Source: Acidobacteriota bacterium
Lineage (GTDB): Bacteria > Acidobacteriota > Terriglobia > Acidiferrales > UBA7541
DNA: 64,000 nucleotides
NCBI GenBank assembly: GCA_003225295.1
Contig: QHYZ01000081.1
Span: 62,001 to 126,000, forward strand
Reading direction: 5' to 3'
Shown: positions 1-64,000 of the stretch, one piece after another
How the letters are laid out: each line of letters begins with the position of its first letter
Numbering within the stretch: the first letter of the stretch is position 1
The notes under the pieces: generated by a model
The model's input: the letters and a program-made list of their open reading frames with translations, nothing else
Databases searched by the model: none
Told to the model about the DNA's origin: nothing
Program-made: the position numbers and the translations under genes

Positions 1-1020
1 CGTGACATTTAGTGTGTTGCCCAAGTTATTCTGCAAAAGGAAGCTGCCGTCCGTAAGCACGCCATTGTTGGGGAGGATCCCGGCAAGGCCAACGACTTTT
101 CCACCGACGCTATACGTTACCGCAGGGCAGACAATGGCAATGTTGGTGACGTTGGCAGTAGCAGTGCCGGTGCCTGTGCCAGAGCTGACAGTGCAATTCT
201 GTGTCGGCGCGGTGGGCTGCGCGAAGACTGTTACATTGTAGGTGGTGCCAGTGGGAACGAGCTTTTTGAATGTGAAGGCCTGATTCCCATTCGCGGGGCT
301 AATCGGGAGCTGTTCGGAATCGCTGCTGTTTTGGAGGATTAGGCCCGTGCCGACAACTCCGGTAACAGTGCCACCGATGGAGAAACTCAGTACGCAATTC
401 ACGGCAACGTTCGTGACGTTTGCGGCGGCCGTTCCGCTTCCACTGGTCACCGTGCAGATCTGGTTGGGGTTGACCGGTTGCGTGACAACTGTAACGGCGT
501 AGATATCCGCCCCGGTTACAGGCGTCTTGAAGACAAAAGGTCCATTCGCCGTAACCGTGAGGCTGTCGCCTCCGTTGTTCTGCAAGATTACGCTCGAATT
601 GGCGACGAGCCCGGAAACTGTGCCGCCGATGGTGGCGGTCACTGGATTTGTAGTGCATGCGACTACGACACTGCTAACGTTGGCGCTGACGTTGCTGCCG
701 CTGCCCGCAGTTACCCCGCAAGTCTGCGTCGGATTGCTGGGCTGCGTTTGAACGGTTACCGCGTACGACCCGCCTGTGATGATGGTGGTTTTGAACGTGA
801 ACGAGCCGTTCACAGTGATCGTAAGGCTATCCACGCCATTATCTTGCAGAACCAGACCCGTGCCCGCTAAACCGGAAACAGACCCCCCGACAGTGAAGGG
901 ACCGCCGCCCGAACCTGAGCCGGAGCCTGAACCCGAGCCGACGGGGCCGCTGCAGGCGGAAAGGACAAGAGAAGTCAGGGTTAGGGACACAGAGACGACA
1001 GACTTGAAGGTGGACTTCAT
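1..1020 (-). CDS. Repeat-containing secreted lipoprotein (C-terminus beyond window)
   Basis: The minus-strand frame is open from the ATG at 1020 to the window edge, giving 340 codons with no stop, so the gene is cut off at its 3' end. A purine-rich AAAGGAG lies about 12 nt before the ATG. The N-terminus is a lipoprotein signal peptide ending in LVLSAC, with the lipobox Cys near residue 23, followed by a Gly/Ser linker (GSGSGSGSGSGGG). The rest is a series of roughly 85-95 residue repeats. Each opens with GG-[TS]-V-[ST]-GL, continues through LQ-[ND]-N and F-x-F-K, and closes with a Cys-containing TQP..P.Q.C.V..G segment and ANV..V.V.C. The pattern suggests all-beta, Ig/bacterial-surface-like modules on the outside of the cell. 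No catalytic motif is visible and the function is unknown. Confidence 0.8.
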   Translation of the reverse strand, partial: MKSTFKSVVSVSLTLTSLVLSACSGPVGSGSGSGSGSGGGPFTVGGSVSGLAGTGLVLQDNGVDSLTITVNGSFTFKTTIITGGSYAVTVQTQPSNPTQTCGVTAGSGSNVSANVSSVVVACTTNPVTATIGGTVSGLVANSSVILQNNGGDSLTVTANGPFVFKTPVTGADIYAVTVVTQPVNPNQICTVTSGSGTAAANVTNVAVNCVLSFSIGGTVTGVVGTGLILQNSSDSEQLPISPANGNQAFTFKKLVPTGTTYNVTVFAQPTAPTQNCTVSSGTGTGTATANVTNIAIVCPAVTYSVGGKVVGLAGILPNNGVLTDGSFLLQNNLGNTLNVT

Positions 1021-1581
1021 AGCGATCGATTGCTCCTTTGGTACCTCGCGCCTGAAAGACTGCGGAAAATTGCCAGGGATTCGACATTCCCCCTGGTTGG
1101 CCCAAGCTGGACCCAAATATGCGTCAGGGATTTTATTTGAATGCGGAATTGTCTGGGCAGGGCATATGGATATCAATCACCTGCCATCCGTTCGTAGCGT
1201 ACTGTGCGCTTTTTATCGAGGCAAGATTCAATAGCCCTAATGTGTCTACATGAGCAATATATTTTCAGAATGCGGTACGTAAACGAAACTACGCTGGCGG
1301 ACCTCGGAGCCGATCAATCCGAGATCAAGGTCTTCTAATGAGAAGCTGTCCAAGGCCAGGTCGAGTTTCGGGCTGGGCTAAGCCTTGGTAATGACTAACG
1401 GGCAGGAGATCCCACGGATGGGCTACCCCATTCATACCGCAAAATTGGCGCATGTGTCGAGGCGTTCCCAACCTTGGCGGGCTAGGGGGAACGCTCAGCA
1501 AGGCTGGTGGGGGGGTGTCGGGCGAGGAGGTAGCGGGAGGCGCCTGGGCGTCGTCGTCGCAGCGGCTGGCGTGGAGCGTGG
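1021..1581. other. Intergenic region, no gene seen
   Basis: This stretch lies between the lipoprotein start and the VWA gene stop. Short open frames occur on both strands, but none shows a family motif or a convincing ribosome site. No terminator hairpin, repeat or RNA gene was recognised. The part nearest 1020 must contain the lipoprotein promoter; no clear -35/-10 pair was found. Confidence 0.5.
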
Positions 1582-2868
1582 TTAGTGGATTTGCTTGGTT
1601 TTGCGGGACATGTAGTCCATGAGGAGATACTGACCGAGGGTGTAGGGTGTGGTGAAGTAGGCTTTTCCTCGGCACATTTCGGTGATTTTCTGGACGAAGT
1701 GGACTAGGGAATAGTCGCTGGCCAGCATGAACGTGTTGATCATGATGCCGGCGCGCTTGCATTTGTTCACTTCTTCGAGCGTCTGGCCGACGACGAAGGG
1801 GTCGAGGCCGAAAGCGTTTTTGTAGATGCGGCCGTCTTCGAGGGTGAGGGCCGAGGGTTTGCCGTCGGTGATCATGACGATTTGGCGCATGTCTTTTTTC
1901 TGGCGGAGGAGAATGCGCTGGGCCATGCGCAGGCCTTCTCGGGTGTTAGTGTAAAAGGGGCCAACCTGCACGCGTGCGAGTTCGCTGAGGGGAACTTCTT
2001 CGGCAGAGTCATGAAAGAGGACGAGGCTGAGCGAGTCCCCTGGATACTGCGTGCGGATGAGATGAGAGAGCGCCATGGCGACGCGCTTGGCGGGAGTGAA
2101 ACGGTCTTCGCCGTAGAGGATCATGCTGTGGCTGCAATCGAGAAGGACCACGGTGGCGCAGGAGCTCTGGTACTCGCATTGATGGACCATGAGGTCGGAG
2201 TAAGTCATCTCGATGGGGACCTTGGCGCCTTCGCGGCGGACGGCATTGAAAAGTGTGGCGCTGATGTCCATGTTCAGAGTGTCGCCGAATTCGTAAGTGC
2301 GGGAGACTCCCCCGGATTCGACGCCGGTGGCAAGGTCGCGAGTATCGTGGCGGCCGAAGCTACTGCGGCCGAGTGAGCCGAGCAGATCCTGCAGGGTTTT
2401 GAAACCGAGAAAGTCGATGGTTTTGTCCGTGATTTCGAAGCGTGCCTCGGTCTGGCGGTCTTGCGGCTGGCCGAGCTGGCCGCGCGCGGAAGTTTGTGGA
2501 GGCGGCGTCACCTGTGGCGGCTGTTGGGGATTGATGAAACCTTCGTTGGCGAGGCGTTCCGTGAGCTTGTCGAGGAGATCCTTCACTGCCTGGCTGTTCA
2601 TGGCGCCGGGATCCTGAAGCATTTCGCGCAGTTCGTTGCTCATGGCGTCTTCCGGGAGCAAGTCGCCTTGTTGCAAGGCGCGGAGGATGGCTTCGCGCAG
2701 GGCTTCCATGGAACGCTCGGAGTCCATCTGGGAAACGCCGTAGAATTGCGATTCGAAGCCGCTCTGAAGCAAGAAATCGCCAAGGCGTTTGATGAGTTCC
2801 TCTAGGTCGACAGCGTCGGCGGGTTCACCGACGTATTTGCCGTAGCGGATAAATTTCATGCTAGCCAT
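1582..2868 (-). CDS. VWA domain protein, partner of MoxR-like ATPase
   Basis: About 428 residues with a von Willebrand factor A domain in the C-terminal half. The MIDAS loop reads DCSHS and a later MITDGKP supplies the third metal-site element. The N-terminal half is charged and helical, with a Pro/Gln-rich linker in the middle. The frame extends upstream to 3063 but would then overlap the ATPase gene by 131 nt, so I chose the ATG at 2868 ([12 protein letters not shown]); the in-frame ATG at 2859 is equally possible and neither has a clear Shine-Dalgarno. It is the last gene of a three-gene operon with the AAA+ ATPase ending at 2933. MoxR-VWA pairs are known as chaperone-like modules that assemble or metallate other proteins; the client here is unknown. 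Confidence 0.85.
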
Positions 2869-2932
2869 CCAAACTGCGTGGTGTTTGAGGTCATCGTTGA
2901 GATTTTCCGCTTCGCTCAGGATGAAGCGCCCG

Positions 2933-4447
2933 TCAATTAAACTGCCTGCGCGGTGGGCGGCCGGGAGTTTCGCGCTCGCGCTGATCCGGGTGTTTCGGCT
3001 TTTCGGCGTAATACCCGCGCTCCTCGCTGCGACCGATGCGGCGATGGGCCCACAATCCCTCAAGAATCATTTCGGCGGCGGCTGCGGCGGCACCGGCGTC
3101 TTTACGGTCCGGGATGCCGAGCCTGCCGACATGCTCCATCAGGCCTTGGATTTTCGCTAGCTGCTGATGGCGCTCGTTGGTTGTTGCCAGGTCTGGAAGC
3201 TTTAGTTCGCCGCCCAATTCGAACCATTGAATCACCGCCTGGAAGTTTACGTCGCTGAAGTGTTTGCTGAAGACCCGGCCGACGGCCGTGCGAATGAGTT
3301 CGCGCGCCACGGTGTCCGCGCCTTTGAGTTCGCCTTCGTATTCGAGCTCCATTTTTCCGGTGATAGCGGGGAGCGCAGCGTAAACATCGGCGACGCGGGC
3401 GACGACGGACTTTTCGCCGGTGCGAGCGGCGCGTTGCTCGGCGCTGCTGACTAGGCTTTCGAGTGTGGTGATGGGGAGACGCTGGCTCACGCCGGAGCGG
3501 CGGTCCACGCGCTTGTCCTCGCGAGCCTGGAAGGCGACCTCTTCCACGACCTGGCGCAGGTATTGCGGAACTTCGATCTTCTTGCCGGAATCGCGGCACA
3601 CCCAGGCTTCCTGCGCCGTGATAGCCATGCCTTCTTCGAGGCTGCCGGGATAATGCGTACGAATCTCGGCGCCGATGCGGTCTTTCAGTGGAGTGATGAT
3701 TTTTCCGCGCGCGGTATAGTCCTCGGGGTTGGCGGTGAAGACCAGGAGGATGTCGAGAGGAAGACGCAGGGGATAGCCCTTAATCTGAATGTCGCCTTCC
3801 TGCATGATGTTGAAGAGTCCGACCTGAATTTTGCCGGCCAAATCGGGGAGTTCATTAATGGCAAAGATGCCGCGATTGGCGCGTGGGAGAAGGCCGTAGT
3901 GGATGGTGAGTTCGTCGGAGAGGTCGCGGCCGCCGCGAGCGGCGCGGATGGGATCGACATCACCGATGATGTCGGCCATGGTTACGTCGGGAGTGGCGAG
4001 CTTTTCGACGAAGCGATTGTCGCGGGGCATCCAAGAGATGGGAGTATTGTCGCCGTCGGCGGCGACTTTTTCACGGCATGCGCGACAAATCGGTTTTAGG
4101 GGATCGTCGTTGATTTCGCAGCCGGCAATGACGGGCATTTCCGGATCGAGCAAGTTGACTAGACCGCGAAGAATGCGGCTTTTGGCCTGACCGCGTAAGC
4201 CCAGAAGAATGAAATTGTGGCGCGAGAGCAGGGCATTGACGATTTGCGGGACGACGGTGTCATCGTAGCCGTGGACACCGGGGAAGAGCGTTTCGCCCTT
4301 TTCGATGGCACGGAGCAGATTGCGGCGGAGCTCATCCTTGACAGAGCGCGATGCGCCGCGCGGATCGAAATCGGGAATGCGCTTTAGCTCGCCCAGAGTG
4401 CGCTGTCGGGAATGTGCTGAAGACTGTATCGATGTACTCATCGTCAT
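2933..4447 (-). CDS. MoxR/BchI-like AAA+ ATPase
   Basis: A 504-residue AAA+ ATPase related to MoxR and the magnesium-chelatase I subunit. The Walker A motif is GLRGQAKS (MoxR-type GxxGxAKS). The Walker B-like strand is GIFAINEL, with Asn where Asp is usual but the catalytic Glu kept. A Cys-rich insert (ICRACRE) follows the first nucleotide-binding strand. VFTANPEDY matches the sensor-1 region. Such ATPases work with VWA proteins, and the VWA gene follows 64 nt downstream. The ATG at 4447 was taken as the start; a second ATG two codons later is possible. It lies 43 nt after the Lon-N protein gene and is probably co-transcribed with it. Confidence 0.85.
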   Translation of the reverse strand: MTMSTSIQSSAHSRQRTLGELKRIPDFDPRGASRSVKDELRRNLLRAIEKGETLFPGVHGYDDTVVPQIVNALLSRHNFILLGLRGQAKSRILRGLVNLLDPEMPVIAGCEINDDPLKPICRACREKVAADGDNTPISWMPRDNRFVEKLATPDVTMADIIGDVDPIRAARGGRDLSDELTIHYGLLPRANRGIFAINELPDLAGKIQVGLFNIMQEGDIQIKGYPLRLPLDILLVFTANPEDYTARGKIITPLKDRIGAEIRTHYPGSLEEGMAITAQEAWVCRDSGKKIEVPQYLRQVVEEVAFQAREDKRVDRRSGVSQRLPITTLESLVSSAEQRAARTGEKSVVARVADVYAALPAITGKMELEYEGELKGADTVARELIRTAVGRVFSKHFSDVNFQAVIQWFELGGELKLPDLATTNERHQQLAKIQGLMEHVGRLGIPDRKDAGAAAAAAEMILEGLWAHRRIGRSEERGYYAEKPKHPDQRERETPGRPPRRQFN

Positions 4448-4490
4448 AGGGCCCCGTTCCGCGTCCCGACAAAATCAGGCCGCCCACAAG

Positions 4491-5111
4491 CTAATTCAAT
4501 CCGTGTCCGTTACCACCGGCGCGCTGGCGCAAGGCCTCGGACTTCTGTAAATGCGGGGCCCACTCACGAAGATACGCTACCAGACGCTCCTGGCGGTCCG
4601 CTTCCGTGCGGAGCTCGAGGACTTGCTGCTTCCACAATAGGTCCATGGGCAGCGTGGCGGCCACGAGATAAGAGAGTCCCTCGGGAGCGGCGCCTTGGAG
4701 ATTTTTCGGATAGTCGTCGAAGATCAAGGTGTGACAGGCTTCGAACAACTCCACGAGTTCCCGCTGGATGCGCGGATCGGCGGGTGTTTCCCGGTCCTCC
4801 AGGTAATCCACGTGGCCTTCCAGGAGCGGGTCTTCCGTGAAAAGTTCCACCACGCGAAACGGGGCGCGGCCGGCTGTGAGGATATCCATCGGGCCGTTTT
4901 CGTAGCGTCTGACGACGTGGAGGATTTCGGCGGTACATCCAACGCGCGCAACGCCTTTGGGAAGAGAGAGGAGCATGCCGAATTCAGATTTTTCCTCAAG
5001 ACAGTCTTTGACCATTTGGCGATAACGAGGTTCAAAAATATGCAAGGGCATTTCAGCGCCGGGGAGAAGGACGACGTTCAGAGGAAACAGCGGAATGCGT
5101 TCAGGCCGCAT
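4491..5111 (-). CDS. Lon N-terminal (substrate-binding) domain protein
   Basis: A 206-residue stand-alone LON substrate-binding domain, without ATPase or protease parts. It begins MRPERIPLFPLNVVLLPG, followed by PLHIFEPRYRQM, the hallmark of the LON/PUA-like fold. The open frame continues upstream to 5237, but those codons do not resemble the family, so the ATG at 5111 is chosen. Stand-alone proteins of this type are widespread in bacteria and poorly characterised; they are thought to bind peptides. It is the first gene of the operon with the MoxR-like ATPase and VWA protein, which hints at a role in substrate recognition for that module (inference). Confidence 0.85.
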   Translation of the reverse strand: MRPERIPLFPLNVVLLPGAEMPLHIFEPRYRQMVKDCLEEKSEFGMLLSLPKGVARVGCTAEILHVVRRYENGPMDILTAGRAPFRVVELFTEDPLLEGHVDYLEDRETPADPRIQRELVELFEACHTLIFDDYPKNLQGAAPEGLSYLVAATLPMDLLWKQQVLELRTEADRQERLVAYLREWAPHLQKSEALRQRAGGNGHGLN

Positions 5112-5323
5112 GGGTCCCAGACAACAATGATACCAGACGTAGCAAACGACGGAGATGAATCCTGGCTGCGCAATTCGAGTATTGGCCTTGGAGTTGATAA
5201 GATGGCGCACTTTACAAAAGTGACGCGGTGTCTGCATCCGTGGGCATTAAGCCTGCCGATTAACCAAGCATTCTCGTCGCATTTGGCTGCGAGACTTTGA
5301 AACCAAGCAGGCGCTGCATCCGT

Positions 5324-5647
5324 TTAGGAAAGTTCGTTTAGTAAAGTTTCCATCTCCGAGCGGGCGTGTTGATCGCCTTTTTTCGCGGCGGCCGCCATGC
5401 CGCTTGAAAGGATCTGCTTGGCTTCGCTGGTGCGGGATTCGCGGGCGAGCAGTTGGCCGTACATCAGGTAGGCGGGGATGTAGTCTGCATGGCGCTCCAA
5501 GAGCGCGCGAAAATGCTGATGGGCGGCGCTGGGGTCGCCGCTGTTCATGCACTCCATGGCCAGGCCGTAGCGAGAGAAGGCGTCATCGGGCTTCTTGGCG
5601 ACGAACTCTTCCAGCGTCTGGCGACGGGTTTTCTTTTGTTCCGCCAT
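5324..5647 (-). CDS. Small TPR-type protein
   Basis: A 107-residue protein starting MAEQKKTRRQTLEEFVAKKP. It contains two to three tetratricopeptide-like helix pairs, with signature spacing in AFSRYGLAMECMNSGD and IPAYLMYGQLLARESR. There is no signal peptide, so it is probably a cytoplasmic adaptor. The ATG at 5647 was chosen because the longer frame runs into the divergent thioesterase gene. A near-consensus promoter lies immediately upstream and no Shine-Dalgarno is visible, so the mRNA may be almost leaderless. Confidence 0.75.
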   Translation of the reverse strand: MAEQKKTRRQTLEEFVAKKPDDAFSRYGLAMECMNSGDPSAAHQHFRALLERHADYIPAYLMYGQLLARESRTSEAKQILSSGMAAAAKKGDQHARSEMETLLNELS

Positions 5648-5660
5648 CGGGTCGTCTCGT

Positions 5661-5689
5661 ATTATACGGGTAGCACCGGCGGCATCCAA
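5661..5689 (-). promoter_or_regulatory. Putative sigma-70-type promoter of the TPR gene
   Basis: Read on the minus strand: TTGGAT (5689-5684), a 17-bp spacer, then a perfect TATAAT (5666-5661). The predicted transcription start falls only about 5-8 nt before the ATG at 5647. The region is shared with the divergent thioesterase gene. Confidence 0.5.
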
Positions 5690-5714
5690 AATCGCGCCGG
5701 AGCCAGGGGTTTCG

Positions 5715-6230
5715 ATGAAGCGGAGAATCGAAAGTAAACAAGAGCCCGAGACCGAGCTGCCGGGGAAGCCGGTCAGCGCCTCGCGTTCCGAGATGACAGA
5801 AATCGTGCTGCCGGCGCAGACGAATCCGCTGGGAAAACTTCTGGGAGGACAGGTGATGCACCTTGTTGACATGGTTGCGGCATTGGCCGCGCACCGGCAT
5901 TCGAACAGCTATGTGGTCACCGCGTCGGTGGATTACATCGACTTTCGCAATCCGGTGAATCTTGGCGAAATTGTGAACTTGAAATCGCAGGTTAATCGAG
6001 TGTTCCGCACATCGATAGAGGTAGGCGTCGAGGTCTATTCCGAGAATGCGTTGACCGGAGAGAGGAGGCATACGACCACAGCATATGTGACGTTTGTAGC
6101 TGTTGACGAGCATACCCGGATGCCCAAACCCGTGCCGCCGCTGATCGTGAAAACACCGGAGGAGCGGCGTCGATTCGACGAAGCCGCTGAGCGGCGCAAG
6201 ACGCGCTTGGCGCTGCGATATGGAAGGTAG
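5715..6230 (+). CDS. Acyl-CoA thioesterase (hot-dog fold, YciA/BACH type)
   Basis: A 171-residue single hot-dog-domain thioesterase that hydrolyses acyl-CoA esters in the cytoplasm. The core NPLGKLLGGQVMHLVD matches the N-x-x-G-x-x-x-G-G-x-x-x-x-x-x-D active-site helix of the family. It is followed by VTASVDYIDFRNPVNLGEIV, the usual second-strand motif with the conserved Asp and Phe-x-x-Pro. The ATG at 5715 has an AGGGG-like site upstream; an earlier frame start at 5595 would overlap the divergent TPR gene. Substrate chain length cannot be told from sequence. Confidence 0.88.
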   Translation: MKRRIESKQEPETELPGKPVSASRSEMTEIVLPAQTNPLGKLLGGQVMHLVDMVAALAAHRHSNSYVVTASVDYIDFRNPVNLGEIVNLKSQVNRVFRTSIEVGVEVYSENALTGERRHTTTAYVTFVAVDEHTRMPKPVPPLIVKTPEERRRFDEAAERRKTRLALRYGR

Positions 6231-6234
6231 TTCG

Positions 6235-6574
6235 CTAAGTCCTTCAAAATAAGCGCTTTCTTCTGCTGCGCGTTCAGGGAGCCCCATCAGCGCGCGAACC
6301 TTTTCGCGTCGCGCTTCTCGTCGAGCTGTTCTTCGCATTGGGGTATCGCAATATTGACCGGCCTTGCGCTCAGAGCTGGAGGAAAGCGTCCTGGCGACCT
6401 CTTCGGCCGTGCCTGCCGGTTGCACGATACGCAGCAGCAGGTGGTAGACAATGCGCGAATGGCAGTCGTAAAGCTGCTCGAAGAGCGCACATCCTTCTGG
6501 CGAAGCCGCTGCGCAAGCGTCGCGTCGGGCGACACCTCGCCATTTGCGATGGGTAGTAGCGCCTCCACGAACAA
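6235..6574 (-). pseudogene. Decayed ECF-type RNA polymerase sigma factor
   Basis: Three minus-strand frames must be joined to recover an ECF sigma-70 protein. From ATG 6574 the first frame gives an N-terminus ending DATLAQRLRQKD. A base appears to be missing near 6487, and the next frame gives FEQLYDCHSRIVYHLLLRIV and then TAEEVA. The segment 6392-6369 reads correctly (DAFLQLW) only in another frame, between two compensating indels, and then RKAGQY follows. Region 2 thus matches the usual FEELYDRY...TAEEVVQDVFLQLW pattern. The linker between regions is missing. A region-4 fragment (VRALMGLPERA, AYFEGLSELPS) runs up to the end of the thioesterase gene. The gene cannot make a functional sigma factor. 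Confidence 0.65.
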
Positions 6575-6650
6575 GGGTCAGCTTCGTCGTTCTATCAATA
6601 ATATGGCAGAAATATGGCAGAGCGGTAGAAGCGGATGATCCTACAAGAGG

Positions 6651-8018
6651 TTACTGCGCCAGCCAGTGCCGAACTTCATCCGCGACGGTCAGGGCCTGCT
6701 CGACGCAGGAACCGATGGAAGGTCCACGCAGATAATTGCCTGCAAGCCACATTCCGGGAAATTGTGCCCGGAGATTCTCGATACGTGCCAAGCGATCTCC
6801 GTGACTGAGATTATATTGTGGAAGCGCGCGTGGCCAAATCGTGACATGGGAGAAGGCCGGGTTACTCTTGATGAGAAGGACAGGCGAGATTTCGCGATGT
6901 GCCAGATTTGCAAGCTCTTCTAGTTTCAGATTTGTGACTGCCGGGTCGGTTGCTCCGCCCACGAAAGTGGTGAGCAGAGCCTGGCCATCTGGGGCGCGAC
7001 CCGGGAAGAGCGATGAATTCCAGACGCTGCCGAGAATGCGGAGGCCGGCGGAGCGAGGCACGAGGAAACCGAAGCCGTCCAGGGAGTGCGAGACATCCTT
7101 CTTACGATAGCCCAGTGAGACTACGGCGACAGGGGCGTATTCCACAGAACCCATAAGTGATTCGAATTGCGAATCAAGCGAGACCAGCAATTTTCCTGTT
7201 ACCTCCGTGGGTGTGGTCACGACCAAGGATTGCGCCGTGACGGATTCTTGCCTGCCATTGGCGTCCAGATGAGCTGCAAAGGAGCCATCGCTGCGCTTAA
7301 CAATTCCGGTGAGGCTCGTTTCTGTCAGCAGCGCAGCGCCGAGTTTTCGCGAAATGGCGCTTGCCAGGGTTTGATTGCCATCGCGAAAGGTTTGAAGCGT
7401 GGACTGGCCGCGCGGAGCTTTTTTGGTTTTGGCGAGCCGCAACATACCGCGAACTATGCTTCCGGAGACTTTTTCTGCTTCATAGAGTTGCGGGAAGGCG
7501 CTTCGAACGCTTAGGCGTTCGGGATCACCTGCATAAATCCCAGAAACAAAGGGGCCAACCAGACGATCGAGGAGCTGAGCGGAGAATTTTCTGCGAACGA
7601 AGGAGGCCACGGATTCGTCGCCATCGGGAGGAGTGCTTTTTCCGAGGATATCAAGCACGAGAGCCCATTTGGTCGCGCCATTGATCAGCGAACTCATGAA
7701 AAGCGCAGGAGCACTGAGGGGCACGGACCGGAGTTCGCCGTCGATCAGGATATATCGCGGTGTACGTGGCGGGGCTAGAACGACTTGATCAGAAATGCCG
7801 AGGTCCTCGCATAGCTGATGAAGTTGGGCCGTGCCGCTGAAGCTTTGAGGTCCCAATTCTAGTAGGAAGCCGTCGCGAGTTACGGAGTTGATGACACCGC
7901 CGGGACGCGCAGAGGCCTCGACTAGTTGTGCCTCGATCCCCGCCTTCCGGAGAGCGAGGGCGCAGACTAGGCCGGAGATGCCACCACCGACCACCAGTGC
8001 TGGGACGTGACGGGTCAC
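6651..8018 (-). CDS. hemG: Protoporphyrinogen oxidase, HemY/PPOX type
   Basis: A 455-residue FAD-dependent oxidase that removes six electrons from protoporphyrinogen IX to give protoporphyrin IX, normally using O2. The N-terminus ALVVGGGISGLVCALALRKA is the dinucleotide-binding GxGxxG fold, followed by LVEASARPGG. The C-terminal LAGNYLRGPSIGSCVEQA is the second FAD-contact motif of the family. The open frame continues upstream past the hemN stop. I chose GTG at 8018, 26 nt after hemN, with AGAGGA upstream; this gives the expected N-terminus VTRHVPALVVGG. It is last in the hemE-hemN-hemG operon. In Gram-positives HemY-like proteins act on coproporphyrinogen, but a true HemN next door favours the protoporphyrin route. 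Confidence 0.9.
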   Translation of the reverse strand: MTRHVPALVVGGGISGLVCALALRKAGIEAQLVEASARPGGVINSVTRDGFLLELGPQSFSGTAQLHQLCEDLGISDQVVLAPPRTPRYILIDGELRSVPLSAPALFMSSLINGATKWALVLDILGKSTPPDGDESVASFVRRKFSAQLLDRLVGPFVSGIYAGDPERLSVRSAFPQLYEAEKVSGSIVRGMLRLAKTKKAPRGQSTLQTFRDGNQTLASAISRKLGAALLTETSLTGIVKRSDGSFAAHLDANGRQESVTAQSLVVTTPTEVTGKLLVSLDSQFESLMGSVEYAPVAVVSLGYRKKDVSHSLDGFGFLVPRSAGLRILGSVWNSSLFPGRAPDGQALLTTFVGGATDPAVTNLKLEELANLAHREISPVLLIKSNPAFSHVTIWPRALPQYNLSHGDRLARIENLRAQFPGMWLAGNYLRGPSIGSCVEQALTVADEVRHWLAQ

Positions 8019-8044
8019 TGAGATGTGAGCATCCTCTCGCGGGA

Positions 8045-9457
8045 TCAGAGAGTCTTCGAAAAGAGCGGCTTGGCGATGAGCTGCTGTTTTTCGAGATAGG
8101 GGTCGAAAAGCATGGCCAGATTGCGGATGAAGATGCGGCCGAGCCAAGTGGCGCGGATCTCGCCTCGTTCGAGGTGCACTAGGCCGTCTTGGCGGAACGG
8201 CTCCAGGCGGCGAAGCTCTTCCGCAAAATACTGGTCAAAATCGATGCCGAATTCACGTGAGATTTCCTCTTTGAGCACGATGGTATGACACAGCAGGCGG
8301 CTGATGACAGTGCGGCGCAGGCGATCCTCGTTCGAAAGATGATAGCCGCGCATAGTGGCGAGGCCGCGTTCGGAGACGGCTTTCTCCCACGTCGGGATAT
8401 CGCGGTGATTTTGAGCATAGGCGTCTTGTATGCCGCTGATGGCGGTGATGCCCATGCCATATAGGTCGGCGCCCGCTTTGGTGGTGTAACCCTGAAAATT
8501 GCGGTGCAGCGTCCGGTTTTGTTGCGAAATGGCCAGCTCGTCCCCAGGCTTCGCGAAGTGGTCCATGCCGATGTAGAGATAGCCGGCCTCCAGAAACTTG
8601 AGCAGGCCCACGCGGAAGATCTCAAATTTTTCCATACCCTCAGGAAGGTGTGCGGCGAACGAGCCTTGCTGCTTCTTCAACCAAGGCACGTGCGCATAGC
8701 TAAAGAGGGCGATGCGATCCGGGGCGAGTCCGAGAATCTGATCCACGGTGTGGGAGAAAGTGTCTGCGGTTTGGTAAGGAAGGCCGTAAATCAAGTCGAC
8801 ATTGATGCTATCAAAGCCCAGATCGCGCGCCGCGAAGAGCAGGTCACGCGTCATTTCGTAAGGCTGAATGCGATGCACGGCCTCCTGCACATCGGCGTGA
8901 AAGTCCTGAATGCCCATGCTGAGCCGGTTAAAGCCGAGCTTGCGCAGAGTTTCGAGATGCTCGCGGGAGGTCACGCGTGGGTCGACCTCGATGCCAATTT
9001 CACTGTCGGGGTCGAAATGGAAATGCTCTTTTGTAAAGGCAAACAGATCCTCGATCTGTTCGGGCGTCAGGTAGGTTGGTGTGCCGCCGCCCCAATGGAA
9101 CTGGACCACGCGGCGGTTCTTCGAGACGCTGAGGCTGACGCGCTTCATCTCTCGCTTCAGCACCTCAAGATAAGGGGGCGCGACGTTTTTGTTCTTCTGA
9201 ATGACGACGTTGCACGCACAAAAGAGGCACAGGCTTTCACAGAAGGGGATATGCATGTAGAGAGAAACAGGTGTCCTGGCACGCTCAGCCTCTTGGTGCA
9301 CCCTTTCGAGATCGGCCGGACCGAACGCGTCGTTCCAGACCGGCGCCGTGGGGTAGCTCGTATAGCGCGGCCCCGGGCGATTGTACTTGGAGAGAAATTC
9401 CGCTCCGACGTGGAGCTCACCGCTCATTTGTTGCAGGCTTGGATGTGCGAGTGTCAT
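8045..9457 (-). CDS. hemN: Oxygen-independent coproporphyrinogen III oxidase
   Basis: A 470-residue radical-SAM enzyme that decarboxylates two propionates of coproporphyrinogen III to vinyl groups without O2. The [4Fe-4S] motif is C73-x3-C77-x2-C80 (CESLCLFC), followed by the extra Cys typical of genuine HemN. The N-terminal RPGPRYTSYPTA is also typical of true HemN rather than of HemW. Full length is normal for the family. It starts 12 nt after the hemE stop and ends 26 nt before hemG. Confidence 0.95.
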   Translation of the reverse strand: MTLAHPSLQQMSGELHVGAEFLSKYNRPGPRYTSYPTAPVWNDAFGPADLERVHQEAERARTPVSLYMHIPFCESLCLFCACNVVIQKNKNVAPPYLEVLKREMKRVSLSVSKNRRVVQFHWGGGTPTYLTPEQIEDLFAFTKEHFHFDPDSEIGIEVDPRVTSREHLETLRKLGFNRLSMGIQDFHADVQEAVHRIQPYEMTRDLLFAARDLGFDSINVDLIYGLPYQTADTFSHTVDQILGLAPDRIALFSYAHVPWLKKQQGSFAAHLPEGMEKFEIFRVGLLKFLEAGYLYIGMDHFAKPGDELAISQQNRTLHRNFQGYTTKAGADLYGMGITAISGIQDAYAQNHRDIPTWEKAVSERGLATMRGYHLSNEDRLRRTVISRLLCHTIVLKEEISREFGIDFDQYFAEELRRLEPFRQDGLVHLERGEIRATWLGRIFIRNLAMLFDPYLEKQQLIAKPLFSKTL

Positions 9458-9469
9458 GCTTGGCGCCTC

Positions 9470-10543
9470 CTACCGCACCTGCGCAGCAGGTCTGGCATGG
9501 TGAAGCAACGCTCGTTGGCCCATCTCGATAAATAGCTGAGCATTCTCGACCGGTGTATGCTGCAAAATGCCGTGGCCAAGGTTGAGGATGTGACCGTGGC
9601 CGCCGAGAGAATTGATTGCGTCCAGAGTTACTTCGCGAATTTTCTCCTGAGGGCCAAGTAAGACCGCCGGATCGACATTGCCCTGTAAGGCGATTTTCGG
9701 ACCCAGCGTCTTTCGAATCTCTGCCATATCCACGCGCCAATCGACGCTGAGCACATTCGCGCCGGTGCGCGCCACGGCGGGAAGCAGATGTTGTGACGCT
9801 TTGGTGTAATAAATCACCGGCACTGAGCCGCTGAGGCCCGCAATGATCTCCTGAATGGCTGGAAGCGCGAACTCTTCATAGTCCTGCAAATTCAGCTCGC
9901 CGCACCAAGTATCGAACAACTGGACAGCGGTCGCTCCGGCAGCGATCTGCGCCCGCAGATAGGGAATGGTTGCCTGGGCGATACGATGGAGTAGAGCGCG
10001 AAAGGTTTTTGGCTGGTGGTAGAGGAAACTCTTTACCGTAGCAAATCCTTCTTTGGTCTTGCCTTCCACCATGTAACTGGCCAGGGTCCACGGGGCACCA
10101 GCAAAACCCAAAACGGGAACCTCGGGGCCGACGGATTTCACGATGCCCCGGATGGCTTCCGGCAGAAAGCCAGTATCTGTCTCCGGGTCAAAAATCCTGA
10201 GCCGGTCGACGTCCGCCTTGGAACGTACCGGATTCGGCAGGTTGGGACCGGCGTCGCCGAGTTCCAACTGCAACCCCATGGCTTCGGCGGGAATTAGAAT
10301 GTCCGAGAAAACGATAACCGCATCAACGCCCAGCCTGCGAAAGGGCTGGAGGGAGACTTCGACCGCAAGTTGGGGCGTCTTGCAAACGTCAAGGAATGCG
10401 TGTTTTGCACGGATTTCGCGGTATTCCGGAAGGTAGCGGCCAGCCTGGCGCATCATCCAGACCGGAACTCGCGGAAGGGCGTCCCCCCGGCAGGCACGAA
10501 GGAATAGATCTTTTCGGTTAATCGACGCCATCTGTTGAGTCAT
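9470..10543 (-). CDS. hemE: Uroporphyrinogen decarboxylase
   Basis: A 357-residue enzyme that removes four carboxylates from uroporphyrinogen III to give coproporphyrinogen III. The diagnostic N-terminal motif PVWMMRQAGRYLPEYR is intact, as are FSDILIPAEAMGL and the GFAGAPWTLASYMVEG segment. The ATG at 10543 is used; MASINRKDLF at 10531 is an alternative start and neither has a strong ribosome site. First gene of the minus-strand heme operon, divergent from hemX. Confidence 0.95.
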   Translation of the reverse strand: MTQQMASINRKDLFLRACRGDALPRVPVWMMRQAGRYLPEYREIRAKHAFLDVCKTPQLAVEVSLQPFRRLGVDAVIVFSDILIPAEAMGLQLELGDAGPNLPNPVRSKADVDRLRIFDPETDTGFLPEAIRGIVKSVGPEVPVLGFAGAPWTLASYMVEGKTKEGFATVKSFLYHQPKTFRALLHRIAQATIPYLRAQIAAGATAVQLFDTWCGELNLQDYEEFALPAIQEIIAGLSGSVPVIYYTKASQHLLPAVARTGANVLSVDWRVDMAEIRKTLGPKIALQGNVDPAVLLGPQEKIREVTLDAINSLGGHGHILNLGHGILQHTPVENAQLFIEMGQRALLHHARPAAQVR

Positions 10544-10616
10544 ATTTCGTCTGAGACATCAAGGATAGCAAATCCCGGCCGGTCTTGCTGGTACGAGTAC
10601 TAAGGCGGTATCGAAT

Positions 10617-10647
10617 TGTGCTAGCGCCAGCAAGGGTAAGCTATACT
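10617..10647 (+). promoter_or_regulatory. Possible promoter of the hemX-hemL operon
   Basis: A TATACT hexamer at 10642-10647 resembles a -10 box, with TTGTGC at 10617-10622 as a weak -35 and a 19-bp spacer. It lies about 90 nt upstream of the hemX ATG in the hemE/hemX divergent region. Confidence 0.3.
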
Positions 10648-10735
10648 CGAAATGTTGAAGAATCGGGTGGGTTCAGGGGAGCAGGACAGTTGTCCATTCG
10701 GTGCGGCAGGTGAGCCAGGGGCTCAGGTGCAGAGA

Positions 10736-11545
10736 ATGAATCATTTATTCCCAATTTTGACGGCGCTCGCCTATCTATTGAGTTTTGTCCTGTATGTTCG
10801 CTTTCTGGGTACGGGGAAGAAACTCACGGGTAGATTAGGCACGCTGGTCTTGGGGCTAGGCCTGGTTTCGCACTATTTTGCGCTTCTCGAGAGGTCCCGC
10901 GGTTTGCACACGGTTCCTTACCATGACTTGTACGGATCCATGTCGCTGTTTGGCTGGCTTCTGGCGCTGACCTATCTGGGCCTAGAGTTGTATCACCGGC
11001 AGCGATCTGTCGGAGCCTTCGTAATGCCCTTTATCTTGGTGTTCTTTCTCGCTGCGCATCTGGCCCCGGCCGACCGGCTTTCGCCGCCTGCGGCGCACGG
11101 GGCCACGTTTGCGTTTCACGTTACCCTGAGCATCCTCGCCTATGCGGGGTTTGCGCTCTCTTTTGTTCTTAGCCTGATTTTCCTGGGAGAGGAACGCCTG
11201 CTGCGAAGCCACAAACTCGGCAACATGGTCTGGCGGTTGCCGCCGCTCGAATTGCTGGAGCGCATGAGCAAGTCGAGTGTTCTGGTAGGGTTGGTTTCCA
11301 TTGCGATTGGAACAGCCTTGGGATTCGTGTGGGTCGACCGGCTGAGCGAATATTCGTTTTACGATCCGAAGTACGTGGTCACGCTGCTGGTGCTCCTGCT
11401 GTATGCGGCTTACCTCCGTCTGGCGGGCACTGCGGCGTGGCGTGGGGCGCGGGCTTCAAGGTTGTGCGTCTTCAATTTTTTGATTGTGGTGCTGAGCTTT
11501 ACGGTCGTAAATCTATATCTCTCGCAAAGTCACCGCTACTTTTAG
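10736..11545 (+). CDS. hemX: CcsA/HemX-family membrane protein
   Basis: A 269-residue integral membrane protein with about eight hydrophobic segments, in the cytochrome-c-assembly/HemX family. Conserved histidines appear in the VSHYFALLE and TVPYHDLYGSMS segments and in FAFHVTLSILAYAGFALSF. The WWD heme-handling motif of true CcsA is not present, which favours the HemX subgroup that sits next to hemA and is thought to control HemA (GtrR) level in Gram-positives. The ATG at 10736 (MNHLFPILTALAYL) is preferred over an earlier ATG at 10652 because the intervening residues are hydrophilic and unlike the family. It stops 18 nt before hemA. Confidence 0.8.
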   Translation: MNHLFPILTALAYLLSFVLYVRFLGTGKKLTGRLGTLVLGLGLVSHYFALLERSRGLHTVPYHDLYGSMSLFGWLLALTYLGLELYHRQRSVGAFVMPFILVFFLAAHLAPADRLSPPAAHGATFAFHVTLSILAYAGFALSFVLSLIFLGEERLLRSHKLGNMVWRLPPLELLERMSKSSVLVGLVSIAIGTALGFVWVDRLSEYSFYDPKYVVTLLVLLLYAAYLRLAGTAAWRGARASRLCVFNFLIVVLSFTVVNLYLSQSHRYF

Positions 11546-11547
11546 GA

Positions 11548-11560
11548 GCGCTTGAAGCGC
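11548..11560 (+). promoter_or_regulatory. Small hairpin between the hemA Shine-Dalgarno and ATG
   Basis: GCGCTtgaAGCGC is a 5-bp inverted repeat with a 3-nt loop, placed between the AGGAG at about 11545 and the hemA ATG at 11564. Folding would bring a 15-nt gap down to a normal ribosome spacing. A TTG at 11552 inside the loop is an alternative start. Confidence 0.3.
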
Positions 11561-11563
11561 GCT

Positions 11564-12841
11564 ATGGAAATTGTTCTTGTCGGACTGAATCATCGCACAG
11601 CGCCGGTGGAGGTGCGTGAGAAGGTGTCTTTCACGGCCGAGCAGGCCCAGCGGGCGTCTGAGGAGCTCCGCGCCAGGGGAATTCTCGAAGAGACGCTGGT
11701 GCTCTCGACCTGCAATCGCAGCGAAGTGTATGGTGTGCCGCCGGAATCCTCCCATGAGTGTGCCCCGGGACTTTCTATTTTTCTGAGCGAGTTCCATTCG
11801 GTGCGTCCGGATATCCTCAGCGTGTCGCTCTATCACCACTACGATCGCGAAGCCGTGAAGCATCTCTTTCGAGTTGCGGCGGGGCTCGATTCCATGTTGC
11901 TCGGCGAAGCGGAGATTCTGGGCCAGGTGCGGGAAGCGTATCGCTTCGCGCACGAGCGCGGCGCGACGGGGCCCGTGCTGAACCGCCTCTTCCAGGGCGC
12001 TCTGGAAGTCGGGAAGCGCGTGCGCACGGAAACGGAGCTTGGCACGCGGCCCATGTCAGTGGCTGCTGCCGGAGTGAAACTGGCAGAACGCATTTTTGGA
12101 AAACTGAACGAACGGAAAGCGCTGGTATTGGGGGCCGGCACGATCAGCGAGCAAGTGGTGTCGCAACTTCGGGATCGTGGGATCGCACAGCTCCAGGTCA
12201 TGAACCGCTCACGCGACCGCGCGGAGGAGCTGGCCAAGCAGTTCAGTGGAAAGGTCGTCGACTGGGGTGAGTGGGATACCGCGCTGCAGTCGCCGGACGT
12301 GGTGGTGTCGTCGGTTAGCGCAGATGAACCGGTGCTGCGTCGCGATATCGTCGAGCGAGCAATGGCGGCGCGCGGAAATCGCGCGTTGTTCCTGATGGAC
12401 CTGGGCGTGCCACGGAACATAGACCCCAGGGTTGCGGAGCTATACAACGTCTACGTTTACGACACGGATGACCTAAGCGACATCGTGCAGCAGAATCGCA
12501 ACGCTCGGGCAAGCGAGGTTCCCCGGGCTCAGGGCATCGTCGACGAACATGTGACCAAGTTTCTCTCTTGGCAGGCGAGCGTCGAGCTGGTTGGACTTGT
12601 TGATGCGCTGAGGAAGAAAATGCGGGAGGAGCGCGCGTCATTCATCCGGTCACGTCTGGAGCCGATGAAGCATCTGACGGAGACGGATCGCGCCCAAGTG
12701 GAAAAATTGATGGATGAGATGCTGGAGAAGCTGCTTCTGGAGCCTGCGGAACGCTTGCGAGGTGAGAAAGAACTCCGGCGGAAGATTCAAAACGTCGAAG
12801 CTTTGCGTGATCTGTTTCTTTCCAACCGGGAGAAGCCGTGA
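11564..12841 (+). CDS. hemA: Glutamyl-tRNA reductase
   Basis: A 425-residue enzyme that reduces glutamyl-tRNA(Glu) with NADPH to glutamate-1-semialdehyde, the first step of the C5 heme route. The nucleophile Cys50 is in LSTCNRSEVYG. GLDSMLLGEAEILGQV follows, then the NADPH fold ALVLGAGTISEQV, and a helical dimerisation tail. The start MEIVLVGLNHRTAP is the family norm; the frame also allows a TTG four codons earlier. The TGA overlaps the hemC GTG by 4 nt (GTGA), indicating translational coupling. Confidence 0.96.
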   Translation: MEIVLVGLNHRTAPVEVREKVSFTAEQAQRASEELRARGILEETLVLSTCNRSEVYGVPPESSHECAPGLSIFLSEFHSVRPDILSVSLYHHYDREAVKHLFRVAAGLDSMLLGEAEILGQVREAYRFAHERGATGPVLNRLFQGALEVGKRVRTETELGTRPMSVAAAGVKLAERIFGKLNERKALVLGAGTISEQVVSQLRDRGIAQLQVMNRSRDRAEELAKQFSGKVVDWGEWDTALQSPDVVVSSVSADEPVLRRDIVERAMAARGNRALFLMDLGVPRNIDPRVAELYNVYVYDTDDLSDIVQQNRNARASEVPRAQGIVDEHVTKFLSWQASVELVGLVDALRKKMREERASFIRSRLEPMKHLTETDRAQVEKLMDEMLEKLLLEPAERLRGEKELRRKIQNVEALRDLFLSNREKP

Positions 12842-13755
12842 GAATCCTGCGGATTGGCACTCGCGGCAGCATGCTCGCCAAATGGCAGGCGGAGTCCGTT
12901 CGCAAACAGCTGTTTGCCGCGACCGGCATGGAAGCGGAGATTGTCATCATCAAGACCAGCGGGGACAAGATGCAGCAAACGCCGCTGACGCAGATCGGGG
13001 GCAAGGGAATTTTTATCAAGGAGCTGGAGGAGGCATTGCTGGAGGAATCGATCGATCTTGCGGTGCACAGCGTGAAGGACGTGCCGACCGACATTCCTTC
13101 CCGGCTCATCTTTCCTGCGGTTTGCCGGCGTGATGATGTGCGTGACTGCCTGGTAGGCTCTACGCTCGGGAATCTGCGGCAGCGAGCGCGTGTTGGAACG
13201 AGCAGTCTGCGGCGGCAAGCGCAGTTGAAACACATCCGGCCGGACCTCGATCTCCGCGACCTCCGGGGAAACGTAGACACTCGACTACGCAAAGTGGAGA
13301 GCGGAGAATATGAAGCGGTAATGGTCGCCAAAGCAGGTCTCGATCGACTGGGTTTGAGCCAGCGGATTTCCGAGGTGCTCTCGCCGGACGTGTGCATGCC
13401 GGCGGTCGGGCAGGGCGCTATCGCGGTGGAGTGCCGGCTGAAGGACACGGAAGCAGCGGCCCTCCTGGCACCTTTGGACGATGCCGAGACCCGCACCGCG
13501 ATCCTTGCGGAACGCGCACTCTTGTCTGCCTTGCAGGGTGGATGCCAGGTTCCCATGGGGGCTTGGGCGCGTATTGAGCGCAACGAACTATTGCTGGACG
13601 CGTGCGTTTGTTCCGTGGACGCGTCGCAATACGTCAAGGAACGCGCCACCGCTCCCCCGGATCAGGCGGCGCAACTGGGAGAGCACATGGCGCGGGTACT
13701 CCTCGAGGCGGGCGCGCAGTCGATCCTGGAAGAAGTGAGCCGCCAGCGTGGCTGA
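12838..13755 (+). CDS. hemC: Porphobilinogen deaminase (hydroxymethylbilane synthase)
   Basis: A 305-residue enzyme that polymerises four porphobilinogens into hydroxymethylbilane. Cofactor-anchoring Cys236 lies in LQGGCQVPMGA. Other family motifs are IGTRGSMLAKWQA at the N-terminus, DLAVHSVKDVPT, and GTSSLRRQAQL with the paired arginines. It uses a GTG start inside the hemA stop and overlaps hemD by 8 nt. Confidence 0.96.
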   Translation: MRILRIGTRGSMLAKWQAESVRKQLFAATGMEAEIVIIKTSGDKMQQTPLTQIGGKGIFIKELEEALLEESIDLAVHSVKDVPTDIPSRLIFPAVCRRDDVRDCLVGSTLGNLRQRARVGTSSLRRQAQLKHIRPDLDLRDLRGNVDTRLRKVESGEYEAVMVAKAGLDRLGLSQRISEVLSPDVCMPAVGQGAIAVECRLKDTEAAALLAPLDDAETRTAILAERALLSALQGGCQVPMGAWARIERNELLLDACVCSVDASQYVKERATAPPDQAAQLGEHMARVLLEAGAQSILEEVSRQRG

Positions 13756-14575
13756 AGCGTCTCCAAGTGCCTTGGACGGCAGGCGAATTGTCATAACACG
13801 TTCGGCGGCGCAGAGTGAGATGCTGGCGAAGGAACTCTCTGCACGTGGAGCCATTCCCGTAGTGCTTCCGCTGGTGTCGTTCGCCGACCCGGAAGATTTC
13901 GCGCCGCTCGATCGAGCGATCGAGGAAATCCAGCAATTTGATTGGATCATTCTTACCAGCGCGCAGGCGGTTCGCGCGGTGGTAAAGCGAGGGGAGGAGC
14001 TGGAGCGTAGCCTGATGCGCTCAGGGAGCAAGCTGCGAATCGCTTCTGTCGGTCCGGTAACCGCCGAAGCCGCTCGGCAGGCCGGACTTCCCGTCGAGTA
14101 TGTTGCGGAGACGCACACCGGGGCGGCGCTGGCGGAGGAGTTGGGTGACCGGCTTCAAGGAGCGAAAGTATTCTTGCCACGGAGCGATCGTGCAAATCCG
14201 GATTTGCCACCAGCATTGAAGCGACGTGGTGCGCAGGTCACAGAAGTGATCGCCTACCGCACGTTGAAGCCAACCGATGTGGATCAAAGAAACTTGAGGC
14301 AGATCGCCGAAGGCGCGGCGGACGCGGTTCTATTTTTCAGTCCCTCGGCGGTCCAACATTTCGCCGAGCTGTTTGGGGGCGAGCAATTGCGCGCTCTGCA
14401 AGATAAACTGGCCATCACGGCGGTTGGACCGGTCACCGCGAACGTGTTGCGCCAAGCCGGTGTCGGGCGCACCGTGTTGGCAGGAGACACGACGGCAGCC
14501 GCGGTCGTCAATGCGTTAGAGAAACATTTTGCGGGTACCGTGAAACGGGCGCCGGCAGGAACAAAGAGAGCATGA
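13748..14575 (+). CDS. hemD: Uroporphyrinogen-III synthase
   Basis: A 275-residue two-domain enzyme that cyclises and inverts ring D of hydroxymethylbilane. HemD is poorly conserved; visible family features are the N-terminal [27 protein letters not shown], and the C-terminal [17 protein letters not shown] followed by [16 protein letters not shown]. It starts with GTG within hemC, and its TGA overlaps the hemB ATG (ATGA). Confidence 0.92.
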
Positions 14576-15546
14576 GCTTCCCCACCCATCGACCGCGGCG
14601 TTTGCGGCGGAGCGCCGCGCTGCGTGACCTTGTTCGCGAGACGCGCCTTACTACGTCGGGTCTCATCTATCCGATGTTCGTGTGTCCGGGTGCAAAGGTT
14701 CGCCAGGAAGTCAGCTCCATGCCCGGCGTTTACCAGCAGTCTGTCGATCAGATTGTGGAGGAATGCCGCGAGGTTGAGTCGCTCGGGATTCCCGGGATCA
14801 TTCTTTTTGGATTGCCCGAATCCAAGGACCCACGCGGCACCAGCTCCCTCAGCGCCCTAGGCGTAGTCCAGCTCGCCATTGAAGCGATTCGCAGGGCAAA
14901 GCTGAAACTTCTTGTCATTACCGACGTCTGCCTCTGCGAATACACGGACCATGGTCATTGTGGCGTTATCGAGAACGGCGAAGTGGCCAATGATTCCACG
15001 GTGGCGATTCTTGCTCAGCAGGCGCTGTCACATGCGCGCGCCGGCGCCGACATCGTGGCCCCGTCGGACATGATGGACGGGCGGGTGGGGGCCATTCGTG
15101 AAACACTGGATGAACACCAGTTCGACAACATTGCCATTCTTTCTTATGCCGCAAAATATTGTTCGGGCTTCTACGGACCCTTCCGGGAAGCGGCTCAATC
15201 GGCTCCTCAGTTTGGCGACCGGCGCAGCTATCAGATGGACCCAGCCAATGCGCGAGAAGCGTTGAAGGAGGTGGAGCTGGATCTCCAAGAGGGTGCCGAC
15301 ATGGTGATGGTGAAGCCCGCGCTGACGTACCTGGATGTCATCCGCCGGGTGCGCGATGCGTTTGATGTACCGGTCGGCGCGTATAACGTCAGCGGAGAAT
15401 ACGCCATGGTCAAGGCGGCGGCGCAGAAGGGTTGGCTGGATGAGAAGCGAGTTGTCCTGGAAATCCTGACGGGCCTCCAGCGCGCCGGAGCAGAAATCAT
15501 TCTTACCTATCACGCCAAGGATGTCGCACGCTGGCTGAAGCCGTGA
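14572..15546 (+). CDS. hemB: Delta-aminolevulinic acid dehydratase (porphobilinogen synthase)
   Basis: A 324-residue enzyme that condenses two 5-aminolevulinate molecules to porphobilinogen. The zinc-type metal site is present: Cys120, Cys122 and Cys130 in [14 protein letters not shown]. Active-site lysines are Lys195 ([15 protein letters not shown]) and Lys248 ([12 protein letters not shown]). Start ATG overlaps the hemD stop. Cysteines rather than the aspartates of the Mg-type enzyme indicate a Zn-dependent form. Confidence 0.96.
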
Positions 15547-15565
15547 TAAATTTAATCGAGAAAAC

Positions 15566-16894
15566 ATGAGTACTGCACCACCCCGATTGAAGCGCGAGCG
15601 CAAGCGTTCCCGCGAGATTTTCGAGCGCGCCGAGAAGGTGCTGGTTGGCGGCGTGAACAGTCCCGTCCGGGCGTTCCGGTCCGTCGGTGGGGAGCCGCTG
15701 ATCATCGAGCGCGGCAGCGGGCAACACCTCTACGACGCGGATGGAAACGAGCTGCTCGACTATGTGTGCTCCTGGGGGGCGATGATCCTGGGACACGCAA
15801 ATCCCGCCATCAGCGAGGCGATTGCCGACCAGGCACGCCGGGGCACAAGTTTTGGTGTGACAACCGAGCTGGAGCTGGAGCTGGCCACCCTGATTACGCG
15901 GGCGATTCCTTTCGTTGAGAAGATTCGCTTTGTCTCGAGCGGCACTGAGGCAACCATGAGCGCGGTGCGACTGGCACGAGGAGTGACGAAGCGAGACTTC
16001 ATCGTCAAATTCGAAGGCTGTTATCACGGTCACGCCGACAGTTTCCTGTCGCAGGCGGGTTCTGGTCTCGCTACGCTCGGAATTGCCGAATGCCCGGGAG
16101 TGCCCGCGGCGCTGGCGGCGTTGACATTGAACGTGCCTTATAACGATCTCCAGGCGGTCGAACGCATATTTCTTCAGCATAGGGAGAAGATCGCTGCGGC
16201 GATCGTCGAACCGATCGCCGCAAACATGGGAGTTGTTCCTCCGGAGACCGGTTTCCTAAAAGGATTGCATGAAATCGCCAACAAGAACGGCGCTTTGCTG
16301 ATTGTCGACGAAGTGATCACCGGATTTCGTCTGCACAATGGCTCCGTTCAGGAACTTCTCGGCGTCGAAGCGGACCTTACGACACTCGGAAAAATCATCG
16401 GAGGGGGAGTTCCCGTGGCAGCCTATGGAGGGCGCGCGGAGTTGATGAACCATGTCGCGCCGCTAGGCCCGGTGTATCAGGCGGGCACCCTCGCAGGCAA
16501 CCCACTGGCGATGCGAGCGGGCATTGCGGCGCTCAAACAACTCGCAGAGCCCCGTCTGTATGAGGAGATGTCAGAACTGGCGCGGCGGCTGGTATTTGGT
16601 CTCCGCGCTGAACTGGCTGATGCCGGAATTCCTGCGCAGGTTAATGCCATTGGCTCGCTCTCGACGGTTTTTTTCACACCGGAGCCGGTGAGAAATTACA
16701 GTGACGCCAAGCGTTCCGACACGAAAAGATACGCGAGGTTTTTTCGGGAGATGCTGGATCGGGGCATATTTTTGGCGCCGTCACAGTTTGAGGCAGCCTT
16801 TGTCTCCGCGGCGCACACCTCCCAAGATATTGACCGTACCCTGGGGGCGGTGCACGAATCCCTGCAGGTCATTTCTTCTGATTCTGCGGTTTAA
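15566..16894 (+). CDS. hemL: Glutamate-1-semialdehyde 2,1-aminomutase
   Basis: A 442-residue class-III PLP aminotransferase-fold enzyme that makes 5-aminolevulinate from glutamate-1-semialdehyde, the product of HemA. The PLP lysine is Lys276 in TTLGKIIGGG. Family motifs FEGCYHGHADSF and GGVNSPVRAF are intact, and DEVITGFR carries the cofactor Asp. It follows hemB by 19 nt with only a weak GAGA-type ribosome site. It completes the C5 pathway set of this operon. Confidence 0.96.
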   Translation: MSTAPPRLKRERKRSREIFERAEKVLVGGVNSPVRAFRSVGGEPLIIERGSGQHLYDADGNELLDYVCSWGAMILGHANPAISEAIADQARRGTSFGVTTELELELATLITRAIPFVEKIRFVSSGTEATMSAVRLARGVTKRDFIVKFEGCYHGHADSFLSQAGSGLATLGIAECPGVPAALAALTLNVPYNDLQAVERIFLQHREKIAAAIVEPIAANMGVVPPETGFLKGLHEIANKNGALLIVDEVITGFRLHNGSVQELLGVEADLTTLGKIIGGGVPVAAYGGRAELMNHVAPLGPVYQAGTLAGNPLAMRAGIAALKQLAEPRLYEEMSELARRLVFGLRAELADAGIPAQVNAIGSLSTVFFTPEPVRNYSDAKRSDTKRYARFFREMLDRGIFLAPSQFEAAFVSAAHTSQDIDRTLGAVHESLQVISSDSAV

Positions 16895-16917
16895 ACCCAA
16901 AGTAGGAGAGGGATGGC

Positions 16918-17457
16918 ATGGGCGAGGGTATCGGACTTCCCGAAAGTCATCAGGTGCACGAGGATCATCCGCTGGTCCTCCCCGTCTCGATTACGATCTC
17001 GATCATGGCGGTATTTGTGGCCGGTGCGTCCTTGCTCGGTCATCGGTCGCATACCGAAGCGTTGCGGCTAGAAACTCAATCCGCCAGTCGCTGGACACAG
17101 TACCAGGCGAAGAGCGTCCGCCTTCACGAAGCTCAGGGATTCTCCGACGTGGTCAGGCTGGTGGCACCGCTGAACAGAGAGATGGGCGAAGAACTAAAAG
17201 AGAAATATACGAAGGAAGTCGAGCACTACGAAGGTGACAAAGTCGACGTCAGCAAGGAGGCGAGGAATTTGGAGGAAGAGCGCGATTTGACGGTGCGCAA
17301 AGCGGACCGCTTTGATGGTGGAGAGGCGCTTCTGGAAATAGGTCTAGTCATCTGCTCTATCACCCTTCTGACCAAGCGGAAAGGATTCTGGTTCGGCGGC
17401 GCGCTAATCGGTGCTTTGGGCATCGCCTTGGCAATGACAGGATTCTTCCTTCACTAG
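16918..17457 (+). CDS. DUF4337 membrane protein
   Basis: A 179-residue protein with one membrane segment near the N-terminus (VSITISIMAVFVAGASLL), a long charged helical stretch with Glu/Lys repeats likely to form a coiled coil, and two membrane segments at the C-terminus. Topology and spacing match the DUF4337 family of unknown function. The start has TAGGAGAGGGATGGC upstream, a good ribosome site. It lies 23 nt after hemL and may be read through from it, but there is no evidence that it takes part in heme synthesis. Confidence 0.75.
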   Translation: MGEGIGLPESHQVHEDHPLVLPVSITISIMAVFVAGASLLGHRSHTEALRLETQSASRWTQYQAKSVRLHEAQGFSDVVRLVAPLNREMGEELKEKYTKEVEHYEGDKVDVSKEARNLEEERDLTVRKADRFDGGEALLEIGLVICSITLLTKRKGFWFGGALIGALGIALAMTGFFLH

Positions 17458-17458
17458 A

Positions 17459-18046
17459 CTAAGCGCGTGCGGGCGGTTGCGAACCGCGCAACAGGGCGAT
17501 TTCCTGCGTGAGGTGTTCTAACTTCCCAAGCAATTCCTGGTGGCGCAGTTCCTCGCTGGCAGGCTTCTTCCCTACAAATGTAAGCGTCCCGCCAGGCTCC
17601 AGCACGCATTGCTCGACTTCGGTAAGCGACTCGAAGCCTTGCTTCCGCGCAGCCGCTGCGAGCTGCGGCACGGTAATTAGCTCCCTCTTCAAATTCCGCG
17701 TGCGCACCTTGCCGCCCTCCACTAAGACATCAGATCTACCCTCGACCAACTGGTCGAGTTTCCTGTGATCGTAGAGGAAGCGAACGACGAGGTAGTTGGT
17801 GACGAGCAGGGAAGTAGCACCGACGATTCCGCCCAGGACACTGTTGTCTTCTCCGATGATGGCGTTCTGCACGGTGTTCGAGAGCGTCAGCAAGACAACC
17901 AAGTCGAACGGATTGAGCTGGACGAGTTCGCGCTTCCCGGAGAGCCTGAGGCTGATCACCAGGAAGGCATAAACGATGATGGGGCGAAGGATCTTTTCCG
18001 CCAGGGGAAGCCCCATGACGAACATATCTTTCCAAGCATCGTGCAT
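17459..18046 (-). CDS. DUF421 (YetF-like) membrane protein
   Basis: A 195-residue protein with about three N-terminal membrane helices and a cytosolic DUF421 domain. The conserved stretch GKRELVQLNPFDLVVLLTLS is followed by NTVQNAIIG, as in the YetF/YcaP family of unknown function. GAGG about 10 nt upstream supports the ATG at 18046. It is convergent with the DUF4337 gene, the two stop codons being one base apart. Confidence 0.85.
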   Translation of the reverse strand: MHDAWKDMFVMGLPLAEKILRPIIVYAFLVISLRLSGKRELVQLNPFDLVVLLTLSNTVQNAIIGEDNSVLGGIVGATSLLVTNYLVVRFLYDHRKLDQLVEGRSDVLVEGGKVRTRNLKRELITVPQLAAAARKQGFESLTEVEQCVLEPGGTLTFVGKKPASEELRHQELLGKLEHLTQEIALLRGSQPPARA

Positions 18047-18519
18047 AACAGGATCGCCTCCTTGGGGTGCCCGCGCGGGTCAGGACCACGCCGGGCATGT
18101 TGGTTGTCAGAGAACGCGGAGAGCGTAGCACGCGGGGAATGGTAACAAAAGTCGCCGAGGCCGTCCCGCCCTCGGTACAGTCAGTTTTTCGCGACGTTTT
18201 CCCATTGGATTGCCCATCCGAGTCTTCGGCTTCCGTAGGATTAAAGCGATTAGGTATTTTCCCGGTTTGAGAATTTGTCGCGTAAGTAAATAAATCCAAA
18301 CAGAGGCCACAGGTCCCACCCTCGCCCTGAGCTTCGCGTTCTATATATGTCCGACTACAGCCAACGGGCGGCCGCAGACTCTGGGCGGGGCGACTCCTCC
18401 ATCCGCTTATTGGCGAAACCCTTCAGCCGGCGGGCCCTTTTTCGCGCCGTTCACGCGATTCTGAATCCATCCTGAAGTTGGCGGCATTTCCTCAGCCAAT
18501 GTAAGTCGCCGGGCGAATT
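18047..18519. other. Intergenic region, no gene seen
   Basis: This region holds the promoter side of the DUF421 gene and the 3' side of the amidase gene. Short frames exist but carry no recognisable motif. No terminator, RNA or mobile-element remnant was identified. Confidence 0.45.
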
Positions 18520-19929
18520 CTAATGAATCTTTGGATGCCGCTTATGCCAGTCGGTGTGCAGTTGGAAGGTCCGCCCTGCTTGGATAACCGCAAAATCGTC
18601 GCCCGCTCGACCCACAAATTGCAGCCCGACCGGGAGATTTTTCTCGGTGAGGCCACAGGGAACGGACATCGCTGGAAGCCCGCAAATATTTCCAATGGCG
18701 CCGAGAGGATCGGGAAAAGTCAGATCGGTCTCGAGATTTAAGGTCAGAGGCGTCGCTGGAACAGGCTGCGCCGCCGCGGCGATAACGTCGAATGTGTCAA
18801 ACAATGAATCCATTTTCTTCTGGACGATTTCTCTCACCTTCAAGGCCTGCAGATAGTCTGCGGCGGTGTACTGCTCGTTCACATAGCCCGCGATTTGCCC
18901 CAACGGATCGGTCAATTCGCTGACTCGCCCGGAGCGAATCAGCGACCGGAAAGAAGCGGCGCACTCCACGGCAACGATAATACTGCCCGCCTCCTCCCAG
19001 GGACCAACAGGTAAAGCGACGTCCCTCACGCCCGAAAAATACTTCTTGAGGATCCTGGTGGCGGCTTCGATGGGCTTGGCAATGCCTGGCGCAAGGGATT
19101 TCCATGCGTTCGTGATCCAGCCAACCTTTAGTGGCCGCGAATGTAATTCCATGGACGGCGAATAGGTAAAGGCACCTTTATCAATGGGCACCGTGCCGCG
19201 ATCCTTCGGGTCATGCCCGGCGATTGCCGCAAAGATGCGGGCGCAGTCTTCCGCGCTCCTCGCCATCGGGCCGATCTTGTCCATCGAAGGCGCGAGTGCC
19301 ATGGCACCGTAACGACTCACGCGTCCGTAGGTAGGCCGCAGACCGCTCACGCCGCAGAAGGCTGAGGGGCAGATGATGGAACCCCATGTTTCCGTGCCGA
19401 TCGCAAACGCAGCCAGACCTGCGGCTACGATCGCCCCTGAGCCAGAGGACGATCCGCAAGTCCAGCACGTAGTGTCCCAGGGATTCTTGGCTTCGCCCTG
19501 CAAGGATGCGGACGCGAAGCGGTAGCCCATTCCCCCAGCGAGTTCAATCATGGCTGCTTTGCCGATCATCACCGCGCCCACGCGGTTCAGATGTTCGATC
19601 ACGGTCGCGTTGTAATCGAAGACCTGCTTGGCATAGGGCTTTGCGCCCCAAGTGGTCGGAAGCCCTTTCACCGCCAATAAGTCCTTCGCGGCGTAAGGAA
19701 TCCCGTGCAGCGGGCCACGGTAGTGGCCGCCCTGGATTTCTTTTTCCGCTGCCTTGGCTTGTTCGATGGCAGTCTCAGGCATCAAGTGGGCGTAGGCGTT
19801 AAATCGCGCTCCGAGCCTTTGGCTGCGGTCGAGATATGCGTGCGTCAGATCGACGGGCGAGAGTTTCTTCGATTCCAGACGTTTCGCCAGCTCAGTTACA
19901 GACAGATGATAAATCTCTTCGCCAGGCAT
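18520..19929 (-). CDS. Amidase-signature enzyme (GatA-like)
   Basis: A 469-residue amidase-signature hydrolase. The Ser-cisSer-Lys triad can be placed: Lys in PYAAKDLLAVKG, the Ser-rich loop CGSSSGSGAIVAAG, and the nucleophile loop GTETWGSIICPSAFCG. The motif GLRPTYGRVSRYG is strongly conserved in the family. No GatB or GatC lies nearby, so a tRNA-dependent role is unlikely and an amide/nitrile-metabolism or peptide-amide role is more probable; substrate unknown. GGAG 8 nt before the ATG at 19929 supports the start. It follows a small Tat-signal protein by 12 nt. Confidence 0.85.
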   Translation of the reverse strand: MPGEEIYHLSVTELAKRLESKKLSPVDLTHAYLDRSQRLGARFNAYAHLMPETAIEQAKAAEKEIQGGHYRGPLHGIPYAAKDLLAVKGLPTTWGAKPYAKQVFDYNATVIEHLNRVGAVMIGKAAMIELAGGMGYRFASASLQGEAKNPWDTTCWTCGSSSGSGAIVAAGLAAFAIGTETWGSIICPSAFCGVSGLRPTYGRVSRYGAMALAPSMDKIGPMARSAEDCARIFAAIAGHDPKDRGTVPIDKGAFTYSPSMELHSRPLKVGWITNAWKSLAPGIAKPIEAATRILKKYFSGVRDVALPVGPWEEAGSIIVAVECAASFRSLIRSGRVSELTDPLGQIAGYVNEQYTAADYLQALKVREIVQKKMDSLFDTFDVIAAAAQPVPATPLTLNLETDLTFPDPLGAIGNICGLPAMSVPCGLTEKNLPVGLQFVGRAGDDFAVIQAGRTFQLHTDWHKRHPKIH

Positions 19930-19941
19930 TCGCGACGCTCC

Positions 19942-20361
19942 TCAGGAATTCTTCGGCGCATTGGCCGGCTTTTGTGTCGCCGGCGTCGGCGAGGGCTTCT
20001 TTTCCCGTTCCATCAATGGTTTCAGGTAAAGCCCCGGCCCATCTCCGTTGTCCGTCGCAAACGCCCGCAGACGATCGAGCGGTGGCTGTGCTTCAGTGGC
20101 CAGTCGCCGGATATCGGCTTTCTGGGAGTCAGTAAGCCGGTTGCCGTACTGGGCGAAGATAGCCTGAATCCGTGATTCGACCTCGGCTTGGCCTTGGGGT
20201 GATAGCTTCGGGGCGTTCGCGGCCTGCTGCGTGGGCCGTGGGGCGGCGAGAGACTCAGACCTGAGAAGATCTGACGGTGACAATGATGCAGCCGCGGAAA
20301 CCAAGGCAGCGCGCCGCGCAAATTCACGGCGAGAAATTGCCGAATCGCTCTGGTTGCCCAT
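19942..20361 (-). CDS. Small Tat-exported protein upstream of the amidase
   Basis: A 139-residue protein with a twin-arginine signal (SRREFARRAALVSAAASL) and a short mature part containing a helical segment (EVESRIQAIFAQYGNRL) and a Pro/Lys-rich tail. GGAG lies at proper spacing before the ATG at 20361. Its tight coupling to the amidase suggests a joint function, perhaps as an exported partner, but the amidase itself has no signal peptide. No enzymatic motif is seen. Confidence 0.7.
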   Translation of the reverse strand: MGNQSDSAISRREFARRAALVSAAASLSPSDLLRSESLAAPRPTQQAANAPKLSPQGQAEVESRIQAIFAQYGNRLTDSQKADIRRLATEAQPPLDRLRAFATDNGDGPGLYLKPLMEREKKPSPTPATQKPANAPKNS

Positions 20362-20460
20362 TGAGGGTCTCCGTTGATCAGAACAAGTAGTGCAAAACAG
20401 TGAGTGAAAGGCTCAGAGTGAGGCTACTGAATCCGTGTTCGAGCGTCAACTGCCTGCGCT

Positions 20461-20496
20461 GGTAGGGGGGGTAGGGGGTAGGCTGTAAGGCGGGGG
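20461..20496 (+). other. G-run tract, possible G-quadruplex
   Basis: The plus strand carries runs of 7, 5 and 5 guanines separated by TA-containing spacers, with shorter GG pairs between. The 7-G run can supply two of the four tracts needed for a quadruplex. It lies between the Tat-protein gene and the kinase gene, about 100 nt upstream of the Tat-protein start on its promoter side. Confidence 0.35.
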
Positions 20497-20780
20497 AAAG
20501 TGATACACCCATTGAACGCGCTTCTTAGGAATGCAACGCCGTTGACAAATTGGGCGCATTTCCATACGTCGCGCGGATCAAGATTTGCATAGAAATAGAT
20601 TTGAAACGCGCGAAGCTTGCTGTGGGTCTCCATTTACGCGGGGAAATCACTGAAACTAAGCTAGTTGCAGGCGCCCGTTTATGCGTTACAAACTCGTTCC
20701 TGAAAGAGCGGAAATTGTGAACGGGGATGATTTCCGGTAACCGCTGCGGGCTGATGGTACCGGCGAAGGTTTCCCGGGGT

Positions 20781-20786
20781 TATAAT
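20781..20786 (+). promoter_or_regulatory. Consensus -10 box of the kinase gene
   Basis: A perfect TATAAT ends 11 nt before the kinase ATG at 20798. No good -35 is seen at 17 bp. Transcription would begin about 5 nt before the ATG, so the mRNA would be nearly leaderless; no Shine-Dalgarno is present. Confidence 0.4.
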
Positions 20787-20797
20787 CCCGACCACTT

Positions 20798-23440
20798 ATG
20801 CCTCTCCCTCCGGGCACACATTTTGGCCCTTATGAGATTACCGGCCTGCTCGGTTCTGGCGGAATGGGCGAAGTGTACCGCGCCCGCGACACGCGGCTGG
20901 AGCGCACGGTCGCCATCAAGATTCTTCCCGCACACCTATCCTCGGATCCCCTTCGCAAGCAGCGATTCGAGCGTGAAGCGAAGACCATTTCCAGCTTGAA
21001 TCATCCGCACGTCTGCACTTTGCACGACGTGGGCTCGCAGGACGGCGTCGAGTATCTCGTGATGGAGTGCGTAGAAGGAGAGACGCTGGCGAAGCGTCTG
21101 GAGAAAGGAGCGCTGCCGCTGGAGCAAGGGTTGAAGTACGGTGCGGAGATTGCGGGCGGGCTGGACAAAGCCCATCGCAGCGGCGTGGTCCATCGCGATT
21201 TGAAGCCCGGCAACATCATGCTGACAGCGACAGGGGTGAAGCTACTGGATTTTGGGCTGGCGAAGGAGGTCGTTCCGCTTGCCAGCGGAGCCACGATTAC
21301 CGCGGCAGCGCAAAGTTCGCCGGTTACAAAGGAGGGAACAATCATTGGAACGTTCCAGTACATGTCGCCGGAGCAGGTGGAAGGGAAAGAACTGGATGGG
21401 CGCAGCGATATTTTCTCGCTGGGCGCAGTTTTGTACGAGATGGTGACGGGGAAGCGAGCGTTTGAAGGCAAGACGCAGTTAAGTGTGGCTTCTGCAATCC
21501 TGGAAAGAGAGCCGCTCCCGATCACTTCTATCAAGCCGCTTACTCCGCTGGCGCTGGATCATGCGGTGAAGAAATGCCTAACAAAAATACCAGATGAGCG
21601 CTGGCAGAGCGCGAGTGATTTGGCCAGCGAGTTGAGGTGGATCACCGAAAGCGTCGGGCAAGCGACGGGTCCGGCATTCGAGGAAGCACCAGGAAAAACG
21701 AGGAAAAGAGCAGCTTGGCTCATCGCCGGTGTGCTGGCGGGGGCCGCCATCGCCGGGGCCGTTCGGTGGCCAAGCCCCAAACCGCCTGAAGAAACAATGT
21801 ATTTTCCCGCGCCGATGCCGTTTTCCGCCCGTGACCTTGCTATGGCTCCTAACGGGCACGCTATTGCGGTAATCGCGTATCTGGAGTCCGCGCAGAGGAA
21901 TGCGCTGTGGATTTACGAGCTGGGATCACGGAGCGCAAGAAACCTCGCCGACACCCAGGGCGCCAGCTATCCGTTTTGGTCGGCTGACGGACGATCTCTG
22001 GCGTTCTTTGCCGATGGAAAGCTGAAGAGGGTGGAAGTTTCAGGCGGTCCGGTGCAAACGGTGTGTGATGCGCCGTCGGGCCGAGGAGGCACCTGGAACA
22101 AGGACGGTGTAATCGTCTTCACACCAGATGCGCGGTCGGGCGTGGGGCTGTATCGCGTCTCAGCTTTGGGCGGAACAGTCGCGCCAGTCAGCAAGCTGGA
22201 TACGAGTCGTGGAGAATTGAGTCATCGGTGGCCCATGTTTCTGCCCGACGGAACGCACTACCTGTATATGGCAACCAATTTCGCGGGGCAGAAGGGCGTT
22301 GATGCCATTTTCGTGGGTTCACTGGACTCCATTGAGAAACGATTCGTCGTGGAAGCCATGGCAAACGCGGCCTATGCCGCGCCAGGCTATTTACTGTTTT
22401 ACCGAGACAAGGCTCTGCTCGCCCAACGATTCGATGTGAAGCGCCTCGCTTTGATCGGGGAACCAACAACTATTCTGAACGATATTCAGTACCAGCCGCA
22501 GGTCAAGAGGGCGGTATTTGGGGCCTCCGACAAAAGCCTGCTGGCCGCTCAGAGCGGGAGTGGGGTTGCCCTTTCGCAACTCGCGTGGTTTGACCGCCAA
22601 GGGAAAGGGCTGGGAACGGTTGGAAAACCCGATGTGTATGGCAACGTATTCATAGCTCCTAGCGGAAAATCGGTGGCCGTAAGTATGACGGACATCGCGA
22701 GCCAGAATACCGACATCTGGACTTATGATTTGCAACGCGCTAGCGCCAAGCGGCTTACCTTCGATCCCGCCGCTGACTCCGTGCCCATCTGGAGTCCGGA
22801 TGCCGGGCGGTTGGTCTTTGCCTCTAACAGGACCTCCTTTAACGACCTGCAATTGAAGAACTCCGACGGCGCGCAAGAAGAGATGAGTATCTTGCATTCG
22901 GGCATTGATAAGTTTCCGAATGACTGGTCCAGGGACGGGAAATACATTCTATACACTCAAGACACGGACTTAAGGTTCCTAACTCTCCCGGAGCTGAAGA
23001 GCAGCTTGTTCCTGAAAGCGCCTTCCGTTCTCAGGAACGGCCAATTCTCGCCCAATGGGAAATGGGTGGCCTACGCATCGAATGAAACCGGAAAATGGGA
23101 AATTTACGTAACCTCCTTCCCGGAACCAAGGGGCAAGTGGCAAGTCTCGACGGGAGGAGGCGAACAGCCGCGGTGGAGAGGCGACGGGAAAGAGCTATTC
23201 TACCTTTCGTCGGACGACAAGATGATGGCCGCGCCAGTAACGACGGGGGCCAATTTCGATGCCAGCACGCCGGTTGCACTTTTCCAAGCGGCTCCCCGAC
23301 AGCCAGTCCCAATCTATGACCTCTTTGTTTATGACGTGAGCCGGGACGGGCAGCGATTTCTGATCATTACGGAAGTGAAACAGGCAGAGAGCGCGCCGAT
23401 ATCCATCGTTCTGAACTGGACCGCAAAGCTGAACAAATGA
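20798..23440 (+). CDS. Ser/Thr protein kinase with PD40/TolB-like beta-propeller
   Basis: An 880-residue Hanks-type kinase. The glycine loop is GSGGMGEVYRARD, the ATP lysine is Lys41 in VAIKIL, the catalytic loop is HRDLKPGN near residue 132, then LLDFGLAK and SPEQVEGKELDGRSDIFSLG. A membrane segment (WLIAGVLAGAAIAGAV) near residue 310 links the cytoplasmic kinase to a roughly 550-residue region of PD40/WD40-like repeats (FWSADGRSLAFF, IWSPDAGRLVFASN, FSPNGKWVAYASN), expected outside the membrane. Such kinase-propeller fusions are abundant in Acidobacteriota and are thought to sense extracytoplasmic ligands; the signal is unknown. Confidence 0.93.
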   Translation: MPLPPGTHFGPYEITGLLGSGGMGEVYRARDTRLERTVAIKILPAHLSSDPLRKQRFEREAKTISSLNHPHVCTLHDVGSQDGVEYLVMECVEGETLAKRLEKGALPLEQGLKYGAEIAGGLDKAHRSGVVHRDLKPGNIMLTATGVKLLDFGLAKEVVPLASGATITAAAQSSPVTKEGTIIGTFQYMSPEQVEGKELDGRSDIFSLGAVLYEMVTGKRAFEGKTQLSVASAILEREPLPITSIKPLTPLALDHAVKKCLTKIPDERWQSASDLASELRWITESVGQATGPAFEEAPGKTRKRAAWLIAGVLAGAAIAGAVRWPSPKPPEETMYFPAPMPFSARDLAMAPNGHAIAVIAYLESAQRNALWIYELGSRSARNLADTQGASYPFWSADGRSLAFFADGKLKRVEVSGGPVQTVCDAPSGRGGTWNKDGVIVFTPDARSGVGLYRVSALGGTVAPVSKLDTSRGELSHRWPMFLPDGTHYLYMATNFAGQKGVDAIFVGSLDSIEKRFVVEAMANAAYAAPGYLLFYRDKALLAQRFDVKRLALIGEPTTILNDIQYQPQVKRAVFGASDKSLLAAQSGSGVALSQLAWFDRQGKGLGTVGKPDVYGNVFIAPSGKSVAVSMTDIASQNTDIWTYDLQRASAKRLTFDPAADSVPIWSPDAGRLVFASNRTSFNDLQLKNSDGAQEEMSILHSGIDKFPNDWSRDGKYILYTQDTDLRFLTLPELKSSLFLKAPSVLRNGQFSPNGKWVAYASNETGKWEIYVTSFPEPRGKWQVSTGGGEQPRWRGDGKELFYLSSDDKMMAAPVTTGANFDASTPVALFQAAPRQPVPIYDLFVYDVSRDGQRFLIITEVKQAESAPISIVLNWTAKLNK

Positions 23441-23511
23441 TGCTTGCAGCCGGAAACAAGCTGGGGCCGTATGAGTGGACCGCGGAGAGCATCAAGTTTG
23501 TGAAGAATTGA
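23440..23511 (+). pseudogene. Remnant of a second Ser/Thr kinase gene (23 codons)
   Basis: The kinase stop TGA and an ATG overlap (TGATG). The ATG opens a 23-codon frame beginning MLAAGNKLGPYEW, which matches the kinase N-terminus (PPGTHFGPYEI) immediately before the glycine-rich loop. It then ends in TAESIKFVKN and a stop, similar to the C-terminal NWTAKLNK of the intact kinase. The simplest reading is a tandem paralogue collapsed by an internal deletion, leaving both ends fused. Confidence 0.5.
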
Positions 23512-23569
23512 AGCCAGCTCTGTGGGCGATTTTTGCGATGCGGCTTGTTCGAGTATCTAAATCGTCTGT

Positions 23570-24886
23570 CTATTTGTGACGCATGTCGACGGGGGCCCGC
23601 GTCCGGTCCAGAGGAAACACCTGCAGTTGCCATTTGACCGGGACCGACGCTGGCAGGTAGCAGATGGTTTTGTCGCACGCCTGATACTCAAGCTTTCCCG
23701 TAATCGTGAAGATTTTCCCATCTTTCCCAAGCGAGCCCCAGAACTCTGACCCCGAGCTCACTTTCACATCCTGGTTGATGCGCAACGTCCCCTCGAAGAC
23801 GGGTACGCGTTCCTTGATCGCAGGCAAATAGAGGGTCTTGGACGGCGGGTAAACTGCCGATTTGAGCTCCAGTTGTGGGATAGGATCAATCACCAGCTGA
23901 ATAGCTTTATAACCCTGTGTCCCGGGCGCATAGACATGCACCTCCGGGGGCAGCCGCACTTCGGCAACGAGAGTGACGCGAGTACCGGGAACACCTACGG
24001 GATCGGATTGTTCGAGAGCCAGTTGAAGATGCGGGGCTTCGACCGTGTCCGTTATTTCCTGGCCCAATTCAGGGAAAAGCTTGGCAATAATACTATTTCC
24101 GGTAAGCCGCTCTCGGTATTTCGCTTCGAAGAACTTTTCTCGAATGAAGCCGTTGGTATCAATGAAAAAAAATCCAGGGCGGGCAAAGCCCTTCTGCATA
24201 CCAGTAGCTTCGGTATTGAGGACCCCATAGGCCCGGATGGTCTTCGAGTCAGGATCCGCGAGCATGGGGTATTCGAGTTTGTGTCGGTCAGCAAAATACT
24301 TCAGGATTTCTTCCGAGTCGTAGCTAATGGCCGCCAGCCTGACCCCTTGCTTTTCGAATCGCGGGATTGCGCTTTGCAGCTGGACCAGCTGCCCTTTGCA
24401 GAACGGTCACCAGTCCGCTGAGCGGAAGAAGAGAAGAACCGTTCCGTTCGTTCCTTTCAAACTATCGAGAGTCTGTATCTCGCCAAACTGGTCGCGAGCC
24501 GAAAAAGCAGGAGCCTTTTGGCCGACCGCGAGTCCAATCGACATCAACTCGATGGAAGCGATCCTAATCGTATCGTCATCGAGAGTTCCCCGGACGGTCA
24601 CCGTGTCTCCCAGGTGAGCGCTTACCGATGCCTGCGGCTCAATGCCGTACATGACCCGGTTCGTATCGTCATACAGCGACAGCTTCGCACCCGGCACATT
24701 TTTGGTGCACTCGGGGGATTCGGCAAAGGCTTCGTCTGCGTTGCAGCTGCTAGACACCAGGACGCCGGACCACGATCCGGGCTTTGTGGTGTTCTGTCCA
24801 GCCACTGCGAGTGGAGTTATAGAAAAAAGCGGCACCACATAGAGGAAGAAGCGCTTACGCAAAGAATCAGTTCTGGCCGTCAGCAT
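23570..24886 (-). CDS. Secreted selenocysteine-type peroxiredoxin / DsbD-alpha fusion
   Basis: One frame from ATG 24886 to TAG 23570, read through an in-frame TGA at 24409-24407, gives 438 residues. Parts in order: a signal peptide; a small beta domain with a Cys pair (about 35-105); an AhpC/TSA (peroxiredoxin/thioredoxin-fold) domain (about 110-260) with FFRSADW-U-PFCKGQL; and a C-terminal DsbD-alpha-like domain with YQACDKTICYLP. The TGA (residue 160) replaces the first Cys of the CxxC motif and Cys163 is kept. Sequence similarity and reading frame continue without shift across the TGA, and a SECIS-like hairpin follows at once. AGGAAG supports the start. It is likely a periplasmic thiol-peroxidase or disulfide reductase. 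A nonsense mutation is the alternative, but the hairpin and the exact Cys position argue for selenocysteine. Confidence 0.85.
24376..24409 (-). promoter_or_regulatory. Bacterial SECIS element after the in-frame TGA
   Basis: On the coding strand, 15 nt after the TGA, comes GCAGCTGGTCCAGCTGC (24392-24376), a perfect 7-bp inverted repeat around GTC. The apical loop thus presents GGUC, the core that SelB reads in the E. coli fdhF element. GGUC occupies nt 21-24 after the UGA here, against 19-22 in fdhF. The hairpin lies within the coding sequence, as expected in bacteria. Confidence 0.75.
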
Positions 24887-25029
24887 CAATTCGCTTCCTG
24901 CTTGGATCGGCGGGCATGGTACGCCTGACAGTCTCCGCGCATGCGTCTCCCAGCTAAACCTGCCCAGACATATTAGTGGGTCTTCGTGCTATACGGAAGA
25001 TAGGAAGTAACCGGCCGACTCTCGCGCAG

Positions 25030-25827
25030 CTAGCTCACTTCCGTGAGGGTGCGAATCTGCGTTTCAAGAGCTTGATTATATTGCCGCTCGATCTGCAGTT
25101 CCGTTTGGAGTTTCTTTACCAGAAGGTCCAAATGAGCAATTTCCACACGAAGTTTCTGGACGTCGGCTACTGTCGGAGCAGACCGAACCGAGGCAGCCAT
25201 CGATTGTTGGGGGTCGTAGTGTGGCTGCAAGGGTTGCCGTGGAGTGAAGGCCTCGGCAAGTGCTCGTGGCCAGGCAGATTCCGGCGTGGCCGCGGCAGGT
25301 GGTGGAGGCGCCACGGGGCGGGGCGCTACCGGAACTGGAGGCGGGGGAAAAAGAGTGCTCAAAGCGTTTGAAGGTGTTGCGCGTTCAGCCGCGGGTGCGG
25401 GCGTTCCGCGTTTCGGCTCTAGGAGGCTCTTCACGCGCGCAATCAATTCCTGTGGCTGAAAGGGTTTGCGAATTAGTTCATCAGCTTTTACCGCAACCGC
25501 TTTGTCGGCGACGCTCTTATTGACCACGCCGGACATCAGCAGGACCGGCGTTTGACAGAATTCCGGATGCTGCTTGATTTGGCTGCACACGGAGTAGCCG
25601 TCCTGATCGGGCATGATCACGTCAGTGATCACCACGTCGGGGCGGTTTTGCTCGAATTGTGCCATCGCCGAGGCCGCGTCGGCACAAGTAATCACGTTAA
25701 TATTCTCGCGGCGAAACGCGATCTTGATGACTTCGCGCATCGTGGCGCTGTCGTCGATGAAGTAGACGGTAGGTGTCCGTTTGGCAGGAGCTTCTCCCAG
25801 CGGCGGAATGGTCATCGCTTCGCTCAT
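25030..25827 (-). CDS. Receiver protein with Pro-rich linker and coiled-coil tail
   Basis: A 265-residue response regulator. The receiver domain (about 18-135) keeps the acid pair in YFIDDSATMR, the phosphoacceptor Asp in VVITDVIMPDQDG, and Lys in IRKPFQP. A long Pro/Ala linker follows, then a helical C-terminus (VQKLRVEIAHLDLLVKKL) likely to form a coiled coil. No DNA-binding domain is present. It is the last gene of chemosensory operon 1; its ATG overlaps the previous stop (ATGA). Confidence 0.85.
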   Translation of the reverse strand: MSEAMTIPPLGEAPAKRTPTVYFIDDSATMREVIKIAFRRENINVITCADAASAMAQFEQNRPDVVITDVIMPDQDGYSVCSQIKQHPEFCQTPVLLMSGVVNKSVADKAVAVKADELIRKPFQPQELIARVKSLLEPKRGTPAPAAERATPSNALSTLFPPPPVPVAPRPVAPPPPAAATPESAWPRALAEAFTPRQPLQPHYDPQQSMAASVRSAPTVADVQKLRVEIAHLDLLVKKLQTELQIERQYNQALETQIRTLTEVS

Positions 25828-26597
25828 TGCGCTTCCTTGTCCGCCATGTCACGCGTTCCTTCGTCAAATTCGCGCATGGCATCCATCATAAGGTCGGTGG
25901 CCGAGCGCAGCACGGTGCGCTGTGACGACCTAGTTCCGTAGGTAAATTTGTAGACGCCTTCGTTGGTGTTTCCACAGCTCTTCAAAATGTGAATCACGGC
26001 TTCATCGCCAAACAGATTGCCGCACTCCGCGTGGGCGATCTCTCCCGCGTCGTAGAACAGCACCCCGTCGGTCGCGCTTGCGTTGATGTGCAACGCGCCC
26101 GTCTGGTGTGCGTGCCCTAGCATCTGCATGACGCCCGTGAGGTCGTGGTGCGTCAAATTGCCGCTGAGGCTTGTGTCTGACTGGGAAAGCATCTGCGTGG
26201 GTTGAAACCCCTCTGCTTTGCTGACGATGATCTGTTTCACATGCGCGGCAATGACCGCGGGTTGCCTGTTGCGGTCGATGTAATCGTCGCAGCCCGCCTG
26301 AAATGCTTCCATCAACGCGCGCTGGCTTCCGTCGCCGAGTGCGATAACAGGCAGATTGGCATTTTTTGAGTCCGCGTGAATGATTCTGGCAATCTCCAGC
26401 GCGCCCATCTCCCGCATATTCGTCGCGCAGAGAATAGCGGATGGCGCATCGTATTCAAGCGTAGTAAGCGCGAAAGCCGCTTGGGTACTGGAGACGACCT
26501 CAAACCCTTCGCGCTTCAATGCATCGCCTAGGCGCTTTGCAAAATACACGTTGCTGTCGATGAGAAGAACCTTGACGGCACGTCCGGCGGGAATCAT
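25824..26597 (-). CDS. Degenerate receiver fused to DUF4388
   Basis: A 257-residue protein. The N-terminal domain has the receiver fold (VKVLLIDSNVYFAKRLGDAL), but the phosphoacceptor Asp is replaced: ILCATNMREMG occupies the place of LLDxxMPxxDG. The partner acid pair is reduced to one Asp. The C-terminal half (about 145-250) matches DUF4388 (SGNLTHHDLTGVMQMLG, then TGALHI). DUF4388 proteins often act in gliding or chemosensory signalling. It is probably not phosphorylated and works as a scaffold (inference). It overlaps neighbours on both sides by 4 nt. Confidence 0.75.
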   Translation of the reverse strand: MIPAGRAVKVLLIDSNVYFAKRLGDALKREGFEVVSSTQAAFALTTLEYDAPSAILCATNMREMGALEIARIIHADSKNANLPVIALGDGSQRALMEAFQAGCDDYIDRNRQPAVIAAHVKQIIVSKAEGFQPTQMLSQSDTSLSGNLTHHDLTGVMQMLGHAHQTGALHINASATDGVLFYDAGEIAHAECGNLFGDEAVIHILKSCGNTNEGVYKFTYGTRSSQRTVLRSATDLMMDAMREFDEGTRDMADKEAQ

Positions 26598-27073
26598 GAC
26601 TGCGCCTCCGGTCGTTGCCGCCCCGCGGCTTCCGCGAGTGCTCGCTCGGGGCCAGGCGTGAGCGTGTCGATATTCAAGACTTCGATTACGTCACCGTCAT
26701 GCGATAGCCACCCGGCGACGTGAGGCGCATCGGATTCAACTGCCGCGGTCATCTCCGCATTGATCAGTTCGCATTCACCAGTGACCGGGATGGCCACCCA
26801 TTCCTTGTGTGCTTCGTAGTTGCGAACGACGATGAGGTAAAAACGGCGAGACGTCAAGCGCTTCCCCAGCAGCATTTCCGAAACGTCGCAGACCGGAACG
26901 ATCCGGCCACGTCGCAGGATCACGCCTTCCAGTTTCGGTGTTCGGTGTGGAAAACGAAAAACGCGGCTGGGGGCCACGAGCTCGGCAATCTCTTTCGCCG
27001 AAATGGCAAACCGCCGTTCGCCCAGCCGCAGCAGGACGAACGATTGCAGTTCGAGTTCGGTCGATACCGTCAT
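26594..27073 (-). CDS. CheW-like coupling protein
   Basis: A 159-residue single CheW domain. ELQSFVLLRLGERRFAIS opens the SH3-like fold, followed by VAPSRVFRFPHRTPKLEGVI and RGRIVPVCDVSEML, the classic CheW core. The long frame extending to 27700 is the antisense side of neighbouring genes, so the ATG at 27073 is used; it overlaps the preceding CheW-like gene by 4 nt. Second of two adjacent CheW-type genes, probably linking receptors to CheA. Confidence 0.88.
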   Translation of the reverse strand: MTVSTELELQSFVLLRLGERRFAISAKEIAELVAPSRVFRFPHRTPKLEGVILRRGRIVPVCDVSEMLLGKRLTSRRFYLIVVRNYEAHKEWVAIPVTGECELINAEMTAAVESDAPHVAGWLSHDGDVIEVLNIDTLTPGPERALAEAAGRQRPEAQS

Positions 27074-27603
27074 TGCGCGCAGCTTGTCCCCTCTGGATCC
27101 TCGCTTGCGAGTTTGTCCGCTTGCAAAAGAGCGGCATCGAGCAAAGCCAATTCTTCGGGTGACAAAAACCCTTCCGGATGCACCACCGGTACGACCGTCT
27201 GATCGAGTGCCGTCAGTCCGCGGTACCACTGCCGTTCTTCGTGGCAGAAGGAGAGTGGAAGAGCCTGGAGCCGCGACATAGTCGTCATCTTCTCGATGCC
27301 ATCGATCAAGAGGGCCGTGCGCGTCTGGCGCAGCACGAATAGCTGTGCTCCCTCCGCCGCATGCAATCCAAAATGCATGGCGCCGTTGACAATGAAAAGC
27401 GACCTGTCCCCACGCCGCAGGACGTGGCGAACTTTTCGAAGTCCGGGGGCACTGATTTCGGTCGCAGCGCCTGACATGCTGTCCGCGCTGCGCACTTCTT
27501 GCACCGAAGCTGAAGAGATGGCGAACAATTGTCCGCTGACACGGAAGAGAACGATCTGTTCCGTCCTTGCCGGGGTCGTCTTTGCTGGGGCCGCCAACCG
27601 CAT
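27070..27603 (-). CDS. Divergent CheW-like protein
   Basis: A 177-residue protein with a weaker CheW signature: EQIVLFRVSGQLFAISSASVQEV, then a basic segment, ALLIDGIEKMT, and a C-terminal VVPVVHPEGFL in place of the usual IDxxxL. The start ATG lies in the cheB stop (TAATG). The atypical core suggests a specialised coupling or competing adaptor protein. Confidence 0.78.
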   Translation of the reverse strand: MRLAAPAKTTPARTEQIVLFRVSGQLFAISSASVQEVRSADSMSGAATEISAPGLRKVRHVLRRGDRSLFIVNGAMHFGLHAAEGAQLFVLRQTRTALLIDGIEKMTTMSRLQALPLSFCHEERQWYRGLTALDQTVVPVVHPEGFLSPEELALLDAALLQADKLASEDPEGTSCAQ

Positions 27604-28727
27604 TAGCGAACTCCCGCGGGCGTTGTGCGGCAGATTCCGAGGACGCGCTTTTCGATGGCGGGGTAAATATCGTCGATGGAGAGCACCTGATCGACGGCAC
27701 CGGTTTTGATGGCCTCGGCAGGCATGCCGAAAATCACGGACGTGGCCTCGTCCTGTGCCAGCACCAGCCCGCCCGCTGTCTTGATGGCCTTCGCTCCCTG
27801 GGCTCCATCGTTGCCCATGCCGGTTAGAATGCCCGCAATGCTCAGTGGGCCGGCGAAGGCCGCAACCGATTCCATGGTAGCGTCAATACTCGGCAAATAG
27901 CCGTTAATTCGGCCGCTGGTCCCGTCAAGCTGGATTCGACCCGTCGGGGTAATGCGCAGATGCTGGCCGCCCGGACAGATGTAGAGTGTTCCCGGCTGAA
28001 GCGACTCATTGGCTTCCGCCTCTTTCACGCGGATTCCAGTGAATTCGGCGAGCTGCGTGGCGTACTGCGTCGTGAATGCCGCGGGCATGTGCTGCACCAG
28101 AATTACCGCGGCAGGGAAGTCTCCGGTGAAACCCGGCGCGATGCGCATGACGGTGGCTGGCCCGCCTGTCGACGCTGCCAGCACGACTATCGGGAAGCGT
28201 TGGTCGAGCCCGGACATAGGCGAGGGACGGACGCGCACCGAGGCTGGTGCCGGAGTCTTGGATCCATTGGCATTCTGAATTGTCAAGGCCAGGCGTGACG
28301 CCGTGCGCACCACGCGCACTTTGGCCGCCATGCGCACTTTGCGCAGGAGCTCTTCTTTCACACTCTGCATGTCGAGGTCGATGGCGCTGGAGGGCTTGGC
28401 GACAAATTCAATCGCACCGAGTTCCAGTGCGCGAAGGGTGCTGGCTGCACCTTCGCGTGATTCAGAGCTGACGATGACGATCGGCCGCGGATTCGTAGTC
28501 ATGATTTCCGCGGTGGCTTGGAGTCCGTCCACGTGAGGCATATTGATGTCCATAGTGATGACATCGGGCTTGAGCGATTCCGCCAGCGCAACGGCCTCCC
28601 GGCCGTCTTTGGCGTTGCCCACAACCTGGAGTTGTTCGTCAGCGTTGAAAATCCCTTCGAGGACCTTGCGCATAAACAGGGAATCTTCCACGACGAGCAC
28701 GCGAATCTTTTTGTTGGGGGTCGCCAT
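27603..28727 (-). CDS. cheB: Chemotaxis methylesterase CheB (operon 1)
   Basis: A 374-residue receiver-methylesterase that removes methyl groups from glutamates of MCPs and is activated by phosphorylation. Receiver: VVEDSLFMRKVL, DVITMDINMPHVDG. Methylesterase triad: Ser in VVLAASTGGPATV, His in VQHMPAAF, Asp in LTGMGNDGAQG. It starts 7 nt after the cheA stop. Confidence 0.94.
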   Translation of the reverse strand: MATPNKKIRVLVVEDSLFMRKVLEGIFNADEQLQVVGNAKDGREAVALAESLKPDVITMDINMPHVDGLQATAEIMTTNPRPIVIVSSESREGAASTLRALELGAIEFVAKPSSAIDLDMQSVKEELLRKVRMAAKVRVVRTASRLALTIQNANGSKTPAPASVRVRPSPMSGLDQRFPIVVLAASTGGPATVMRIAPGFTGDFPAAVILVQHMPAAFTTQYATQLAEFTGIRVKEAEANESLQPGTLYICPGGQHLRITPTGRIQLDGTSGRINGYLPSIDATMESVAAFAGPLSIAGILTGMGNDGAQGAKAIKTAGGLVLAQDEATSVIFGMPAEAIKTGAVDQVLSIDDIYPAIEKRVLGICRTTPAGVR

Positions 28728-28734
28728 CGTTTGT

Positions 28735-31722
28735 TTACCCCACCGGCGCGACGGGGCGCGGCGCCTCCGTTCCTATGAGTTGTTCGACCGCCGCGATCAG
28801 TTGATCCTCCTGGACCGGCTTGGTCAGGAATGCCGCGGCGCCTTCCTTCATCGCCCGATCACGATGCTTTGCCCCCGCGCGCGACGTAACGACCATCACG
28901 GGAATTCGCCGCGTCGAGGGGCTCTGGCGCAATTGCACCATCAATTCGTAGCCGGTCATGCGCGGCATTTCGAGATCGGTTATGACCAGATGGCAGCCGT
29001 GCTGCGTCACCAGTTCGGCGGCTTGGAGTCCATCCGCCGCCAGTTCCACCCGGTATCCGTTCTTCTCCAGCATTCGGCCGACGAATTTGCGCACGCTGAT
29101 GGAATCGTCGGCCACCACGATCACGCGCTCTTGCTCGACGCGGTCGATGGCCTCGGAAGGAATGCTTCCGCGCGCAATGGCCATCGAGCCCGGCGCAAAG
29201 ATTCGCGCGGCGCTGGCGCTTGCCTGTATCGGCCGGTGCTCGCTTGGTTCTGTCGCCACCATGCGGTTCAGGTCGATCAAAAGAATAAGGCTGCCATCAG
29301 GCGCGATGGTCGTGCCAGGAAAGAGTTTCACGCGGCGCAGGTACTCGCCCAGGTTCTTGATGACGATTTCGTCCTTGCCCAGGACTTCTTCCACGACCAG
29401 GCCGATCTTCCGGTTTCCGGCATTTGCCACCACCATCCGGAAGTATCCATTGATCGGTTCAAGCGGCGGCAAACCTAGATAGGTATCCAATCGCACTACC
29501 TCGGTGACGACGTCGCGCACCTTGGTCAGCAGTTTTCCGCCGATGTCCTCGATTTCATCGGCGCGCAGGCGGCGGATTTCCTCAACGACTGCCAATGGCA
29601 GCGCGAAATTGGTCGTGCCGCAACGCACGAACAGAGCCGGAGAGATAATCAGGGTGAGGGGAACCTTGAGCGTAAACTTCGTGCCCTTGCCGCTCGTGCT
29701 CTGGATATCGATTTCGCCGTTCAGCGTGTTCAGGTTTGCCCGCACCACATCGAGCCCGACTCCACGCCCGGCGAGTTCCGTTTTGACGGGTGCAGTCGAG
29801 AACCCCGGATGGAAGAGTATCTCCCGAAGATCGCGTTCCGTCAGCCGGTCGGCGGTCTCCTCGGAAAGAAGCCCGCGTTCGATCGCGCTTTGCTTCACGC
29901 GCTGGTAATTGATTCCACCGCCGTCATCTTCGACCTCGATGTAAATGTGGTTCCCGCGGTGGTAGGCGCGCAGCATGATCTTCCCGGTGGACGATTTGCC
30001 AGCGGCGACGCGGTCGCTGCCGTGCTCGATGCCGTGCGCCACGGAGTTGCGCACCAGATGTACGAGCGGATCGGAAATCTGCTGAATGATATTGTTGTCC
30101 AGCTCGGTTTCGCTTCCGGAAAGATCCAGCTCGACATGCTTGCCGGTTGAGTTTGCCGCATCGCGAACGGCACGCGACAATCGCGAATACAGCGTGCCGA
30201 TCGGGACCATTCGCGCCGCGGTAATCTCGTCTTGTAGATGATGCGCCAGCTTCGTGAATTCGTCGATATCGCCTTCGACGCGCCCGATAAACCCTTCCAG
30301 TTGCGAGAGTACCTCGTTGACGTCCGCCGAGATCTCGGCCATCGACCGCGACAAAATATTGAAGTCGTCGTAGCGATCCATTTCCAATTCGCTGAATTCG
30401 GACCAGAACGACGTGTCGCCTGCCGCGGCACTCGTAAGCATCTTTGGAGTGGGCTCGGGATTCCAGGGCCCCTGGGCGGTGCGGTTGTTGCTGATGCGGT
30501 TAAATTCGTACTTTTCCTGAAACTCAGCGACTTTGCCCTGCAGCCGCTCTTTTGAAAAGCTCAGCGTATCGACGAGCTTTTCGAGTTCCGCCACGCGGCC
30601 GACCATGCGCGTACGATTAATGACCAATTCACCGACCGTATTCATCATGCGGTCGAGTCGGGCCAGCGCAATGCGAACCGATTTGACGGTCGAAGGGCCG
30701 CCTGCCGGTTGTTGTTTCGCGGCCTTCTTTGCCGGTCCCGCGATTTGTGATGTGGATTCTGTTCCTTTGCTATGTCGAGGCTCCGCTGCCCCAGCTGATT
30801 CGACAGAGGCCTCGGCTTCTTCAGGTTCAAGCGGAGCAAACTCTCTAATGCGGCCCAGCAGGGAATCGACGCCAGTCCGCATTTCAACTTCGTCGGCCCA
30901 CTGCCGGTGGAGCGTCTTCTTCAGAGCGTCCACGGACTCAAGACACAAATCCACCACTGCAGGCGATGGTTCAATCTCTCCATCGCGCAAACGGCCGATC
31001 AAATCCTCGACGCAATGGGCAATCGCTCCCAGTCTCTTGAGCCCGACTTGCGCCGCCGAACCCTTGACCGTGTGAATCGCGCGAAACAGCTTGTTTATTT
31101 CTTCCGGATTGTTATTGCCTTCCAGAGAAATAAGGCAATCACTGACTACCTGTAGATGCTCCTCCGCTTCCGGCTGGAAGAATTCAAGGATTTCGTCCGG
31201 CACCTCATCGTCCGGCGGCAGCGCGTCAAAGTAAGAGCCCGTTGGTGCTGCCGCAACGGGCGCGTTGATCTCCTCGGCGGCAAACCGTTCACGCGCTTCC
31301 GGCTGGGAAAGGTTCAGCGGGGGCGGTTCCGTGGGGAATGCGAAGCGATAGCGCTCCTTGAAATCGGCAATATCATCGAGAGTCTCTTTGCCGGTGTCGC
31401 TAATTTCCAGGAGATCGGTTTCCAGCAGCGAAATTCCATCCGAAAGAAATTCCGTCAACGGTCCATGTAGATCGCCGCCGAGAGGCGCGTTGAGCGCGTA
31501 TTGAAAGACGTGTGCCAGTTTCCCGGCAATTTCGGAGAATCGCGGAAATCCATAGCTCGCCGACGTGCCGCCCAACGTGTGGGCCGAGATGTAAAGCCGT
31601 TCCAGGTCTTCTCGTCGCGGCGCCACGTCCTGAAGCACGCTCACGTATTCCCGCAAATATTGCAGGTTCTCCGAGGCTTCTTGGAGGAACACCTCGATGG
31701 CTTCGCGGTCCAACGTGCTCAC
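28735..31722 (-). CDS. cheA: Hybrid CheA histidine kinase with C-terminal receiver (ChpA/PilL-like)
   Basis: About 995 residues. Two Hpt domains: the first has SAHTLGGTSASYG, the second has AIHTVKGSAAQVGL with the normal phospho-His. An unusually long dimerisation helix region follows, then the ATPase (HLVRNSVAHGIEHG, VEDDGGGIN, GRGVGLDVV), a CheW-like domain and a receiver (VVADDSISVRKFVG, VITDLEMPRMTG). The architecture resembles ChpA of twitching systems rather than flagellar CheA. The GTG at 31722 forms a GTGA overlap with the cheR stop; the earlier frame start at 31791 would overlap by 73 nt. Confidence 0.93.
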   Translation of the reverse strand: MSTLDREAIEVFLQEASENLQYLREYVSVLQDVAPRREDLERLYISAHTLGGTSASYGFPRFSEIAGKLAHVFQYALNAPLGGDLHGPLTEFLSDGISLLETDLLEISDTGKETLDDIADFKERYRFAFPTEPPPLNLSQPEARERFAAEEINAPVAAAPTGSYFDALPPDDEVPDEILEFFQPEAEEHLQVVSDCLISLEGNNNPEEINKLFRAIHTVKGSAAQVGLKRLGAIAHCVEDLIGRLRDGEIEPSPAVVDLCLESVDALKKTLHRQWADEVEMRTGVDSLLGRIREFAPLEPEEAEASVESAGAAEPRHSKGTESTSQIAGPAKKAAKQQPAGGPSTVKSVRIALARLDRMMNTVGELVINRTRMVGRVAELEKLVDTLSFSKERLQGKVAEFQEKYEFNRISNNRTAQGPWNPEPTPKMLTSAAAGDTSFWSEFSELEMDRYDDFNILSRSMAEISADVNEVLSQLEGFIGRVEGDIDEFTKLAHHLQDEITAARMVPIGTLYSRLSRAVRDAANSTGKHVELDLSGSETELDNNIIQQISDPLVHLVRNSVAHGIEHGSDRVAAGKSSTGKIMLRAYHRGNHIYIEVEDDGGGINYQRVKQSAIERGLLSEETADRLTERDLREILFHPGFSTAPVKTELAGRGVGLDVVRANLNTLNGEIDIQSTSGKGTKFTLKVPLTLIISPALFVRCGTTNFALPLAVVEEIRRLRADEIEDIGGKLLTKVRDVVTEVVRLDTYLGLPPLEPINGYFRMVVANAGNRKIGLVVEEVLGKDEIVIKNLGEYLRRVKLFPGTTIAPDGSLILLIDLNRMVATEPSEHRPIQASASAARIFAPGSMAIARGSIPSEAIDRVEQERVIVVADDSISVRKFVGRMLEKNGYRVELAADGLQAAELVTQHGCHLVITDLEMPRMTGYELMVQLRQSPSTRRIPVMVVTSRAGAKHRDRAMKEGAAAFLTKPVQEDQLIAAVEQLIGTEAPRPVAPVG

Positions 31723-32603
31723 GCCCGTCCCTCCGCCACGAGTTCCGGCTTCTGCAATTCGTCCGCTGTCGGCTTCCGGTAGAGAATGCAATCGTTCAAA
31801 ACGATGGCCTGGAACTTCACCGGCATCTTGGAGATCGACTCCGAGTGACCGAGGAACAGATATCCGCCCGGTTCCAGCGTGTCGTAAAACCGTTGCACCA
31901 GCGAACGCCGGCGCTCTTCCGAAAAATAGATCAGCACGTTCATGCAGAAAATCATGTCCATGCGGCCAACGTACACCGTCGCAGCAAGGTTCATTTGTGC
32001 AAACGAAACCATCTTGCGCAGCCGTGGCTTTACCTGATGTCCGCCGCTTACCTCCGTAAAGTGGTTGGCCAGCTGTCTTTCGTTCACGCTGGCAATACTG
32101 CGTCCTTTGTAGGTTCCCCGTTCGGCGTGCTTCAGGGCGTGCCTTCCGACATCGGTTGCAAGTATTTCCACGTTCCAGGCATCCGCGAAGGACAGCGAAT
32201 CCGCGATGGTGATGCCGATCGAATAGGGCTCTTCACCCGTTGAGCAACCGGCGCTCCAGATCCTGAGCGTCCGGGGATTGTTCCAGAACTTCTTGGTATG
32301 CAACTCGGGCAGCACGCGCTTCTCGAATGCTTGGTACACGCCGGGATACCGGAAGAAGCTGGTTTCCTGCGTCAGCAGCCGCTCCAGTAGGCCCTCGTAT
32401 TCGATGTTGGATTTGCGCATAGCCCGGAGGAGTTCCGTGCCGCGCTCGATTCCTTTTGCGCGCAGATGTTCCCGCACACGTGTAGAGAAGAACCGCTCGC
32501 GCGATTCATCGAAGCAAATTCCGGTCCGCTCTTCGATCAACATGCGAATTTCGCTCAGCTCGTGTTCGCTCAGCCCTTCCACATGTCCCTGGCGTTCGTT
32601 CAT
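31719..32603 (-). CDS. cheR: MCP methyltransferase CheR (operon 1)
   Basis: A 294-residue SAM-dependent methyltransferase that methylates glutamates on MCPs. It has the N-terminal helical CheR domain (IRMLIEERTGICFDESRE), the NEXTSFFR-like TQETSFFRYP, the SAM loop IWSAGCSTGEEPYSI and MIFCMNVLIYFSEE. It lies between mcp and cheA and overlaps cheA by 4 nt. Confidence 0.94.
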   Translation of the reverse strand: MNERQGHVEGLSEHELSEIRMLIEERTGICFDESRERFFSTRVREHLRAKGIERGTELLRAMRKSNIEYEGLLERLLTQETSFFRYPGVYQAFEKRVLPELHTKKFWNNPRTLRIWSAGCSTGEEPYSIGITIADSLSFADAWNVEILATDVGRHALKHAERGTYKGRSIASVNERQLANHFTEVSGGHQVKPRLRKMVSFAQMNLAATVYVGRMDMIFCMNVLIYFSEERRRSLVQRFYDTLEPGGYLFLGHSESISKMPVKFQAIVLNDCILYRKPTADELQKPELVAEGRA

Positions 32604-32666
32604 CGTGCTCCCGTTGTACGGGCCTCGCTTTTACTTTCGCCGCCTGGCGATGCAGGGCGTCACTGC

Positions 32667-34097
32667 CTAACGGAGTGCGCCTGCCGGGACGGACCGCTCG
32701 GAATCTTCATGTGCCCCCGCCGCTTTGGAGGATGCGCGGAATTGCGCCAGCCCTTCGTTCAATTGATCCGACAGCTTGACGAGCTGGCTTACCGTTGCTA
32801 CCGTGCCACGCGTTCCTTGCGAAGTCTGCCGCGTAATGCTGGAAATAATTTGCATGGCGTGCGCAACTCCTTCTGTTCCGCGCACCTGCTGTTTCGAAGC
32901 CAGCGAGATTTCCTGTACGAGTTCCGCCGACTGGCGCACCACGTTGGAAATGGCATCCAGCGCGCGGCCTGCCTGATCGGCAAGTTGCGCGCCGCCTTCC
33001 ACTTCCTTAGTGCCTTCTTCCATGACCACAACCGCTTCGTTGGTCTCTGCTTGAATGGCCTTGATCAGCGCCGCGATATCCTTCGTCGCACTGCGGCTGT
33101 GTTCGGCGAGCTTTCGGACTTCGTCGGCCACCACCGCAAACCCTCGGCCCGCCTCACCCGCGCGTGCTGCTTCGATGGCCGCGTTCAACGCCAGCAGGTT
33201 CGTTTGTTCGGTGATGTCGTTAATGACGTTGATGATTTCCGAAATTTCCAGGGAGCGGTCGCCGAGAGATTTGATCTTCTTGGCGGTCGCCTGCACCGAA
33301 GCGCGAATGCGTTGCATGCCCTCGAGTGTGTCGCGGACCGCGCGGTTGCCCTGTTCGGCGGCATCCAGAGCGCGGCGTGCCGCTTCGGCGCTCGCTTCGG
33401 CGTTGTTCGAGACCTGCTTCATCGAGACGGTCAGCTCTTCAACGGCGCTCGACGTGTTAGTAATTTCCTGGTCTTGCTGGGTGGCGCCCGCCTGCATTTC
33501 ATCGGCGGCCACCAGAATGTTGTTGGAGCACGCGGTCACTTCCATGGCCGCTTTGCGAACGCGCTCGAGAACCTTGGTGAAATTATCGAGCATGTAGTTG
33601 ATCGAATCAGTGACGTTTCCAAGCGCGTCGTTGGTCACCTTGCCGCGCTGCGACAGATCGCCTCGGGCGACCTGGTTGATGACACTTAGCAGGTCGGTGA
33701 TGCTGCGCTGCAGCGCGTCGTTGGCGTCCTGGTTGCTCGTTGCCTTGGTAACCTTGGCGACCACGCGATTCAGGTTTTCCGCAATGTAACCCAGTTCATC
33801 ACTCGAATTGACCTCCGCACGTGCGCGCGGATCGCCTGCCGCCAGCCGTTCGGAGAACTCCGCGAGAGCCTGCACCGGCCCCAGAAGCGCTCCGAACCGC
33901 CACGCGAGGATTAACGTCGTCACCAGCGCAAGCGCAACGGCGAAGAGCACCGTTCCCCCGGCTGGCGAACCAAAGTCGAGCAAGGACGCCTCACCGGCCT
34001 TCTTCCCGGCGCTGAAGGCGAGTCCGAGAACGATGAAGCCGACCACTCCGTTCAGCAGGACCAGGGTCCAAATTGTGGAACTCAATCGCGATTTCAT
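32667..34097 (-). CDS. Methyl-accepting protein, PilJ-like (operon 1)
   Basis: A 476-residue receptor with two membrane helices (about 8-27 and 48-66) separated by a loop of only about 20 residues, so it has almost no external sensor. A HAMP-like region follows, then the cytoplasmic signalling hairpin with the invariant tip [19 protein letters not shown]. Strong GGAGG before ATG 34097 sets the start; a TTG four codons earlier is less likely. It probably signals from an associated protein or from the membrane. Confidence 0.93.
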
Positions 34098-34158
34098 GCC
34101 ACCCTCCAAATCTCTTCCGCGGAGCCCGCGCCGTCGACCGGCGTCGTCTCCACAAAAC

Positions 34159-34686
34159 TCAAATGCTGGGCCCCGGAAAAACCTCGAGTAGCCGGCGCAA
34201 ATCGATCACCAGCGCCAGGCGGTCATCATGCCGCAGCATTCCGATGCAATGCGGCACGTTTTCCGGCGCTTGCTCGAGCAAATCCTCGGTGTTCACCGAA
34301 TAGGTTCCGATAACTTCGTCGGATGCGATGCCGATACGAAGGTCCTCGTGATGGTTCTCGACGCGCAGGGAAGCGACCACCACGTGCTTGGGCAGGAGGC
34401 CCGGCCGGCGTCCTTCCGTGATCGCAATGTCGATCAACGGCACGATGACGCCTCGTAAATTGAAAATTCCCACCAGGTATGCAGGGCCAAGTGGTAGCTT
34501 TGTCAGCAACGGCCAATCCAGCACTTCCTCGACGTCCAGAACTGGAAGGCAGAATCGCTCACGTCCGCTGCGGAAGACGCAATACTGCGACTCCGGCGGT
34601 CGCTCTTCGAGCGGCCCAAGAGCTTCGAGCAGATCGCCGGTATCGGCGTCTGCGGGAAGGGGTTCGAGATGGAAATCTTCGCTCAT
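34159..34686 (-). CDS. cheW: CheW coupling protein (operon 1)
   Basis: A 175-residue CheW. After an acidic N-terminal extension comes [22 protein letters not shown], then [20 protein letters not shown], the core motif of the family. It couples the receptor to CheA. The ATG at 34686 is preferred to a TTG two codons upstream. Located between cheY-like and mcp genes. Confidence 0.9.
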
Positions 34687-34711
34687 CGCCAATTCTTTTC
34701 GTCAATAGCTC

Positions 34712-35074
34712 TCATGCAAACCGCCGCACGGCGCGAAGCAGGTCTTCCCGTGTGAAAGGCTTCGTCACGTATCCATCCGCGCCTTGCTGCTGGCCCCAAT
34801 ACTTGTCGCTCGCCGTATCCTTCGAGGTCACCAGGATTACCGGAATCATGTTGAACTCGGCGTTCCCCTTCAGGTCGCGGCAAATCTGAAATCCGTTCCG
34901 GTCGGGCATGACCACATCCAGGAGGATCACGCTGGGCCGCTCATTCGCAATGGTTTCCTCGACACGCTTGGGGTCGTGCAAGGCGATCGGCCAATAGCCC
35001 TCCTTTTCCAGCAAGCCTTGCATCAGCTTGACCTCAGCGGGGGAATCATCAACGATCAGAACTTTTTTGTGCAC
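34712..35074 (-). CDS. Single-domain response regulator (PilG/CheY-like)
   Basis: A 120-residue stand-alone receiver: KKVLIVDDSPAEVKLM, the phosphoacceptor Asp53 in ILLDVVMPDRNG, and Lys in VTKPFTREDL. The frame extends to 35290 over non-homologous sequence. The GTG at 35074 gives the normal receiver N-terminus and is preceded by GGAGAGAG. Likely the output or adaptation regulator of the operon. Confidence 0.88.
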   Translation of the reverse strand: MHKKVLIVDDSPAEVKLMQGLLEKEGYWPIALHDPKRVEETIANERPSVILLDVVMPDRNGFQICRDLKGNAEFNMIPVILVTSKDTASDKYWGQQQGADGYVTKPFTREDLLRAVRRFA

Positions 35075-35207
35075 AGCCGTGCTCTCTCCGTACTTGTCCA
35101 CCGAGCAGAGGTGCACGTCGGCAGCCAGCTTTTCGATTCTGCGTACGGTTGTGTCGTGTCGGGCTAACCAGTTATGAATGAACAGGTTGCAGCGCCCGGG
35201 GAGGGCC

Positions 35208-35891
35208 TCATGGGCGTCGCGAGGTGGGCGTCGCCGTCTCTTCTGTCTCAGCTTGAGAAGCATTCTCAGCTTCCTGCATCTCGCTCGCAAGCGATGAGAA
35301 ACGCTGCATCACCTCGTTGATCCGCAGCGCCATACTGTGCATGGTCTTGATCTGCGCCAGTGACTGCGCGGAAAGCTGTCCAGGCTCGAGCAGCAGCAGT
35401 TCGGCATTTCCCAGCATGGAGGTCAGCGCATTGTTTACGTTGTGTTTCATGTCCAGCATGTACCGCCCGAGTGTGGCGTGGTTTTTGTTCCGGGCGGCGT
35501 TTCGTTCCGCCTGCCGTGCGATCTGCAAAGCCTTCGCTCGGCGCAACGATTCGCCGGCGACGAGTAGCAGCGTTTGCGCCCAGTCTTCGCGAAGCGGGAT
35601 ATGGACCAGTCTTGGATATTTGGTGCGCAGCCGCCCGAGTTCCTGAGAATTTGCCGGAACACAGAGAATGACCGCTGTTGCCGGATCGAGGGACCGCAAT
35701 ACGCTGGTGATTTGGCCATCGCGCACTGGCCCCACCACGACAAGGTCATGATCCGGTGCATCTTGTTCACGCCACGAGTTGCTATTGAGGACGGTAATAT
35801 TGGGGGCCTGACGTTCGGCCTGCCAGCAGGCCGTCAGCAGCCGGGCAAATTCACTTTCATCGGTGAGGATGACTACGTTGGCGTGTGGCAA
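35208..35891 (-). CDS. Receiver-like plus His-box protein without kinase ATPase domain
   Basis: A 227-residue protein. The first about 115 residues look like a receiver fold (NVVILTDESEFARLL, DLVVVGPVRDG) without a proper phosphoacceptor Asp. The second half contains a histidine-kinase dimerisation motif with His150 (MLDMKHNVNNALTSMLGNAE), comparable to AHEINNPLTAILG of sensor kinases, but the protein ends without any HATPase domain. The start is TTG at 35891 with AGGGAG at good spacing. It could be a phosphotransfer protein or an inhibitor of a partner kinase (inference). Confidence 0.65.
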   Translation of the reverse strand: MPHANVVILTDESEFARLLTACWQAERQAPNITVLNSNSWREQDAPDHDLVVVGPVRDGQITSVLRSLDPATAVILCVPANSQELGRLRTKYPRLVHIPLREDWAQTLLLVAGESLRRAKALQIARQAERNAARNKNHATLGRYMLDMKHNVNNALTSMLGNAELLLLEPGQLSAQSLAQIKTMHSMALRINEVMQRFSSLASEMQEAENASQAETEETATPTSRRP

Positions 35892-35947
35892 TGAAATCCA
35901 GCTCCCTGACGTTTCCGTCCAGCCTAGCCGGACCGGTTCTCCATCGG

Positions 35948-37432
35948 TTACAGCTTCCCTGCTTCGTCTAGCACCGAGAGCAGACGTTTCGTGCTGATCC
36001 CAAGGTTTACCGCTGATTCCGTATCCTTCGCCTTCTTGGCCACATCCAGGCGCTCCTGCAATCGAGTGACTTCCACGCGCGCCGTGTTCATGGCCCCGTC
36101 GATCGACGTGGCATTCCCGGTTTCCTTGGCTGATTCCATTGCGGCGGTGACCAGCACCCGGGCTACAACCGCTCGCCGCAAATCCTCAGCAGACGGCCCG
36201 TCTTCGGTGACGAATGCCGTCACTTCCCATGACGACAACAGAATTCGTGCCCTGCCAATCTTGACGGTGGTCATCGACCTTCCACGCGAAGGCGGGGTCG
36301 CAATCAGTTGCTCCCAGATTTGCTCCATGCAGTTTTCAAAATCCAGCAGTGCAACCGTTTCCGGTGCTGCCGCTGGAGGCGTCGCGGGACGTTCTGGCAC
36401 TTTGGTGTGGACACTGGAAGTGGTGGATTCCACCGTGGGCTTCGTTGCTGTGGAGAGCGGTTTTGCTCCTTGTGGCACAGCCGGTGGCGGGCTGACCTCG
36501 CCCGATTTTCCGAGTGCCTTCTCGAGTGCCTGCTCTACATCCGTTCGCAGCCCGAGTAGCTTTTCAAAAGCCTGACTAACCGAACTTTCCGTATACGCTT
36601 TCTGGAAAGGTTGTTTCCACTCTTCAGCAATCGCACAAATTTCTGTGAGTGGTTCGGTGGCCGACAGTCCGAAATGGTGACAGTCGATAATACGTACGCC
36701 GGCAGATTGCAGCTGGCCGAGTTCAGCGCGAATGGCGATCAAGTCCGCATGCATCAGCTCGATCAGCGTCCGGCGCAGCAGAAAATTAAACCGGATGAAG
36801 GCAACCAGCGCCGCGGGATCGTAAAACATCCCGCCGGCCCTTTCCTTCACGTTGCGACCCTGCTCGATGAAATTCGTCTTCAAGATCTCGCGTAAGCCGC
36901 GTAAGCCCCGCAGCGCTTCGATCATTTGTTCCAGCGGCGCGCACCATGCGAGCGGGCCCGGATCGACGTCTCCGAGAACCGGCTGCATGACCTGGGCGAC
37001 ATCTCCCAGTTCGATCTGCTTGTGATAAATCTTGGCGGGCGCACAGAGCGCAAAGTATTGAACGAGCAAAAAGTCGATCTTGTCTCGGTCGACATTGCTT
37101 TTGTCGGGCTTGCGCAGATGACGCTGAATTAGTGCGCGCAGTCCCGTTTCGCTGGCATTGAGTGCGGTCATCTGCAGGAGATGACGGAGTTGATGCACCA
37201 TGACGCGCTGGTCCATCGAATCCAGCCACTCGTGCACTTGGCCGAAGATCTCCAAATCCAGTTTTTCTGGAAGGTTGCGCTTCGCTGGCGTCAAAGGGAT
37301 TTCGATTTCAAGTTGCTTCGCGAGCGCCAGATAGATGGGGAACACCGAGCACGCTTCTTGCCACTGCTCCTGCCGCGAGCTTTCCGATCGACGTGGAACT
37401 GGGATATTCAGAGTTGTCATCGTCTTGTTCAT
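35948..37432 (-). CDS. Unknown protein of the chemosensory operon
   Basis: A 494-residue soluble protein I do not recognise. Residues about 20-310 are mostly helical and charged. A Pro/Thr/Ser-rich linker follows (about 320-360), then a C-terminal domain (about 365-494) containing a beta-rich stretch (MTTVKIGRARILLSSWEVTA) and a helical end. There is no signal peptide, membrane segment or catalytic motif. Its ATG overlaps the previous stop (ATGA) and it lies upstream of the His-box protein, so it belongs to the chemosensory operon and may be a scaffold. Confidence 0.65.
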   Translation of the reverse strand: MNKTMTTLNIPVPRRSESSRQEQWQEACSVFPIYLALAKQLEIEIPLTPAKRNLPEKLDLEIFGQVHEWLDSMDQRVMVHQLRHLLQMTALNASETGLRALIQRHLRKPDKSNVDRDKIDFLLVQYFALCAPAKIYHKQIELGDVAQVMQPVLGDVDPGPLAWCAPLEQMIEALRGLRGLREILKTNFIEQGRNVKERAGGMFYDPAALVAFIRFNFLLRRTLIELMHADLIAIRAELGQLQSAGVRIIDCHHFGLSATEPLTEICAIAEEWKQPFQKAYTESSVSQAFEKLLGLRTDVEQALEKALGKSGEVSPPPAVPQGAKPLSTATKPTVESTTSSVHTKVPERPATPPAAAPETVALLDFENCMEQIWEQLIATPPSRGRSMTTVKIGRARILLSSWEVTAFVTEDGPSAEDLRRAVVARVLVTAAMESAKETGNATSIDGAMNTARVEVTRLQERLDVAKKAKDTESAVNLGISTKRLLSVLDEAGKL

Positions 37433-37830
37433 GGTTGTGTCACCACCCAGTCACAGGGGCCTTGCGAGAATCTGACGGCCACTGCTTTGCGTCCTTCGTG
37501 ATACTGCACGCCGACAATGGTTGCCTCCGCCGGTCTTCCTTCTCCAGTTGCCTCGATCCGCACGCGATCGTCGAACTCTAGCGGCAAGGTCGAAAGAAAG
37601 ATAGCGTGCTCCGGGCCGCCATATTCCACAATTGCGGCCTCGCGAAAGCTGGTTCCGCCTCCGCGTGACGCGGTTACTTCGACCGGAATTCGAACGGGTC
37701 TGGCCTGCGGAAAAAAGCGCGCCAGCTGCTCGGCGCAGTCTTGTTGGTTCGCTGTGAGTCTCAGCTCGCCCGATTTTCCCACGTCGCCTCTCGCCCTACG
37801 GGTCAGGATCCAGCGGTACTCTTGTGGCAA
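37429..37830 (-). CDS. PilZ-like domain protein, first gene of chemosensory operon 1
   Basis: A 133-residue protein with features of the acidobacterial PilZ-like family: RIPVEVTA, SFREAAIVEYGG, LPLEFDDRVRIE, and a C-terminal KAVAVRFSQGPCDWVV. The RxxxR c-di-GMP arginines are not clear. The first in-frame start is TTG at 37830 without a visible Shine-Dalgarno; GTG at 37782 has AGAGG upstream and is a good alternative. A sigma-54-type promoter lies just upstream. Confidence 0.6.
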   Translation of the reverse strand: MPQEYRWILTRRARGDVGKSGELRLTANQQDCAEQLARFFPQARPVRIPVEVTASRGGGTSFREAAIVEYGGPEHAIFLSTLPLEFDDRVRIEATGEGRPAEATIVGVQYHEGRKAVAVRFSQGPCDWVVTQP

Positions 37831-37878
37831 GACACACGGCTCGCCGGCAAGAGGCGCAGACTTCCGATGGACAGAGAT

Positions 37879-37892
37879 GCACGCTGGACGCC
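37879..37892 (-). promoter_or_regulatory. Putative sigma-54 promoter of chemosensory operon 1
   Basis: On the minus strand TTTGGCGTCCAGCGTGCATC contains GG-N10-GC, with TTGGC at -24 and TGCA at -12, close to the RpoN consensus TGGCAC-N5-TTGCW. The start of transcription is predicted near 37867, 37 nt before the TTG. It needs an NtrC-type activator, which is encoded next door. Confidence 0.5.
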
Positions 37893-37975
37893 AAAGGACT
37901 GGAAACGTGCCGCTGTTGCAAGTTGCAGAAATTGTGAGGTTTAGGGTTTTCTCCGCGCGTTTGTTTGGCTCAACC

Positions 37976-38002
37976 GTCTCAGCGTGAAACGTTTTCGTCT
38001 CA
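37976..38002. promoter_or_regulatory. Putative activator-binding sites upstream of operon 1
   Basis: GTCTCA-GCG-TGAAAC (37976-37990) is an inverted repeat with one mismatch, followed by another GTCTCA at 37997-38002, 21 bp (two helical turns) on. They lie about 110-135 bp upstream of the predicted sigma-54 start. The same motif occurs, perfectly, at 42357-42371. Confidence 0.45.
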
Positions 38003-38045
38003 ACCGCGCGGCGCTTACCGAGTTCCCGGACGATTGGGCACCTGG

Positions 38046-39464
38046 CTACTGGGGTGCCGCTGGCGGGTCAGTCCCACCGCTTGTCGAACCCGCTTTTAAG
38101 GCAATGTTGTAGCGTTTCAATTTTCGATACAGCGTTGCGCGGCTGATCCCCAGCATCCTTCCGGCCAGGGCCTTGTCGCCGTTGGCCTGTTCAAATACCC
38201 GCAAAATCGTCATTCGCTCCATCTCCGCCAGAGCCGTGGTGGACAAGGTGCTGGTGTCCTGGGACGTTATCATTCCCGAATCTGGCTGCTCGCTCCGAAT
38301 GGCGGGGGGCAGATCGGCAACGTCAATGATTTTTCCGTCACCCAGCGTCACCGCGCGCGCGATGCAATTCTCCAGCTCGCGGACATTTCCCGGCCAGTCA
38401 TAGTGCAGCAGGCTCTTCATCGCCGCCGCAGTGACCTGAATGTGCGAGCCCTTGGCGTAGCGATCCAGGAAATGGTGAACCAGGACCGGAATGTCGGATC
38501 GACGCTCGCGCAGGGGGGGGAGGTGCACGGTCACCACGTTCAGTCGAAAATACAGGTCTTTTCGAAAGGTTCCGTCTCGATAAGCGGCTTCCAGATCACG
38601 ATTTGTCGCCGCGATCACTCGAACATCGATGTTTACCTTCTCGTTGCTGCCCACTGGTCGTACTTCTTTTTCCTGCAACACGCGGAGTAATTTCGCCTGC
38701 ATCTCCTGGGGCAGCTCCCCGATTTCGTCGAGGAAGATCGTCCCTCCGTCCGCTGCCTGGAAGAGCCCGGCTTTGGATTTCGTCGCGCCGGTAAAAGCGC
38801 CCTTCTCGTATCCGAACAGCTCGCTCTCCATGAGCGTAGGCACTAGCGAGCCGCAATCGACTGCCACGAACGGCGTTTTTGCCATGGACCCGCGGAAGTG
38901 AATCGCTCGGGCCGCCAGCTCCTTCCCTGTGCCGCTCTCGCCGGAGATCAGTACCGGCGTCCGGGTGTCTTTCAGCCGGGAAATCATGCGTAGGACATCC
39001 TGGATATTCGCGGAACTGCCAATGATGCCGTCGAGGTTTTCTTCCGTTGTTACCCGTTCGCGTAAGAACTCATTTTCCGTGACCAGACGCACCTTTTCAG
39101 CCATGCGCTGCAGCAGTAGGCGCATCTTTTCCACGCGAAATGGCTTTTCAATGTAGTCGTACGCCCCCAGTTTCATTGCATCCACCGCGGATTCGATCGA
39201 GCCATGGCCGGTCATGATGGCGACTTCCGTGTGCGGGAGGAGCAGTCTTGTCTGCTTTAGCAACTCGACACCGGACATGTTAGGTAGTTTCAGGTCGGTG
39301 AGAAGTAGATCCGGAGTATCGGAATCCAGTCGCGCCAGCGCTGCTTCCGCGCTCTCCGCCTCAGCGCAGACATATCCCAGAGTGCTTCCGATCGTCATGC
39401 ACAGACGGCGGATGCTCTGTTCGTCATCTACCACCAGCAGTCGTGTTTTCATCTCGTCGCTCAT
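38046..39464 (-). CDS. NtrC-family sigma-54-dependent response regulator
   Basis: A 472-residue activator. The receiver (LLVVDDEQSIRRLC, LLLTDLKLPNMSG) is followed by the AAA+ domain with Walker A GESGTGKE, the sigma-54 contact loop GAFTGA and Walker B GGTIFLDEIGE. A Fis-type helix-turn-helix (ALAGRMLGISRATLYRKLKR) ends the protein. ATG 39464 overlaps the preceding receiver gene (ATGA), so the phosphate source is probably the adjacent histidine kinase. It is the likely regulator of both chemosensory operons (inference from the two promoters). Confidence 0.95.
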   Translation of the reverse strand: MSDEMKTRLLVVDDEQSIRRLCMTIGSTLGYVCAEAESAEAALARLDSDTPDLLLTDLKLPNMSGVELLKQTRLLLPHTEVAIMTGHGSIESAVDAMKLGAYDYIEKPFRVEKMRLLLQRMAEKVRLVTENEFLRERVTTEENLDGIIGSSANIQDVLRMISRLKDTRTPVLISGESGTGKELAARAIHFRGSMAKTPFVAVDCGSLVPTLMESELFGYEKGAFTGATKSKAGLFQAADGGTIFLDEIGELPQEMQAKLLRVLQEKEVRPVGSNEKVNIDVRVIAATNRDLEAAYRDGTFRKDLYFRLNVVTVHLPPLRERRSDIPVLVHHFLDRYAKGSHIQVTAAAMKSLLHYDWPGNVRELENCIARAVTLGDGKIIDVADLPPAIRSEQPDSGMITSQDTSTLSTTALAEMERMTILRVFEQANGDKALAGRMLGISRATLYRKLKRYNIALKAGSTSGGTDPPAAPQ

Positions 39465-39859
39465 GGTTTCCCGAATGTCTTCTCCACCATGGATATCAAT
39501 TGCTGCACCCGAAAAGGCTTCTCGATGCACGGCGTCCCGCTTTGCGCCAGAAACGCTTGCGTGTCGCTGTTTGCGGTGTCGCCGCTGATCAGAATGATGC
39601 GTGTTCTCAGCTCAGGGCGGTTCTTCTGAATCCACCCGTGCACTTCCGCTCCATTCACCGCTCCGGGCATTCGAATGTCGGAAATCACACCCGCGAACCG
39701 CCCATTGGAAAGCCGCTGCAATCCTTCCGCACCCGACGAGGCATTCACCACGGCGTATCCCCTGCGCTCCAGCGCCGCCCGCAGAAATGCGATTACCGAC
39801 GGCTCATCCTCGATGAGCAGGATCGGCCCTCCCGTCCACAACGTCTGCTGCGCGTTCAC
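39461..39859 (-). CDS. Single receiver protein between kinase and NtrC-type regulator
   Basis: A 132-residue receiver: ILLIEDEPSVIAFL, Asp61 in GVISDIRMPG, and a Lys in IEKPFRVQQL. The GTG start at 39859 overlaps the histidine-kinase stop (GTGA), and its own stop overlaps the regulator gene. It may act as a phosphate shuttle or sink between kinase and activator. Confidence 0.88.
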   Translation of the reverse strand: MNAQQTLWTGGPILLIEDEPSVIAFLRAALERRGYAVVNASSGAEGLQRLSNGRFAGVISDIRMPGAVNGAEVHGWIQKNRPELRTRIILISGDTANSDTQAFLAQSGTPCIEKPFRVQQLISMVEKTFGKP

Positions 39860-42213
39860 GGCCTTGCTTCTTTCGTGGCGGCGGCCGCAAGTGCGGCTTC
39901 CGTGGCCACTGGAATCCGCACCACAAAAGTGCTCCCCGCTCCGGCTTCATTGTTCCAGCATTGAATTTCCCCGCCGTGCGCCCTCACGATCCCGTAGCAA
40001 ATGCTCAGCCCGAGCCCCGTGCCTTTTCCCGCCTGCTTGGTCGTATAAAAGGGATCAAAAATGCGCTGCGGATCGATAATCCCCGTGCCATTGTCGCTGA
40101 TCGCCACTTCGATCATCTCCGCCTGCCGCCGCGTGTGAATCCTGATGCGGCCGCGCTGACCCGCTTCCTGCACTGCGTCGTACGCATTATTGAGAATATT
40201 CAGAAAGACCTGCTGCAGTTGCTGCGAGTCGCCCAGCGCCGCCGTCAGCGTCTCTTCAAAATCCTCCACTACCTCCACGCCGTGACTGGCGAAGTCATAA
40301 CTCCGCAGCTTGATCGTTTGTCTCAAAACACCGTTTACGTGCACGGGTTCACGCTGCACCGGTCGCTGCCGCGCGAAACTCAGCAAATCTTGCACGATAT
40401 CTTTCGTTCGCTGCGTCTCCTGCAGGATGATCTGCAAATCTTCCCGCGCCGACACCGGCACTTCGGGATTTTCCAACAGCAGATCCGTGAAACCGAGAAT
40501 CGCCGCAAGCGGGTTATTGACTTCATGCGCGACGCCGGAAACCAGCCGTCCAATCGTGGCCATTTTCTCGCTGTGGGCCAGTTTTGCTTGCAGCAACGCC
40601 GCGTCCGTGATGTCCGTCATCACCACCACCACGCTGTTCACCGCATTCTGTTCGTCCCTCATGGGGCTCAGACTGATCGAGAAATGCCCCATCGATCCAT
40701 CGCTTCGACGCACCCGTAGCTCCAGGTTTTCCACTTGATGCCCGTTGGCCGTCGTTTCCAGCGCGGCGTCGAAATCCGCCCGATGGGACGCCTCCACCCA
40801 GTCCACCAGCCGGTGCCCAATCAATTCGCCTTCCTGGTAGCCTGCTTCGTAGCAGCGCCGGTTGGCGTAACTGATCAACCCTGCCGTATCCAGCACCAGA
40901 ATCATGCTCTGTGTGGTATTCAGGATCTTCTGATTAAAATCGCGTTCCCGCTGTAGTTGCGATTGAAAAGTCTTCTGCTCCGTCACGTCCAGCATCAGTC
41001 CGCGGACTTGCGCGATGTGCCCGTGGGAATCGCGCACCGCGGTGATATTTTGCAGCGTGTGCAGCAGGGTCCCATCCTTGCGCCGCAGCGTCTCTTCGTA
41101 ATTGCGCAAGACTCCTCTTTCCGACAGGGTGCGCATGAATTTTTCACGCGCTTCCGGCACCGGGTACAGATGCGGGCTCACGTCCGTGCGCAGCAATTCC
41201 TCACGCGAAGCGTATCCCAGCATGCGCACCATGGCGTCATTTACGTCCAGGAATCTCCCGTCGGGTGTCGCGAAAAACAATCCTTCCTGAATGCTGTCAA
41301 ACAGCTCGCGATACCGCCGTTCCGCCTCCCGCCGGTCGGTAATGTCCATCAAAACATGGATGGTGCGCGTATCGTCATCAGAGAGGCCCGGCGTTCGCGA
41401 AGTCGAAACGAGAAAGACACGCTCTGCCGACGCGGCCACATACTCTTCCTTTGGTCGCTGCATGTCGCGGCAGAACGGGCAGGGCAGATCGCTTCCCGTT
41501 TGCGCGATTTGCCTCAAGCTGCTCATAGGTTCGCCGACCAGGGCCACCGGCGACACTCCAAGGTGGGACGCGAGTGAGCGGTTTGTTCGAACGATGTTCC
41601 ACGCGCGGTCGTGCACCACGATGTAATCGCTGATCGCGTCGATGTCTTCCACCCACTGACGTTTGGAACGCTCCAGTTGCGAGAATCGACGGAAATTCTC
41701 CAGCGAGAGCGCCGCATGACTCGCCAGCGCATGCAACAATCGTTTCTCATCCGCACCCAGCGACTTCCGGTTCCGGATCAGGAACAGCGTTCCCAGCCTT
41801 TCGTTGTCGCTCGCCGCAATCCGCACGAAGATAACCACTCCCGGTTCCCCAGGAAAGGACAAGGTTGCGGCCATCTCCTTGGGTATCGCTAAGGCTTCCA
41901 CGTCGTTCTGGCTGGCCCGCGCGCGCGAAATGAGCCAGTCTGTGGTCGCTTCGGTGGTAGGGCCGCCGCCCGGAATAGCGTGAAGTTCCGTTTCGCGTCC
42001 GCGATAAACGGCCACCCCTCCCCAAAGGGCATCCAGCATTCTCGTCGAACGCAACGCAAACTGTTCCAGAAATCCCGGCAGATGTCGCGACTGTGCCGCC
42101 TCCACGGCGAGTGCCATCAATTCCTCGGCGTGTTTCGATATGCCCAGGTGGGGCTCCGCCCTTCCGCGCTGGCGCGTGGGAGCATGCGACGGTCTTGTCT
42201 TTATTCTGCGCAT
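39856..42213 (-). CDS. GAF/PAS sensor histidine kinase
   Basis: A 785-residue cytoplasmic sensor kinase without membrane segments. In order: a GAF-like domain (about 25-190), three PAS domains with PAC motifs (for example FDSIQEGLFFATPDGRFLDV), the His box SGVAHEVNNPLAAILGF, and the ATPase (NILNNAYDAVQEAG, ISDNGTGI, GKGTGLGLSI). It is NtrB-like in overall layout. The PAS repeats suggest a diffusible or redox signal. A CPFC pair sits between PAS domains. ATG 42213 was chosen; TTG at 42285 is in frame but has no ribosome site. Confidence 0.92.
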   Translation of the reverse strand: MRRIKTRPSHAPTRQRGRAEPHLGISKHAEELMALAVEAAQSRHLPGFLEQFALRSTRMLDALWGGVAVYRGRETELHAIPGGGPTTEATTDWLISRARASQNDVEALAIPKEMAATLSFPGEPGVVIFVRIAASDNERLGTLFLIRNRKSLGADEKRLLHALASHAALSLENFRRFSQLERSKRQWVEDIDAISDYIVVHDRAWNIVRTNRSLASHLGVSPVALVGEPMSSLRQIAQTGSDLPCPFCRDMQRPKEEYVAASAERVFLVSTSRTPGLSDDDTRTIHVLMDITDRREAERRYRELFDSIQEGLFFATPDGRFLDVNDAMVRMLGYASREELLRTDVSPHLYPVPEAREKFMRTLSERGVLRNYEETLRRKDGTLLHTLQNITAVRDSHGHIAQVRGLMLDVTEQKTFQSQLQRERDFNQKILNTTQSMILVLDTAGLISYANRRCYEAGYQEGELIGHRLVDWVEASHRADFDAALETTANGHQVENLELRVRRSDGSMGHFSISLSPMRDEQNAVNSVVVVMTDITDAALLQAKLAHSEKMATIGRLVSGVAHEVNNPLAAILGFTDLLLENPEVPVSAREDLQIILQETQRTKDIVQDLLSFARQRPVQREPVHVNGVLRQTIKLRSYDFASHGVEVVEDFEETLTAALGDSQQLQQVFLNILNNAYDAVQEAGQRGRIRIHTRRQAEMIEVAISDNGTGIIDPQRIFDPFYTTKQAGKGTGLGLSICYGIVRAHGGEIQCWNNEAGAGSTFVVRIPVATEAALAAAATKEARP

Positions 42214-42356
42214 CGACGAGAGGAAGGCGTCCGGCGTCTCAAGTTGCGAGGCGCTGCCCAATCCAACCCTACCGGGGAGTCTCAATCTCAGTCAATCGCC
42301 GGTCAGCATCGTGTAGCGAAATCGCCTACAGCGGCGGCGCTCCCCATTCTCTCTGC

Positions 42357-42403
42357 GTCTCAGCCTGAGACCTAGAGCCTGGGGAGGCCCGTCCGCCTGA
42401 GAC
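42357..42403. promoter_or_regulatory. Putative activator-binding sites between the kinase gene and operon 2
   Basis: GTCTCA-GCC-TGAGAC (42357-42371) is a perfect 6-bp inverted repeat with a 3-bp spacer. A half site CCTGAGAC ends at 42403, 32 bp (three turns) further. Extra GTCTCA half sites are at 42236 and 42279. The block is 145-190 bp upstream of the predicted sigma-54 start of operon 2. Confidence 0.5.
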
Positions 42404-42523
42404 AATGGTGCTCGAAACCCGGATTGCCATTCCTCTCCTAACTCTTCCATAACCTGCAGCTCCTCTGTTAGTTACCAGCGCTAGACTGGTGCGGATTCCA
42501 TTATTCCCGCTCCGCGCCACCAT

Positions 42524-42537
42524 GGCATCCCACGTGC
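42524..42537 (+). promoter_or_regulatory. Putative sigma-54 promoter of chemosensory operon 2
   Basis: TGGCATCCCACGTGCC has GG at 42524-42525 and GC at 42536-42537, exactly GG-N10-GC, with TGGCA matching the -24 element. The predicted start is about 42549, 35 nt before the ATG of the TonB-like gene. Confidence 0.5.
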
Positions 42538-42583
42538 CTTCTCTTACGCGGGGCATCCTCCCATCCCATGAGGAGTAGTGTCG

Positions 42584-42928
42584 ATGAGAACTAGCGCGTG
42601 GAAGAAGTTGGCTGTGGCTGCTACTGCGGCGCTCCTTTTTTCGAGCCTTTCTGGATTTGCCCAGTCGGGTTCGACGGACGAATCCAAGCGCAAGGTCAAG
42701 ACCAAGACGGCGCCTTTGTATCCGGAACTCGCCAGACGCATGAATGTTTCGGGCAAAGTCAAAATCGAAGTGGTCATCACGCCGGACGGACGTGTGAAAA
42801 GCACGCGGGTCGTCGGAGGGCACCCCTTGCTGGTACAGGCTTGCCAGGACGCCGTGAAGGAATGGAAATTCGCGACTTCCTCGGAAGAGACCACCCAGGT
42901 CGTGGAGTTTGAGTTTCATGGCAATTAG
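42584..42928 (+). CDS. Exported TonB C-terminal domain protein
   Basis: A 114-residue protein: a signal peptide (KKLAVAATAALLFSSLSGFAQ) and a TonB/TolA C-terminal domain (TAPLYPELARRMNVSGKV, ITPDGRVKSTRVVGGHP, AVKEWKF). No N-terminal membrane anchor remains after cleavage, so it is a free periplasmic TonB-CTD protein rather than a true TonB. AGGAG lies before ATG 42584. Being first in the chemosensory operon, it could be a periplasmic signalling or envelope component; the role is unknown. Confidence 0.88.
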   Translation: MRTSAWKKLAVAATAALLFSSLSGFAQSGSTDESKRKVKTKTAPLYPELARRMNVSGKVKIEVVITPDGRVKSTRVVGGHPLLVQACQDAVKEWKFATSSEETTQVVEFEFHGN

Positions 42929-43008
42929 GGGAAACAGTAGAGGAAGGGTTGTTCCGGCAGAAGCGGCTCGGCACGCTGCCCTGCTGAGGTAAGCGGAGGC
43001 ATTTCGCA

Positions 43009-45024
43009 ATGACCATCGGAAAAAAGCTTTACGCGGGTTTCGGCCTGATCCTGGCCACCCTGTCGGTGTTGTTCGTTGTGAATATCATCGCCGGGTGGAA
43101 GGAAAGCTCGGCGCGCAAAGATGCCAGCCTGGCCCTGGAAAGCGTTCGCACCGTCGAATCCGTGCGCTATCAGATCATGTTGAATCGCCTCAACATGAAT
43201 AATTTCCTCCTTAGCGGCGATCCCCGCGATGAAGAGAAAGTGAGTAAAGGTTTGACGGACATCACCGACCAGATCAAGCGCGGCGAATCGCAAGCCTCCA
43301 GCGAAGCCGTCCGCACCGCCCTGATCCAGGTGGAGAGTACGGAAGCCAGCTGGGCCGACAACTTTGCCAAGCCGCTGATCGCCAAGCGCCGTCAAGTCGA
43401 TTCTGGAGATGCTACTGTTTCCGACTTGCAAATTTTTTATCTGCAGAAAGATCCCTCCTCCTGGCTGACCAAGTCATCGGTCGTCCTCGATCAAAGCAAT
43501 GCCGATATCAGCAAGTTCCTTGAGGAAACCACAAAATCCGCAGCTCGCCTGAGCACCATCAGCGTCTGGGTTACCACTGGCGGAACACTGCTGGCTCTCC
43601 TAGCTGGCAGTTTCATCGCGCTCTATACGGCCAAGTCCATCACGGAACCTTTGACCCACCTCATCACCGTGGCGCGCGAAATAGGCGACTCGGGAGACCT
43701 CGATCAGAACATTGATATTCACCGTAACGATGAAATCGGCGCTCTGGCCACGACCTTCAACAACATGGTCGCCTATCTAAAGGAAATGGCCAGTGTTTCC
43801 ATGGCCGTTGCCGAAGGCGATTTGACCGTGGAGGTCGTGCCGCGTTCCAAGCGCGACACTCTCGGCAATGCCTTCCTTCGCATGTCCCACGGTTTGCAGG
43901 AACTTGTTCGGACAACGCGGGATTCCGCCGGCCAGGTCTCGGCTGGCTCCAATCAAGTCGCGGGCGCCGCTGATGAGGCGGCCAAGGTCAGTGTCCAGGC
44001 CTCTTCCGCAATTGAAGAGGTCACCAGCACCATGCACGAGATGAGCATCAATGTGCAGAACGTGGTGAAGAACACTCAAGCGCAGGCTTCCAGCGTCGCG
44101 GAAACCTCCGCGTCCATCGACCAGATGGTCACTTCCATTCAGCGCGTCGCCGATACCGCCAAGGTGTTGCTGGATATCGCCAACCGCTCGCGCGAGGAAG
44201 TCGTCACCGGCATTCAGACCATGGAGAAGGCTACCGATGGCCTCAACCGCACCAATCAGGCCATCCAGTCTTCCGCGGAAATCATCAACATCCTGGGTCA
44301 TCGCGCCGATGACATTGGGAAGATTATCGAAGTCATCGACGACCTTGCCGAACAGACCAACCTGCTCGCGCTCAACGCGGCCATCGAAGCGGCCCGCGCC
44401 GGTGAGCACGGTCTTGGGTTCGCTGTGGTTGCCGATGAAGTTCGCAAACTCGCTGAGAAGTCCACGCAATCAACCAAGGAAATTGCGGACCTCATTCAGA
44501 GCATTCAGCGCGAAGCCCGCCAAGCGGTCGAAAACATGGAGCGCAGCACGCGCATCGTCGAGGAAGGCTTGACCCTCGGAAACGATCTTGGCTCCGCGCT
44601 GCACAAGATTTCCAACGTGGTCACCGAAGTCTACAAGTTCTCTCAGGAGATCGGCGCCGCCACCAACGAACAATCCGTTGGTTCTTCGCAAATCGCCAAA
44701 GCCACTAGCCGCCTCACCGAAATTACCCAAGAAATCAATTCCGCCGTCGAAGAACAGGCGTCCGGCGCCCAGGCCGTTGTCCGCGCCATGGACAAGATGC
44801 GCGAACTGGTACACCAATCCGCGTCCAGTTCCACCGAGCTTTCCGCCGCCGCCGAGCAGATGCTCAAGCTTTCGCGCAACTTGCTCGACAGCATGGATCG
44901 CTTCGTTCTGGACCGTGCCAACCAGCAGCGCCCGCGTCGCGGCGAATCGTTCGGCAGCCACCGCCGCGGTTCGGAGTCGAACCGTGCGCAAGAACTCGAA
45001 TACGCGGGAATGGCGCGTTCCTAG
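43009..45024 (+). CDS. Methyl-accepting chemotaxis protein (operon 2)
   Basis: A 671-residue receptor. The first membrane helix is at about 9-28 and the second at about 187-207; between them is a helical periplasmic domain of about 155 residues of the CHASE3/four-helix type. A HAMP (KSITEPLTHLITVAREI) follows, then a long signalling coiled coil with the tip [19 protein letters not shown]. The C-terminus is basic. It has an AGCGGAGG ribosome site near the ATG. Confidence 0.94.
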   Translation: MTIGKKLYAGFGLILATLSVLFVVNIIAGWKESSARKDASLALESVRTVESVRYQIMLNRLNMNNFLLSGDPRDEEKVSKGLTDITDQIKRGESQASSEAVRTALIQVESTEASWADNFAKPLIAKRRQVDSGDATVSDLQIFYLQKDPSSWLTKSSVVLDQSNADISKFLEETTKSAARLSTISVWVTTGGTLLALLAGSFIALYTAKSITEPLTHLITVAREIGDSGDLDQNIDIHRNDEIGALATTFNNMVAYLKEMASVSMAVAEGDLTVEVVPRSKRDTLGNAFLRMSHGLQELVRTTRDSAGQVSAGSNQVAGAADEAAKVSVQASSAIEEVTSTMHEMSINVQNVVKNTQAQASSVAETSASIDQMVTSIQRVADTAKVLLDIANRSREEVVTGIQTMEKATDGLNRTNQAIQSSAEIINILGHRADDIGKIIEVIDDLAEQTNLLALNAAIEAARAGEHGLGFAVVADEVRKLAEKSTQSTKEIADLIQSIQREARQAVENMERSTRIVEEGLTLGNDLGSALHKISNVVTEVYKFSQEIGAATNEQSVGSSQIAKATSRLTEITQEINSAVEEQASGAQAVVRAMDKMRELVHQSASSSTELSAAAEQMLKLSRNLLDSMDRFVLDRANQQRPRRGESFGSHRRGSESNRAQELEYAGMARS

Positions 45025-45042
45025 AAGGCCAGAGACCTCTCG

Positions 45043-45519
45043 ATGGAAAAAGATCTTCAAGTCGTCGGTTTTCGTATCGGTAAAGAAACGTACGGCGTGC
45101 GTATCGCTGCCGTGCGCGAGATTGTGCGTGTTCCGGAGATCACCGCGGTTCCGAGCGCTCCCGACCTGATCGAGGGGGTCATCAATCTGCGCGGGAAGAT
45201 CATTCCGGTGATGGACCTGCGCAAACGATTCGGCGAGACCGAGATTCATGCCGATAAAAAGAACCGCATTCTCGTGGTGGAGCTGGACAACAAGTTGATC
45301 GGCCTCATCGTCAACGCGGCTTCGGAAGTGCTGAAGATTCCGCCCTCCGAGATCGAAGCCCCGGGCAGTGTTTTTGCGGAAGGCGCAACCGGATACGTCA
45401 CGGGTGTCGGCAAGCTAAAAGGACGTCTCATTATTCTGCTGGACATCTCGAAACTCTTACATCGCCCGGAGTTCAAACGACTCGAGGAGGTCGCGGAACC
45501 CGTCGCCACCGCAAGGTAA
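45043..45519 (+). CDS. cheW: CheW coupling protein (operon 2)
   Basis: A 158-residue classic CheW: LQVVGFRIGKETYGVRIAAV, LIEGVINLRGKIIPVMDLRK, LDISKLLHRPEF. It bridges the MCP and CheA. It lies 18 nt after the MCP gene. Confidence 0.95.
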   Translation: MEKDLQVVGFRIGKETYGVRIAAVREIVRVPEITAVPSAPDLIEGVINLRGKIIPVMDLRKRFGETEIHADKKNRILVVELDNKLIGLIVNAASEVLKIPPSEIEAPGSVFAEGATGYVTGVGKLKGRLIILLDISKLLHRPEFKRLEEVAEPVATAR

Positions 45520-45577
45520 TGTTTTTTCGGCTTGCAAATAAAATCGCCGGGCTGCGGATCCGCTTCACGAAAACACA

Positions 45578-46483
45578 ATGGGAACGATTACTGCCCAGGT
45601 CCAACTCACCGAAGCAGAGCTGAAGCTCCTCCAGACTCTCGTCTATCAGGAATGCGGTATGTATTTCGATGAGCGCCGCTCGCACTTCCTGAAAGATCGC
45701 CTGCAACGCCGTCTGAAGGCCTGCCAGCTCGACTCTTTCTATGCTTATTACCGGCTGTTGACCAGCAGGGAAGGGCGCGCCGAACTGGCCCTCCTGCTTG
45801 AGAATCTAACCGTCAACGAAACGAGCTTCTTTCGCAATCGCCCGCAACTCGAGCTCCTTCAGAAAACTGTTCTCGAGGACATTCTGCGCCGCAAGCAGGA
45901 GCGCCGTGATTACACGCTGCGGGTCTGGAGCGCCGGTTGCTCCTCCGGCCAGGAGCCCTACACCGTCGCCGTTTTGATCTGCGATGCGCTGGCCTACTAC
46001 TACCTGCGTAATCCGCTCCCATTCGAAATGCCTTCTCCGAAACCGCTCATTCCTCCTCCCTGGAGAGTAGAAATTGTTGCTTCGGACATCAGCTATGCCA
46101 GCCTGCGTGCTGGTCAGGAAGGTCTTTACACCGAGCAGCAGATGGAACCCGTGGATTACACGTGCCGGCTCCGGTATTTCGAAAAATCTGCCAACAAGTA
46201 TGCCGTCAAGCCACAATTGAAAGAACTCGTGCAGTTCGACTTTCACAACTTGAAGACCGAGTTCTTGCCTCGCCGCAACGACATTATCCTCTGCCGTAAC
46301 GTAATGATTTATTTCGACGAAGCCGAGCAAAAGCGCTTGATTGAAAAGTTTTGGCACTGCTTGAATCCCGCCGGATATCTCTTTGTTGGGCATGCCGAAA
46401 GCTTGTTCGGCTTAACTCAGAAATTCCGCATGGTTCATGAGAATAACGGTACTGCTTACCAGCGCAACGAGGCCAATACGTGA
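45578..46483 (+). CDS. cheR: MCP methyltransferase CheR (operon 2)
   Basis: A 301-residue CheR with NETSFFRNRPQ, SAM loop VWSAGCSSGQEPYTVAV, and DIILCRNVMIYFDEAEQ. Compared with the operon-1 enzyme it has a roughly 20-residue insert rich in Pro (PFEMPSPKPLIPPPW). Its stop overlaps the cheA GTG (GTGA). Confidence 0.94.
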   Translation: MGTITAQVQLTEAELKLLQTLVYQECGMYFDERRSHFLKDRLQRRLKACQLDSFYAYYRLLTSREGRAELALLLENLTVNETSFFRNRPQLELLQKTVLEDILRRKQERRDYTLRVWSAGCSSGQEPYTVAVLICDALAYYYLRNPLPFEMPSPKPLIPPPWRVEIVASDISYASLRAGQEGLYTEQQMEPVDYTCRLRYFEKSANKYAVKPQLKELVQFDFHNLKTEFLPRRNDIILCRNVMIYFDEAEQKRLIEKFWHCLNPAGYLFVGHAESLFGLTQKFRMVHENNGTAYQRNEANT

Positions 46484-48576
46484 GTCGTCCCCCCGAGGAT
46501 CGCGGCGACGAGTTGCGCGCTCTGTTCTTCGAGAGCGCGAACGAACTGGTTCAATCGCTCAACGAGGCAGGGCTCGAACTCGAGTCGCGACCCGCTGACG
46601 AGGAGGTGATTCGCCGTGTCCGTCGGGCTGTGCATACCTTGAAGGGTGATTCTGCGGCCTGCGGCTTTCACAAGTTAAGCGAGCTTTCGCACGAACTCGA
46701 GGATGTGCTCACCTCGCAAATAGCCCAGGAGCGCGGGACCGATTTCGCAGAACTCGTCCTTACCGCGGCTGATAGTTTTGGCGCCATGCTCACCGCCTAT
46801 CAGCACAAGACGGAGCTGCCCACTGTGGAAGCCCTCCACGCCATGATTCGCAAATTGCTGAAGGAGCCTGCTCCCGCGAAGAACGCTGGCTCTGCGGCTC
46901 CTCCATTGCCTGCACAATTTGCTTGGACGGAATACGAACAGCTCATGATTTCCGAAGCCGTACATCGTGGCGAGCCCGTTTACAACGTCGCCCTGCGCAT
47001 TGATCCCAACAGTCTGATGCGCGCCGCCGCTTTCCAGCTCATTCGAAATGTTCTTCACGGCAGCGGTACCGTCATCGCCTTGCGGCCGGAAGACAATGTA
47101 GCGGCCGCAACCGTCGAAATTATCGAAGCCGCCTTGGCAAGCTCCCAGCCGGAAGAAAGGATTCGCCAGCGCTGCCGGATTCCTTCGATTGTCTCCGAGG
47201 TGCGTCTCGAACGTGCCGCGACCGCAGACACACCGGAGCATGAATTACTGGGCGATTTGCTGGAGGCGCAGGCAGCGAGAGTTGTCGCCGGGACTGCCGA
47301 GACCATCGAAAGCGGCGCAGCAACCAACCCCAATACTTCCGGTTCTGCCGCAACCACGGTTGCTGAAAGCACGCTGCGCGTGGATGCCGCGCGTATCGAT
47401 GCGGTCATGAACCTTGTCGGCGAACTGATCATCGGAAAGTCCATGCTCAATCGCGCGCTTACCGAGTTTGACAAGAAGCACGCCCGCGATCCCTTGCGCG
47501 CCAAACTTGCAGACGCCATGGCCTTTCAGGCCCGTATTCTTGATGAGCTTCATAAGTGCGTTCTGAAAATCCGCATGGTGCCGGTCGAGCAACTCTTCCG
47601 GCGTTTCCCGCGCGTCGTTCGCGACGTTGCCAAGCAGTGTGGCAAGGATGTGGCCCTGGAACTTACTGGCCAGAACACCGACCTCGATAAGGGCATTCTT
47701 GACGCTCTCGCCGAACCGCTCATGCATCTTGTCCGCAACGCCGTCGACCATGGTATCGAACCAGCCGACGTGCGCCTCTCTGCCGGCAAGCTCGCACGTG
47801 GTACCGTTTATCTCAATGCCTATCACCAGGGCACGCAGGTCGTCATTGAAGTCCGTGACGACGGCCGGGGCATGGATCCTGCGCTTTTACGCGCCCAGGC
47901 CGTCGAAAAGGGACTCCTGAAGCTTGCCGAGGCCCGGCGCTTGACGGAGCAGGAGACTCTTAGTCTTATTTTCGAGCCGGGGTTCAGTACGGCCTCGGAA
48001 GTGACGGAAGTATCTGGTCGTGGCATTGGCATGGATGTCGTCCGCACGGTGCTCGACCGCCTAAAGGGAACCGTTCACATTTCTTCGCAAAAAGGTCGCG
48101 GCACAACAATTCGACTTTGTGCGCCGCTCACCCTCGCTAGCATTCAGACTTTGCTGTTCCGCGTCGGCGGCCGTCTTTTTGCCGTCCCGCTCTCCGCGGT
48201 TGTGGAAATCACTCGCATTATGGATCCCGAAATTCACCGCGTAGACCAGCGCGAAGTGCTGCGGCTTCGCGACCAGATTCTTACACTCGTTCGGCTGGAG
48301 CACCTTAGCCGTCTGCACAGTATCGACACCGAGCTGGCTCGAAAGAAGCATTTTGTCATTGTCATTGGCGTCACGGAAAAGCGTTTCGGTCTCCTCGTGG
48401 ATAGTCTTGTTGGAGAAGAAGAACTGGTGATCAAAGCCCTTCCCGGCGAAATCGTCTCAAGCGACCTAGTCAGCGGTGCTTCCATCCTCGGTGACGGAAC
48501 CGTTGTTCTTATTTTGAATGTTTCCGCCGTCCTTTCGCGGCTCTCGCGCGCTATGCCGCTGGGAGCGATCGCGTGA
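46480..48576 (+). CDS. cheA: Chemotaxis histidine kinase CheA (operon 2)
   Basis: A 698-residue CheA: an Hpt with phospho-His in AVHTLKGDSAACGF, a linker region, dimerisation helices (MNLVGELIIGKSMLNRAL), the ATPase (HLVRNAVDHGIEP, VRDDGRGMD, GRGIGMDVV) and the CheW-like P5 domain. Unlike operon-1 CheA it has one Hpt and no receiver. It uses a GTG start within the cheR stop. Confidence 0.95.
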   Translation: MSRPPEDRGDELRALFFESANELVQSLNEAGLELESRPADEEVIRRVRRAVHTLKGDSAACGFHKLSELSHELEDVLTSQIAQERGTDFAELVLTAADSFGAMLTAYQHKTELPTVEALHAMIRKLLKEPAPAKNAGSAAPPLPAQFAWTEYEQLMISEAVHRGEPVYNVALRIDPNSLMRAAAFQLIRNVLHGSGTVIALRPEDNVAAATVEIIEAALASSQPEERIRQRCRIPSIVSEVRLERAATADTPEHELLGDLLEAQAARVVAGTAETIESGAATNPNTSGSAATTVAESTLRVDAARIDAVMNLVGELIIGKSMLNRALTEFDKKHARDPLRAKLADAMAFQARILDELHKCVLKIRMVPVEQLFRRFPRVVRDVAKQCGKDVALELTGQNTDLDKGILDALAEPLMHLVRNAVDHGIEPADVRLSAGKLARGTVYLNAYHQGTQVVIEVRDDGRGMDPALLRAQAVEKGLLKLAEARRLTEQETLSLIFEPGFSTASEVTEVSGRGIGMDVVRTVLDRLKGTVHISSQKGRGTTIRLCAPLTLASIQTLLFRVGGRLFAVPLSAVVEITRIMDPEIHRVDQREVLRLRDQILTLVRLEHLSRLHSIDTELARKKHFVIVIGVTEKRFGLLVDSLVGEEELVIKALPGEIVSSDLVSGASILGDGTVVLILNVSAVLSRLSRAMPLGAIA

Positions 48577-49703
48577 GCGAGCGCATCCGCGTTCTCGTCG
48601 TGGATGACTCCGCTCTCATGCGGAAGCTTATCCCCGCGATCCTCGCGCGCGACTCGTCCATCGAAGTGGTGGGCACGGCCATGGACGGCGCCTTCGCATT
48701 GAAGAAAATTGAAGAGTTGCAGCCGGATGTCGTGACACTTGATCTGGAGATGCCGCGGATGGATGGCATGGAGACGTTGCGCCTCATCATGCGGCACACG
48801 CCGTTGCCGGTCATTCTCTTCAGCACGCATTCGAAAGAAGGCGGTTACGCCACGTTGAAAGCTCTCGCTTACGGCGCCGTCGATTTTCTCGCCAAGCCCA
48901 AGGATGCGGCTGCTGGGCGTCTGGACGAGATTGCTGACCAGCTGATAGCCAAAATAAAAGTCGCCAAGCGCGCCGTTGGTCGCAAACTTCCCCCCGCGGT
49001 CATCGAAGAAGCCGCCGCGCCGAAAAAAGAAATCCGTGCCGCGTTGCCGCCGCGCCGCGTCATCGCGATCGGAATTTCTACCGGCGGACCAAATGCATTG
49101 CAGTTTGTTTTGTCGCAAATCCCTGGGGATTTCCAATCCACAATTCTGATTGTCCAGCACATGCCGGAAGGTTTTACCGAAATGTTCGCGAAGCGCCTCG
49201 ATGAATGCTGCGCTCTTCACGTTCACGAAGCACGCTCCGGCGATCTCCTCCTGGCCGGCCGCGTTCTGATCTGTCCGGGGAATCGTCACATGATGGTTCG
49301 CCGCATGCCCCGGGGAGACATGGTGGTGCTCTCCGATAGCGCGCCGGTGAACGGACATCGTCCATCCGCGGACGTGCTCTTCCATTCCGTGGCGCAGGAG
49401 TTTGGGCTCACTACTGTCGGGATATTAATGACCGGCATGGGAGATGACGGGGCCGAGGGGCTCGGCGCGATCAAGGCGGCGGGCGGAATGACCATTGCGC
49501 AGAGTGAAGACACCTGCGTCGTCAGCGGCATGCCGCGCGCCGCAATCCTCAAAGGATACGCGAACAAGATTATTCCGCTCGATGGACTCAGCTCGTACTT
49601 GGTGAGCAACTACGGCGCGGAACGCGGCGCCACTTGCAAAGTCGAGAAGAACGAAAAGCTTGAAAAGAACGACAAGACCCCCGTTTCTTCCCAGCGTTCA
49701 TGA
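48573..49703 (+). CDS. cheB: Chemotaxis methylesterase CheB (operon 2)
   Basis: A 376-residue CheB: receiver (VVDDSALMRKLIP, VVTLDLEMPRMDG) and methylesterase (IGISTGGPNALQ, VQHMPEGF, LMTGMGDDGAEG). The C-terminal tail is a charged Lys/Glu stretch (KVEKNEKLEKNDK). The GTG start overlaps the cheA stop. Confidence 0.95.
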   Translation: MSERIRVLVVDDSALMRKLIPAILARDSSIEVVGTAMDGAFALKKIEELQPDVVTLDLEMPRMDGMETLRLIMRHTPLPVILFSTHSKEGGYATLKALAYGAVDFLAKPKDAAAGRLDEIADQLIAKIKVAKRAVGRKLPPAVIEEAAAPKKEIRAALPPRRVIAIGISTGGPNALQFVLSQIPGDFQSTILIVQHMPEGFTEMFAKRLDECCALHVHEARSGDLLLAGRVLICPGNRHMMVRRMPRGDMVVLSDSAPVNGHRPSADVLFHSVAQEFGLTTVGILMTGMGDDGAEGLGAIKAAGGMTIAQSEDTCVVSGMPRAAILKGYANKIIPLDGLSSYLVSNYGAERGATCKVEKNEKLEKNDKTPVSSQRS

Positions 49704-49731
49704 AGGTGGACGAGGGGATAAGGAGAAGGCC

Positions 49732-50184
49732 ATGAAGCAATTTGCCGCTCTACTGCGGAAAGACAATCAGCCGGTTCGCTACCTGGTGGTGGACGATTCC
49801 GTCTTCGCGCGCAAGAATCTCATCAAAATGATTGAGATGTTCGGCGGCGAGGTGGCCGGCGAAGCAGGAGATGGACTGACCGCTATCGCGGAATTCAACC
49901 GGATCAGTCCGGACATCGTGCTCATGGACATTACCATGCCGCAGATGGAGGGAATCGAAGCGGTGGAGCGCATCGTGCGGCAGCATGCCGAGGCGCGGAT
50001 CGTCATGGTCTCTTCGGTGGGATACCAGGAGAATATTCTAGCCGCTCTCCAGAAGGGTGCGAAGCATTTCGTGCAGAAGCCGGTGAAGCCGGAAGTGCTG
50101 TACGAAATTCTCCGCTACGTGCTGAGCGACGTTCCCAACGCCGTTGGCGTGCCGGTGGCGATGGCAGGAGAACACCACATATGA
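49732..50184 (+). CDS. cheY: CheY-like response regulator (operon 2)
   Basis: A 150-residue single receiver with a short N-terminal extension: YLVVDDSVFARKNL, Asp66 in VLMDITMPQMEG, Lys in FVQKPVKPEV. The ATG at 49732 follows AAGGAGAAGG, an excellent ribosome site; an upstream frame overlapping cheB was rejected. It is probably dephosphorylated by CheX encoded next. Confidence 0.93.
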   Translation: MKQFAALLRKDNQPVRYLVVDDSVFARKNLIKMIEMFGGEVAGEAGDGLTAIAEFNRISPDIVLMDITMPQMEGIEAVERIVRQHAEARIVMVSSVGYQENILAALQKGAKHFVQKPVKPEVLYEILRYVLSDVPNAVGVPVAMAGEHHI

Positions 50185-50684
50185 GAATGGAACTGATCCA
50201 GCCGTTCATCAATGCCGCGGATGCGGTCTTCGCGGAGTCACTACAGGCGCCGACAAAAATCCAAGACCTTTCGATGGACGAGGACACCTATCGCCGGAAA
50301 GGTGTTGCCGCGCTCATCGCCATCAAGGGAGACATCGAAGGGCGCGTTATTCTCGACCTGTCGCCGGAAGTGGCGGTTAAGGTGGCCAGCCACCTCGCGG
50401 GCGTGGAAGTCAAGGCGAGCGAGCAAGTGGTGAAAGAAACGGTTTGCGAGCTGGCCAATATGGTCATCGGCAATTCCGTGACGCTGCTGAACGACCAGGG
50501 GTTCCACTTCAAGGTGTTTCCGCCAGAAATTCATATGGACGAAACGGGGCTGGCCGGCAGCGAGGATACCGAAGCGCTGGTGATCTGCATCGAGACGCCG
50601 TGCGGCAGCATTTACCTGAACATCGCCATGCACTATCTGCATCGGCGCCGGCAGGAGCGGAACACGGTTCCGGCACTGGATTGA
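50181..50684 (+). CDS. cheX: CheX/CheC-type phosphatase
   Basis: A 167-residue CheX-like protein. The phosphatase ExxN pair is Glu90 and Asn93 in ETVCELANMVIGNSV, and the preceding GDIEGRVILDLSPEVAVKVAS is typical of the fold. It dephosphorylates CheY-P in systems without CheZ. The ATG overlaps the cheY stop (ATGA); it is the last gene of the operon. Confidence 0.9.
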   Translation: MRMELIQPFINAADAVFAESLQAPTKIQDLSMDEDTYRRKGVAALIAIKGDIEGRVILDLSPEVAVKVASHLAGVEVKASEQVVKETVCELANMVIGNSVTLLNDQGFHFKVFPPEIHMDETGLAGSEDTEALVICIETPCGSIYLNIAMHYLHRRRQERNTVPALD

Positions 50685-51288
50685 AGTAAGGCGGTAATGA
50701 AGTAGGGAAGCAAAGAAACTAGCGCACATGTTTATGGTTATCAGTTGCCAGCGAAGAGCAAGTAAGCGCCGGTGATACCCCTCCCGGTGCCGTCCTACCA
50801 CTGAACCAATGCCTGGAGTCGGAGTCTTTCTCTAGAAATCCCACTGTTCTCTCTCTCCACCCCCCACTGCATGCGCGGTCCGCTGCGGCTAAGCACTTCT
50901 CGCGGGATCCTTACAAACAGATTGCCAGCCTGGACGGTGCGCGGCAGCGGCCGTCGCCGGTAGCAACGGAAGGTGATGAAATGCAAGTCACGGCGTCCGT
51001 GATGACGCTAGAGTTCTCTGGGCATGAAGAGAACAACGTTCCCACCCTTTCGGAGAAGCCGGAGTGGATGGGGCACCCTGGGGCTTCAAGTAGCGGGGAA
51101 TTGCACGATTGGCGCACTCTTATCGTGTGGCACAGCGAGGGAGAGCTCTAGAGGACTCCAGTCGGCGAAATTTAGAACTGGCGTGCGGCTCCAAAGGAAA
51201 GAGAGTAGGGGAGGGGCGGGCAAAGAGAGGGGTTTTACGAATCGAGGGAATGAGGTGGCCATGAATCGCGACCCTGCCAAGGGAGAAC
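50685..51288. other. Intergenic region after the chemosensory operon, no supported gene
   Basis: This stretch separates convergent cheX and cpoB. It contains a tRNA-D-arm-like segment on the minus strand (50806-50792) but no anticodon arm or T arm. No convincing reading frame, terminator with a T-run or repeat was found. Confidence 0.45.
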
Positions 51289-52203
51289 TTAGCGCGTGGG
51301 GGTAACGGTGACGCCGAGTTCTTTGAGTTTGGCGCGGGCGCGGCGGTCTTCTTCGGTGCCGGGGTAGCGTCTGACGACTTCGCGAAGTTCGCGGACGCCG
51401 CCGGTTTTCTGGCCGCGCTCGATGAGGGCCATACCTTTCTTGAGGCGCGCGGGGGCGAGCTTGAAGCTCTTGGGATAGTTGTTCAGAACTTTTTCGTATT
51501 CCGCGACGGCCAGATCGTAGTTTTTCTGGGAGTAGGCGATCTCGCCGAGATAGAACTGGGCGTTGGAGGCAAGGTCGGTGTCACCGTAATACTTGAGGTA
51601 GTCCTGGAATTCGGAGCGGGCCAGATCGTATTTGCCGCTGGTGATGTCGCGGAGGCCGTTGGAATAGAGCGTGTCGGCGGAGGGCGCGCCGCCGGGAACG
51701 GCGGAGGAGTTGGGGGGAGCAACGGTAGAAGTGGTGGGAGTGGCGGTGCCCGTGGCTGGTGCGGGCGCCGCGGCGCCGGAGATCTTGCCATCGAGGCTCT
51801 GGACGGAATTCTGCAGATCGACGAGCTGCTGGTTGAGTTTGCCGAGGCGGGACTTGATTTCCTCGAGATTGTCCGACAGGCCCTGGACCTGCGTGGACAT
51901 GGTGTCGAGACGTGCGCCGGAATTAGCTTGGACATCCTGAACGGATTTCTGGAGCGAGCTCATGGTGGCGCCGAGCTTTGCAACGTTGTCGTTGGATTGC
52001 TCGATGAGCGTTTTCATGATGGTGTGATCCTGCGTTACTTGGGTGGAAAGATCTTTCTGGCCCTGGAGCAGGGAGGTGACGTCGCGCTGAAGCTCGATGA
52101 GCTCGCGGGCCACGGCTTCCGCGGGGTGGGGGCCGACCAGGCTTCCGGCAAGTGCGCCGGCGAGAACGGCGGCGCTAAAAATGGCGATGTGACGAATACG
52201 CAT
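51289..52203 (-). CDS. cpoB: Cell division coordinator CpoB (YbgF)
   Basis: A 304-residue periplasmic protein: a signal peptide, an N-terminal coiled coil (LIELQRDVTSLLQGQKDLST and onward to about residue 150), an Ala/Pro/Thr linker, and three TPR motifs of the YbgF type (ADTLYSNGLRDITSGKYDLA, AQFYLGEIAYSQKNYDLA). CpoB coordinates Tol-Pal with peptidoglycan synthesis at division in Gram-negatives. A perfect AGGAGG precedes ATG 52203; the longer frame to 52362 was rejected. Last gene of the tol-pal cluster. Confidence 0.92.
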   Translation of the reverse strand: MRIRHIAIFSAAVLAGALAGSLVGPHPAEAVARELIELQRDVTSLLQGQKDLSTQVTQDHTIMKTLIEQSNDNVAKLGATMSSLQKSVQDVQANSGARLDTMSTQVQGLSDNLEEIKSRLGKLNQQLVDLQNSVQSLDGKISGAAAPAPATGTATPTTSTVAPPNSSAVPGGAPSADTLYSNGLRDITSGKYDLARSEFQDYLKYYGDTDLASNAQFYLGEIAYSQKNYDLAVAEYEKVLNNYPKSFKLAPARLKKGMALIERGQKTGGVRELREVVRRYPGTEEDRRARAKLKELGVTVTPTR

Positions 52204-52393
52204 GAACAATCCTCCTAAGGGATTCCCAAAAAGCTGCCAATGCATGGTGGCCCCACAGCAGCCAACAAAAATCATACAGGGCAGGAGAACAGCTTTCACT
52301 CTAATAAGAGAGCCGCGAGGTGGCAAGAGTTTGCCGGGCCTCGCGGCTGATTCCGTCACCAATCGGTCATCGTGGCGAACGGGGTGAAACGGC

Positions 52394-53143
52394 TCAGTTT
52401 GACTTCACGAAATGGCCGCGGCGGTTCTGCTGCCAGCAGGACTCGTTGCTCTCCATGCAGAAGGGCTTCTCCTTGCCGAAGCTGACGGTGCTGAGGCGGT
52501 CGGCGGAAACGCCCAGAGAAACCATGAACTGCTTGACGGCGGTGGCGCGGCGATCGCCGAGGCCCAAGTTGTATTCCGTGGAGCCACGCTCGTCGCAATG
52601 GCCTTCGATGGTCACTCTTAGTTGCGGGTAGTTCTTCAGGAAATCCGCGGTCTTCGAGAGCGCCGCACGGGCATCGGGACGAAGCTCGGCCTTGTCATAG
52701 TCGAAATAGGCATCCCGCACTTCCTTGAGGAAGAGCTCATCGAGAGAGGGTTGCCGCGGCGGCGGTGGCGGCGCAGGTGCGTTCACCGTGACGGTTGCAG
52801 TGGCGCTGGCGGAGCCTCCGGGACCGCTGGCTGTTATCTTGTAGGTCGACGATTCGGAAGGAGAGACCTTGGTGGAGCCCTGAGCCGTCACGGCGCCGAC
52901 TTCGGGCTCGATGGTGAGCTGCGTGGCATCGGTGGAATTCCAACTCAGGGTTGAGGAATCGCCTTTGTTAATGGAGGTCGGACTGGCCTGCAACGTCACT
53001 GTGGGACGTGCGGGCGCCGGCGCCGGTGCAGGCGGCTGGGGCGGCAGCGCTTTCGGTGGATGCTTGCAGCCAAAGGCCAAGACGACAACGGCAGACGCGG
53101 CAATCAAGCCGGTACGGTAAAGCAAGCGTGGAGCCAAATTCAT
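52394..53143 (-). CDS. pal: Peptidoglycan-associated lipoprotein with an Ig-like insert
   Basis: A 249-residue Pal. It has a lipoprotein signal with Cys in VLAFGCKH, a Pro/Ala linker, an extra beta domain of about 80 residues (PTVTLQASPTSINKGDSSTL and onward), then the OmpA-like domain: AYFDYDKAELRPDARAAL, TIEGHCDERGSTEYNLGLG with the diaminopimelate-binding Asp and Arg, and KEKPFCMESNESCW. The Ig-like insert is not part of standard Pal. GAGGAGG before ATG 53143 sets the start. Confidence 0.92.
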   Translation of the reverse strand: MNLAPRLLYRTGLIAASAVVVLAFGCKHPPKALPPQPPAPAPAPARPTVTLQASPTSINKGDSSTLSWNSTDATQLTIEPEVGAVTAQGSTKVSPSESSTYKITASGPGGSASATATVTVNAPAPPPPPRQPSLDELFLKEVRDAYFDYDKAELRPDARAALSKTADFLKNYPQLRVTIEGHCDERGSTEYNLGLGDRRATAVKQFMVSLGVSADRLSTVSFGKEKPFCMESNESCWQQNRRGHFVKSN

Positions 53144-53240
53144 GCGGATCCTCCTCAGTGAAGTTCCCGTGTTCGTCCCACCAGAGCCAATATCGTAACA
53201 CCAGCGGGCTGGGTCCGGGTAATATCTCGTATCACGATAT

Positions 53241-53246
53241 ATTATA
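53241..53246 (-). promoter_or_regulatory. Possible -10 box upstream of pal
   Basis: A perfect TATAAT on the minus strand, in an AT-rich patch unlike its surroundings, about 97 nt before the pal ATG. A weak TTGTGC lies 20 bp upstream. It could drive pal-cpoB independently of tolB. Confidence 0.3.
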
Positions 53247-53355
53247 CATCGTGCCGCGACAGCGAAGCACAACAGTAAAACAACACCGGTCTAGCCGAAA
53301 TACAGGGCACCCGAATGTGAGATGCATTAGATCACGTCCGGTTCCACAAAACATT

Positions 53356-54705
53356 TCATCGCGTCGACCAGTTGGGCGATTCGTTGTGGCCGCCAGTGGT
53401 CAACTGGTGCGGCTGAGAGCCATCGGCGAGCATGGTCCAAATCTGGCGTGTGCCCCCGCGGGTGGATTCGAAAACCAGGTGGCGGCCATCAGGTGCCCAA
53501 CTGGGACGCTCATTGCGGCCCTGGTCGCGCGTCAATTCCACAAGCTGGCGTGTAGCGGCGTCCATGATGTAGATGTCGTAGTTGTCGTTGGGGCGGCGCC
53601 AGCTGAAAGCCAGCAACTGGCCATTGGGCGCCCACGCCGGATCGATGACGTAGCCTTTGTCGGGGAGGTCCAGCTTCGTCGCGCTGGTGCCGTCGGAATT
53701 CATCAAGTAGAGCTGGGGAGTGCCGCCGCGATCGCTGACGAAGGCGACGGTCTGACCGGTTTTCGGATTCCAACTTGGAGACATACTTGCGCCATTGACG
53801 TTGGTCAAGCGCTTGGGGCGGCCGCCGTTTATGTCGGAGACATACAGCTCGGGATTGCCCTGCATGGAAGATGAAAAAATGATTTGCGTACCGTCGGGAG
53901 ACCAGGCGGGAGTGATGTTGGTGCCGCGGAAGCGCGGGAAGGAGACGAGTTTTCCGGTGTCCATCGAATACATGCAGATTTGCGCGCTGGTGAGGCCGCT
54001 GGATGGCGCGAAACATGTGAAAGCGATGCGCGAAGCGTCTGGCGACCAGCGAGGAGTAAGCGAAATCGATTTCAGGGAAGTGAGCTGGCGCTGGTTGGAG
54101 CCGTCGTAATCCATAACCCAGATTTCCTTGAAGCCGTTGCGCGAACTGACGAAAGCGATTTGCGTTGAGGCGATGCCTGGGAGGCCGCCGGAGAGCTTGC
54201 TTATGATTTCGTCGGCGAACTGATGAGCGAATTTGCGAACCTGGAGGTCCGTGGGAGCGCCGCGATAGACTTTGCCGACGACCGCTTGAGAAGCGGGATC
54301 GCGGACGTCATAGAGCCAGGCTTCGATGGTCACTTCGGCGGCGGATTCGGACACATTGCCGAAGCCCAGGAAATTGGCGTTAGTGGGAGGATCGATCCAC
54401 ATGGCGGGTTTTAGTTCGGCGGGGACGCTGGGAGCTTCAGGTGGATAGAAGCTGGGACTGGGGACTTCGAGAATGCCGCTGAATTGAAGGTCGTCACGGA
54501 CGACCTGGGTGAAAAGGGAAGAGTGGGGTTTGGCGGAGTCGGCGCGAGGAGCGAAGTCAGCGATGGCCACGCGAGGCTTGTTGGTGTCGCCGAGACCCGT
54601 GCCCGCCCGGAACCATCCCTCGGATTGCGCAAGTGCTGCCTGGGCGGTTAGCGAGAAAAATGCGCAGAGAAAAATTAAGCGGCATCGATTGAATGCGCCA
54701 CTCAC
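53356..54705 (-). CDS. tolB: Tol-Pal translocation protein TolB
   Basis: A 449-residue periplasmic protein: a signal peptide (FLCAFFSLTAQAALAQ), the N-terminal TolB domain (RVAIADFAPRADS), and a beta-propeller of WSPDG-type repeats (TPRWSPDASRIAFT, TPAWSPDGTQIIFSSS, RPSWAPDGRHLVFEST). It contacts Pal and TolA. It uses a GTG start at 54705 with GGAGG well placed. Confidence 0.94.
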   Translation of the reverse strand: MSGAFNRCRLIFLCAFFSLTAQAALAQSEGWFRAGTGLGDTNKPRVAIADFAPRADSAKPHSSLFTQVVRDDLQFSGILEVPSPSFYPPEAPSVPAELKPAMWIDPPTNANFLGFGNVSESAAEVTIEAWLYDVRDPASQAVVGKVYRGAPTDLQVRKFAHQFADEIISKLSGGLPGIASTQIAFVSSRNGFKEIWVMDYDGSNQRQLTSLKSISLTPRWSPDASRIAFTCFAPSSGLTSAQICMYSMDTGKLVSFPRFRGTNITPAWSPDGTQIIFSSSMQGNPELYVSDINGGRPKRLTNVNGASMSPSWNPKTGQTVAFVSDRGGTPQLYLMNSDGTSATKLDLPDKGYVIDPAWAPNGQLLAFSWRRPNDNYDIYIMDAATRQLVELTRDQGRNERPSWAPDGRHLVFESTRGGTRQIWTMLADGSQPHQLTTGGHNESPNWSTR

Positions 54706-54756
54706 TTTGACCTCCAGAAAAAAGCCTTGATTGAGACTCTCAATCGATTCATCTCC

Positions 54757-55584
54757 TTATGGATTGTCTCTATCGGGGAAATCCCAAAGAACGGATACAT
54801 CAGGAGGCTTCCAATCGCTGGGAAGAGGTGGAAAGGGGCTTGAGCTTTGAATCGCTCGCAATCCGGAGGTGTCCCATGACGAGTTTCCGCTCGACTGTTC
54901 CACGCGAAGGTTTTTTATAGTGCCGTCTCGAAGGATGGTAAAAGAGATGACACAGTGGAGCGTCCGAGAGCTGCGCACAGCGGGATCGAGGAAAAGGGTA
55001 TTCCAATTGGGAGCCACGCGGCGCTTTGCTGCTGCGATGTACCAACCATAACGCGTGGTGAAGTCCGTGCCGCCTTGGCCCGAGACCGCGCCGCCCGCCG
55101 AACCGACACCGGGGGTCTGCGATTGTCCAGTCGGCAGATCAGGATTTCCGCCCTTGCCGTACGGGACGGCGTTGTCCGGGGGAGGTGTCTTGTTGTCAAG
55201 GGTTCTAGAGGGACGAGTAGGCGGCAAACGTTTTTCTTTTTCGAATTTCGGGATTTTAGTCGCGTCGGTTTTCGGCTCCGGTGGTTTCACTGGCTCTTCC
55301 TTGTGCAGGCCCTTGGTTGGATCGACTGCCTTGCTTTCGGTGACGACCGATTCTTTAGGCATGGGGATTCCAGGCGAGCTAACTAAACTCACCTTTGTTC
55401 CGCCTAGGTCGCCTCCGATGCCGCCCCACGGGCTTCCTCGATATTGAATATAAGCGGAGACGACAACGACGACGGCGAGACTCGCATGCATGATGACCGA
55501 ATAGATGAGGAACTGCCGGAGGCTCTGGTCCTTGTGCTGTGTGCCCCCGAAGGGGTCGATCGAATTGGCGACGGCGGTGGTCAT
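54757..55584 (-). CDS. tolA: TolA/TonB-type energy-transducing protein
   Basis: A 275-residue inner-membrane protein: one N-terminal membrane helix (FLIYSVIMHASLAVVVVVSA), a Pro/Lys-rich periplasmic spanner, a Gly/Gln-rich hinge, and a TonB/TolA C-terminal domain (RYGWYIAAAKRRVAPNW, VISFTILRDGTIKNLRVEQS). Its place between tolR and tolB identifies it as TolA despite the TonB-like C-terminus. Confidence 0.88.
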   Translation of the reverse strand: MTTAVANSIDPFGGTQHKDQSLRQFLIYSVIMHASLAVVVVVSAYIQYRGSPWGGIGGDLGGTKVSLVSSPGIPMPKESVVTESKAVDPTKGLHKEEPVKPPEPKTDATKIPKFEKEKRLPPTRPSRTLDNKTPPPDNAVPYGKGGNPDLPTGQSQTPGVGSAGGAVSGQGGTDFTTRYGWYIAAAKRRVAPNWNTLFLDPAVRSSRTLHCVISFTILRDGTIKNLRVEQSSGNSSWDTSGLRAIQSSSPFPPLPSDWKPPDVSVLWDFPDRDNP

Positions 55585-55586
55585 CT

Positions 55587-56006
55587 TTATTGAGTACGTG
55601 CGCGTGAGGTGATGGGCTCAGTGACGATGCTGATGTTATTGATGCCGGACTGACGGAGCGCGTCGACGACGGCGGCGAAGCTGCCGAATGGCACGGTCTC
55701 GTCGCAGCGGAGAAAGACCCCCTCCTGCGTGTTTTTCAGTTGGGCGCGGATTCTGGAGCCGAGCTGGTGAATGTTGATGGGCTCATTGCCAAGGTAGATT
55801 CGCTGTGCTTTGTCCACGGTGACGACCAGGCGCTCCTGGTTGATTTCCTTCACCGTTCGTGTCTTCGGGACGTCGACTTCGATACCCGACTGGAGAATCG
55901 GAGCGGTGATCATGAAAATGATGAGCAGTACGAGAACCACGTCCACGAAGGGGACCATGTTGATCTCGGAGAGAGAGGTCTGCGTCGATTTGGAGAGTTG
56001 CGGCAT
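55587..56006 (-). CDS. tolR: TolR/ExbD biopolymer transport protein
   Basis: A 139-residue protein with one membrane helix containing the essential Asp (VPFVDVVLVLLIIFMITAP), followed by a periplasmic domain (GIEVDVPKTRTV, PFGSFAAVVDALRQSGINNI). It forms the proton channel with TolQ. It ends 3 nt before tolA. Confidence 0.94.
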   Translation of the reverse strand: MPQLSKSTQTSLSEINMVPFVDVVLVLLIIFMITAPILQSGIEVDVPKTRTVKEINQERLVVTVDKAQRIYLGNEPINIHQLGSRIRAQLKNTQEGVFLRCDETVPFGSFAAVVDALRQSGINNISIVTEPITSRARTQ

Positions 56007-56053
56007 CTTTCCCGATTCCCTGGATGCGGCCGGATGGGAACGGCCGCGAAGTT

Positions 56054-56740
56054 CTAGTTAAACGTTTTCTCGACCTGCGCCGTGACTTCCAGAGCAAAGG
56101 TGTCCAGCCGTTGCGCGAGGTCGCGAATGTTTTGCAAGAAGTGGTTGTAGAAAATCACCGCTGGAATGGCAGCGAAAAGACCGGCCGCGGTGGTGACGAG
56201 CGCTTCGGCGATGCCCGGCGCGACCGCGCGCAAGCTGGCCGCACCGGCGCTGCCCAGGCCGGAGAAGGCGTCGATGATGCCCCACACGGTTCCGAACAGA
56301 CCGATGAACGGTGTTACGGAGCCGGTCGTAGCCAGCCAGGACATGCCTTTTTCAACGCGGCGCACCTCATCCGCGGAAGCCAGTTGCATGCTGACGGTCA
56401 CGGCTTGCAGGCTCTTCAGCTTGGGTGGATGTGGATTGCCCGGGGCGCTGCCTACCTGACTCTGCAGCTCGCGGTAGCCCGCGGCATAGACTGAAGAAAA
56501 CGGGGAACCGGCCGTCGCCAGGGCTTGCGGATTGGCTACGCCCCGCGTGGCGCGAAAAACGCGCAGAAACTGGTCGCTCTCGCGTCGTATGCGTCCGAAG
56601 AGGCCAACCTTCTGGAGAATCATGGCCCAGGAAATGATCGAGAATGTAAGGAGAAGCAGAAGAACGGCGCGGGCGACCAGGCCGGTTTGCGTAAGGATAT
56701 TTCCAATATCGGTTAGAAGAATCGTGGTGAACAGAAAAAT
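56054..56740 (-). CDS. tolQ: TolQ/ExbB proton channel protein, probable ATT start
   Basis: The MotA/TolQ/ExbB domain is clear: GLFGTVWGIIDAFSGLG and AEALVTTAAGLFAAIPAVIFYN. The first ATG in frame (56623) would remove the first membrane helix. In-frame codons upstream encode a typical TolQ N-terminus (FLFTTILLTDIGNILTQTG, then ARAVLLLLLTFSIISWA). No ATG, GTG or TTG occurs there. An ATT at 56740 has GAGGGG 6 nt upstream and gives 228 residues, the normal size. I therefore place the start at ATT; initiation at a CTG two codons later is possible. First gene of the Tol-Pal operon. Confidence 0.75.
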   Translation of the reverse strand: MFLFTTILLTDIGNILTQTGLVARAVLLLLLTFSIISWAMILQKVGLFGRIRRESDQFLRVFRATRGVANPQALATAGSPFSSVYAAGYRELQSQVGSAPGNPHPPKLKSLQAVTVSMQLASADEVRRVEKGMSWLATTGSVTPFIGLFGTVWGIIDAFSGLGSAGAASLRAVAPGIAEALVTTAAGLFAAIPAVIFYNHFLQNIRDLAQRLDTFALEVTAQVEKTFN

Positions 56741-57080
56741 GACGTACCCCTCAGTGAGAGCAAAGGATTTGTGATTGCGACGCGATCAACATTTTTCTGG
56801 GCTTAAGAAACGTAGCACACGCATCCAGGGCACGCAACCAATAGGATGCGCAAGTTTCTGATTTCGCTGCTTATCGGGCAACGGGCGGCTTACTGTCCAA
56901 GGACATGCAGCGCAGCAGGAAAGCCACAGCAAGCCTGGCCCTGGGCCGCGGGGTGGAGGGCGACGATATTGAGGCCCCGGTGGGCGCAGGGCTTTCAGCG
57001 CCGCGTTGACCTTACTCCCGCACACGGCGATGCCGACGGCCCGACAGAGCAGAGCAGGTGTGATAAACTGCGATTTGGGC

Positions 57081-58475
57081 ATGAGCAAACCGTTTGACAT
57101 TGAACTGGAAAGGCTGACCAGCCAGGCTTCTTATTCCGAGATAGCCCGGGGTGTGGCCGCAGGGCAGCGGGGAACGTTCTTCCTGGAGACCTTCGGCTGC
57201 CAGATGAACGACCACGACTCAGAAAAAGTCGCCGGCTTGCTGCTCTCGCGGGGCTATCAACAGGTGGAGACGCCGGAGGCGGCTTCGCTGATCCTTTACA
57301 ACACTTGTAGTATTCGCGAGAAGGCGGCGCAGAAAGTTTTCTCGCGCCTGGGTGAATACCGGGAGAAGCAGAACGAGGGCAAGGTCATTGGGGTGCTAGG
57401 CTGCGTGGCGCAACAGGAAGGGGAAGAGATTTTCGAGCGCGCGCCATGGGTGAGCCTGGTCTGTGGTTCGGCAAGTTACCGCAAGCTGCCGGACATGCTT
57501 ACCCAATTGGAAGCTGGGAATCAGCGTGTTACCGGCCTTGATACGGACACGGACGCAACGTTCGAAACGGAAGTGACGCGCCGGGACAACCCCTGGCGCG
57601 CCTACCTGACGATCATTGAAGGCTGCGACAAGGCGTGCTCGTACTGCGTGGTGCCGTTCACGCGTGGTCCCGAACGCAGCCGCGGGAGCGACTCCATTCT
57701 GAAGGAAGTGCGGCAGCTGGCGGAACTCGGCTATTCCGAGGTTCAGCTTCTCGGGCAAACGGTGAATTCTTATGCGGACCCGACGCCGCGAAAGATGCGT
57801 TTTTCGGAGTTGTTGCTGGCAGTCGCCGACGTTCAGGGAGTTCGCCGCGTGCGATTCACTACTTCGCACCCCAGTGACTTCACGCCCGATATTGTGGAAG
57901 CCATCGAGGAGCAGCCAAAGATCTGCGACCACGTTCACTTGCCGGTGCAGTCTGGTTCGACGCGAGTTCTGCGTGCCATGCAGCGAACTTATTCACGCGA
58001 AGTGTATCTGGAAAAAATCGCCATGATGCGCGATGCAAATAGGCCGATCGCCATCACCACCGATATTATCGTAGGTTTTCCGGGCGAAACGGAATTCGAA
58101 TTTGAAGAAACACTGAGTTTGCTTGACGAAGTACAATACGACAACCTATTTTCGTTCAAGTACTCACCCAGGCCGAACACGCCGTCTCTCTCCATGAGCG
58201 ATTCGATGTCGGAGGAAGAAAAGGGCCGGCGCCTCGCGGTTCTGCAGGACAGGCAGCGCGAAATTCAGTCGGCCAAGAATGCGCGTTTGGTTGGGAAGCG
58301 TTTCGAAGTTCTGGTCAGCGGAAAATCTCGTCGCGAGAACCAATGGTCCGGGTATACCACATCGCATCGCATGATAAATTTCGCTTCACAAGAGCGGGAG
58401 CTTCTGGGAACCTACGTGCAGGTTCGCGTTACGGGAGCAGGTCCCAACAGTCTGCTAGGTGACCACGCCGTTTAG
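57081..58475 (+). CDS. miaB: tRNA-2-methylthio-N6-isopentenyladenosine synthase MiaB
   Basis: A 464-residue methylthiotransferase that adds a methylthio group to i6A37 of tRNAs. The N-terminal UPF0004 domain carries the auxiliary-cluster cysteines Cys40, Cys76 and Cys108 (TFGCQMNDHDSE, NTCSIRE, GVLGCVA). The radical-SAM motif is Cys182-x3-Cys186-x2-Cys189 (GCDKACSYCVVPFTRG). A TRAM domain ends the protein. ATG 57081 gives the family N-terminus. Divergent from tolQ. Confidence 0.95.
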   Translation: MSKPFDIELERLTSQASYSEIARGVAAGQRGTFFLETFGCQMNDHDSEKVAGLLLSRGYQQVETPEAASLILYNTCSIREKAAQKVFSRLGEYREKQNEGKVIGVLGCVAQQEGEEIFERAPWVSLVCGSASYRKLPDMLTQLEAGNQRVTGLDTDTDATFETEVTRRDNPWRAYLTIIEGCDKACSYCVVPFTRGPERSRGSDSILKEVRQLAELGYSEVQLLGQTVNSYADPTPRKMRFSELLLAVADVQGVRRVRFTTSHPSDFTPDIVEAIEEQPKICDHVHLPVQSGSTRVLRAMQRTYSREVYLEKIAMMRDANRPIAITTDIIVGFPGETEFEFEETLSLLDEVQYDNLFSFKYSPRPNTPSLSMSDSMSEEEKGRRLAVLQDRQREIQSAKNARLVGKRFEVLVSGKSRRENQWSGYTTSHRMINFASQERELLGTYVQVRVTGAGPNSLLGDHAV

Positions 58476-58490
58476 CTCAGGGAGGCCTCG

Positions 58491-58976
58491 ATGGAAGTGG
58501 AGATGAAGATCCGTGGCCTAATGATGGATCCAGTCACGAACATGCCCATCGTGGTGCTCAAGGACGTACAGGGCCAGGCGATCCTGCCGATCTGGGTGGG
58601 CGTGTACGAAGCCAACGCCATCGCTCTGGAAATTGAGAAAGTGCAAACGCCCCGGCCCATGACCCATGACCTGCTGAAGAATGTTCTGCTGGGACTCGAA
58701 GTGCGTGTGCAGAAAATCGTGGTGAATGATCTGAAGGACGACACGTTCTACGCGCTGATCTGGGTGGAGCGCGAGGGACAGATGATGACCATCGATTCAC
58801 GTCCGAGCGATGCCCTGGCGCTGGCCCTGCGCATGGACTGCCCGATCTTCGTGGATGACGCCGTCCTCAAGAACTCCAAGATCTCGACGGCCTTCTCCGA
58901 CCGCAATACCAACGAGCAACTCCGCACCTGGCTCGATGGCCTTTCCGACGAGGATCTCGGCCGTTACAAGATGTAA
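58491..58976 (+). CDS. Bifunctional nuclease-family protein (DUF151)
   Basis: A 161-residue protein of the bifunctional nuclease (BFN) family: LPIWVGVYEANAIALEIE, PRPMTHDLLKNVL, IDSRPSDALALALRMDCPIFV are its hallmark motifs. Plant members have RNase and DNase activity; bacterial roles are poorly known. GGGAGG precedes the ATG. It follows miaB by 15 nt and is probably co-transcribed. Confidence 0.9.
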   Translation: MEVEMKIRGLMMDPVTNMPIVVLKDVQGQAILPIWVGVYEANAIALEIEKVQTPRPMTHDLLKNVLLGLEVRVQKIVVNDLKDDTFYALIWVEREGQMMTIDSRPSDALALALRMDCPIFVDDAVLKNSKISTAFSDRNTNEQLRTWLDGLSDEDLGRYKM

Positions 58977-58996
58977 ATCGACATCGTTCAGTCGAT
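58977..58996. terminator. Small hairpin between convergent genes
   Basis: ATCGAC-8nt-GTCGAT forms a 6-bp stem right after the BFN stop and before the MATE stop. There is no T-run, so a terminator role is weakly supported. Confidence 0.2.
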
Positions 58997-59014
58997 TCAC
59001 TTACGAGCCAGAAA

Positions 59015-60301
59015 TCAAGCTCGAGCCAGCGTGTCTTCCGGCACGTGCATTAGCCGGCGTACCGTGCGGCGCCAGGCGAAAAGCAAGACGATACCGATCA
59101 AAATGAGCGCCAGGCTTAGGCCGGCCCACAGGCCAAACGCGCCCCAGTCCCGACGGAAACACAGCCAGGCACCGAGCGGCAGACCAATAATCCAATACGC
59201 GGTGAAGTGGCAGAACATGGGCGTACGCGTATCACCCGCGCCTCGCAGAGCCCCGGTGGCGACGGTTTGGATGCCGTCGAACAATTGAAAGGCGGCGCCA
59301 GCAGCCAGCAAGAGAACGGTGCTGTGAATGACGGACTCGTCCGGTGTGTACATTCGCGCGATCCATCGGGGAAATAAGAGTAGCGCCAGGCTGGCGCAGG
59401 TCATGAAGGCTGCACCAAGAAAAATGGCGGTCCCGCCCGCTGCTCCTGCCCTGGCGGTATCTTTGCGGCCAAGGGCTTGGCCCACCCTCACGGCGGCAGC
59501 CGAAGCGATGCCGAGTGGCACCATATAAGTAAACGCGACGGTGTTCAGAGCGATCTGGTGGCTGGCGAGTGGAACGGCACCAAGCCGGGCGATGAGCGCG
59601 GTGACCAGTGCAAAGACGCCGCTTTCCAATGTGAACTGAATCGCCGCGGGCAAGCCGAGCGTAATGAGGTGGCGGATGCGCGGAAGGTCGATGTCGACGG
59701 GAGTTCTCAGAAGTTCAGTTCGGTGCTTTCGGTCGTACCAAAGCAGGTAGCCGACAAGCACAGAGGCCATGTAGAGCCGCGCGATCGCCGTGGACCAGCC
59801 GGAGCCAACTGCGCCCATCGGCGACACCCCCCACTTGCCATAGACCAAGATCCAGTTCCCGAGCGTATTTACGATGTTGGCGCTGACGAGCGCGAAGGAG
59901 GGAATGGCGAGGGCTAAGACTCCGGGATCAACGTGCATCCCTGCGAGAAGAGAGGGAAGCAACCAGACAGGGGCGGAGAGGAAGGGCGTCAAGGCAATAC
60001 TTAGATAAATGCTGTTGAGCAGAGAACGATGACAGTCCTCGCGCCGGCCCGCTCCGAAGGCTTGCGAGACGAGCGTATCCAGTCCCATGAGTAAGCCGCC
60101 ACCAAATAGAGCCAGCACAATAAAAATATTGGACCCCAGACTCACGGCGCCCATGGCGGTCGCGCTGTTGGGCAGCCGCCCGACCATCATGGTATCGACG
60201 ATGGCCATGCTCATCCAGCCGAGCTCGGCGAGGACAAGAGGAATAGCAAGCTGCAAAGTGGGGCGAATTTCAGCGCGAAGTGTCTGGAGTCCAATCATCA
60301 T
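59015..60301 (-). CDS. MATE-family efflux transporter
   Basis: A 428-residue membrane protein with about 12 hydrophobic helices in two similar halves, matching the NorM-type MATE family (LVLAELGWMSMAIVDTMMVG, ALFGGGLLMGLDTLVSQAFGAG, SHQIALNTVAFTYMVPLGIA). It probably exports cationic compounds using a Na+ or H+ gradient. Two ATG codons lie at the start (60301, 60298) without a clear ribosome site. Confidence 0.9.
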   Translation of the reverse strand: MMIGLQTLRAEIRPTLQLAIPLVLAELGWMSMAIVDTMMVGRLPNSATAMGAVSLGSNIFIVLALFGGGLLMGLDTLVSQAFGAGRREDCHRSLLNSIYLSIALTPFLSAPVWLLPSLLAGMHVDPGVLALAIPSFALVSANIVNTLGNWILVYGKWGVSPMGAVGSGWSTAIARLYMASVLVGYLLWYDRKHRTELLRTPVDIDLPRIRHLITLGLPAAIQFTLESGVFALVTALIARLGAVPLASHQIALNTVAFTYMVPLGIASAAAVRVGQALGRKDTARAGAAGGTAIFLGAAFMTCASLALLLFPRWIARMYTPDESVIHSTVLLLAAGAAFQLFDGIQTVATGALRGAGDTRTPMFCHFTAYWIIGLPLGAWLCFRRDWGAFGLWAGLSLALILIGIVLLFAWRRTVRRLMHVPEDTLARA

Positions 60302-60425
60302 GGGTGAAACATGAGAGGAACGAGTGTAAGCGGGGCGGAGAAAAGGAGCAAACGGATGCTCCAGTGAAACCCAGTGCTGAGAACGGGAGCGGTGAGGGAG
60401 GCGGGGGCAGACTATTCCTTAGGAA

Positions 60426-60723
60426 TCAAGTCTCTCGCTGTCTGCTGAGGGGTAACTTTTGGAATTGAAATCCCCCACTCTGTATGCCCACCTGCAGCTT
60501 GCCCCACGGCATATCGCCAGGCTCGAGTCGCACGACGCGAACGGTGCATGGCCGCTCGGTATTCTCAGCAAGGATCTCCACTGCCGATCCGCTAGGTAGC
60601 GGCGCGTCCGTGGCGCAAGAGATCTCTGTTTCTGAACGGTCGGCGGGTTCCGCCGGCGCTCAGCTGGGCCGGATTTCCAAACCCGCCGTGACAGCGAGAA
60701 TTACGCCTTTCGGGGACAAACAT
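60426..60723 (-). pseudogene. Frameshifted PilZ-like gene
   Basis: The minus-strand ATG at 60723 opens a frame MFVPERRNSR...PAQLSAGGTRRPF resembling the start of acidobacterial PilZ-like proteins (RRxSR motif). It should continue as ETEIS...APLPSGSAVEIL...TVRVVR, but that part is in another frame. The shift is explained by one extra base at 60633. The downstream frame stops at 60426. Both halves have the order and spacing of the family, so I read it as a single-indel pseudogene; assembly error is possible. Confidence 0.4.
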
Positions 60724-60986
60724 CCTTGCACCAAGCAGGGACGATGACGCAGCCTGAGATTTGTGCGGAATAAACACGGTGGAACAAGTACACAGTGTTC
60801 GGAAGGCGCAATTTCCTACTTCCGGGCACAAGTCCTTGAGATGAGGTCGGTGTCCAAAAAGAGGAGCGCACCATCAGATCACGGATAGCCTGGGGAGCAA
60901 ATTAGGTCCGTTGCTGCAGTCGTAGGAGACTCGTAGGATAATGATACTGTTGAGTTTGTAGACCTCAATATCGGTAAGTAAATCCA

Positions 60987-61230
60987 TTGAGCCCGGACAC
61001 CGAGGAGGTGACGTGGAGGGACGCAAGTTTTGGTCGCTATTGTTACCAAGGCTGCCTCGCCGTGGCACCCCAGGGATTTGCCGTAGGAGAAAAGCTGCGC
61101 CTCGCCAAATCTCATCAACCAGATTTCCTGCCACGCTGCGTTGGTATGGCGCGGCCACGAAGGCCGCGGGCTGGCAACGCGGCCGAGAGTTGCAATCGCC
61201 TTCAGCAGATTTTGGGGACCTCGATTTTAG
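60987..61230 (+). pseudogene. Second frameshifted PilZ-like gene, truncated at the 5' end
   Basis: The frame starting near TTG 60987 reads EEVTWRDASF and then GCLAVAPQGFAVGEKLRLA. The expected continuation NLINQISCHAALVWRGHEGR and VAIAF is in the next frame, restored by dropping one A from the AAA at 61107-61109. The combined text matches the C-terminal two thirds of the acidobacterial PilZ-like domain (LxNLxNQ, VVWxG, VGxEF). The N-terminal part with the arginine motif is missing. Stop at 61228-61230. Confidence 0.5.
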
Positions 61231-61451
61231 GGTTATCCCGGACCACAATCACCCATCCGCCCTGCAACCGGTCTCCTGTTTTCCACCGTGCTCCCGCCGA
61301 TCCGCCCATTTTTCTCTTGCCAATGAACAGGTTGCAAACGTAGAGTTAGCCTAGGCCTTGGGGGTTTTCTGAAGGCGACACCCATATATAGGAACACGGT
61401 TCCCGGATCGCGGCGGCTCAATTGTTCGCGCGCGGGCGGAGGCAGAAACAC

Positions 61452-62252
61452 ATGACTGCCATCATCACGGTTGCGAATCAAAAAGGCGGCGTGGGAAAGA
61501 CCACGACGGCGATCAATTTGTCCGCGGCGCTGGCGCATCGCGGCAAGCGCACGCTACTGATCGATCTCGATCCGCAGGCCAATTCGACAATTGCGTTTTA
61601 TGATTCCGGCGAAATATCCACGAGCATGTTCGACGTGCTGAGTGACAGCCGCGTCACGCTGGCCACGGTCATCAAGCCGACCAAGGATCCAATGTTGTTT
61701 CTTGGGCCGGGCCGGCTGGCGCTTGCCAAGCTGGAGCAGGCGCTCGCGGGGCAATTCGATGCGCCATTTAAATTGAAAGATGCGCTGACTCCGGTGGTGA
61801 AAGACTATGACTACGTAATTCTCGATACCCCGCCATCGCTGGGGATCCTGACGGTGAATGCGCTGGTGGCCTCGACGCATTTGCTGGTGCCCATCCAGGC
61901 AGCGTACTTCGCCATCGAAGGAACCGATGATTTGCTGGAGACCTACGAGCGAATCCGCGCGCGCCCTAATCCGGCGCTGAAAGTTCTGGGCGTGGTGATT
62001 ACGCTTTTTGATAAGCGCACGAATATCTCGAAGGACACACACGGGCAGATTCGATCGGTATTTGGTGAAGTGCTGTTCAAGACGAAAATCACCAAGAACG
62101 TGCGGCTGGAAGAGAGCCCTGCTTACAAGGAAACGATTTTGACGTTTGCGCCAAAATCACCCGGCGCGGTCGAGTACAAGAAACTTGCAGGGGAGGTTAT
62201 CCAACGTGTCGAAGAGGATCGGGTTACCCGTCACGCTGAAGATGCGGCATGA
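61452..62252 (+). CDS. parA: Chromosome/plasmid partition ATPase ParA
   Basis: A 266-residue ParA/Soj-type ATPase. The deviant Walker A is KGGVGKTT (residues 11-18), followed by LLIDLDPQANST and YVILDTPPSLG. GGAGG before ATG 61452 sets the start. It moves ParB-bound DNA during segregation. The 3' end overlaps parB by 47 nt. Confidence 0.94.
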   Translation: MTAIITVANQKGGVGKTTTAINLSAALAHRGKRTLLIDLDPQANSTIAFYDSGEISTSMFDVLSDSRVTLATVIKPTKDPMLFLGPGRLALAKLEQALAGQFDAPFKLKDALTPVVKDYDYVILDTPPSLGILTVNALVASTHLLVPIQAAYFAIEGTDDLLETYERIRARPNPALKVLGVVITLFDKRTNISKDTHGQIRSVFGEVLFKTKITKNVRLEESPAYKETILTFAPKSPGAVEYKKLAGEVIQRVEEDRVTRHAEDAA

Positions 62253-63063
62253 CGCGCACTATGTAGAATCGCTGACAAGCTATAGCGGTGCGGCGGTCGG
62301 GCGCATGATTCGCGTGGACCAAATTCGCCCGAATCCCGACCAGCCGCGCAAGGCGCTTGGGGACCTGCGCGAACTCACGGAGTCGATTTGCGAAAAGGGC
62401 GTATTGGAGCCGCTGCTGGTGCGCTACGTCCCGCGCGAGGACTGCTTTCATATCATCTCCGGCGAGCGGCGTTATCATGCGTCGCGCGCTGCGGGGCTGC
62501 GCGAAGTGCCGTGCATCGAAAAGACCGCCGACGACGCGGAGACGCTCGAAATCGGGCTGATCGAGAATATTCAGCGAAAAGACCTCACGCCGTTTGAAGA
62601 AGCAGATGGGCTGTACCGTCTGAGCACACAGTTTGAATACACGCACGAAGACATCGCCAAGAAAATCGGCCGGGCGCGGTCGTCGGTGACCGAAACTCTG
62701 TCGCTTCGCAATATCCCCGATTCGCTGAGAAAGAAGTGCGTCGAGCATGGAATTATTTCCAAGTCGCTGTTGCTGCAGATTGCGCGTCAGCCCACCGAAA
62801 AGAAAATGATCGAGATGTTCCACCGCATCATGCAGGGAGGGCTGACCCGCGATGAGGCGCGCCGCGAACGCCGCGAAGAGCAGTCGGGACCGCAGCGGCC
62901 ACGGCCGTTCATCTTTCAATTCGAGCCGCCGGCGGAGACATTTAAATTCCGGATTCAGTTCAAGAAAAGTCATGTTTCGCGCGCTGAGCTGATTTCGACG
63001 CTGCGCGAAATCCTGGCACAGCTCGAGGGATCCTCTTCGGAGGCCGATTCGACAGCGGCCTAA
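62206..63063 (+). CDS. parB: ParB-family partition protein
   Basis: A 285-residue ParB: the ParB/Srx domain (IRPNPDQPRKALGDL, ISGERRYHASRAAGL, LIENIQRKDLTPFEEA with the CTP-binding GERRY and ENIQR motifs), a helix-turn-helix (HEDIAKKIGRARSSVTETL) and a C-terminal dimerisation part. The GTG at 62206 has GGGGAGG at good spacing and gives the family-like start SKRIGLPVTLKMRHDAHYVE; ATG 62242 is a shorter alternative. No parS site was seen near it. Confidence 0.93.
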   Translation: MSKRIGLPVTLKMRHDAHYVESLTSYSGAAVGRMIRVDQIRPNPDQPRKALGDLRELTESICEKGVLEPLLVRYVPREDCFHIISGERRYHASRAAGLREVPCIEKTADDAETLEIGLIENIQRKDLTPFEEADGLYRLSTQFEYTHEDIAKKIGRARSSVTETLSLRNIPDSLRKKCVEHGIISKSLLLQIARQPTEKKMIEMFHRIMQGGLTRDEARRERREEQSGPQRPRPFIFQFEPPAETFKFRIQFKKSHVSRAELISTLREILAQLEGSSSEADSTAA

Positions 63064-63142
63064 CACTACAAAGAACAAAGACGGGACGTGACCCTTCGAG
63101 AAGACTCGGGGCCAGCAAGTCCCGCTCCCGCACTTTTCTTCC

Positions 63143-63478
63143 ATGGTTGAACTTTCGCCGCAGCAAATGCAAATCATCGAGCGGCTCTTCGAGGCTGGCT
63201 TTCGCGCGATTGCGATTCCGCCTTACGAGAGTGCCTTGTGCATGAGGAAAGGCCATTGCGCGGCGGTCTTGGCTGCTGTTCCGAGCGGCGGAATTAAGCT
63301 GCTCGCGCCCCCGTCATACCTTGTGGAGGGCAACCTTAGTGTGAAGCTGAAGCGCGGCCGGCGCCAAGTGTTCGTCTGGAAAAAGAACGAAGTGGAAGCC
63401 ACGCCTGACAAATTGGACGAACTTGAATCGTTCCGGCGGGAACTTGCGGACGTCTTGGATGTGCCTCCCAAGCAGTAG
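63143..63478 (+). CDS. Unknown conserved-type small protein
   Basis: A 111-residue soluble protein I do not recognise. It is well formed: a helical N-terminus (SPQQMQIIERLFEAGFRAIAIPPYES), a Cys-containing strand, a basic segment (LSVKLKRGRRQVFVWKKNEV) and a helical end. It sits between parB and the YpdA-like gene on the same strand. No nucleic-acid-binding or enzymatic motif is certain. Confidence 0.65.
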   Translation: MVELSPQQMQIIERLFEAGFRAIAIPPYESALCMRKGHCAAVLAAVPSGGIKLLAPPSYLVEGNLSVKLKRGRRQVFVWKKNEVEATPDKLDELESFRRELADVLDVPPKQ

Positions 63479-63528
63479 ATTTCGGGTGATTTGCAATTGC
63501 TGGAAACTCACGGCAAACTGAACTGCTC

Positions 63529-64000
63529 ATGGATGCATACGACATTATCTGCATTGGGGCGGGGCCGACGGGCCTGGCGACCGCCATGGAAGCCAAGCGC
63601 GCCGGGATGCGGCCGCTAGTCATCGACAAAGCCTGCCTTTGCAACTCGATTTTCCATTATCCGGTGAACATGGTGTTTTTCACGACGCCGGAGCTGCTCG
63701 AAATTGGCGATCTGCCGCTGGTTTGCGCAGCGGAAAAGCCTACTCGCGTCGAAGCGCTGAAGTATTACCGCAAGGCGGTGGAGCACGATGCGCTTGAATT
63801 ACGGCTGTACGAGTTGGTGGTGCGGGTTGATGGCCGGGATGAAAGCTTCACAGTAGTAACGAAAACGGAGAAGGGAACGGAACAGAGGTACCGGAGCAGA
63901 AAGATTGCCGTGGCGACAGGATATTACGATCTGCCGAACCAATTGGGCGTGCCCGGGGAAGACCTCTCGCATGTATCGCACTACTACAGCGAGCCTCACG
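63529..64000 (+). CDS. ypdA: YpdA-like FAD/NAD(P) oxidoreductase (3' end beyond window)
   Basis: The first 157 codons of a flavoprotein disulfide reductase-like enzyme. The N-terminal motif IICIGAGPTGLATAMEAKRAG binds FAD; KACLCNSIFHYPVNMVFFTTP and IAVATGYYDLPNQLGVPGED match the YpdA family, whose best-known members reduce bacillithiol disulfide. The protein continues beyond the window. The ATG at 63529 gives the family start MDAYDIICIG. The bacillithiol link is family knowledge and not shown here. Confidence 0.85.
   Translation, partial: MDAYDIICIGAGPTGLATAMEAKRAGMRPLVIDKACLCNSIFHYPVNMVFFTTPELLEIGDLPLVCAAEKPTRVEALKYYRKAVEHDALELRLYELVVRVDGRDESFTVVTKTEKGTEQRYRSRKIAVATGYYDLPNQLGVPGEDLSHVSHYYSEPH

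Follow-up and report, generated by a model that had tools for sequence, protein, structure and literature searches.

Is the TGA in the middle of a minus-strand redoxin gene a stop codon or a codon for selenocysteine (Sec), and what kind of redox protein would the gene encode? The gene is located at 23570-24886 of the window, by which we mean the whole 64-kb stretch of DNA that was analysed. An earlier note on this DNA had read it as a secreted, peroxiredoxin-like selenoprotein.

Reading frame and codon 160

Retranslation of the minus strand from 24886 to 23570 yields a single coding frame of 438 codons with TGA taken as Sec, which ends with a TAG stop codon at 23570-23572 and agrees in extent with the full-length orthologues. 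As had been noted, the only internal stop is the TGA at 24409-24407 (codon 160), and no frameshift was found. Alignment with the orthologues places this codon at the first position of a UxxC motif, within the segment LLFFRSADW-U-PFCKGQL. The ATG at 24886 is a plausible start codon, because a likely ribosome-binding site (AGGAAG, 24894-24899, minus strand, assigned by eye) is found 7 nt upstream. A plain ORF finder returned two pieces of 160 and 231 amino acids and dropped residues 161-207 (47 residues, including Cys163), bearing out the expectation that gene callers would split the gene.

The same TGA is found in orthologues from other genomes, which share 62-97% identity over nearly the whole length. 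In a set of 41 genomes, comprising the window's own genome and 40 relatives, the gene was found with the TGA kept in 11 genomes besides its own, all from the same genus or class and within this range of identity. The domains on either side of the TGA have dN/dS ratios far below 1, and by this comparison the gene is under purifying selection both before and after the codon. With the TGA kept by orthologues and dN/dS this low, the frame is not open by chance. Scanning 84,980 species genomes revealed full-length acidobacterial orthologues (L050-L070) plus a shorter one (L071). Six query peptides were used, one of them with Cys at position 160, which favours Cys forms among the distant matches; the close orthologues are also reachable via the other peptides. 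The shorter gene (L071, 5001-5977) lacks the N-terminal domain and is disturbed in its C-terminal frame, and may be decaying or misassembled. In addition, a second, partial gene copy was observed about 7 kb from a full copy on contig QHYJ01000081.1 (L058 and L076).

Codon 160 is TGA in about 20 other Acidobacteriota assemblies. Within L050-L071 it is TGA throughout except in L065 and L067, which carry TGC, and it is TGC or TGT in the more distant acidobacterial genes (L072-L075, L077 and L078) as well as in stand-alone redoxins from other phyla. Thus the Cys/Sec alternation anticipated at position 160 was seen. Of 396 genomes surveyed from the whole phylum, 25 contain the coding pattern ADW-TGA-P[F/Y]CK, 7 contain its Cys version, and none contains both. 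In the tree, L065 and L067 nest within the Sec clade with a branch support of 90/92, which is under the strict threshold. This nesting points to a Sec-to-Cys replacement in the lineage of L065 and L067.

The SECIS-like hairpin and the Sec-decoding machinery

A SECIS-like hairpin, GCAGCUG-GUC-CAGCUGC, was located by folding and comparison at 24392-24376 on the minus strand, where the earlier note had expected one downstream of the TGA. Its stem begins 14 nt past the UGA. Counted from the U of UGA, it spans +18 to +34, with 21 nt between the UGA and the loop. It has a 7-bp stem and a 3-nt loop with G at the first position, and the 38-nt segment has a folding energy of -11.9 kcal/mol. The published limits for bacterial SECIS elements are a loop of 3-9 nt, a stem of 4-16 bp, a spacing of 16-37 nt, a G within the first two loop positions and a minimum free energy of -7.5 or below (PMC13188914), and the hairpin lies within every one of them. 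The apical GGUCC also matches the pattern N1-G-[G/U]-N-N2. Its stability does not stand out from that of shuffled sequences (z = -0.92) and is not significant by itself, and therefore the case for a SECIS element is comparative.

Among 16 distinct Sec sequences, 91% of the pair cells form, a share that falls to 3-47% if the partner strand is shifted. Compensatory changes were found at synonymous sites, G21-C31 to A-U in four sequences and C22-G30 to U-A in one, a covariation support made up of few independent changes. In the Cys forms only 57% of the pair cells form, less than the shuffled mean, and L078 alone among them retains the loop G; in L065 and L067, GUC has changed to AUC. Over codons 163-172 the codon conservation of invariant residues is 0.776 versus about 0.41-0.66 elsewhere, depending on degeneracy class, a value reached in 0 of 20,000 resamplings. 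By these comparisons the Sec orthologues preserve the hairpin, and in those with Cys it decays. The opposite outcome raised in the earlier note, that homologues might all have Cys with no conserved hairpin, does not hold, as the Sec forms keep the hairpin with compensatory changes.

All four components of Sec decoding that the note had named for a search were found in the window's own genome (8.13 Mb, 96% complete). The tRNA-Sec gene (C56:2457-2551, 68.7 bits) has the anticodon UCA in the loop CUUCAAA, and SelB (contig C137, 359 bits), SelA (contig C5, 574 bits) and SelD (contig C197, 345 bits) are all present, the last with one in-frame TGA of its own. Within the window itself, the tRNA search found none, the Rfam run gave no match, and a scan for other UGA-joined genes gave no second credible redox motif. 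Elsewhere, one contig (G010:C2) carries a pair of strong tRNA-Sec matches (1112064-1112158 and 1115713-1115807), separated by about 3.6 kb.

The machinery was also compared between Sec and Cys hosts. Both Sec hosts tested (L066 and L070; genomes G439 and G440) possess SelA and SelB. In the hosts of the close Cys orthologues L065 and L067 (G433 and G434), there is no SelB above the cut-off and no match for SelA; their best score with the SelB profile is about 196 bits, short of the required 242 and in the range that EF-Tu would give. Neither SelA nor SelB exceeds the cut-off in three Cys hosts that are more remote (G435, G436 and G437). For each of these Cys hosts, with genome completeness not reported, joint absence of SelA and SelB by chance is unlikely. 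One further Cys host, the genome of L078 (G438), possesses both, a point on the other side. For the two close Cys hosts, Cys at position 160 tracks the absence of SelA and SelB.

These findings leave little room for other readings of the TGA. A pseudogene, a nonsense mutation or a sequencing error would account for the stop codon that breaks the frame, the sole point in its favour, and we give it a negligible chance. The TGA shared by the orthologues and the low dN/dS to either side of it exclude sequencing error and pseudogene; in addition, the 438 codons contain no frameshift or further stop. The misreading of TGC or TGT at 24409-24407, against which the earlier note had cautioned, is likewise countered by the same TGA in independent assemblies. 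Equally hard to credit is that the TGA encodes another amino acid through an altered code or a suppressor, or separates two proteins. The full Sec machinery with its UCA tRNA argues against an altered code, as do the genes of L066 and L069, which terminate with TGA as an ordinary stop, and the alternative residue, which is Cys rather than Trp and is seen where SelA and SelB are absent. The ORF finder does report two ORFs, but the second would start inside the redoxin fold, past Cys163. A selenium-gated dual output, in which the full protein is made with selenium and a secreted N-terminal fragment of 159 residues with its own role is made without it, is consistent with the position of the UGA after a complete DUF5818-like domain and with paralogues of this domain as separate small proteins (matches to residues ~26-116). 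It is nonetheless very improbable, as the fragment would break off within the redoxin domain and carry an unfolded tail, and the Cys orthologues have abandoned such a gate with no other change. With the TGA kept in many assemblies, the machinery present and the hairpin conserved, the comparative evidence upholds the selenoprotein reading: the gene at 23570-24886 almost certainly encodes a selenoprotein with Sec at residue 160.

Domain organization and active site

The N-terminal 31 residues (24794-24886, minus strand), with RKR, a hydrophobic stretch and AVAGQ, are likely a signal peptide, and the N-termini of the orthologues resemble it, which suggests that the protein is exported. Two further domains that the earlier note had not named flank the redoxin. 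The N-terminal one is a DUF5818-like domain (residues 35-117; 24536-24784, minus strand), so assigned from profile matches that are weak in this protein and better in its relatives. The Sec protein itself scores 17.9 bits against DUF5818 (PF19135), under the cut-off of 27, and 15 relatives give matches at E<=0.01, the best being 2e-6. Cys48 and Cys60 are conserved in all relatives with this domain. The AlphaFold2 model has a pLDDT of 88 and a pTM of 0.81; it folds the DUF5818-like domain with high confidence, and low confidence is restricted to residues 1-31.

The AhpC/TSA redoxin domain comprises residues 118-260 (24107-24535, minus strand) and matches PF00578 over residues 121-250 with an E-value of 2.9e-32. 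Among solved structures, AhpE, Bcp and ResA come closest to it. At the C-terminus, residues 296-413 (23648-24001, minus strand) form a DsbD_N-like domain, which scores 33.9 bits against PF11412 (Pfam cut-off 25) and is matched at E<=0.01 in 26 of 37 family members. A PDB sequence search with this C-terminal domain gave no useful match to a solved structure. All intact relatives with the domain share Cys404 (23677-23675) and Cys409 (23662-23660) as invariant residues; L071, in which the domain is interrupted, lacks Cys404.

When the protein is aligned to AhpE and Bcp with HMMER, Sec160 corresponds to the Thr/Ser of TxxC, and Cys163 (24398-24400, minus strand), the second residue of UxxC, to the peroxidatic Cys. 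The position of the peroxiredoxin Arg is occupied by Pro237, which is invariant. A CxxC motif with a cis-Pro is characteristic of thioredoxins and cytochrome maturation proteins, whereas TxxC with Arg is characteristic of peroxiredoxins (PMC2757866). The segment FFRSADWUPFC does not match the canonical PxxxT/SxxC motif, as it has no Pro and carries U/C in place of T/S, and the active-site Arg is replaced by Pro237. The pairing of PF00578 with UxxC that marks Prx-like thiol:disulfide oxidoreductases is present. Because Sec lies at the Thr/Ser position and Pro237 replaces Arg, the site belongs with those of thiol-disulfide oxidoreductases; as judged from the alignment, the protein combines a peroxiredoxin-like fold with a UxxC site like that of thioredoxin/ResA and is not a canonical peroxiredoxin. 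The earlier description as peroxiredoxin-like thus fits the fold but not the active site.

A true Sec peroxiredoxin, with Sec160 or Cys163 as the peroxidatic residue and hydroperoxide removal as the main role, would be in keeping with the AhpC/TSA domain and with AhpE and Bcp as the closest solved folds, and Sec could reduce peroxides even without a full peroxiredoxin site. However, the change of Thr/Ser to Sec/Cys and of the catalytic Arg to an invariant Pro resembles thioredoxin, CcmG and ResA, and in the known Sec peroxiredoxin the motif is TxxU, which puts Sec at the other position. We consider this role unlikely, and the motif favours thiol-disulfide oxidoreductase chemistry over that of a dedicated peroxidase with reasonable confidence.

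By domain and motif the protein belongs to a kind already catalogued as "Prx-like thiol:disulfide oxidoreductase, PF00578, UxxC" (PMC9312934, PMC13188914). Such selenoproteins (UxxC/UxxU; PMC1794560, PMC9312934, PMC13188914) likewise have an AhpC/TSA domain with Sec first in UxxC, a bacterial SECIS and Cys homologues, but here N-terminal DUF5818-like and C-terminal DsbD_N-like domains are added. The selenoprotein catalogues, NCBIfam and the open-licence papers searched yielded no instance of this three-domain fusion, which looks undescribed, although the catalogues sort by domain and motif, and absence from them is not proof of non-publication. No NCBIfam model scores above its cut-off. PrxU (TxxU; NF040737, 29 bits versus a cut-off of 270) also combines the peroxiredoxin fold class with Sec, but its Sec is peroxidatic, whereas in the acidobacterial protein Sec occupies the Thr position. 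ResA/CcmG-type oxidoreductases are exported and have a comparable site, CxxC with cis-Pro on a related fold, but with Cys for Sec and no DsbD_N fusion; the Sec protein scores 50 bits against NF002854, under the family cut-off of 170. Like the DsbD alpha domain (PF11412), which it matches above the Pfam cut-off, the C-terminal domain has an invariant Cys pair, but the pair is C-x4-C and its partner is a redoxin rather than the DsbD membrane domain. Stand-alone redoxins from Colwellia, Hyphomonas, Opitutaceae and others share a nearly identical RSADW(U/C)P(F/Y)CK block, but are Cys forms (RSADWCPFC) of about 190 amino acids without the flanking domains. A plasmid search gave weak redoxin matches only, none of which spans most of the query.

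Proposed relay and occurrence in Acidobacteria

Based on these comparisons, we propose a possible working cycle for the protein. SelB bound to the hairpin would deliver Sec-tRNA(UCA), and the UGA would be decoded as Sec160, as the comparative evidence indicates. Sec160 and Cys163, set in a peroxiredoxin/ResA-like fold, would make up the UxxC redox centre. From the motif, the Sec selenolate may attack the disulfide or oxidised thiol of a partner, and Cys163 may resolve the intermediate to give a selenenylsulfide. The fused DsbD_N-like domain would then probably re-reduce the Sec-Cys bond via Cys404 and Cys409, with electrons that may come from a membrane CcdA/DsbD-type reductase. From its sequence the three-domain selenoprotein is probably periplasmic, and the redoxin would act outside the cytoplasm on partner proteins or small oxidants. 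The chance that electrons are relayed via the DsbD_N domain is about even. As a whole, the picture of an extracytoplasmic selenium relay running from a CcdA/DsbD-type reductase through a DsbD-alpha-like domain to Sec160-Cys163 in one chain, in which loss of Sec decoding leads to a Cys swap and SECIS decay with the rest kept, is put forward tentatively.

A split DsbD system is present in the same genome (G000:C168:91500-97500; L147). It consists of a CcdA-thioredoxin fusion of 519 amino acids with WATWCDPC and, about 1.4 kb beyond it, a free-standing DsbD_N protein (178 amino acids, YQACSTELC); a carbonic-anhydrase-like ORF lies between the two. No gene neighbour is conserved across the selenoprotein family, and no dedicated substrate or partner is indicated. 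A chemosensory cluster adjoins the gene at 25030-31791 (minus strand), an order common only to L050 and L051, the two nearest relatives. Named by eye, it comprises a CheA-like kinase with a response-regulator domain (28735-31791), CheB (27603-28727), two CheW-like genes and two response regulators. On the other side, a serine/threonine protein kinase of 880 amino acids with a repeat-rich C-terminal part (20798-23440, plus strand) is convergent with the selenoprotein gene.

Many more redoxin-domain matches with one in-frame TGA were observed in the genus and class (for example G000:C237:2632-3081), suggesting that these Acidobacteria have several Sec redoxins. Aerobic bacteria rarely retain selenoproteins according to a 2026 review (PMC13188914), against which an apparently common selenoprotein in these uncultured soil Acidobacteria may be notable. 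The gene represents a clear family of selenoproteins from common soil bacteria, and ordinary gene callers would cut genes of this type in two. Its close relatives, which differ between Sec and Cys at one codon according to whether SelA/SelB and the SECIS hairpin are present or lost, provide a natural experiment, and the three-domain fusion suggests an electron path to an extracytoplasmic selenoenzyme that is open to test.
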